DNA from: an uncultured Pelagibacteraceae bacterium
GTDB lineage: Bacteria > Pseudomonadota > Alphaproteobacteria > Pelagibacterales > Pelagibacteraceae
Direction: 5' to 3'
Length of the DNA: 33,976 nt
NCBI GenBank assembly: GCA_902517535.1
Contig: CABYCK010000008.1
Span: forward strand, 1-33,976
Each line of letters begins with the position of its first letter. Position 1 is the stretch's first letter. This document shows, in pieces, positions 1 to 33,976 of this stretch. The position numbers were made by a program, and so were the translations under genes. The notes below the pieces were generated by a model. It was given only the letters and a program-made list of their open reading frames with translations, was not told the DNA's origin and searched no databases.

Positions 1-395
1 GAAGCTCCTTTCCATCCAGCATGAATACAGCCAATTATTTGATTTTTTTTATCATAAAGAATTATTGGGACACAATCAGCAGTCACTACTCCTAAAGAAA
101 TACCTTTAATTTTTGTTATAAGCGCATCAGAGTCTAATTTTTTAAGATTTTGATTTTTTTTATGAACTATAATTACTTTATTACTATGGGTCTGATGCAT
201 CAATAAAAGTTTTTTTTGATTTATTTTCATTTTTTTTGACACAAAATATAAGTTCCTAGAAACATTTTTTTTATTATCTTTAGATCCCTTGCCACAGTTG
301 AGACTTTGATAAATTCCTTTTGAAAATCCTCCTCTTCTAGAGAAGAAACAATGTTTGATGTTATTGAATTTAATAAATCTTTTTGAGTAAAACAT
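1..395 (-). CDS. pgeF: PgeF/YfiH family laccase-domain protein (3' end cut by window edge)
   Basis: Polyphenol oxidase/laccase-domain family (YfiH, Pfam Cu-oxidase_4); characterised members hydrolyse purine nucleosides or clean up mis-incorporated peptidoglycan precursors. I translated the minus strand from an ATG at 395 and found about 131 codons with no stop before the window edge. Family landmarks appear in order: FFSRRGGFSKG near residue 17, LNCG, QTHSNKV near 68, TADCVPI near 105 and HAGWKGA at the truncated end; the Cys and His in the last two motifs are the usual zinc ligands. The start ATG overlaps the stop of the upstream methyltransferase gene (TAATG), so the two are translationally coupled in the lgt-MidA-pgeF operon common in alphaproteobacteria. 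The C-terminal half, with the last metal ligand, lies outside the window. Confidence 0.93.
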   Translation of the reverse strand, partial: MFYSKRFIKFNNIKHCFFSRRGGFSKGIYQSLNCGKGSKDNKKNVSRNLYFVSKKMKINQKKLLLMHQTHSNKVIIVHKKNQNLKKLDSDALITKIKGISLGVVTADCVPIILYDKKNQIIGCIHAGWKGA

Positions 396-1459
396 TATTC
401 AAATCCTAGAAAGTTATCTTTTTCGAATTTATAAGTGAAAATAACTTTAAATAAATCTCCCATTAATCTTTTGTCTAATAATCTTTTTAATCTTAAATAT
501 AAGCTAGATTGTTCTTTGAAACTCATTTTTTTACATAGGTTATTAGCTCTCTCAATTATACCCATTCTCTCCAAAAAAAACTTTTGAGAGACAACTTTTT
601 TTACTTTTAAATTATTCTTGATAAAATACTCATTTAAAAGATTGAAGTTTACTAATGAAGTTATATCAGCTTTACCTAAATTCTCTAACAAGTTGTTACG
701 CTTGTGTTTTATAATTGACTGTAAAGTATTTTTATTTTTTTGTATTAAATAACCATAATCAATTAGCATTAGACCACCTTCAAGTTTTGATATTTTTTTG
801 ATTATATTGTCTAATTCATTGAAACCTATTTTTGGAAATTCAATAAATTTCAAATTTTTCAAAACTTTAAATTTTTTTATCTGTGAGATATCTTCATGTG
901 AAGCTTTTTTGTAAATTTCATTAATTTTATTTTTTTTATTTAGCGAATAATACTTTTCCATTAAAAGATTATTTTTACGAGAAAATTGTTTAATAGGTAT
1001 TGCATCAAAAAATTCATTACCAAAAAAAACAACCGGACCCTTTTTGATATTATTAAAATTTCTTATCCATTTTACTTTTGAATTGTTTATTTTTTTTTTT
1101 TGTAAATTTTTTAAAAAATTGCTTTTTTCATATAAAAAAATATTAGTTGCCCTATAAAATTCAGGAAATTGCTGAAACGTTTCAATTAAAATTTTTGCTA
1201 AACTTCCATCTCCTGGACCAAGTTCAATCACATTAAATTTTTTTGGCCTGCCTAAAGAGTTCCAAGTTGATATAAACCATATTCCAATTATTTCAGAAAA
1301 TAAATTTGATATTACTGGAGCAGTTAAAAAATCTCCTGTCTTGCCAAAAGGAATCTTTGATGAGTAATAACCAACTTTTTTATTGTAAAGAACGTTTTCA
1401 ATAAATTTATCGACCGGAAGTTCTTTAGAATTATTAAAAAATTTTTTATTTAATATCAT
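395..1459 (-). CDS. MidA/NDUFAF7-type SAM-dependent methyltransferase (COG1565)
   Basis: 354 aa class I methyltransferase of the MidA/NDUFAF7 family. The mitochondrial relatives methylate an arginine of the complex I subunit NDUFS2 during assembly; a similar respiratory role here is inference. The N-terminal part carries the family pattern KVGYYSSKIPFGKTGDFLTAP (about residues 28-48), then SAM-binding motif I VIELGPGDGSLAKIL (about 77-91) and the family element FFGNEFFDAIPIKQF (about 144-158). Length is normal for the family. It starts with ATG at 1459, overlapping lgt by 14 nt, and its stop overlaps the pgeF start by 1 nt, so all three genes are probably one transcript. The Lys/Asn-rich middle is typical of AT-driven composition and not a sign of transfer. 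Confidence 0.9.
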   Translation of the reverse strand: MILNKKFFNNSKELPVDKFIENVLYNKKVGYYSSKIPFGKTGDFLTAPVISNLFSEIIGIWFISTWNSLGRPKKFNVIELGPGDGSLAKILIETFQQFPEFYRATNIFLYEKSNFLKNLQKKKINNSKVKWIRNFNNIKKGPVVFFGNEFFDAIPIKQFSRKNNLLMEKYYSLNKKNKINEIYKKASHEDISQIKKFKVLKNLKFIEFPKIGFNELDNIIKKISKLEGGLMLIDYGYLIQKNKNTLQSIIKHKRNNLLENLGKADITSLVNFNLLNEYFIKNNLKVKKVVSQKFFLERMGIIERANNLCKKMSFKEQSSLYLRLKRLLDKRLMGDLFKVIFTYKFEKDNFLGFE

Positions 1460-2234
1460 TTTTTTTTAAAAAAATAATTATGCCAGCTAATATCATTAAA
1501 AAACTTAAAATCATTCCCATACTTATTTGATTAAACAAATATCCAACTTGTGAGTCTGGTTCTCTGAAAAACTCAGAAAATATTCTAAAAATACCATAAA
1601 AAATTAAAAAGATAAAAGAACAGGTTCCTGACTTATAATTGTTTTTAAATAACGTTAAATTCATAATAATAAACAAAACTATACCTTCAAAAAAAGCTTC
1701 ATATAATTGCGAAGGATGTCTTATGCTATTATCAATATTTGGAAAAACAACTCCCCAAAAAACATCTGTTGTTTTGCCAACCAGTTCTCCGTTAATAAAA
1801 TTAGCCACGCGGCCAAAAAATATTCCTATTGGAGCCACAAAGGCTATAATATCCAATAAGAAAAAAGTTGGTATATTTTTTTTTATTGAAAACCAATATG
1901 TGCCAAGAATTATTCCTAATAGCGCTCCATGGAAAGACATGCCTCCTTCCCAAATTTTAAAAATATCAAAAGGATTTAATAAGTAATAACCAAAATTGTA
2001 AAATATAACATAACCAATCCTCCCCCCCAATAACATTGCTATAATTATATAAGTAATTAAGTCATCGAATTCTTTGATATGGAAATCAAAATTAAGATTT
2101 TGAAATCTTTTTAAGATGACTCTTTTACCTAACCACCAACCGATTAAAATTCCAAAAATATAAGCAAGCGAATACCATCTGATAACCATAAACCCTAAAT
2201 CTATTAATACAGGGTCTAAATTATGAGTATACAT
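1446..2234 (-). CDS. lgt: Prolipoprotein diacylglyceryl transferase Lgt
   Basis: 262 aa polytopic inner-membrane enzyme that transfers diacylglycerol from phosphatidylglycerol to the lipobox cysteine of prolipoproteins, the first step of lipoprotein maturation. Several hydrophobic segments are visible (about 20-36, 58-80, 100-116, 127-140, 182-194, 205-222, 236-256). Signature residues are present: FHGALLG with His102, GRVANFINGELVGK (Arg142, Asn145 in the invariant GRxxNF block) and RHPSQLYEAFFEG at about 172-184. Full length for the family. ATG at 2234, first gene of lgt-MidA-pgeF, with ubiK starting 51 nt away in the opposite direction. It uses the product of the PgsA pathway encoded further along in this window (phosphatidylglycerol) as acyl donor. 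Confidence 0.97.
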   Translation of the reverse strand: MYTHNLDPVLIDLGFMVIRWYSLAYIFGILIGWWLGKRVILKRFQNLNFDFHIKEFDDLITYIIIAMLLGGRIGYVIFYNFGYYLLNPFDIFKIWEGGMSFHGALLGIILGTYWFSIKKNIPTFFLLDIIAFVAPIGIFFGRVANFINGELVGKTTDVFWGVVFPNIDNSIRHPSQLYEAFFEGIVLFIIMNLTLFKNNYKSGTCSFIFLIFYGIFRIFSEFFREPDSQVGYLFNQISMGMILSFLMILAGIIIFLKKNDIK

Positions 2235-2285
2235 GATCTCTTATAACATATTTGAAATTCAATTTTCTATCAAATAAGATAAATA

Positions 2286-2531
2286 ATGCGTAATTCTGAA
2301 AAATTATTAAAAGTCTTATCAGACTTGTTAGAAAATGGAATGTTAAATTCGAAAGACATTAAAGATGAAATTAAAACTGACCTAAAATTTAAAAGAGATC
2401 AATTGATAAATAAGTTACAGCTAGTTTCAAAAGAAGAGTTTAATGTATTAAAAAGAGTTGTAGAGAAACAAAGTTTTCAAATTAAAAAATTAACAAAAAT
2501 TAAAAAGACTAAAAAGGTAAAGAAACCTTGA
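2286..2531 (+). CDS. ubiK: UbiK-type accessory factor (YqiC/BMFP family)
   Basis: 81 aa, small, highly charged and helical. The N-terminal part (SEKLLKVLSDLLENGM, then DIKDEIKTDLKFKRDQLINKLQLVSKEEFNVLKRVVEK at about 22-60) matches the membrane fusogenic / UbiK family, which scaffolds the aerobic ubiquinone biosynthesis complex in Escherichia coli. A C-terminal coiled coil (about 43-72) ends in a Lys-rich tail. Placement divergent from lgt is the normal alphaproteobacterial context for this family and supports the call. The last 23 nt overlap the 3' end of the histidine kinase gene on the other strand, so there is no room for a conventional terminator. Function in ubiquinone synthesis is from the family, not visible in the sequence. 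Confidence 0.8.
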   Translation: MRNSEKLLKVLSDLLENGMLNSKDIKDEIKTDLKFKRDQLINKLQLVSKEEFNVLKRVVEKQSFQIKKLTKIKKTKKVKKP

Positions 2532-3825
2532 TTTGCAAACCGTTGAATTTACTTTTTCCTAGTTGAATATTTCCTCCATGAGAATTAATTATGTCTTCAA
2601 CTATTGTTAAGCCCAATCCAACTCCAGACTTGTTTAAATTTCTACTTTTATCGAGTCTAAAAAAAGGCTTAAAAACATTTTTATATTGATCGCTTGGAAT
2701 ACCAGGACCATCGTCTTCAAAAAAAATTATTAGTCTATTGGAAGTTTTTTGGATAGTTACGTAAACTTTTTTTCCATACGTTAAACCATTTTGTATAATG
2801 TTAACGAAACATCTTTTTATAGCCGAGTTTCTTCCATTAAATTCAATTCCATCTATAAATTCTAAATTAAAATTTTCGTTATTTATTTCTCTTTTAATTT
2901 CATCAAATAAATTAGCTAGATTTATTGAAGAAGATTTTTCTTTAGATTGAGTTTTGGCAAATTGCAAATAATCATTAAGCATGTCCTCCATCTCATCAAT
3001 ATCTTTAGACATTTTCTCTGATATGTTTTTTTGGTCTATCATGGCTAATTGCAGTTTTAATCTCGTAAGAGGAGTTCTTAGATCATGGCTGATGCCTGAG
3101 AGCATCTCTGATCTTTGATTTAAATGTCTATTTATTCTTTTCGCCATTCTATCAAATTCATAGGCAGCCTTCCGTATCTCCGCAGCTCCAGAGGGTCTAA
3201 AATCATTTACATAATCTCCTTTCCCAAATCTTTCAGCAGCTTTAGCTAACTTCACAAGTGGCCTAGTTTGATTTTTAAGAAAAACTAAAGCGATAAAAAT
3301 TAAAACTAAAGAAGGTAGTGTAGTCCATAAAACAAATAGTCTTACAGAAGAAGCAGATATCATTTCTTTTGGAACTAAAAATTCTATAGTTTCATCGTTG
3401 TTTTTTATTTTTATTTCAACAGCATTTTTAAATTGTGTTGTATTAAACCAGTAATTATTATTTCCAAAGGCAGATTTTAATTCACGTCTTAACGATCTAT
3501 CCATTGGGCTAAATCTTCTCTCCCCAGTATATTTTGGGAAAGGTTTTTTATTAATTCCAATTTCAAAATTAAAATTATTTTTGTAACTATCAGTAAAAAA
3601 ATCTAAATTGTCCCTATTGTTTTGATAAACATTTTGAATAGTTTTAAGTTGTGAGACTAATGATCTGGTAATATTCTTATTTGCTTTTATCCAAATGCTG
3701 TCATAAAAAACTATTGTAATGATTAATTGTAAAATAATAGTTGGTGCCGCCACAATTATTAGGGCTCTATAAAATAGTCGTTTAGGTAGCATTATTTTAA
3801 AAAATTTATTCAATCCAGAGAACAT
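2509..3825 (-). CDS. envZ: EnvZ-like membrane sensor histidine kinase
   Basis: 438 aa sensor kinase. Transmembrane helix 1 at about 19-41, a periplasmic domain of about 120 residues, transmembrane helix 2 at about 161-183, a HAMP linker (about 185-238, starting at RPLVKLAKAAERFGKGDY), then the dimerisation/phosphoacceptor helix SGISHDLRTPLTRLKLQLAM with His247. The HDLRTPLTR form is characteristic of the EnvZ subgroup. ATPase boxes: N box VNIIQNGLTYG (342-351), G1 EDDGPGIP (370-377), G2 GVGLGLTI (401-408). Its partner is the OmpR-like regulator whose gene overlaps this start by 20 nt. Translation probably starts at ATG 3825; Met12 is a weaker alternative. The signal is unknown; the periplasmic domain has no motif I recognise. 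The symbol is by subgroup resemblance, not proven orthology. Confidence 0.9.
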   Translation of the reverse strand: MFSGLNKFFKIMLPKRLFYRALIIVAAPTIILQLIITIVFYDSIWIKANKNITRSLVSQLKTIQNVYQNNRDNLDFFTDSYKNNFNFEIGINKKPFPKYTGERRFSPMDRSLRRELKSAFGNNNYWFNTTQFKNAVEIKIKNNDETIEFLVPKEMISASSVRLFVLWTTLPSLVLIFIALVFLKNQTRPLVKLAKAAERFGKGDYVNDFRPSGAAEIRKAAYEFDRMAKRINRHLNQRSEMLSGISHDLRTPLTRLKLQLAMIDQKNISEKMSKDIDEMEDMLNDYLQFAKTQSKEKSSSINLANLFDEIKREINNENFNLEFIDGIEFNGRNSAIKRCFVNIIQNGLTYGKKVYVTIQKTSNRLIIFFEDDGPGIPSDQYKNVFKPFFRLDKSRNLNKSGVGLGLTIVEDIINSHGGNIQLGKSKFNGLQIKVSLPF

Positions 3826-4483
3826 AACCTGACCCCCTGATTGTTTGAAGATACTTAGGACTCTTCGGGTTAATTTCTATTTTTTGTCTTAATCTAGTAA
3901 TCATAACATCTATTGATCTTTCTTGACTTACACCAGAGATTTTACCTATTTCCTCTCTTGTAAATGTTTTTCCTGGATTTGAAAGCATTTCAATAAGCAC
4001 TTTCTTTTCTGATACATTAATTTTTTTGTTCTTTTGCCCGTCTATTATATTCATTTTATTTAAATCTATTTGCATCGAGCCAATAAAATGTGCTTTACTA
4101 ATATCGATTTTTATATCTTTTTTTAAAATATTTTTTATTCTTAACAGTAATTCTTTTGGCTCAAAAGGCTTTCCTAAGTAGTCATCCGCGCCTAATTCCA
4201 GCCCTTTAATTCTATTTTCAACCTCATCTTTAGCTGTAAGGAGAATAATTGGCACTTTAATATTTTTTTTTATTTCTTTTGTTAATTCATAACCATTTTG
4301 ACCAGGCATCATCACATCTAAAACAAGTAAATCAAATTTTAAATGTTGTAATTTAATTTTTGCTTTTTCTGCATTTTCTGCAGTTGAAATAATATAATTA
4401 TTTTCACTAAGATATTCTTTTAATAAATCTCTTATTCTGTTATCATCATCAACTATTAAGATATGTTTCTTTTTATTTTCCAT
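3806..4483 (-). CDS. ompR: OmpR/PhoB-family response regulator
   Basis: 225 aa DNA-binding response regulator. Receiver domain 6-120: acidic pocket Asp12/13/14, phosphoacceptor Asp56 in LLVLDVMMPG, switch Thr83 (LLTAKD) and invariant Lys105 (LGKPFEP). C-terminal winged-helix Trans_reg_C domain at about 130-224, ending in the recognition region VSQERSIDVMITRLRQKIE and the wing RGSGYVLW. It sits between a MarR gene (11 nt overlap) and its presumed cognate kinase (20 nt overlap), so all three are almost certainly one operon. The same MarR + OmpR pairing is known from the PetP/PetR pair of Rhodobacter capsulatus, which affects growth and cytochrome bc1; a comparable role here is inference only. 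Targets cannot be read from this window. Confidence 0.92.
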   Translation of the reverse strand: MENKKKHILIVDDDNRIRDLLKEYLSENNYIISTAENAEKAKIKLQHLKFDLLVLDVMMPGQNGYELTKEIKKNIKVPIILLTAKDEVENRIKGLELGADDYLGKPFEPKELLLRIKNILKKDIKIDISKAHFIGSMQIDLNKMNIIDGQKNKKINVSEKKVLIEMLSNPGKTFTREEIGKISGVSQERSIDVMITRLRQKIEINPKSPKYLQTIRGSGYVLWIE

Positions 4484-4913
4484 TAATAATTTTTTTTAGT
4501 ACTTCTTTGAACTTAATTACAGAGTCAGCATTTGAGTTTTTTAAAGCATTAAATATTCGTTTTTTTTGAGCATTATAAACAATATCAAAAAATACCCTAC
4601 CTTCTTTATCTAAATATAAATTTTTCTTTCTTGTATCTAGATCGTCTTTTATTTGTTTTATCATTTTAGCCTTAATAAGATCTTGCAACACTCTATTAAG
4701 ACTTTGTTTAGTAATTTTTAATTTGAATATCAATTCACTTAGACTTATCCCAGGATGTCTTTCAATAAGATTTAAAGATCTTAAATGCGCTGGACCAAAA
4801 TATTTCTTTTTTAAAATATTTTTTGGATCAGCGAATGTTTCTCTGTAAGCATAAAATAATAATTGAATAAAATCTTTAATTTGCTCGTCTTTAAGGTAAA
4901 GTGCGTCTTTCAT
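4473..4913 (-). CDS. MarR-family transcriptional regulator (PetP-like)
   Basis: 146 aa winged-helix regulator. The HTH is at about 56-85 (GISLSELIFKLKITKQSLNRVLQDL), followed by a typical MarR wing with the DxR motif (DDLDTRKKNLYLDKEGR, about 91-107). Flanking N- and C-terminal helices would form the dimer interface. First gene of a three-gene regulatory operon with an OmpR-type regulator and EnvZ-type kinase, overlapping the next gene by 11 nt. A short GTCA-N7-TGAC inverted repeat (4918-4932) begins 5 nt outside its start codon and could be its own operator, also touching the predicted ilvE promoter. Ligand unknown. No cysteine-based redox switch is evident in the protein. Confidence 0.87.
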   Translation of the reverse strand: MKDALYLKDEQIKDFIQLLFYAYRETFADPKNILKKKYFGPAHLRSLNLIERHPGISLSELIFKLKITKQSLNRVLQDLIKAKMIKQIKDDLDTRKKNLYLDKEGRVFFDIVYNAQKKRIFNALKNSNADSVIKFKEVLKKIINGK

Positions 4914-4927
4914 AATGGTCAGTTATA

Positions 4928-4956
4928 TTGACTTATTCTATTAAGAAATATACTTT
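4928..4956 (+). promoter_or_regulatory. Candidate sigma70 promoter for ilvE
   Basis: TTGACT (4928-4933), a 17-nt spacer, then TACTTT (4951-4956), placing a start site near 4963, about 27 nt before the ilvE ATG. The -35 overlaps a GTCA/TGAC inverted repeat next to the divergent marR gene, so MarR repression is possible. In AT-rich DNA such matches arise by chance, so this is a candidate only. Confidence 0.4.
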
Positions 4957-4989
4957 TTTGAAATTAAAAAATCTATATATTTAAAATTT

Positions 4990-5877
4990 ATGGAAAGCAT
5001 ACCTTACGACAAAAGATCGGGCAAAATTTGGTATAATGGAAATACCGTCAATTGGGCTGATGCTAATATACATATTTTAAATCACGGACTTCACTATGCC
5101 AGTTGTGTTTTTGAGGGTGAAAGAGTTTATGATGGTGAAATTTTTAAATTAGAGGAACACACAGACAGGTTATTTTACTCAGCTATAAGAATGGGTATCG
5201 CTGTTCCTTACACTAAAGAAGAAATAAACAAAGCTTGTAAAAATATTGTTCATTTACAGAAAGTTAAAAATGGATATGTAAGGCCTGTTATATGGAGAGG
5301 TAGTGAGATGATGGCAATTTCTGCACAGAGAAATAAAATTCATGTAGCCATAGCTACGTGGGAATGGGGTTCTTATTTTGATCCAAAATCAAAATCTAAA
5401 GGTATTACACTAAATATTTCATCTTGGAGAAGACCAAGTCCTAACTCAGTTCCTTGGGATACAAAAGCAGCAGGTTTATATATGATATGTACACTTTCTA
5501 AACACGAAGCTGAGAGACAAGGATACACAGATTCTTTAATGCTTGACCACGAAGGTAATATAGCAGAAGCAACTGGAGCAAATATTTTTTTTAAAAATAA
5601 AAATAATGAATTACATACGCCTACCCCAGATTCTTTTCTTGATGGAATAACTAGAAGAGAAGTGATCAAAATTGCAAAGGGTAAAGGAATAAAAGTTATA
5701 GAAAGAAAAATAAAACCAGAAGAAATGAAAGATTTTGTTGGCTGCTTTTTAACAGGTACAGCAGCTGAAATCACACCTGTTTCTAAAATAAATGATTATA
5801 ACTTTAAAATTTGCGAAGTTATATCTGAATTAGTAGATAGCTATCAAGCTTTGGTAAGAAAAAAAACTGCTGCTTAG
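4990..5877 (+). CDS. ilvE: Branched-chain amino acid aminotransferase
   Basis: 295 aa fold-type IV PLP aminotransferase that makes valine, leucine and isoleucine from their 2-oxo acids with glutamate as amino donor. Diagnostic segments: HGLHYASCVFEGERVYDG (about 32-49), EEHTDRLFYSA (55-65), the PLP lysine Lys159 in DTKAAGLY, and the class-IV signature around LMLDHEGNIAEATGANIFF (about 183-201), then FLTGTAAEITPV near the C-terminus. Length and motif spacing match IlvE rather than the shorter D-amino acid aminotransferases or PabC. ATG at 4990. Its stop interlocks with that of pgsA on the other strand (shared TTAG, 5874-5877). Confidence 0.95.
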   Translation: MESIPYDKRSGKIWYNGNTVNWADANIHILNHGLHYASCVFEGERVYDGEIFKLEEHTDRLFYSAIRMGIAVPYTKEEINKACKNIVHLQKVKNGYVRPVIWRGSEMMAISAQRNKIHVAIATWEWGSYFDPKSKSKGITLNISSWRRPSPNSVPWDTKAAGLYMICTLSKHEAERQGYTDSLMLDHEGNIAEATGANIFFKNKNNELHTPTPDSFLDGITRREVIKIAKGKGIKVIERKIKPEEMKDFVGCFLTGTAAEITPVSKINDYNFKICEVISELVDSYQALVRKKTAA

Positions 5878-6452
5878 TCTTTTTTATCTTCGTTTATAGC
5901 GTGGTCAATACCTTTTCTTAAATAATCATAACCAGTGTATAAAGTTAAGAATGCTGAAAGCCACAAAAGTATTATACCAATCGTTTGAGCATTGTAATCT
6001 TGAAAGTTAATTAACTTATTTCCACTTTCACCTGTTAAAAGTATTGCAATAGATAGCATTTGTAAAAAAGTTTTTAATTTTGATAAACTTGTTACTTCCA
6101 TTGACACACTCCCTTTTGCCAAAAATTCTCTTAGGCCAGATATTAGTATTTCTCTAGTAAGAATTATTATAGCTGCGATAACCTCATAATTTTTAATTGT
6201 TCCATTCATAACTAATAAAATTAATGCTGCTGCTACAATAATCTTATCAGCAATAGGATCTAACAGTTCTCCTAATTTTGACTCTTCTTTGAAAAATCTA
6301 GCCAATAGTCCATCTAAATAATCTGTGAAGCTGGCAAGAACAAATAAAAAAAAAGGTATTAAATCTCCAAAGAAACCTGGAATAAAAAAAGTGAAAACGA
6401 AAATAGGAACAATTATAATTCTTCCGATTGTTAAAATGTTGGGTATCTTCAT
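5874..6452 (-). CDS. pgsA: CDP-diacylglycerol-glycerol-3-phosphate 3-phosphatidyltransferase
   Basis: Integral membrane enzyme making phosphatidylglycerol phosphate from CDP-diacylglycerol and glycerol-3-phosphate, the committed step to phosphatidylglycerol. The CDP-alcohol phosphotransferase signature D-x2-D-G-x2-A-R-x8-G-x3-D-x3-D is intact (DYLDGLLARFF, then GELLDPIADK, about 44-70). Four or more hydrophobic segments follow the family pattern. The reading frame extends to a TTG at 6461, but I prefer the ATG at 6452, giving MKIPNILTIGRI, which matches the usual N-terminus (192 aa). Last gene of the uvrB-SDR-folB-uvrC-pgsA run, about 14 nt after uvrC. The uvrC-pgsA adjacency is widespread in proteobacteria. 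Confidence 0.93.
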   Translation of the reverse strand: MKIPNILTIGRIIIVPIFVFTFFIPGFFGDLIPFFLFVLASFTDYLDGLLARFFKEESKLGELLDPIADKIIVAAALILLVMNGTIKNYEVIAAIIILTREILISGLREFLAKGSVSMEVTSLSKLKTFLQMLSIAILLTGESGNKLINFQDYNAQTIGIILLWLSAFLTLYTGYDYLRKGIDHAINEDKKD

Positions 6453-6466
6453 TTTTATCAATGTTT

Positions 6467-8302
6467 TTATTCGTGAAAATAATTATATATTTTCTTAGCG
6501 ATATTGTCTTCAATTCCTTCTACAGACTTTAAATCTTCGAAACTTGCTGATTCTACTGCTCTAGCAGACCCAAAATGATTTAAAAGAGCTCTTTTTCTTT
6601 GACGACCAATTCCTTGAATTTGATCAAGTAAAGATTTGCTCAAACTCTTCTTTCTTTTGGCTCTATGTGTACTTATGGCGAATCTGTGAGCTTCGTCCCT
6701 CAATCTTTGAATGAAAAAAAGCAAAGGGTCATTTTTGTTCAAAATAAATTCTTTATTTTCAAAGTAAATTTTTTCTTCACCCGCGTTTCTTTTTTTGCCT
6801 TTTGCAATAGCTAAAATAGGCAAATCATGTAAACCAAGTTCATTTAAAACTTCTCTAGAAACTGAATATTGTCCTTTTCCTCCGTCAATCATAACTAAAT
6901 CTGGCAAAGAAAGTGATCCAGATTTTTCTTTAATAGCTTTTGAAAATCTTCTAAACAAAACCTCTTTCATCATTCCATAATCATCACCTTTAATTTTATC
7001 ATCTTTAATATTAAATTTTCTGTATCTTTTTTTAATAAAACCTTCATTTCCAAAACAAATTAAAGCTCCAATTGAATCCGATCCTTGAATATGGCTATTG
7101 TCATACACTTCAATTAAATCAATATTGCTATTTAGTTTAAATTTTTTTGCTAAGTTTTCAATTAAATTGTTATTTGTATCTGACTGAATAAGTTTTTGAG
7201 TTAAGGCTTGTTTTGCATTTTTTTCAGCTAACTTTGAGATATTTATCTCATCTTTAGATTCAGCTTGTTTAATTACAACTTCTTTGTTTTCTTTATTTGA
7301 AAAAGTTTTCTCTAGTAAAGTTTTTTCGTTAACTTCAGAATTAGTTATGATTAGAATAGGTATCGTTTTATTTTCATAAAACTGAGATATAAAAGATGAA
7401 AGAATATCTTTGATAGTATCATCTGGATCATGTTTAGGATAAAAGGCTTGATTGCCCCAATTTTGTTTAGATCTAAAAAAGAAGACTTGTATGCATGTTT
7501 TGCCAGTTTCTTTATAAACACTTATTACGTCCGCTTCATTTAAGTTAGTTTGATTTATCTTTTGTGATGTTTGTATTTGAGTCAGAGCCTTTATTCTATC
7601 TCTTGCAATTGCTGCTTTTTCGTAATCAAGATCTTTGCTTGCCTTTTCCATTTCCTTAGATAAATTTTTTTGAATTCTTCTAGATTTGCCGGAGATAAAA
7701 TCAATAGCGTCATTTACAATTGACAAGTATTCTTTTTCTGTAATTTTTTCAACACAAGGAGCTGAACATCTTTTTATTTGATAAAGTATGCATGGTCTTT
7801 TTCTATTTTTAAAAACTGTGTCATCACAAACCCTTAATTGAAAAATTTTTTGCAATATTTTTATAGTCCAGTTAGCTGAACCTATGGAAGCAAAAGGCCC
7901 AAAATAATATCCAGATTTAGATTTTTTTCCTCTGAGCTTTGTTAGTTGTGGCCATTTATCTTTATTGCCAATGTAGATGTAAGGAAAAGATTTATCATCT
8001 CTCAAGAGAATATTATATCTTGGTTTATGTTTCTTTATTAAGTTTGCTTCTAGAAGTAGAGCTTCACTCTCATTATTTGTAGTTGTCGTCTCTAAATCAT
8101 GAGTTAGAGATAACATTCTTTCAGTTCGTATAGGTAAATTGGAGTCTGTCACGTAACTTTTAAGCCTATTAGGTATGTTTTTAGCTTTTCCAATGTAAAG
8201 TATTTCTCCAGTTGAACTTAACATTTTATAAATTCCAGGATTTTTAGATATTAAAGGTATTTTATTTTTTATTATTTTTTTTCCTTGTTCTAAACTGTCC
8301 AT
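6467..8302 (-). CDS. uvrC: UvrABC excinuclease subunit C
   Basis: 611 aa nuclease subunit of nucleotide excision repair, making both incisions around a UvrB-marked lesion. N-terminal GIY-YIG domain (GIY at 23-25, YIG at 36-38, catalytic Arg46); Cys-rich linker with [13 protein letters not shown] near 170; UVR motif near 205-240 ([20 protein letters not shown]) that contacts UvrB; RNase H-like 5' nuclease domain containing [33 protein letters not shown] and [13 protein letters not shown]; and a C-terminal helix-hairpin-helix pair ([20 protein letters not shown] onward). Full length. Its ATG overlaps the folB stop by 1 nt. uvrB lies three genes upstream in the same transcription unit, so the two partners are probably co-expressed. 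Confidence 0.98.
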
Positions 8303-8688
8303 TATATTTTTGTTTTTACAACTTCTATTCCAACTGATTTCGTTTCTTTAATGATATCTAATTTTTCAATTTTTAATTTTATTTTTTTTATTTTTCTATT
8401 TTTAAAAATTTCATCAAATATCGATTCGGCCAAACTTTCAAGTAATTCAAAGTGTATTTTTTTTGTTAACTTTTTTATGTCATTTATAATACTTTCATAA
8501 TTAACAATTGTTTTTATATCTGGCTTCAGATTCGGATCTGTAGTTATCTCTATATTAAATTTGACTTTTTGTTTTTTTAACTTTTCAAACTGATGAATCC
8601 CAACTGACAATAATAGAATTAAATCTCTAACAATAATTTTTTTATTATATTTGAATTTTTGTTTATTTTTAAATTTTAAAATTTTCAT
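8302..8688 (-). CDS. folB: Dihydroneopterin aldolase-type protein FolB
   Basis: 128 aa, T-fold family. The typical FolB sequence order is present: [20 protein letters not shown] (about 17-36; the substrate loop normally reads GxxxxE), QKVKFNIEI beta strand, [15 protein letters not shown] (about 60-74) and [16 protein letters not shown] (about 79-94), whose Glu is the conserved pterin-binding residue, ending with the IEKLDI strand. FolB converts 7,8-dihydroneopterin to 6-hydroxymethyl-dihydropterin and glycolaldehyde in folate synthesis. Its start overlaps the stop of the upstream SDR gene (ATGA) and its stop overlaps the uvrC start. The Lys-rich N-terminal 14 residues are extra relative to most relatives. 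A FolX-like epimerase role is possible but less likely. Confidence 0.85.
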
Positions 8689-9440
8689 TCTTTCGTATTA
8701 ATTATATCTGGCGTTTTCCAAGCTAGACGCTGACCACTGTCAACATTTATTATTTGTCCAGTTATATTATTATTATTTATTAAAAACTTGACCGCGGAAC
8801 TAACATTTTTTGTATCTACTTTCTTCTTAAGTATTGTTGATTTCCATTGTTTTTTAAAATGTTTTTCTGATTGGCGTTTATTTTTTAATGTTGGTCCTGG
8901 AGAAACTCCATTTACCCTTATATTAGGGGCAAGTTTCATGGCCGAAGTTCTAGTCAAAGTTGCCAAACCAGACTTACTCAAAGAATAAGAAAAAAAGAAC
9001 GGGGTTAATTTTTCTACCCTTTGATCGATAATATTGACAATGTTTCCATCTTTATTTTTACACTTTTTAGCAAAGTCTTTAATTAAAATTGCTGGAGCTT
9101 TGAGATTAACATTTATATGTTTTGTAAAGCTCATTTCTGAAAAATTGATTAAATTGTCATTTTCAAAAATTGAAGCATTGTTTATCAAGCAATTTAATCC
9201 TTTCATCTTTTTATAAGCATAAGAAATTATTTTCTGAGTTTGTTTTAGATTATTTAAGTCAGCTTTTAAAAGATGAACCACTGAACCCAAATCTTCTAGC
9301 TCTATTTTTAGTTTTTTAGCTGCAGCAAATGATTTTGAATAATGAATAACAATTTGGGTATCGTAATTTGCTAACTCTAAAGCTATAGATCTACCAATTC
9401 GATTAGCTCCACCGGTAATTATTATTTTTTTGTTTTCCAT
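8685..9440 (-). CDS. SDR oxidoreductase, FolM/pteridine reductase-like
   Basis: 251 aa Rossmann-fold short-chain dehydrogenase. Nucleotide motif [11 protein letters not shown] at 10-20 (the pteridine-reductase form TGGxxRIG), NNAS at 87-90, catalytic YxxxK as Tyr152/Lys156, and VNGVSPGPT after it. The usual catalytic Ser is replaced by Asp139 thirteen residues before the Tyr, which is exactly the arrangement known from pteridine reductase PTR1 (Asp-x12-Tyr-x3-Lys) and FolM. Together with the 4-nt overlap with folB this points to reduction of a pterin or dihydrofolate with NADPH. FolM-like enzymes can back up dihydrofolate reductase. Substrate is inference. The uvrB 3' end overlaps its start by 19 nt. 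Confidence 0.82.
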
Positions 9441-11590
9441 TTTTTTATTGGCTTTCTCGATTTAGTTCCTGGCATGCCCATACTTGATCTTCCTTTAGGG
9501 TATACTTTATTTTTTAGTTTGTATTGGCTTATTTTTGGGTTCAAAGTTATCTCTAATTCACTTGCTTCTAATTTTCTTATTTCATCTCTTATTTTTGCCG
9601 CTTCTTCAAATTCCAAATTTGCTGCAGACTCTTTCATTTTTTTATTTAATCCTTTAAGATGTTTTTTAAGATTTCCACCAATATTGGACTCTTTGATGTT
9701 TGCATAATCTTTTTCGTAAACAGATTCTAAAATATCTCCTATTTCTTTTTTTATTGACTCAGCGGTTATGTTGTTTTTTTTATTATATTCAAGTTGTTTT
9801 GACCTTCTACGATCTGTTTCTTTAATTGCTTTATTTATACTTTTGGTAACTTTATCAGCATAAAGAATAACCTTACCATCTATATTCCTTGCTGCTCTGC
9901 CAATTGTTTGTATCAAGGATGTTTCAGATCTTAAAAAACCTTCTTTGTCAGCATCAAGGATCCCAACTAATCCACATTCAGGTATATCTAATCCCTCTCT
10001 TAAAAGATTTATTCCTACTAAAATGTCAAAGACACCTAATCTTAAATCTCTTATTATTTCTATTCTCTCTAAAGTGTCTATATCTGAATGCATGTATCTT
10101 ACTTTAAGACCGTTTTCGTGAAGGTATTCGGTAAGATCTTCAGCCATTTTTTTTGTCAAAGTTGTTGCTAAAACTCTATAACCTTTTTCAATTACTTTGG
10201 CAGATTCGTGCATTAAATCGTCTACTTGTGATTTAGCTGGTCTAATCTCAACAGGTGGATCAATCAAACCTGTTGGTCTTATAATTTGATCAATATATTT
10301 GTTTTTGGTTTGTTTTAATTCCCAAGGACCTGGGGTAGCTGATACAAAAACAGTTTGAGTTCTCATCATATCCCATTCTTCAAACTTAAGAGGTCTATTG
10401 TCCATGCAAGAAGGGAGTCTAAAACCATATTCAGCTAAAGTACTTTTTCTAGTTCTGTCTCCTTTATACATTCCATTTAGTTGAGGAACAGTTACATGAC
10501 TTTCATCTACGAATATAATTGTATTATCTGGAAAATATTCAAATAATGTGGGAGGGGGTTCTCCCGCCTTTCTTCCAGATAAAAATCTAGAATAATTTTC
10601 AATACCTGCGCAAGTTCCTGTTGCTTCAATCATTTCTAAATCAAACTTTGTCCTCTCTCTTAATCTCTGTTCCTCTATTAATTTATTATTTGCACGATGT
10701 TTTTTTAATGTTTCTGCTAATTCAGATTTAATTTGTCTTATAGCTTGTTCCATAGTTGGTTTTGGAGTTATGTAATGACTGTTTGCATATATCTTTATTA
10801 TTGAATAATCATTAGTTTTATCTCCAGTTAAAGGATCAAATTCTTCTATTTTCTCTAGTTTGTTAAAATTAAAACTTAATCGCCAAGCTCTATCTTCTAA
10901 ATGAGATGGAAAAATCTCTAAATTTTCACCCCTCACTCTAAAAGTTCCTCTAAAAAAATTTTGATCATTTCTTTTATACTGAAGTGTAATAAAAGTTCTT
11001 ATTAATTGGTCTCTTTCATAATCATTATTTTTTTTTAAGGTTATTGTCATTTTACTGTAGGCCTCTACTGAACCAAGGCCGTAAATACATGAAACACTAG
11101 CAACTATAATTACGTCATCTCTTTCTAGCAAAGAACGCGTAGCCGAATGCCTCATCCTGTCTATTTGTTCATTAATTGAAGCTTCTTTTTCTATGTAAGT
11201 ATCCGATCTAGGAACATAAGCCTCAGGAGTATAATAGTCATAATAGGATACAAAATACTCAACAGCATTATTCGGAAAAAAACTTTTAAATTCTCCATAA
11301 AGCTGAGCGGCTAATGTTTTATTTGGAGCTAGGACTAACGCTGGCCTATTAGTAGCCTCTATGACTTTTGCCATTGTGAACGTTTTGCCAGAACCTGTAA
11401 CACCCAGAAGGACTTGTTCATTTTTTTTATTTTTAATATTTTGGGTTATAGATTTAATAGCTTGAGGCTGATCACCAGCTGGTTGAAAATCACTTTTAAT
11501 TTTAAATTTTATGCCACCTTCTAACTTCTTTTTAATTGAGTTGTTAGTAGTCTCTATATCTAGTATTTTTTCTTGATAAGTATTTTGCAT
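9422..11590 (-). CDS. uvrB: UvrABC excinuclease subunit B
   Basis: 722 aa damage-verification helicase of nucleotide excision repair. Features: the [14 protein letters not shown]-binding Q-like motif near 35-45; Walker A GVTGSGKT (63-70); the DNA-clamping beta-hairpin with [12 protein letters not shown] near 115-126; Walker B FVDESH; helicase motifs including [24 protein letters not shown] and QTIGRAARN; and a C-terminal UVR motif ([23 protein letters not shown]) for UvrC binding. About 28 residues precede the conserved start; no internal Met occurs before Walker A, so ATG 11590 stands. First gene of a five-gene run with a folM-like SDR, folB, uvrC and pgsA. 41 nt separate it from the divergent aspartate aminotransferase gene. 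Confidence 0.98.
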
Positions 11591-11625
11591 TATGTGTTAT
11601 TAATAATTTAAAAAAAACATTATAA

Positions 11626-13763
<2,138 letters not shown>

Positions 13764-13764
13764 T

Positions 13765-14712
13765 TTAATTATTTGACAAATGTTTTTCAGCCTCTAATGC
13801 TGCCATACATCCCATTCCTGCAGCTGTTACAGCTTGTCTAAAAATTTTATCTTTAACGTCACCCGCAGCAAATACGCCCGAAATATTTGTTTCAGTAGAG
13901 TCCGGCTTCGTGACTAAGTATCCTTCTTTATCCATCTTGAGTTGATCTCTAAATAATGAAGTTGCTGGGTCATGTCCTATTGCAATGAATAACCCATCAA
14001 TTTTTAATTCATGAATTTTATTATCTTTTACATTTTTAATTTTAATTGCGTTCACACTTTTAGGTTCATTTGTGCCTAGAATCTCCTCAACTACACTATC
14101 CCAAATAATTTCAATTTTTTTATTCGACTTTAGTTTTTCTTGAAGCATTTTTTCAGCTCTTAATTCATTCCTTCTATGTATTAATTTAACTTTAGAGGCA
14201 AACTTAGTCAAAAACATTGCTTCCTCCACTGCAGCATTTCCACCACCTACAACTGCCACTTCTTTATCTTTAAAAAAAAAACCATCACAAGTCGCGCATG
14301 CCGAAACTCCAAAGCCTCGGAAATTGTTTTCTGATTTTAGGTTAAGCCATCTTGCTTGAGCACCAGTTGAAATAATTATAGAGTCTGCAGTATATATCTG
14401 ACCACTATCACCTTCAGCAGAAAAGGGTTTCTTTGATAAATCAACTTTTTTAATGTGGTCTTGGATCATTTCAGTTCCAACTGCTTCAGCTTGACCTTTC
14501 ATTTCTTCCATTAACCAGGGACCTTGAATCACTTTTGAGTAACCTGGATAATTTTCAACGTCAGTTGTTGTGGTCAATTGTCCTCCAGGTTGTGAACCAT
14601 GCACAATTATTGGCTTTAACATAGCTCTGGCAGCATAAATTGCTGCTGTATAACCAGCTGGACCCGATCCAAGAATCAACACTTTTGTATGTTTAGTTGA
14701 TTTATTATTCAT
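13765..14712 (-). CDS. trxB: Thioredoxin-disulfide reductase
   Basis: 315 aa flavoenzyme moving electrons from NADPH through FAD to thioredoxin. FAD motif GSGPAGYTAAIYAAR (15-29), GGQLTTTTDVENYPG (43-57), redox-active Cys139/Cys142 in SACATCDGFFF, NADPH motif VVGGGNAAVEEA (about 153-164) and the C-terminal FAD motif GVFAAGDVKDKIFRQAVTAAGMGC. Length is that of the low-molecular-weight bacterial enzyme. Start ATG 14712 lies only 24 nt from the divergent start of the ELM1-family gene, so its promoter must overlap or lie in the neighbouring coding sequence. Followed after 1 nt by a GTG-started ADP-ribosylglycohydrolase-fold gene. Confidence 0.97.
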   Translation of the reverse strand: MNNKSTKHTKVLILGSGPAGYTAAIYAARAMLKPIIVHGSQPGGQLTTTTDVENYPGYSKVIQGPWLMEEMKGQAEAVGTEMIQDHIKKVDLSKKPFSAEGDSGQIYTADSIIISTGAQARWLNLKSENNFRGFGVSACATCDGFFFKDKEVAVVGGGNAAVEEAMFLTKFASKVKLIHRRNELRAEKMLQEKLKSNKKIEIIWDSVVEEILGTNEPKSVNAIKIKNVKDNKIHELKIDGLFIAIGHDPATSLFRDQLKMDKEGYLVTKPDSTETNISGVFAAGDVKDKIFRQAVTAAGMGCMAALEAEKHLSNN

Positions 14713-14736
14713 TATGATAAGTTTATATAGTAACTA

Positions 14737-15687
14737 ATGTTGGAATTAAAAGCACTTCTTTTGACACAAGGTATGCATGGCATGGTAAGCCAAACTGAAG
14801 GCCTAGCAAAGGCATTAAAGCTTAATTTTAAACATCAAAAAATTAAATTGAAACCAATTTGGAATCTTATACCTCCTAAAATAACTCCAATTTCTGAAAA
14901 CTTATTAACAGAAAAATTTGTTTGTGACTCTAAAATAGTAATTTCTTGTGGAAGAAAAAGTGTGATCCCATCTATCGCCCTTAAAAAAAGATTAGGTAAA
15001 GAAATTTTCAATATACACATTCAAGATCCAAAAGTTTCTTATAAACATTTCGATCTGATCATAAGCCCAGATCATGACGGCATTAAAGGGGAGAATATAA
15101 TAACAACTAGAGGGTCTATTCATTATCTAACAAAAAAAGAAATTACAGAAAATTCTAAATATCTACAATTGGATAAAGGAAAAAAACAAATAGTTTCCTT
15201 TGTGATTGGAGGACCAAATAAATATTACAATTATTCAGATGAACAAATTAATTACATGTTTAACAAAATAAAAACTTTATTTACACCAGATAAATTTAAG
15301 ATTGTCGTTATACCATCTTATAGAACACCTGAAAATGTAATAAAAATAGCTTTCAATACTTTTAGTATCAATCACCATGTTGTTAAAAAGATAGATAAAA
15401 AAGCCTACCTTAGTTCATTAGCTCAAGCTGATTATATAATTGTAACATGTGACTCAACTTCGATGATTTCCGAAGCTGCAGTAACTGGTAAACCTGTTTA
15501 TATGGCCATGATGAAACCAAAAAAAGGTATTCATAGATTTCGTAAATTTTTTACTCAATTTAAAGAACTTGGAATTGCTAGAGAATTGACAGATACTATT
15601 GACAATTGGAGCTATAATAAGCTAGATGAAGTAAATAGAATAGCTCCACTAATAAAAGAAAAAATGAAATCAAATGGAATTATTTAA
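14737..15687 (+). CDS. ELM1/GtrOC1-family putative glycosyltransferase-like protein
   Basis: 316 aa member of the mitochondrial-fission-ELM1 family (formerly DUF1022), common in alphaproteobacteria and of unproven biochemical function. Recognised from the N-terminal LLLTQGMHGMVSQTEGLAKALKL, the SCGRKSVIPSIALKKRLG segment (about 70-87), HIQDPKVSYKHFDLIISPDHDGIKGENIITTRGSIHYL (about 94-131), IGGPNKYY, and the C-terminal IIVTCDSTSMISEAAVTGKPVYM (about 234-256), which resembles the sugar-nucleotide-binding part of GT-B glycosyltransferases such as MurG. The plant homologue ELM1 recruits a dynamin to mitochondria, but bacteria lack that partner, so a glycosyltransferase-like role is more plausible. 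The next gene overlaps its 3' end by 14 nt, implying co-expression. Confidence 0.82.
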   Translation: MLELKALLLTQGMHGMVSQTEGLAKALKLNFKHQKIKLKPIWNLIPPKITPISENLLTEKFVCDSKIVISCGRKSVIPSIALKKRLGKEIFNIHIQDPKVSYKHFDLIISPDHDGIKGENIITTRGSIHYLTKKEITENSKYLQLDKGKKQIVSFVIGGPNKYYNYSDEQINYMFNKIKTLFTPDKFKIVVIPSYRTPENVIKIAFNTFSINHHVVKKIDKKAYLSSLAQADYIIVTCDSTSMISEAAVTGKPVYMAMMKPKKGIHRFRKFFTQFKELGIARELTDTIDNWSYNKLDEVNRIAPLIKEKMKSNGII

Positions 15688-16336
15688 ATCTTTGGAAAAT
15701 AGAACGAAGTCATTTAACAATCCATTCAAGCATTTTGAAATCAATCAGCCTTTAACCAAAGAGGCAATTGCTGAAATTAGTACAGCTGAGATCGCAGATC
15801 CAAAAAAACAAAATTTAAACTACGATGGAACAAGAGCTTTAGATGGAGGCGAGGGAGTTTTTCGAGCTGGTATCAAAGATGGCGGTAAAGCAAAAAAATT
15901 AAGATGTTATGTTACAAAAGAGAATTCAAATCAATTTCCTCAACTCACAAAATTTATCGAAGAATTAAGATCACCTGAAGTTTATAAAAAAATAGGATTA
16001 TTAGTGGGCAAAGACTTAAGCAATTCGTACGTAAGGCTAGAAGTAATTTGTGACCGAGAGGGTTTTTGGCTTAAGCCTCATTGTGATATTGAAGAAAAAT
16101 TAATGTCTTCGATTGTATTTGTTAATTTGCACAAAGAGTCAGAAAACTTAGGAACAGATTTTTATGACAATAAATTAAATAAAGTTAAAACTGTGCCCTA
16201 CAAACATAATTACGGATATTTCTTTACTAGCGGACCAAACACTTGGCACGGAATGGAAAAGAAAGAAATAAAAAAAGAGAGAAGATGTATTCAAATTAAC
16301 TATGTTACTTTTCAGACCGACTGGAAAGTTAGATAA
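15674..16336 (+). CDS. 2OG-Fe(II) oxygenase-like protein
   Basis: 220 aa. The double-stranded beta-helix iron site is readable: His136-x-Asp138 in LKPHCDIEEKLMSSIVFVN, a GTDFYD turn (160-165), a distal His192 in NTWHGMEKKE, and an Arg (203 or 204) in ERRCIQINYV that would bind 2-oxoglutarate. This is the HxD...H...R arrangement of Fe(II)/2-oxoglutarate dioxygenases (prolyl-hydroxylase-like 2OG-FeII_Oxy group). Substrate unknown; small-molecule or protein hydroxylation are both possible. It overlaps the ELM1-family gene by 14 nt, suggesting the two act in one process, perhaps on a surface sugar or lipid, which is inference. It ends 21 nt before the convergent carB stop. Confidence 0.75.
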   Translation: MELFKSLENRTKSFNNPFKHFEINQPLTKEAIAEISTAEIADPKKQNLNYDGTRALDGGEGVFRAGIKDGGKAKKLRCYVTKENSNQFPQLTKFIEELRSPEVYKKIGLLVGKDLSNSYVRLEVICDREGFWLKPHCDIEEKLMSSIVFVNLHKESENLGTDFYDNKLNKVKTVPYKHNYGYFFTSGPNTWHGMEKKEIKKERRCIQINYVTFQTDWKVR

Positions 16337-16357
16337 ATTGGCAATTTTTAAAATTTT

Positions 16358-19300
16358 TTATTTAATATCTTGTAGAGAAGTTACGGTAATATTTTTTGAA
16401 TTCAAAGATTTAATACCTTCAATGCATACTTGGGCAGTAGACATATTTGTACAATAAGGGACTTTGTTTAACAAAGTAGCTCTCCTAAGTGCTACAGCAT
16501 CACTCAATTGGCTTTCACTGTTACCTCCTCCAGTATTAATAACCAAAGCAATTTTTTTTGCATTTAATACATCCACAATATGAGGAGAACCTTGATTAAC
16601 TTTATTTATCTTTCTACATTTTATTCCATGTTTATTTATATATTTTGCAGTCCCTTTAGTTCCGCAAAGTTTGAAATTTAGTTTTATTAATTGTTTTGCC
16701 AATTGAACACCTTCTTCTTTGTGACTATTTTTAAGGGAAATAAAAGCTAAACCTTTAGTTGGAAGAGAATTGGAAGCAGCAATTTGACTTTTTGCGAAGG
16801 CCATCCCGAAATTTTTATCAAATCCCATTACCTCACCAGTAGATTTCATTTCAGGCCCAAGCAAAAGATCGGAATTAGGAAATTTATTAAATGGGAATAC
16901 TGCTTCTTTGACTGCAAACATGTTATTAGTTTTACTTTTTAAATTAAAGCTTGATAATTTCTCCCCAGCCATAACTCTTGAAGCAATTTTTGCTAAAGGT
17001 AAATTTTTAGCTTTTGAAACAAACGGGACTGTTCTACTAGCTCTAGGATTTACTTCAATAACAAATATTTCATCTTTTTTAATTGCAAATTGAACATTCA
17101 TTAAACCTTTTACTTTTAGAGCTAAGGCAAGTTTTTTAGTTTGATTCTCAATTTCTTGAATTAAAAAAGGTTTTATGGACACTGGTGGCAAGCTACAAGC
17201 AGAGTCACCTGAATGAATACCAGCCTCTTCTATATGCTGCATGATACCAGCTACAAAAACTTTTTTTCCATCCGATATAGCATCTACATCTACTTCCATG
17301 GCATGATCTATAAATTTATCTATTAAAATTGGATTTTTTTCAGCTGCTTTAAAAGCTTCTTGAACAAATTTTTTAAGTTGTTTTTTTTCGTGTACAATTT
17401 CCATAGCTCTACCACCTAAAACATAGGAAGGTCTTACCATCAAAGGTAATCCAATTTTATCTGCAATTTTTAATGCTTGGGAAAAGTTTTTGGCAATTCC
17501 ACTTTCGGCTTGTTTTAATTTTAATTTATTTAAAAGATTTCTAAATCTGTCTCTGTCCTCAGCAAGATCTATAGATGAATATTGTGTTCCTAAAATTGGT
17601 AGTTTATTATCATTTAAAAATTTTGCTAGTTTGATAGGTGTCTGACCACCAAATTGAGTGATAATTCCAACCAAATTTCCTCTAGATTTTTCTTTTTGAA
17701 TAATATTAAAAACATATTCTTCAATCAAAGGCTCAAAATAAAGACGATCACTAGTGTCATAATCTGTAGATACGGTTTCAGGGTTACAATTAACCATTAC
17801 AGTTTCATACTTAGCATCTTTGAGAGCAAAGCTTGCTTGGCAACAACAATAATCGAATTCAATACCTTGGCCAATTCTATTTGGACCTCCTCCAAGTATA
17901 ATAATTTTTTTTCTATTTGAAGGCTCTGCTTCACACTCTGAATTTGTTGAAAAATTTCTTTGATAAGTAGAGTACATGTATGGTGTAAAAGATTTAAATT
18001 CTGCAGCACATGTATCAACCTTTTTATAAACTGGCAGAATCTTTAAAGCTGTTCTTTTGTTTCTAATTATTGTTTCAGAAGAATTAGTTAACTCTGACAA
18101 TTTTTTATCTGAAAATCCAATTGATTTATAATAATTGAATTCATTAAATGAGTTTGGCAGCCCAGTTTTTTTGATTTTATTCTCACTATCTACAATTTCT
18201 TTAATTTGATTTAAAAACCAAGGATCAATTTTAGATAACTTGTGAATTTTTATTATATTAATTTTTTTTCTTATTGCTTCTCCCACAAGTAATATCTTAT
18301 TTGGAATATTCTCTTTAAGTTTTTTTTCAATCTCTTTCACATTTAAATTAAATATTTGATCTAAACCAGACAAACCTGTTTCGAGTGACACTAAAGCTTT
18401 CTGCAAAGACTCCTTAAAATTTCTTCCGATTGCCATTGCTTCCCCAACGGATTTCATTGATGTTCCTAGCACTGCAGCTGAAGTTGAAAATTTTTCAAAG
18501 GTAAATCTTGGAATTTTAGTTACAACGTAATCTATAGTTGGTTCAAAAGAAGCAGGAGTCACTTTTGTAATTTCATTTTTTAATTCATCCAAAGTATATC
18601 CTACGGCTAGCTTTGCAGCGACCTTTGCTATTGGAAAACCAGTTGCTTTGGATGCTAAAGCTGAAGATCTTGAAACCCTTGGATTCATTTCAATTATTAC
18701 CATTCTGCCATTCTTTGGATTAATAGCAAATTGAACATTTGATCCCCCAGTCTCTACTCCAATTTTTCTAAGACAAGCGATCGAGGCATTTCTCATAACT
18801 TGATACTCTTTGTCAGTTAAAGTAAGCGCAGGCGCAATAGTCACCGAGTCGCCTGTATGAATTCCCATGGGGTCTAAATTTTCTATAGAGCAAATAATTA
18901 TACAATTATCTTTTTTATCTCTCACAACCTCCATTTCAAATTCTTTCCAACCCTCCAAACATTCTTCCACTAACACTTGGCTTACCGGAGACTCATGTAG
19001 TCCGTTTTTAATTATTTTAAAAAATTCTTTTTTATTTTTTGCGATACCACCACCAAGACCTCCAAGTGTAAAAGCAGGCCTTATAATTGCTGGCAATCCA
19101 ATCTTTTTTAGAGCTTGTAAAGATTGTTTAATATTATTTACTATTTTTGATTTAGGTAAATCTAAACCAATGTCGATCATATTTTTTCTAAATTTTTTCC
19201 TATCTTCTGCATTAGCGATAGCTTTTGAGTTAGCTCCTATAAGTTCAATTTTGTATTTTTTTAATATTCCTCTTTTTTCAGCTTCCATTGCTAAATTCAA

Positions 19301-19585
19301 AGCAGTTTGTCCTCCCATTGTTGGTAAGATTGCATCTGGTTTTTCTTTAATTAAAATTTTCTCAAGAACTTCTAATGTAATTGGTTCTATATAGGTTTTA
19401 TCTGCAACATTAGGATCCGTCATAATAGTTGCTGGATTTGAATTAATTAAAATTACTTTATAACCTTCATCTTTAAGAGCTTTACATGCTTGAGTACCTG
19501 AGTAATCAAACTCACAAGCTTGGCCAATAATTATTGGACCAGCTCCTACAACTAAAATTTTTTTAATATCTTTTCTTTTTGGCAT
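16358..19585 (-). CDS. carB: Carbamoyl-phosphate synthase large subunit
   Basis: 1075 aa, the usual length. It makes carbamoyl phosphate from bicarbonate, ATP and ammonia channelled from CarA, feeding pyrimidine and arginine synthesis. The internal duplication is obvious: [25 protein letters not shown] at the N-terminus and [25 protein letters not shown] near 570, each heading an ATP-grasp half (LGGLGGGIA and LGGRAMEIV loops; [18 protein letters not shown] and [17 protein letters not shown]). The C-terminal MGS-like allosteric domain starts near 930 ([15 protein letters not shown]) and ends with [31 protein letters not shown]. The start overlaps the carA 3' end by 23 nt, so they form one transcript. 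No truncation. Confidence 0.98.
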
Positions 19586-20771
19586 TTTTTTTCATACATT
19601 TTATAAATTCTTTGAATAAATAAACGCTGTCTTGAGGTCCTGGATTAGACTCTGGATGATATTGTACTGAAAAAACAGGTTTATTTTTTAATTTAATACC
19701 CTCAATGCTATTATCAAAAAGAGACTGGTGAGTAATCTGAACATTTTTTGGCAAACTTTTTCTAACTACTTCAAAACCATGATTTTGGCTTGTGATTTCC
19801 ACATTTCCAGCAATTAAATTTTTTACAGGATGATTTGCTCCTCTATGACCCAAGCTCATTTTTTTTGTTTTTGCTCCTAAGGCCAAGGCTAATATTTGAT
19901 GACCTAAACAAATACCAAAAACCGGTAAATTATTTTTTATTAACTCTTTAATTATTGGTATTGCATATTTTCCAGTCGCCGCTGGATCACCCGGACCATT
20001 TGATAAAAAAATACCATCGGGCTTTAATTTAGTTATCTCTCCAACTGAAGTACCACAAGGGATGATAGTAACCTTACAATTAAAGTTAGAAAAATATCTT
20101 AATATATTTTTTTTAATGCCATAATCTATAGCAATGACATGTAAAGATTTTTTCTGATTTTTTACAAAACCTTCTTCTTTTTTCCATGTTTTAAAATCTT
20201 TCCATACATAGCTTCTTTTAGTGGTGACAACTTTAGCTAAATCTAAATTTTTTAAACCGCTCCATTTGTTAGTTTTATTTAAAATTTTTCTAATATTTAT
20301 TTTTCCCTTCTTTAAAAATGAAATTGTTCCTTTTGGAGCACCTTTGTCTCTAATTAAATTTGTTAAATTTCTTGTATCTATACCTGTAATACCTACAATT
20401 TTATTCTTTCTTAGCCATTGATCCAAATGTTTTAATGATCTGTAGTTAGATGGATTAGTTATTTCTGTATTTATAATAATTCCTCTTGTCCATATTTTAT
20501 CAGACTCATGGTCCTCTTTATTAGTCCCTACATTTCCGACATGTGGAAAAGTGAAATTTATTATTTGCCCAGCATATGATGGATCAGAAATAATTTCTTG
20601 ATAACCAGTTATAGAGGTATTAAAGCAAACTTCTCCAGTTGCAGTGCCTTCATAACCTAACCCCAATCCCTTAAAGAATTTCCCATTCTGAAGAACTAAA
20701 ATAGCGTTGTGATCGATCTTTTTAAGATTTTTGTTTGAGTTTATATTTTGAGCAATCTGTTTCAAATACAA
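19563..20771 (-). CDS. carA: Carbamoyl-phosphate synthase small (glutaminase) subunit
   Basis: 402 aa amidotransferase subunit hydrolysing glutamine and passing ammonia to CarB. N-terminal CarA domain from about residue 22 ([38 protein letters not shown]...), class-I GATase domain with oxyanion strand LSNGPGDP (257-263), nucleophile Cys288 in FGICLGHQ, and His372/Glu374 in YHPESNPGP. The start at 20771 is a TTG; no in-frame ATG or GTG lies nearby upstream, and the second TTG (20765) is the only close alternative. The first 21 residues are poorly conserved. A candidate sigma70 promoter sits about 45 nt upstream. Overlap of 23 nt with carB. Confidence 0.95.
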
Positions 20772-20813
20772 CTCATGAGTTAAAGTAAAAAACTTATAAA
20801 CATGATTTTGCGA

Positions 20814-20842
20814 AACATATGAAATAGAAATATAATCGTCAA
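20814..20842 (-). promoter_or_regulatory. Candidate sigma70 promoter for carAB
   Basis: On the minus strand: TTGACG (20842-20837), 17-nt spacer, TATGTT (20819-20814), predicting a start near 20807 and a leader of about 36 nt before the carA TTG start. Located in the 125-nt divergent gap with yqeY. I see no pyrimidine- or arginine-responsive attenuator in this short leader. Candidate only. Confidence 0.4.
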
Positions 20843-20896
20843 GAAAGTTCTTTTTATTTTAGTTAAGAATTGTGATTAAAGTGAAAGTCAAATTTT

Positions 20897-21352
20897 ATGT
20901 CCTTAAAAAAACAAATAGAAGAAAAGCTTAATCAGGCTCTCAAGAATAAAGAAAAACAAACTTATCCCACATTGAGACTAATAGTCTCTGCAATTAAAGA
21001 TGCCGAAATAGCTAATAGGACAAAAGACAAAAAGGACATGTCTGACAGTGATATTTCCGTTATTTTAAAAAAAATGATTAAGCAAAGAAACGAGTCATGT
21101 GAGGTTTACAAAAAAGCTGGCAGAACCGAATTATTAGAAAGTGAAACTAAAGAAATAGAAATTATAAACATCTTTTTACCAAACCAACTAACTGATGAAG
21201 AAACAAAAAAAATTTGCGAAGAAACAATTAAGTCGTTAGGAGCGAGCTCTATGAAAGATATGGGTAAAATAATGGGAATAATTAAATCTAAACATGCTAA
21301 TACTATAGATTTTTCTAAAGTGAGTATAATTATAAAAGAGTTATTAAAATGA
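20897..21352 (+). CDS. yqeY: GatB/YqeY domain protein
   Basis: 151 aa all-helical protein of the YqeY family, homologous to the tRNA-binding tail of GatB of the Asp/Glu-tRNA amidotransferase. Recognised from KKQIEEKLNQALKNKEKQTYPTLRLIVSAIKDAEI (about 3-37), VILKKMIKQRNESCEVYKKAGR (about 54-75), FLPNQLTDEE and the C-terminal SMKDMGKIMGIIKSKH. Its exact function is not established. It heads the yqeY-dnaG-rpoD unit, an arrangement widespread in proteobacteria, and its stop overlaps the dnaG ATG (ATGA, 21349-21352). Confidence 0.9.
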   Translation: MSLKKQIEEKLNQALKNKEKQTYPTLRLIVSAIKDAEIANRTKDKKDMSDSDISVILKKMIKQRNESCEVYKKAGRTELLESETKEIEIINIFLPNQLTDEETKKICEETIKSLGASSMKDMGKIMGIIKSKHANTIDFSKVSIIIKELLK

Positions 21353-23145
21353 TAATGAAATATCCAAAAGAATACTTAGATGAAATTAAATTAAGATTAA
21401 AAGTTTCTCAAGTTGTAGGAAAAACAGTTCAATTAAAAAAAAGAGGTAAAGAATTTATTGGTCTTTCCCCTTTCAAAAATGAAAAAAGCCCTTCGTTTAC
21501 AGTTAATGATGAGAAAGAATTCTACCACTGCTTCAGCAGCGGAGAACATGGAAACATATTTGATTTTTTGATTAAAACAAGATCAATTGGGTTTGGAGAA
21601 GCTGTAAGAATTCTAGCTTCAGAAGCTGGTATGCAGCCTTACAGATTTTCAAATTTTGATAAAAAAAAAGATTTAAGATTTCAGACTTACAAAAATATTT
21701 ATAAAGAATACTCAGATTATTTTCATAAAGAATTATTAAATTCAAATAATAAAGAAGCATTAGAATATCTAAAAAAAAGAAATTTAAATGATAAGAATAT
21801 TGAAGAATTTAAACTAGGGTATGTTCCTTGGAAAAATAATATTTACGAAAATTTTTTGAAAAAATATTCAAAAGAAGAACTAGATTTAACTGGTCTTTTT
21901 TACAAACATGATAAAAGTGGAAAATATATTGATAGATTTAATTCAAGAATTATTTTTCCTGTAAATAATATTTCTGGAGACACGATTGCTTTTGGTGGAA
22001 GAATTATTCAAGAAAAAAAATTAGCCAAGTATATTAATTCACCAGAGACTGAATTTTACAAGAAGGGGAATGTAATTTTTAATTTAGATAAAGCGAAGAT
22101 GTGCAGATCAAAAACTAAAGAAGTAATTATAGTTGAAGGTTATATGGATGTTGTAAGTTTATACTCATCTGGAATTTATAATGTTGTAGCCAATTCAGGA
22201 ACTGCTCTTACAGAGAGACAAATTTATTTAATTTGGAAATTTTTTTCTGATCCAATAATTTGTCTAGATGGAGACCAAAGTGGACAAATAGCTGCTTATA
22301 GAATTGCAGAAAAACTTTTTGCTTTCATAAGTGAAGAAAGTAAAATTTATTTTTCTATATTGTCTGAAGGAAATGACCCAGATGATTTTATAAGAAATCA
22401 TGGAAAAGACAAATTTCTCAATTTTTTAAAAGATAAAGAAATAATACAAACTTACATATGGAATTATCATCTAAATAAAATAGATCGAAATAATCCTTTT
22501 GAAATTGCAAAATTTGAAAAGGAGATTAAAAAATTATGTTATACTATTAAAAACGAAACTCTCCAAAAATATGTAATTGAGGACTTCCTTAATAAAATCA
22601 AAAATCTAACCCCTTTACAAAGTGCTAAGAGCTATTATCAAAGATCGAAAAGAAATTTTAAAAAACAAAATTACCAAATATTAAATGAAACAAAAGATTT
22701 ACATAAAAAAAAGAGTCGTTTCTCAAAAATCCAAATTAAAGAATTTTCTCTTTTGTATATAATGTTGAACTATTTAGATATTGCCTCAATAAAAGTTGAT
22801 GAAATATCTAAATTAACTTTTTCTTATGATAAAAATGAAGGTTTAAAAAATTTGATAATTACTTGTTTAGCAGAAGGTTATGATCAGGATACAATCAAAT
22901 CGAAGATCAATATGAACTATCAGAAATTAATTAACGAAATAGAAGAAAATTCAAGCATACAGATTATTACCAAGTCAAAAAACAATGATGCTATAATTGA
23001 GCTTATCGATGAATTGTTATTTGATTTGAAAGAATTAATTAGTATTAAAAAAATAGAATCTCTAGAAAATGAATTAATTAATAATCTAGATGAAAGCTCT
23101 TACTCGGAGCTAGTTAAGCTTAAAAGTCAATTAAATAGGGAATAA
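21349..23145 (+). CDS. dnaG: DNA primase DnaG with degenerate zinc ribbon
   Basis: 598 aa primase making RNA primers for replication. N-terminal zinc-binding domain region at about 5-100, RNA polymerase/Toprim core at about 120-430 with IIVEGYMDVVSLYSSGIYNVVANSGTALTE and IICLDGDQSGQIAAYR carrying the metal-binding acidic residues, then a divergent C-terminal helicase-interaction region. The zinc ribbon is atypical: the canonical CPFH is SPFK (Ser40, Lys43) and the canonical CxxC after FYH is CFSS (Cys61, Ser64), so three of four ligands are missing although the surrounding NEKSPSF and GEHGNIFDF are conserved. Start ATG 21349 overlaps yqeY; Met3 is a possible alternative. rpoD follows after 57 nt. 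Confidence 0.96.
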   Translation: MIMKYPKEYLDEIKLRLKVSQVVGKTVQLKKRGKEFIGLSPFKNEKSPSFTVNDEKEFYHCFSSGEHGNIFDFLIKTRSIGFGEAVRILASEAGMQPYRFSNFDKKKDLRFQTYKNIYKEYSDYFHKELLNSNNKEALEYLKKRNLNDKNIEEFKLGYVPWKNNIYENFLKKYSKEELDLTGLFYKHDKSGKYIDRFNSRIIFPVNNISGDTIAFGGRIIQEKKLAKYINSPETEFYKKGNVIFNLDKAKMCRSKTKEVIIVEGYMDVVSLYSSGIYNVVANSGTALTERQIYLIWKFFSDPIICLDGDQSGQIAAYRIAEKLFAFISEESKIYFSILSEGNDPDDFIRNHGKDKFLNFLKDKEIIQTYIWNYHLNKIDRNNPFEIAKFEKEIKKLCYTIKNETLQKYVIEDFLNKIKNLTPLQSAKSYYQRSKRNFKKQNYQILNETKDLHKKKSRFSKIQIKEFSLLYIMLNYLDIASIKVDEISKLTFSYDKNEGLKNLIITCLAEGYDQDTIKSKINMNYQKLINEIEENSSIQIITKSKNNDAIIELIDELLFDLKELISIKKIESLENELINNLDESSYSELVKLKSQLNRE

Positions 23146-23202
23146 AAAAAGATAGATTTTTTCTAACTAGCTATTATATATATCCCACTACCCAACATTA
23201 TA

Positions 23203-25113
23203 ATGGCTGAAAAACTTATAACAAAATCATTCGAGAGACTTTTAGATAAAGGTAAGCACAGAGGATTTATTACCTATGAAGAATTAGGAAAATCTTTAGG
23301 TAAGAGAAACGGAACTGTTGAGAATACAGAAAGAGCTTTTATAATTCTTGTTGATGAAAAAATCACTTTAGTTAAGAAAAAATCAGAATATCAATCAAAT
23401 AAAAAGAAAGAAGTTACAACTTCAAGTGAAGAAAAAACTTCTGAGAAAAGTGATGACCCTATCCGAATGTATTTAAGAGAAATGGGAGGTGTTGAATTAT
23501 TATCTAGAGAAGGGGAAATAGCCATTGCAAAAAGGATAGAAGCCGGAAAAGATGTAATGATAAATGCTTTAACGCAAAGCCCTTTAGTAGGAAAAAAAAT
23601 ATCTGAATGGAAAGAACAAATAGAAAATCAACAACTTCTTGTTAGAGATATTATAGACATAGACTCTACCTATGAAGATTTTGAAGCCTCTGAAGAAGAT
23701 GAAGAAATAAAAATTAATAAAAAAAACAAAGATAAAGATAAAGATAAAGATAAAGATAAAGATAAAGACCTTAAAAAAGAAAATTTAAGTAAAGAAGAAG
23801 GCACCAAAGAAGTAGATAACAACAATTCAAATCCTGATGATGACGAATTCAATGTCTCGTTGGCAAAAATGGAAGAAGAAATTAAGCCAAAAATAATTAA
23901 CACCTTAGAGTCTTTAAATAAGAATTATTTAAAATTACAAAAATATCAAAAAGAAAAATTAGAATGTCTGCTTGCAGCTAGGGAATTATCTATTTCTAAA
24001 AATAAAAATTTCAAAAGAATTCAATCAGTTTTGGTAGATAATTTTAAAAATCTTCAATTAGCTCCCCATGTAGTGGAAGAATTAGTTCAATCTCACTACA
24101 AGGAAAATAAAAAAATTGTATCTTTAGAAGGTGTCTTGTTGAGATTAGCAATGGATAACAAAATTTCAAGAGAGGAGTTTTTAAAGTACTATCTAGGTAA
24201 TGAAATAAATCCAAAATTTGAGTCATTTTTGAAAGAAAATCCATTATGGAAAAGTTTTTTTAAAAAATTTAAAAAAGATTTTTCTGAAATAAGGGAAAGG
24301 TTAGTAGAATTTAGTAAGAAAATAGGATTATCAGTTGGAGAGTTTAAAAAATTAGTTAGTAGAATTCAAAAAGGTGAAAGAGAGTCTAGAGTAGCAAAAA
24401 AAGAAATGGTTGAAGCCAACTTAAGATTAGTAATTTCTATAGCAAAAAAATACACTAATAGAGGATTGCAATTTTTAGATTTAATACAAGAGGGGAACAT
24501 TGGATTGATGAAAGCAGTAGATAAATTTGAATATAGAAGAGGTTATAAATTTTCAACTTATGCTACTTGGTGGATAAGACAAGCGATAACAAGATCAATA
24601 GCTGACCAGGCTAGAACAATTAGAATACCAGTTCACATGATTGAAACTATAAATAAAATTGTGAGGACACAAAGACAAATAATGAGTGAATTTGGTAGAG
24701 AACCAACTCCTGAAGAGCTAGCAAAAAAACTAGCAATGCCCCTAGAAAAAGTAAGGAAGGTTCTTAAAATTGCAAAAGAACCAGTCTCACTAGAAACTCC
24801 AGTAGGAGATGAAGAAGATAGTAGTTTAGGAGATTTTATTGAAGATAAAAATGCACTACAACCTTTAGACACCGCTATACAATCTAATTTAAGCGAGTCT
24901 ACAACAAAAATTTTAGCATCTCTTACACCTAGGGAAGAAAGAGTTCTTAGAATGCGATTTGGAATTGGAATGAATACCGACCATACTTTAGAGGAAGTAG
25001 GTCTTCAATTTTCTGTAACTAGAGAAAGAATAAGACAAATAGAAGCAAAAGCTTTAAGAAAATTAAAACATCCAAGCAGATCAAAACAACTGAAAAGTTT
25101 TTTAGAAAAATAA
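23203..25113 (+). CDS. rpoD: RNA polymerase primary sigma factor RpoD (sigma70)
   Basis: 636 aa housekeeping sigma factor. Region 1.1-like segment at about 1-60; region 1.2 [31 protein letters not shown] (85-115); a long non-conserved region to about 395, containing an acidic stretch and an Asp-Lys repeat (177-189); region 2 [60 protein letters not shown] (405-464), including the -10 recognition helix; region 3 about 470-560; region 4 [14 protein letters not shown]...[17 protein letters not shown] near the C-terminus, contacting -35 elements. Last gene of yqeY-dnaG-rpoD. The 57-nt gap from dnaG leaves room for an internal promoter, but I cannot name one with confidence. Confidence 0.97.
23731..23766 (+). 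repeat. Perfect GATAAA hexanucleotide array (6 copies) inside rpoD
   Basis: Six uninterrupted copies of GATAAA, in frame, coding for alternating Asp-Lys in the non-conserved linker of sigma70 (residues about 177-189). The flanks AACAAA (before) and GACCTT (after) look like decayed copies. Because the unit is 6 bp, gain or loss by slippage keeps the frame. Confidence 0.97.
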
Positions 25114-25161
25114 TTTAAGATTTTAAGATAATTTTATACCGGTAACTTCAAAAGATTAAAA

Positions 25162-26550
25162 ATGGATTTTAACGTTAAAAAAATTCTATATTTATTTTTA
25201 GCAGTGCATTTAATTTTATGGACCGCTATACCTTCAATTGTTAATAACAATTTACCTTTAGATACCATTGAAGCACTTGCTTGGGGAAATGAATTAAAGT
25301 TAGGTTATGATAAATATCCACCAATTTTTCCTCTATTTACAGAATTGTTTTTTAAAATTTTCGGTAGTCAAGATTGGGCTTATTATTTTCTAAGCCAGTT
25401 ATTTATAATTTTGACATTTTTAACATTGTTTGAATTTTCTAAATATTTTTTTAAAAATGATTTTTTTAGTTTAATTTCAATTTTATTACTCGAATGTATT
25501 TATTTTTTCAATTACACATCACCTGAATTAAATGCTTTTATTCCTTTATTGTTATTTCTATCTATTACTGCTCTATTTTGCTGGAAAGCAGTTGTTTTTA
25601 ACAAAAATTTTGATTGGATAATTTTTGGCTTTTTTGCTGCTGTCTCAACTTTAACTTATTATTTAGCTCTTTATTTACTCTCATCTTTAGTAATTTATTT
25701 TATTTTAGAAATTTATAAAAAAAAAAAAATCAATTATAAATACTTTTTAGCTCTACTAACGTATTTTATAATTTTATCTCCACATTTATATTTTCTTTTT
25801 ATTACAGATTTTAAAAGTATAGATTATGCTTTATTTAGATCTTTCGGGGATCCTTTAAGTGGATTAAGTAGCTTAAGTTTAGTCAATAACTTGATATATC
25901 CGTTAATTTTTTTGATAAAACAAATTTTAATTCTTATTCCTTTTTTATTTTTATTAAGATTAACAACAAATAAATACAAAATAAAAATTGATACTAGTGA
26001 CAAAAAGTTAATTTTCCTTTTTACCATTGCTTTTCTTCCAATAATACTAATGTTTTTAACATCGTTGATTGGAGGAATAAGAGTTAGAACAATGTGGATG
26101 ACAACATTTTACCTATTTCCAACTATTTTTTTTGTATATATTTTTAAATCTGAAATAAACTTTAACAAATTCAAAAGATTTATTACAATTTACTCAATTA
26201 TTTTCTTATCGCTTCCAACCTTATATGCAGTAGACTCTTTAAATAAAGCAGACAAAAGAACAGATTTTCCAGGAAATGAAATAGCAAAAAAAATTCAGCT
26301 AGAGTGGGATAATAACTTTTCAAATAAAATAGAAATAGTCGCAGGAAAAAGTTGGGTCTTTGGAGGCTGGTATGCAGGAAACCTTTCTTATCATTTAAAA
26401 GATAGACCAAAGCTCAGGTACGAATTAAACGTTACAATTTCAAAACTAGGATCAATTTGGGTTGATGAATTAAATAGTATAAAAAAATGCAACGGTATTC
26501 TCTTAAAAATTGATCCTTACTTCGAATCATGTTTAGTGGGACAAAAATAA
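25162..26550 (+). CDS. GT39/ArnT-like polytopic membrane glycosyltransferase
   Basis: 462 aa, about 11-12 hydrophobic helices. The first loop has LPLDTIEALAWGNELKLGYDKYPP (31-54); Asp34 and Glu37 occupy the position of the catalytic acidic pair of GT39/ArnT-type GT-C enzymes, followed by the usual helix II pattern. Such enzymes use polyprenyl-phosphate sugars to glycosylate lipids, polysaccharides or proteins on the periplasmic face. The donor and acceptor cannot be told. A hydrophilic C-terminal domain follows about residue 370 with WVFGGWYAGNLSYHLKDRPK, as in this GT39 subgroup. It lies 48 nt after rpoD and ends 5 nt from the convergent SGNH hydrolase gene. Both have N/K/I-rich composition typical of surface genes. 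Confidence 0.82.
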   Translation: MDFNVKKILYLFLAVHLILWTAIPSIVNNNLPLDTIEALAWGNELKLGYDKYPPIFPLFTELFFKIFGSQDWAYYFLSQLFIILTFLTLFEFSKYFFKNDFFSLISILLLECIYFFNYTSPELNAFIPLLLFLSITALFCWKAVVFNKNFDWIIFGFFAAVSTLTYYLALYLLSSLVIYFILEIYKKKKINYKYFLALLTYFIILSPHLYFLFITDFKSIDYALFRSFGDPLSGLSSLSLVNNLIYPLIFLIKQILILIPFLFLLRLTTNKYKIKIDTSDKKLIFLFTIAFLPIILMFLTSLIGGIRVRTMWMTTFYLFPTIFFVYIFKSEINFNKFKRFITIYSIIFLSLPTLYAVDSLNKADKRTDFPGNEIAKKIQLEWDNNFSNKIEIVAGKSWVFGGWYAGNLSYHLKDRPKLRYELNVTISKLGSIWVDELNSIKKCNGILLKIDPYFESCLVGQK

Positions 26551-26555
26551 AATTC

Positions 26556-27542
26556 TCACTTTAAATTATTTTTTATTAAAAAATTTAATATACATTCCGA
26601 GTAAAAATTATGTCCTAATTTATTAGGATGATAATCACCTTTTATTTTAAATTTTTGAAAATTTGGAACTCTACAATCTACATAAGATATATCTTTATTT
26701 TTTAAATAATCAGTTAATTTCTTGTCCGACTCACTCTTGTTAAGATCAATATTAACAACCACAAATTTGCTATTCATCGTGTCAGCAACTTTTTTCATTT
26801 CATAGATTGATTTATGAAAAACTTGATGTTGTTGTTTTTTTCTATTTTTTGTAATTTGTTTCATATAAATTTTTTCAAGCACAGCTATGAGTGCCAATTT
26901 TTCTCTTAATGGTAGCATGATGTAGTTTATTGGCGGATGAAAGTACAAATTTGAGTCTTTATTAATTGCTCCGTAAGGTACTTTAGGCTTAAATTTACTA
27001 TCTTTGCTTGAGTTTTGAAGTAAATGATTTAGCCATTCTCCTCTCGCAACGTTTCTTACTTTATGATGATTTATAAAACCATAAATTATTATCTCAGGCA
27101 ACTTTAATTCATTTTTTATTTCTTTAAGCATTAACAAAGATTGAACAGTTCCATATCCAGGAACTGAAAAGTTATAAACATTATATTTTGGATTGAGAAT
27201 ATTTAAATAATATGCAAAAGTTTCATTGTCAGATACACCTTCACCAAATACAAAAGAACCACCTAATAAATATATACCTCCTAAACTCTCTTTATTGTTT
27301 CCACTAAATCTGTTGCCTTCCTTCATAATTGTGACTTTATTGAACTTCTCTGGGTCTTCTTTAGATTTAAATGTATAATTTCCCTCTTTTGGTTTCCACC
27401 CCAAAACTTCATTGTACTCATGTATTGAATTTACTTTGTAGTCAAAATACTTAAATGGTGTATAACCATAAAAACGCAACATAATCTCTAGCGCAAATAA
27501 GCTTGTAAAAACTAGAGATAAATATAAAAGTAATTTTTTCAT
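26556..27542 (-). CDS. Membrane-anchored SGNH/GDSL-type hydrolase
   Basis: 328 aa. An N-terminal hydrophobic anchor (about 3-22, uncleaved or signal peptide) is followed by a periplasmic SGNH-like domain: block I GGSFVFGEGVSDNETF with nucleophile Ser96, block II NFSVPGYGTVQ (Gly129), block III YGFINHH (Gly155/Asn158) and block V DYHPNKLGH with Asp303/His305. Family members remove or transfer acetyl or acyl groups on polysaccharides, peptidoglycan or lipids. Convergent with the GT39-like gene 5 nt away, so the two may shape the same surface glycan, though opposite strands argue against one operon. Starts with ATG 27542. Substrate unknown. Confidence 0.78.
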   Translation of the reverse strand: MKKLLLYLSLVFTSLFALEIMLRFYGYTPFKYFDYKVNSIHEYNEVLGWKPKEGNYTFKSKEDPEKFNKVTIMKEGNRFSGNNKESLGGIYLLGGSFVFGEGVSDNETFAYYLNILNPKYNVYNFSVPGYGTVQSLLMLKEIKNELKLPEIIIYGFINHHKVRNVARGEWLNHLLQNSSKDSKFKPKVPYGAINKDSNLYFHPPINYIMLPLREKLALIAVLEKIYMKQITKNRKKQQHQVFHKSIYEMKKVADTMNSKFVVVNIDLNKSESDKKLTDYLKNKDISYVDCRVPNFQKFKIKGDYHPNKLGHNFYSECILNFLIKNNLK

Positions 27543-27571
27543 GTTTATAAATATTACTTGAATTTCTTTTT

Positions 27572-27722
27572 AAAATTAAGTTTATCTTGAACTACTTAAA
27601 AAGATACGTAAAGTTATAAGATATCAGGGCCTGTAGCTCAGTTGGTTAGAGCAGTACACTCATAATGTATTGGTCCCAGGTTCGAGTCCTGGCGGGCCCA
27701 CCAATAAAGTAAACTTAATTTT
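27572..27722. repeat. 13-bp perfect inverted repeat bracketing the tRNA gene
   Basis: AAAATTAAGTTTA at 27572-27584 and its exact complement TAAACTTAATTTT at 27710-27722, symmetrically about 42 and 6 nt outside the tRNA. If both are in one precursor RNA they would pair and enclose the whole tRNA. The right copy includes the first base of the mlaC stop. AT-rich content raises the chance of coincidence. Confidence 0.6.
27627..27703 (+). tRNA. tRNA, anticodon CAT (elongator Met or Ile2)
   Basis: 77-nt cloverleaf with encoded CCA. Acceptor stem GGGCCTG pairs with CGGGCCC (one T-G wobble), discriminator A73; D arm GCTC/GAGC; anticodon stem GTACA/TGTAT around loop CTCATAA, anticodon CAT at 27661-27663; T arm CCAGG/CCTGG with TTCGAGT loop. 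The paired position 1-72 and absence of three G-C pairs in the anticodon stem exclude initiator tRNA. Elongator Met versus the lysidine-modified Ile2 tRNA cannot be settled by eye. A TATAAG at 27615-27620 could serve as -10 with a start at or near the mature 5' end, but no good -35 goes with it. Confidence 0.96.
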
Positions 27723-28321
27723 TAATTATTTATAAATTCGTCTAATTTAGAGATTAGAATATTTATATCATTGTTATTGGAACTTAATATCGAAGCAAAT
27801 TCCTCTTTTTGAGTTCTTGCTAAACTTAAACCCTCTACAATTAGATCCCTGATGAGAGGTTTCTCTGGATTTTTAGTGTAAACTCTCCAATCAATTTTTA
27901 TTTCAGGATTGTCTTTAGTTTCAACTATTTTTGATTTTACAATAGTGTAATTTGAGCTTTTTACCTCAGCACTGTAAACTTCTAATTTATTAGAAGAGTA
28001 TTCATTTAGTCTAGATGTTAGGCTTTTCAAAAAATACTTTTCAAAAGTTTTTTGAAATCTTACTAAAATTTCTTTATCAGCCGATTTTCTTATTTCACCA
28101 ATAGTGTAAAGACTTAATGCTTTCACATCTACATGTTCTAATGCTATTTCTTCTATAAAATTTAATTTTTGTTCATCAGTTAAACTTTTATCAGAAAGTT
28201 TGTTTATTGCCTCATTTACCAACTCGGTTATGAAAATCTTTGGATCAGAGTTATAGGAATTTACTATTGAAAATTTAAAAATTAGAAATATCGAAACTAG
28301 AATTAAACTAAACTTTTTCAT
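27722..28321 (-). CDS. mlaC: MlaC-type periplasmic phospholipid carrier
   Basis: 199 aa. N-terminal signal peptide (about 1-22, MKKFSLILVSIFLIFKFSIV), then the Tol_Tol_Ttg2/MlaC fold: helical N-terminal part with DEQKLNFIEEIALEHVDVKALSLYTIG (about 48-74), FQKTFEKYFLKSLTSRLNEY (about 89-108), and beta strands ending in IKIDWRVYTKNPEKPLIRDLIVEGLSLARTQKEEFASIL (about 136-175), the part lining the lipid pocket. It shuttles phospholipids between the outer-membrane MlaA complex and the inner-membrane MlaFEDB transporter. It starts 10 nt after mlaA, so the two form an operon. The transporter genes mlaFED are not in this window. Confidence 0.9.
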   Translation of the reverse strand: MKKFSLILVSIFLIFKFSIVNSYNSDPKIFITELVNEAINKLSDKSLTDEQKLNFIEEIALEHVDVKALSLYTIGEIRKSADKEILVRFQKTFEKYFLKSLTSRLNEYSSNKLEVYSAEVKSSNYTIVKSKIVETKDNPEIKIDWRVYTKNPEKPLIRDLIVEGLSLARTQKEEFASILSSNNNDINILISKLDEFINN

Positions 28322-28331
28322 TCTTAAGATT

Positions 28332-29066
28332 TTAATTGTCTAAATTTCCCCAGTCTTCGTCATTACCACTGGTATTATTAATTTTATTCTCTCTATTTTG
28401 AAGGTATAAACTTTTAAAAGAAGCATACAAATCAATAGAATTTTTTTCTAAACTTTCAAAGTTCACAACGTTATCTGCTCTGAAATCGACTGCATCAGTT
28501 CCCTTAAAACTTAAATAATCTACTTTACTTCCTGAAATTCCAAGTAATTCATTTTCTCTCCAAGTGATATGAGCGAATGGGTCCACAAAGCTGTCTGCCA
28601 CTAAACCTACAGAGTCCCTTGCAGTTGTTGGGCCTAGTATTGGTAAAACAAAATAGCAACCTGGTCCCACACCATATGACCCAAGTGTTTGCCCAACATC
28701 TTCTTGTTGTGCTTTCAAACCTAACTTTTCAGCAGGATTTGCCAGACCAACTACTCCAATGGTGCTATTTATTAAGAAACTGGCTGTAGCATCCGCAGCT
28801 TCTTTAAAATTCCCTTGCAAAACATGATTAGGAATAGAAAGAAGTGTACCGATATTAGATGTAAAATTACTTGTTCCTTTTTTTATCGGCTCGGGTAGTT
28901 TGTTATATCCTTTAGCAACTGGTTCAAGAATAACGTTATCAAATGCCATATTAAATTTAAAAATTGCTCTACTAGCTCCTTCAAAACACTCTTCCGTTGC
29001 GTTAGCTGTAGAATTTAACAAAAGAAACGCCGAGATAACACAGATTATGTATTTTTTTAAATTCAT
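28332..29066 (-). CDS. mlaA: MlaA (VacJ) family outer-membrane lipid-asymmetry protein
   Basis: 244 aa VacJ/MlaA protein. Family core: RAIFKFNMAFDNVILEPVAKGYNKLPEPIKKG (about 33-64), LLSIPNHVLQGNFKEAADATASFLINSTIGVVGLANPAEKLGL (about 75-117), then DVGQTLGSYGVGPGCYFVLPILGPTTARDSVGLVADSFVDP. MlaA removes misplaced phospholipid from the outer leaflet and hands it to MlaC. The signal peptide (1-23) ends in ANA|TEE; the first mature-side Cys27 sits in TEEC, which is not a lipobox, so unlike E. coli MlaA it does not look lipidated. C-terminal 20 residues are Asn/Asp-rich. Upstream gap of about 117 nt to the divergent amidase. Confidence 0.94.
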   Translation of the reverse strand: MNLKKYIICVISAFLLLNSTANATEECFEGASRAIFKFNMAFDNVILEPVAKGYNKLPEPIKKGTSNFTSNIGTLLSIPNHVLQGNFKEAADATASFLINSTIGVVGLANPAEKLGLKAQQEDVGQTLGSYGVGPGCYFVLPILGPTTARDSVGLVADSFVDPFAHITWRENELLGISGSKVDYLSFKGTDAVDFRADNVVNFESLEKNSIDLYASFKSLYLQNRENKINNTSGNDEDWGNLDN

Positions 29067-29183
29067 TGCTTTTTACTAGGTATATATAGAAAATTTTTAG
29101 TTATGCTAGATAAATTATAGGACATTTTAGAAGATTTTATCAATAAATTTGTCTATATTTTGTTTTTAAATAGTTCTTTTATA

Positions 29184-29906
29184 ATGATTGATCAAAAGAA
29201 ATATTCGCCAAATTTTTCAAGGGGAAAAAGGTCTAATAAAGATATTAAATTTATTGTTATACATTATACTGGTATGCAATCTAGGATTGCATCCTTAAAT
29301 AGACTATTAAATTCAAGATATAAAGTGAGCTGCCATTTTTTTATAGATCGAAAAGGCAAGGTTACTAAAATGGTGGAAGAAAACAAAGTAGCCTGGCACG
29401 CTGGAAAATCTAGATGGAAACACTTTGAAAATTTAAATAAAAATTCGATCGGTATCGAATTAGTCAACAAAGGACATCAATTTGCTTACCAAAATTTTAC
29501 TAATAAGCAAATTAGTAAATTAGTAAAATTGTGCATTTATTTAAAAAAAAAATATAAAATAAAAATTTCCAACATTCTTGGGCACTCAGATATTGCCCCT
29601 TTAAGAAAAAAAGATCCAGGTGAAAATTTTCCATGGAAAAAGTTAGCTAACAAAAAACTTGGAATTTGGTATAAAAGTTTAAATTTTAATATTAAAGAAA
29701 AAAATAAAAAAAAATTAAAAGAAAAATTCTTCAATAATCTATTTAAAATTGGATATCGATATTTCCAAAAAAAAAGAAGAAACAAAAATGACTCCCTTAT
29801 TATAAAGGCTTTTCAAAGAAGATATTTACCTGAAGAAGTTACTGGCTCGATTAATCAAAAAACCTATATAATTAGCCATTTTTTAGCTAAAAATACAAAC
29901 ATTTAA
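29184..29906 (+). CDS. AmiD-like zinc N-acetylmuramoyl-L-alanine amidase
   Basis: About 240 aa from ATG 29184; the frame opens at a TTG at 29160, but the extra eight residues match nothing, so I chose the ATG. Amidase_2/PGRP-fold domain (about 15-160) with zinc ligands His27 (VIHYTG), His134 and Asp144 (GHSDIAPLRKKDPGENFPW) and Glu92 (SIGIELVN). The C-terminal part (about 190-232) with IIKAFQRRYLPEEVTGSINQKT resembles the peptidoglycan-binding module of AmiD. It cleaves the bond between MurNAc and L-Ala in recycling or remodelling. No signal peptide is visible, so a cytoplasmic AmpD-like role is also possible. It ends 36 nt before rnpB. Confidence 0.87.
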   Translation: MIDQKKYSPNFSRGKRSNKDIKFIVIHYTGMQSRIASLNRLLNSRYKVSCHFFIDRKGKVTKMVEENKVAWHAGKSRWKHFENLNKNSIGIELVNKGHQFAYQNFTNKQISKLVKLCIYLKKKYKIKISNILGHSDIAPLRKKDPGENFPWKKLANKKLGIWYKSLNFNIKEKNKKKLKEKFFNNLFKIGYRYFQKKRRNKNDSLIIKAFQRRYLPEEVTGSINQKTYIISHFLAKNTNI

Positions 29907-29907
29907 C

Positions 29908-29936
29908 TTGATTTTTAAGCGCAAAATCATTACATA
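29908..29936 (+). promoter_or_regulatory. Candidate promoter of rnpB
   Basis: TTGATT (29908-29913), 17-nt spacer, TACATA (29931-29936), about 6 nt before the first base of the RNase P RNA P1 helix. The -35 begins directly behind the amidase stop codon. The -10 is weak (an alternative is CATAGT at 29933); supported mainly by position. Confidence 0.38.
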
Positions 29937-29941
29937 GTTTT

Positions 29942-30300
29942 TGCCAGATAATTGGATTGTCGCTATTTAGATTTAAATAGAGGAAAGTCCGGGCTCCATA
30001 AAGACACAGTGCCAGTTAATGGCTGGCGAGAGTGATCTTAGGGATAGTGCCACAGAAAATAAACCGCCTTATCAAGGCAAGGGTGAAACGGTGAGGTAAG
30101 AGCTCACCGGTTTTTTGGTAACAAAAAACGCATGGCAAACCCCACTGGGAGCAAGGTTAAATAGAGAAGACGCCGCAGAAATGCAAAAAACAGTCTTTAG
30201 TTAGTCTTCTGGGTTAACCGCTTGAGCTTGAGTGTGAACTCAAGCCTAGACAAATGACTTCTTAAATGACAGAACCCGGCTTACAGATTGTCTGGCTAAT
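29942..30300 (+). ncRNA. rnpB: RNase P RNA, bacterial type A
   Basis: Catalytic RNA that cuts 5' leaders from tRNA precursors with the RnpA protein. Conserved regions are all in order: CR-I GAGGAAAGTCCGGGCTCC (29980-29997), CR-II/III AGGGTGAAACGGTGAG (near 30080), CR-IV GGCAAACCCCAC (30134-30145) and CR-V ACAGAACCCGGCTTACAG (near 30268-30286). P1 closes the molecule: GCCAGATAAT (29943-29952) pairs with ATTGTCTGGC (30287-30296), 10 bp with one wobble. CR-I and CR-V form helix P4. Size of about 355 nt is normal. No T-rich intrinsic terminator follows, so the 3' end is probably made by processing. mraZ starts about 140 nt downstream. Confidence 0.97.
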
Positions 30301-30347
30301 CACTCTTCAATGTTCTCTATTTGTGCTAATTGCATAAAACTAATGTA

Positions 30348-30375
30348 TTGACTATTAATTTAAAACCCATACTAT
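30348..30375 (+). promoter_or_regulatory. Candidate promoter of the mraZ-ftsZ operon
   Basis: TTGACT (30348-30353), 16-nt spacer, TACTAT (30370-30375), with a start expected near 30382 and a leader of about 60 nt before mraZ. The -10 and start region are covered by the three CCCAW repeats of the MraZ operator, which fits autorepression and strengthens the call. Confidence 0.5.
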
Positions 30376-30390
30376 CCCAAATAATCCCAT
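30366..30390. promoter_or_regulatory. MraZ operator: three CCCAW repeats at exact 10-bp spacing
   Basis: CCCAT (30366-30370), CCCAA (30376-30380) and CCCAT (30386-30390), each separated by 5 nt. Read on the other strand these are three direct TGGG-type repeats with 5-nt spacers, the arrangement established as the MraZ binding site upstream of mraZ in E. coli. They overlap the predicted -10 and start site of the mraZ promoter. This implies autorepression of the whole cluster, including ftsZ here. Confidence 0.75.
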
Positions 30391-30440
30391 AATGGAGGGT
30401 GATTTGAAAATATTAAAAGAAATAAAGGTTTTAAATAACA

Positions 30441-30905
30441 ATGTTTTTATCAAGTTACGAAAACAAAATAGACAAAAAGGGAAGGGTTTCAGTGCCTGCA
30501 ACTTTTAGATCACATCTAAGCTCTCTAGGTTATAACGGATTTATTAGCTATCCTTCATTTAATCATTCCGCTTTAGAGGCATGTACTCAAGAAAGAATAG
30601 AAAAACTATCTAATACAATAGACTCTTTGAACCCATTTGAAGAAAAAAGAGATTATTTTGCAACATCAATACTATCTGAAAGTGTAAATCTTCAATTTGA
30701 TACTGAAGGCAGAATTTCTCTGACAGAAAAATTAATCGATCATGCAAAAATAAAAAACAACATATTGTTTGTTGGTTTAGGTAAAACATTTCAAATTTGG
30801 GACCCCAATATATTTGAGAAATTTAAAACAGAGGCCAGAAAAAAAGCTTTTAAAAATAGAGGAAGTCTAAAATGGGAAAACAAACAAAAAGGAGAGGAAG
30901 AATGA
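30441..30905 (+). CDS. mraZ: Transcriptional regulator MraZ
   Basis: 154 aa with two SpoVT/AbrB-type DNA-binding halves: N-terminal SSYENKIDKKGRVSVPATFRSHL (about 4-26) and the second around NLQFDTEGRISLTEKLIDHAKI (about 83-104), followed by FVGLGKTFQIWDPNIFEKF. MraZ forms ring oligomers that bind spaced TGGG repeats and repress the division and cell wall cluster. Matching repeats lie at 30366-30390. The stop overlaps the ftsZ ATG (ATGA), so ftsZ translation is coupled to that of mraZ. In most bacteria the next gene is rsmH; here it is ftsZ. The Lys/Glu-rich C-terminal tail also encodes the strong ribosome-binding site of ftsZ (AGGAGAGG). Confidence 0.95.
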   Translation: MFLSSYENKIDKKGRVSVPATFRSHLSSLGYNGFISYPSFNHSALEACTQERIEKLSNTIDSLNPFEEKRDYFATSILSESVNLQFDTEGRISLTEKLIDHAKIKNNILFVGLGKTFQIWDPNIFEKFKTEARKKAFKNRGSLKWENKQKGEEE

Positions 30906-32386
30906 GCATAAATATAGGTGGAGGGGAATTAAAAGAATTAAAACCTAGAATTTTAGTTTTAGGTATTGGCGGAGCAGGTGGTAATGCGATTAATGAAATG
31001 ATCGAATCTGGTATGGAAGGTGTCGAATTTGTAGCAATTAACACAGATGCTCAAGACTTAAAAAAGAGCAAAGCTCACGCAAAAATTCAAATTGGTATGA
31101 ATTTAACTAAAGGCTTGGGTGCTGGTGCGAAACATAATATTGGTCAAGCAGCTGCAGATGAGTCAATAGGTGAAATAGTTAATTATATACAAGGAAGTAA
31201 TATGGTTTTTATTGCTGCTGGAATGGGCGGAGGTACAGGTACCGGAGCTTCACATGTTATAGCTAAAGCTGCTAAAGAATTAAATATTTTAACCGTTGGA
31301 GTTACTACATTGCCCTTTGATTATGAGGGTTCAAAAAGAATGAGAAGAGCTTTAGAGGGATTAGAGGCATTGAAAAAATATTTAGATACTACGATAGTTG
31401 TACCAAACCAAAATCTATTTAAAATTGCCAGCGAAACGACAACATTTGAAGAGTCATTTCATCTATCAAATAATGTCTTAAGACATGGCGTGCAAAGTGT
31501 AACTGATCTAATGGTAAGACCAGGCATGATTAATTTAGATTTTGCTGATGTTGAAACAGTAATGAGTTCAATGGGTAAAGCAATGATGGGAACAGGAGAA
31601 TCACAGGGTGAAAACAGAGCTATGGCAGCCACAGAAATGGCCTTAAACAATCCGTTAATAGATGAGTATTCTCTTAAAGGTGCAAAAGGTCTTTTAATAA
31701 ATATTACTGGAGGTAGAGATTTAACTTTATTTGAAGTCGATCAAACAGTTCAAAAAGTAAGAGCTGAAGTTGATCCTGAAGTAGAATTAATTTTCGGAGC
31801 TATAAAAGATGAAAATATGGATGGCAAAATGAGAGTTTCTATTGTTGCCACAGCCTTAGATGGAGTTAAGAGAGAGTCAAGCACAGTGCTAAATATGGTT
31901 TCTCGAATTCAGGATCGAAATCATGGACATTCAGATGGACTTTTTTCTCATAACTCAAACATAGAGAACAACACTCTAAATTCAATAGAAGGCGCTACAG
32001 CTTTAAAATTGGATGAAAAATTTGAAGTTAAAGAGGAAGAAAATAAATCAATTATTAACAACTTAGAAGAAAATGTTTCTCAATCAGAAAACTCACTTTC
32101 TGAAAACGAGGCAAATTTCGATGATATTCCTAACGGAGTTTCTATCGAGAATACTTCTTATATAGAAAATAATAATGAAATCGAATCTTCAGAAAATTTA
32201 AGTTCAGGTCTTGAAGTAGGAACAAGTCATCAGGAAGAAGAATATACTCCTAAATTATTTTCAGATGACAATGAAAATAATTTGGAAGAGTTTAGCGACC
32301 CAAGAACTGAAAAACTATTTGATCAGGACTCAAATGAAGAAGAGGATTTTGAGATACCTGCGTTTTTAAGAAAACAAAAATTTTAA
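30902..32386 (+). CDS. ftsZ: Cell division GTPase FtsZ
   Basis: 494 aa from ATG 30902; the frame opens 30 nt earlier inside mraZ, but 30902 has AGGAGAGG at 30889-30896 in front and gives the usual MSINIG start. Tubulin-like core: GIGGAGGNAINEM (21-33), GTP signature GMGGGTGTG (107-115), TLPFDYEG, VVPNQNLF, T7 loop NLDFADV (211-217) completing the neighbour's GTPase site, and FGAIKDENMDGKMRVSIVATALDG. A long acidic, Ser/Asn/Glu-rich linker (about 330-475) leads to the conserved C-terminal peptide FEIPAFLRKQKF that binds FtsA and other partners. Placed between mraZ and rsmH instead of after ftsQA. 18 nt before rsmH. Confidence 0.98.
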   Translation: MSINIGGGELKELKPRILVLGIGGAGGNAINEMIESGMEGVEFVAINTDAQDLKKSKAHAKIQIGMNLTKGLGAGAKHNIGQAAADESIGEIVNYIQGSNMVFIAAGMGGGTGTGASHVIAKAAKELNILTVGVTTLPFDYEGSKRMRRALEGLEALKKYLDTTIVVPNQNLFKIASETTTFEESFHLSNNVLRHGVQSVTDLMVRPGMINLDFADVETVMSSMGKAMMGTGESQGENRAMAATEMALNNPLIDEYSLKGAKGLLINITGGRDLTLFEVDQTVQKVRAEVDPEVELIFGAIKDENMDGKMRVSIVATALDGVKRESSTVLNMVSRIQDRNHGHSDGLFSHNSNIENNTLNSIEGATALKLDEKFEVKEEENKSIINNLEENVSQSENSLSENEANFDDIPNGVSIENTSYIENNNEIESSENLSSGLEVGTSHQEEEYTPKLFSDDNENNLEEFSDPRTEKLFDQDSNEEEDFEIPAFLRKQKF

Positions 32387-32404
32387 TGAATAAATTTTAT
32401 ATTT

Positions 32405-33418
32405 ATGACCCTCTCAAACTCACCACTGGAATTATCTCATTTTCCAGTGATGTTGAATGAGGTAATTGAAATTTGCTCTCCTAATAAAGGAGGATTTTTT
32501 GTAGATTGTACCTTTGGCGGCGGTGGATACTCTAAAAAAATACTTGAATTTTCTAATACTAAAGTTGTAGCATTCGATCGTGACAAATATACCTTTAACA
32601 CTGCTAAAGACCTTCAAAAAAAATATCCTAAAAGATTTTCTTTTTATCAAAAAAAATTTAGTGAAATAGATACTGTTATTGGTGATCAATTAGTTGACAT
32701 TATTCTATTTGACTTAGGTCTATCAAAAATTCAACTAAATAATTTAGATAGAGGCTTTTCTTTTAAATCCAAAAAAAAACTTGATATGTCCATGGGTTTG
32801 ACCTCGATATCTGCAGAAGAAGTTATAAACAATTTGGATCCAAAAAAATTAAAATCAATTATCCAGATTTTAGGGGAAGAAAAAGATGCGTCAAAAATTG
32901 TTAAAAATATAATACGATCCAGATCGATTAAAAAAATATCCAAAGTAAATGAACTGGTTGAAATAATTATAAAAAGTAAAAAAAAAAATTATAAAAACAA
33001 GATAAATCCTTGCACAAAAACATTTCAAGCTTTAAGAATTTTTGTAAATAAAGAGATATCAGAACTGACAAAAGGCATTATAAATGCCGCAAAAGTTTTA
33101 AAACCTGGAGGGAAAATTTTAATTGTAAGTTTTCATTCAATAGAGGACAAAATTGTTAAATTTTTTTTTAACAACTTTTCTTCTAATAGATCCAGGCCAT
33201 CAAGATATATCCCCGAAAAGAATAATGACAATTCTTTATTATTTAATAAGTATAAAAATAAAGCGATGATACCGACAGCCAAAGAAATTGCTAAAAATTT
33301 TCCTTCTCGTTCAGCAAAACTAAGATATGCAATTAGAAATGGAAATAAATTTACTTATCCTAAAGAACTGATAGTTAAGTTTAAAAAATACTTAGATTTG
33401 GAGAACAGCCATGCTTAA
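32405..33418 (+). CDS. rsmH: 16S rRNA (cytosine(1402)-N(4))-methyltransferase RsmH (MraW)
   Basis: 337 aa SAM-dependent enzyme that methylates N4 of C1402 in the 16S rRNA decoding centre. Diagnostic parts: SHFPVMLNEVIEICSPNKGGFFVDCTFGGGGYS (about 10-42, motif I), VVAFDRD, DIILFDLGLSKIQLNNLDRGFSFKSKKKLDMSMG (about 98-131), TKTFQALRIFVNKEISEL (about 200-217), KILIVSFHSIEDKIVKFFF (about 237-255) and the C-terminal PSRSAKLRYAIR. Length is slightly above E. coli RsmH. ATG 32405; the stop overlaps ftsL by 8 nt. Normal dcw neighbour of ftsL and ftsI; the unusual point is ftsZ upstream. Confidence 0.97.
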   Translation: MTLSNSPLELSHFPVMLNEVIEICSPNKGGFFVDCTFGGGGYSKKILEFSNTKVVAFDRDKYTFNTAKDLQKKYPKRFSFYQKKFSEIDTVIGDQLVDIILFDLGLSKIQLNNLDRGFSFKSKKKLDMSMGLTSISAEEVINNLDPKKLKSIIQILGEEKDASKIVKNIIRSRSIKKISKVNELVEIIIKSKKKNYKNKINPCTKTFQALRIFVNKEISELTKGIINAAKVLKPGGKILIVSFHSIEDKIVKFFFNNFSSNRSRPSRYIPEKNNDNSLLFNKYKNKAMIPTAKEIAKNFPSRSAKLRYAIRNGNKFTYPKELIVKFKKYLDLENSHA

Positions 33419-33749
33419 GTCTAAAATTATTATCTCTTTTATAATATTTTCAGTTTTTTTAGGAGTTACTTCATTTATTAAAACACAAACTAGAATTATA
33501 GAAAAAGATATAAATAAGTTAGATAGAAAAATTGCAAAAATCAAAACTGATTTGCATGAGACTCAACTAGATTATTTTTATCTCACTTCACCTGTAAACT
33601 TAACAAAACAAATAAAGAGTCTTGATTTAATTGAATATTTACCAATGGATTTTTCAAGAATTTATTTAAATTTTGAAGATTTTACAGACAATCAAAGAAA
33701 AATAACTATTTTTAAATCTGATGATAAGAAAAAAAAAGAAAAAAGATAA
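33411..33749 (+). CDS. ftsL: FtsL-like cell division protein
   Basis: 112 aa bitopic protein: short basic N-terminus, one transmembrane helix (about 6-22, IIISFIIFSVFLGVTSFI), then a periplasmic coiled coil (about 28-58, RIIEKDINKLDRKIAKIKTDLHETQLDYFYLTSP). The YLTSPVNLTKQIKSLDLIEYLP stretch fits alphaproteobacterial FtsL, where a similar NxPxxLE segment ends the coil. FtsL with FtsB and FtsQ activates FtsWI septal peptidoglycan synthesis. Sequence identity in this family is low, so the call rests equally on topology and on its position between rsmH (8 nt overlap) and the ftsI start (29 nt overlap). Confidence 0.87.
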   Translation: MLKSKIIISFIIFSVFLGVTSFIKTQTRIIEKDINKLDRKIAKIKTDLHETQLDYFYLTSPVNLTKQIKSLDLIEYLPMDFSRIYLNFEDFTDNQRKITIFKSDDKKKKEKR

Positions 33750-33976
33750 AAAATTAAACATTAATCAAAAAAGTTTCTATTTTGAGGATTATTTTGAGAC
33801 AGACCAAAAAAGCAAGCTGATTAAAAAATCAAACATTAGCCAAGATAGAATTTATCTTCTATTTTTTTTATTTGTATCTTTAATAACAATATTCTCTATA
33901 AAGATTACTTTTATTTCATTAAAAAATCCTGAGAGTTCTTACCAAAAAAATTATTCTTATCACTTCACAGCTTTGA
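33721..33976 (+). CDS. ftsI: Start of penicillin-binding protein FtsI (PBP3), cut by window edge
   Basis: From an ATG at 33721 I read 85 codons with no stop to the window end. They give a Lys-rich cytoplasmic tail (MIRKKKKDKK...), a single transmembrane helix RIYLLFFLFVSLITIFSIKI at about 44-63, and the start of the periplasmic part. This is the topology of FtsI, the septal transpeptidase, and its position after ftsL is the standard one. The catalytic domains lie outside the window, so the identity rests on context and topology. It overlaps ftsL by 29 nt. No ribosome-binding site is evident. Confidence 0.75.
   Translation, partial: MIRKKKKKDKKLNINQKSFYFEDYFETDQKSKLIKKSNISQDRIYLLFFLFVSLITIFSIKITFISLKNPESSYQKNYSYHFTAL

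Follow-up and report, generated by a model that had tools for sequence, protein, structure and literature searches.

The mraZ gene of a Pelagibacteraceae (SAR11) genome is preceded by a phased array of three short repeats (30366-30389) that, judged from its sequence and conservation, is very probably an MraZ operator through which MraZ would exert negative feedback on its own gene, on the dcw cluster, and on FtsZ. The array lies in the window, by which we mean the whole stretch of DNA analyzed here, 33,976 nucleotides in length, and the nearest named relatives of this DNA are Pelagibacteraceae (SAR11) single-cell genomes. SAR11 bacteria rank among the most abundant cells on Earth, and their transcription regulators are few in number. 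The locus would represent a one-operator regulon in which FtsZ is encoded one gene behind its presumed repressor, and division control could therefore be studied in a minimal circuit. Our literature search identified no papers on mraZ or ftsZ of SAR11 and no work on MraZ binding or expression in Pelagibacterales.

The features of the locus are compiled in Table 1. The original prediction had stated that a regulator gene directly follows the repeats, and the product of this gene was confirmed to be MraZ by scores above the respective cut-offs of both Pfam (PF02381; 70.3 bits vs a cut-off of 23) and the NCBIfam equivalog (NF001477; 182.1 bits vs a cut-off of 162). Relatives of the protein in the PDB are the MraZ entries 1n0e, 9qlg, 9sx6, and 9qlr, with MraZ chains matched at an E value of 1.7e-12 in a profile comparison. 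Its two DxxxR motifs read D11KKGR15 and D87TEGR91, and residues D11, R15, D87, and R91 are invariant in A1.

Table 1. Features of the mraZ-ftsZ locus, with positions as numbered in the window.
Feature	Position	Strand	Basis or remark
rnpB (RNase P RNA, class A)	29944..30299	+	Rfam RF00010, 308.7 bits; directly upstream
-35 element TTGACT of the mraZ promoter	30348..30353	+	Consensus scan and conserved position
Putative MraZ box 1	30366..30369	-	TGGG on - strand, CCCA on + strand
-10 element TACTAT	30370..30375	+	Consensus scan; forms the complete 6-bp gap between boxes 1 and 2
Putative MraZ box 2	30376..30379	-	TGGG on - strand
Putative MraZ box 3	30386..30389	-	TGGG on - strand
Shine-Dalgarno-like GGAGGG	30394..30399	+	Placed for TTG at 30404; 41 bp before the mraZ ATG
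Leader ORF	30404..30508	+	34 codons, +1 frame, TTG start, TAG stop at 30506
mraZ	30441..30905	+	154 aa; DxxxR motifs D11-R15 and D87-R91
ftsZ	30902..32386	+	494 aa from ATG at 30902; only FtsZ in the assembly
rsmH (mraW)	32405..33418	+	Pfam, NCBIfam; third in the cluster
Small ORF in the ftsL position	33411..33749	+	Without Pfam or NCBIfam assignment

Upstream of mraZ, CCCAT (30366-30370), CCCAA (30376-30380), and CCCAT (30386-30390) recur with a period of exactly 10 bp, and the strand opposite to the three CCCA boxes (30366, 30376, and 30386) reads TGGGATTATTTGGGATAGTATGGG. The predicted recurrence of three CCCA repeats at 10-bp intervals is thus exact in the sequence, and it also proved to be unique: the three-box pattern has one match in the whole 865,466-base assembly, the reversed control pattern has none, and dinucleotide shuffling of the 300-bp region preceding mraZ generated no in-phase three-box array in 20,000 trials. 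The repeats had further been predicted to overlap a promoter, TTGACT-16 bp-TACTAT (30348-30375). This promoter was recovered by a consensus scan, in which promoter-like matches taken alone were not above chance (3 found vs 4.6 expected by shuffling), and its register relative to the boxes is kept in relatives.

From the spacing of the -10 element, we infer a transcription start near 30381-30384, between boxes 2 and 3. MraZ bound to the array should keep RNA polymerase off the promoter, because the -10 element occupies the whole space separating box 1 from box 2 and the start would fall between boxes 2 and 3. Specifically, the MraZ ring would contact three TGGG half-sites, which share one face of the DNA and follow one another at intervals of a helical turn, and, when seated on the boxes, would cover both the -10 element and the start site. 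Such repression would lower transcription of mraZ and of the genes behind it, the first of which is ftsZ, and MraZ may in this way act as a homeostatic controller of the dcw cluster and FtsZ.

MraZ was detected in 269 of 297 genomes of the order Pelagibacterales. Whole-genome scans identified the three-box pattern in 133 of 148 genomes of the order and the control pattern in none of them. Each Pelagibacteraceae genome with the array had exactly one match, and genomes of the sister family within Pelagibacterales had one to three overlapping matches, all of them to a single array of three to five boxes. Where the position of mraZ was listed and coordinates were compared by eye, the array was situated at mraZ (20 of 20 genomes). 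The 15 genomes without a three-box match comprised seven that also lacked an mraZ match and eight from genera g2, g4, and g5; two exact boxes are kept in the four Pelagibacteraceae loci read from these three genera.

At the level of individual loci, at least three boxes in exact phase were identified upstream of mraZ in 110 of the 114 Pelagibacteraceae loci with enough upstream sequence, with two boxes in each of the remaining four, and 18 of 19 loci of the sister family have three to five boxes; the loci are phylogenetically related, and such counts are therefore not independent trials. Loss of the repeats in relatives that share the mraZ-ftsZ order would have weighed against the original prediction, and the repeats are instead retained. 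The interval between successive CCCA boxes in Pelagibacteraceae is exactly 10 bp in 224 of 230 cases. We also compiled 107 distinct sequence windows from this family, selected by the boxes alone and not by the promoter, in which TTGAC begins at -19 (57 windows) or -18 (50 windows) relative to box 1 and box 1 is separated from box 2 by TAnnnT without exception (107/107). This fixed register of the -35 and -10 elements indicates that the boxes and the promoter are locked together.

The window does not conform to the canonical dcw order, in which mraZ is followed by rsmH and ftsZ is found after ftsA, but rather has the order mraZ-ftsZ-rsmH. The claim that ftsZ is the second gene of the operon is consistent with this order, since ftsZ is directly after mraZ and rsmH is third, with mraZ and ftsZ presumed to be co-transcribed. 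The mraZ stop codon and the ftsZ ATG overlap as ATGA (30902-30905), which suggests translational coupling, and gaps between the two genes in Pelagibacteraceae are typically -4 to +10. Directly after mraZ, ftsZ was identified in all 115 Pelagibacteraceae loci, in 20 of 21 sister-family loci (the exception being a contig edge), and in all four loci of family f9, which is outside Pelagibacterales. Among 88 other loci of the class, ftsZ is never next; rsmH is next in 81, and neither gene was recognized in this position in the other seven. Complete genomes have the remaining cluster in standard order up to ftsA, and at two loci (L146 and L150) lpxC comes directly after ftsA with no ftsZ between them. 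Of 78 genomes, 75 encode one FtsZ, and no FtsZ was detected in the other three. Because ftsZ follows mraZ here while ftsA directly precedes lpxC, we conclude that ftsZ has left the end of the dcw cluster for the second position, an arrangement that is fixed in the order Pelagibacterales.

Family f9 (L062, L148, L149, L153, L159, and L179) has the order amidase-mraZ-ftsZ-rsmH that is common to Pelagibacterales. A HIMB59-like identity is conceivable for this family, and the placement of that lineage with respect to SAR11 is disputed (PMC3815206). Many assemblies of the sister family (e.g., G002:C1, G059:C1, and G043:C8) break approximately 1.2 kb past mraZ, close to where the conserved portion of ftsZ ends, and the FtsZ linker at this point may be repetitive or variable.

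The original prediction also held that the arrangement of MraZ and FtsZ is unusual. This is accurate with respect to the position of ftsZ, which is rare in the class, and less so with respect to control by MraZ, for which Mycoplasma provides a precedent. In M. genitalium, MraZ represses the mraZ-mraW-MG_223-ftsZ cluster (PMC8475190). This organism resembles SAR11 in being genome-reduced and in having the sole MraZ motif of its genome at mraZ, but it differs in its motif (AAAGTG[T/G]), in having ftsZ in fourth place, and in having no cell wall genes (PMC8475190). What is new in SAR11 is the second place of ftsZ, whereas MraZ control of a cluster that contains ftsZ was already known.

One alternative with an appreciable, if minor, likelihood is that the array is a true MraZ site but that ftsZ is mostly expressed by other means, such that MraZ hardly sets FtsZ. 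The candidate sources of such expression are read-through from rnpB, internal promoters, and translational control via a leader ORF. A terminator scan of the stretch that separates rnpB from mraZ (30299-30348 included) returned no terminator-like site, and read-through from rnpB could for this reason bypass the mraZ promoter. The overlapping leader ORF is conserved and has the stronger Shine-Dalgarno sequence, and E. coli is described as having no obvious mraZ phenotype in the account of Eraso et al. (2014) that is given in PMC8475190. These points are countered by the tight packing of mraZ and ftsZ with their ATGA overlap, by the single copy of FtsZ with no second gene, and by the higher FtsZ level of M. 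genitalium after deletion of mraZ (PMC8475190). In several other families of the class as well, rnpB apparently ends next to mraZ.

The conserved leader ORF that overlaps mraZ is new and is the most novel feature of the locus. In the window, GGAGGG precedes its TTG start, which is 37 nt before the mraZ ATG, between box 3 and mraZ, and the ORF overlaps the first 22 mraZ codons. Of 56 distinct leaders of this kind, 52 have a spacing to the mraZ ATG of 1 mod 3 and four have one of 0 mod 3, whereas 2 mod 3 never occurs. Stops in the leader frame occur in only two of these 56 leaders, compared with 76% expected by shuffling, and the other two frames of the same leaders have stops in 55 and 48 of them. 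The mean pairwise identity of the 37-nt leaders is 60%. When starts were matched to a Shine-Dalgarno sequence in 112 distinct Pelagibacteraceae leaders, 83 starts fell in the +1 frame, three shared the frame of mraZ, and none used the third frame.

In Pelagibacteraceae, the overlap itself is subject to strong synonymous constraint. From the mraZ ATG to +57, the +1 frame contains no stop in 109 of 110 distinct genes of this family, compared with 0.5 expected when synonymous codons are redrawn from the usage of each gene, an expectation that is unreliable for other loci of the class because of their mixed base composition. Elsewhere in mraZ, a 57-nt window with this frame open is very rare, and the frame of the overlap is open in only one of 18 genes of the sister family and in none of four genes of family f9. 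Codons 6, 8, and 11 of mraZ end in C (TAC/TTC, AAC, and GAC, respectively), where T would create a stop in the +1 frame, and codon 18 is GTG in all 110 genes although no stop is at stake. The constraint ends by mraZ codon 20, and the ORF stops at +59 or +65. The sole Pelagibacteraceae gene with a closed +1 frame (L115) is one of two with the leader in the mraZ frame. At L115, at L130, and in the sister family (e.g., L165), the leader and mraZ share a frame, which predicts an MraZ with an N-terminal extension.

The leader ORF is a case of unexplained, strongly selected dual coding in a streamlined genome. It is plausible, although we would place it somewhat short of an even prospect, that the dual-coded leader, which is confined to Pelagibacteraceae, is translated and either sets MraZ relative to FtsZ or encodes a small functional peptide. 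On a transcript from the operator, the best ribosome site would start the leader ORF and not mraZ. The most economical functional guess is that the leader ORF competes with or tunes initiation at mraZ, which would add a second, translational layer to the MraZ feedback. A programmed frameshift from the leader into MraZ, to which the in-frame leaders of L115, L130, and the sister family lend some support, is disfavored: the overlap frame stays free of stops over about 19 codons beyond the mraZ start, a slippery site was not recognized, and a frameshift fits less well because a shift within the overlap would delete the first DxxxR motif.

An alphaproteobacterial mraZ 5' leader has also been described from R. 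sphaeroides, where no promoter adjoins mraZ and where the leader, which includes UpsM, may contain an sORF (PMC5089854). A functional promoter next to mraZ is therefore not to be presumed in this class. That sORF overlaps the UpsM terminator and is found in R. sphaeroides only, whereas the SAR11 leader ORF overlaps the mraZ coding region.

In E. coli, according to Eraso et al. (2014) as summarized in PMC7761207, MraZ represses mraZ-murC. The E. coli MraZ site is agTGGGaaattgTGGGgcaaagTGGGaa, the core and period of which match the array in the window, and the E. coli Pmra likewise features three TGGG-N6 direct repeats with a 10-bp period at an mraZ promoter ahead of the dcw cluster. However, E. 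coli carries its repeats on the coding strand, after the -10 element, whereas the SAR11 repeats are on the template strand and enclose the -10 element. The two also differ in gene order, with rsmH second and ftsZ at the far end in E. coli and ftsZ second in SAR11. The description of the array as being like the E. coli MraZ box is therefore correct for the TGGG core and the 10-bp period and incorrect for strand and position. In B. cenocepacia, purified MraZ shifts a fragment carrying repeats with a 10-bp period (PMC7761207). These repeats extend across the transcription start, as those of SAR11 would given the predicted start, but they number four, are 7 nt long, have a GTG core, and lie downstream of the -10 element, and ftsZ is late in the cluster (PMC7761207). 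Because the orientation in SAR11 is opposite to that in E. coli and Burkholderia, the exact protein-DNA geometry is not transferable.

The array characterizes the alphaproteobacterial class as a whole, and having such an operator does not set SAR11 apart. Other loci of the class with mraZ have at least two boxes in 79 of 87 cases and at least three boxes in 58 of 87. Class genomes with rsmH but without detectable mraZ were also examined; after removal of six with divergent MraZ and one rsmH fragment from an initial set of 24, none of the remaining 17 has even two boxes in the kilobase upstream of rsmH. The match in core and period to the E. coli box and the absence of the array without mraZ strongly support MraZ as the probable reader of the array. 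Collectively, conservation, promoter register, and absence without mraZ argue for the autoregulatory MraZ circuit that had been predicted, with binding and repression by MraZ as inferred steps.

It is very unlikely that another regulator, such as a cell-cycle factor, binds the boxes and that MraZ is merely the first gene controlled; many regulators use helically phased repeats, but the core and period are those of the E. coli MraZ box, the motif is restricted to mraZ in each genome checked, and it is absent from the 17 mraZ-less genomes that keep rsmH. Less probable still is conservation of the phased G-runs as an mraZ-promoter G-quadruplex rather than as a protein site, since, although a G-quadruplex motif has been reported downstream of the S. 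aureus mraZ promoter (PMC11796246) and four G3 runs separated by loops no longer than 7 occur in 38 of the 87 other loci of the class and in 16 of the 19 from the sister family, four such runs with short loops occur in only one of 114 Pelagibacteraceae loci, the window has just three G-runs (on which ground a G-quadruplex was rejected for SAR11), a G-quadruplex needs neither exact 10-bp spacing nor an invariant A after CCC, and the array is gone where mraZ is absent.

Relative to the promoter, the MraZ box array is inverted between the alphaproteobacterial class and other classes, because the repeats are on the template strand in Alphaproteobacteria and on the coding strand in other classes of the phylum. 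The 79 class loci noted above have runs of at least two CCCA boxes (TGGG on the template strand) with the promoter covered. Among 30 loci from other classes of the phylum, runs of at least two TGGG boxes were identified on the coding strand in 13 and CCCA runs in one. Many of the remaining loci among these 30 have GTGG-type repeats, and the repeats of the other classes are typically downstream of the -10 element. Because the inversion holds throughout the class, the array in the window is a variant, and not a copy, of the E. coli arrangement. No mention of this inversion was found in the literature examined. The class-wide inversion offers a natural experiment on the mechanism of repression by the MraZ ring. 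In other Alphaproteobacteria (L184, L217, L235, L189, and others), the TTGAC of the -35 element is often located within one of the array's spacers (CCCATTGACNCCCA), and the boxes therefore span the whole promoter.
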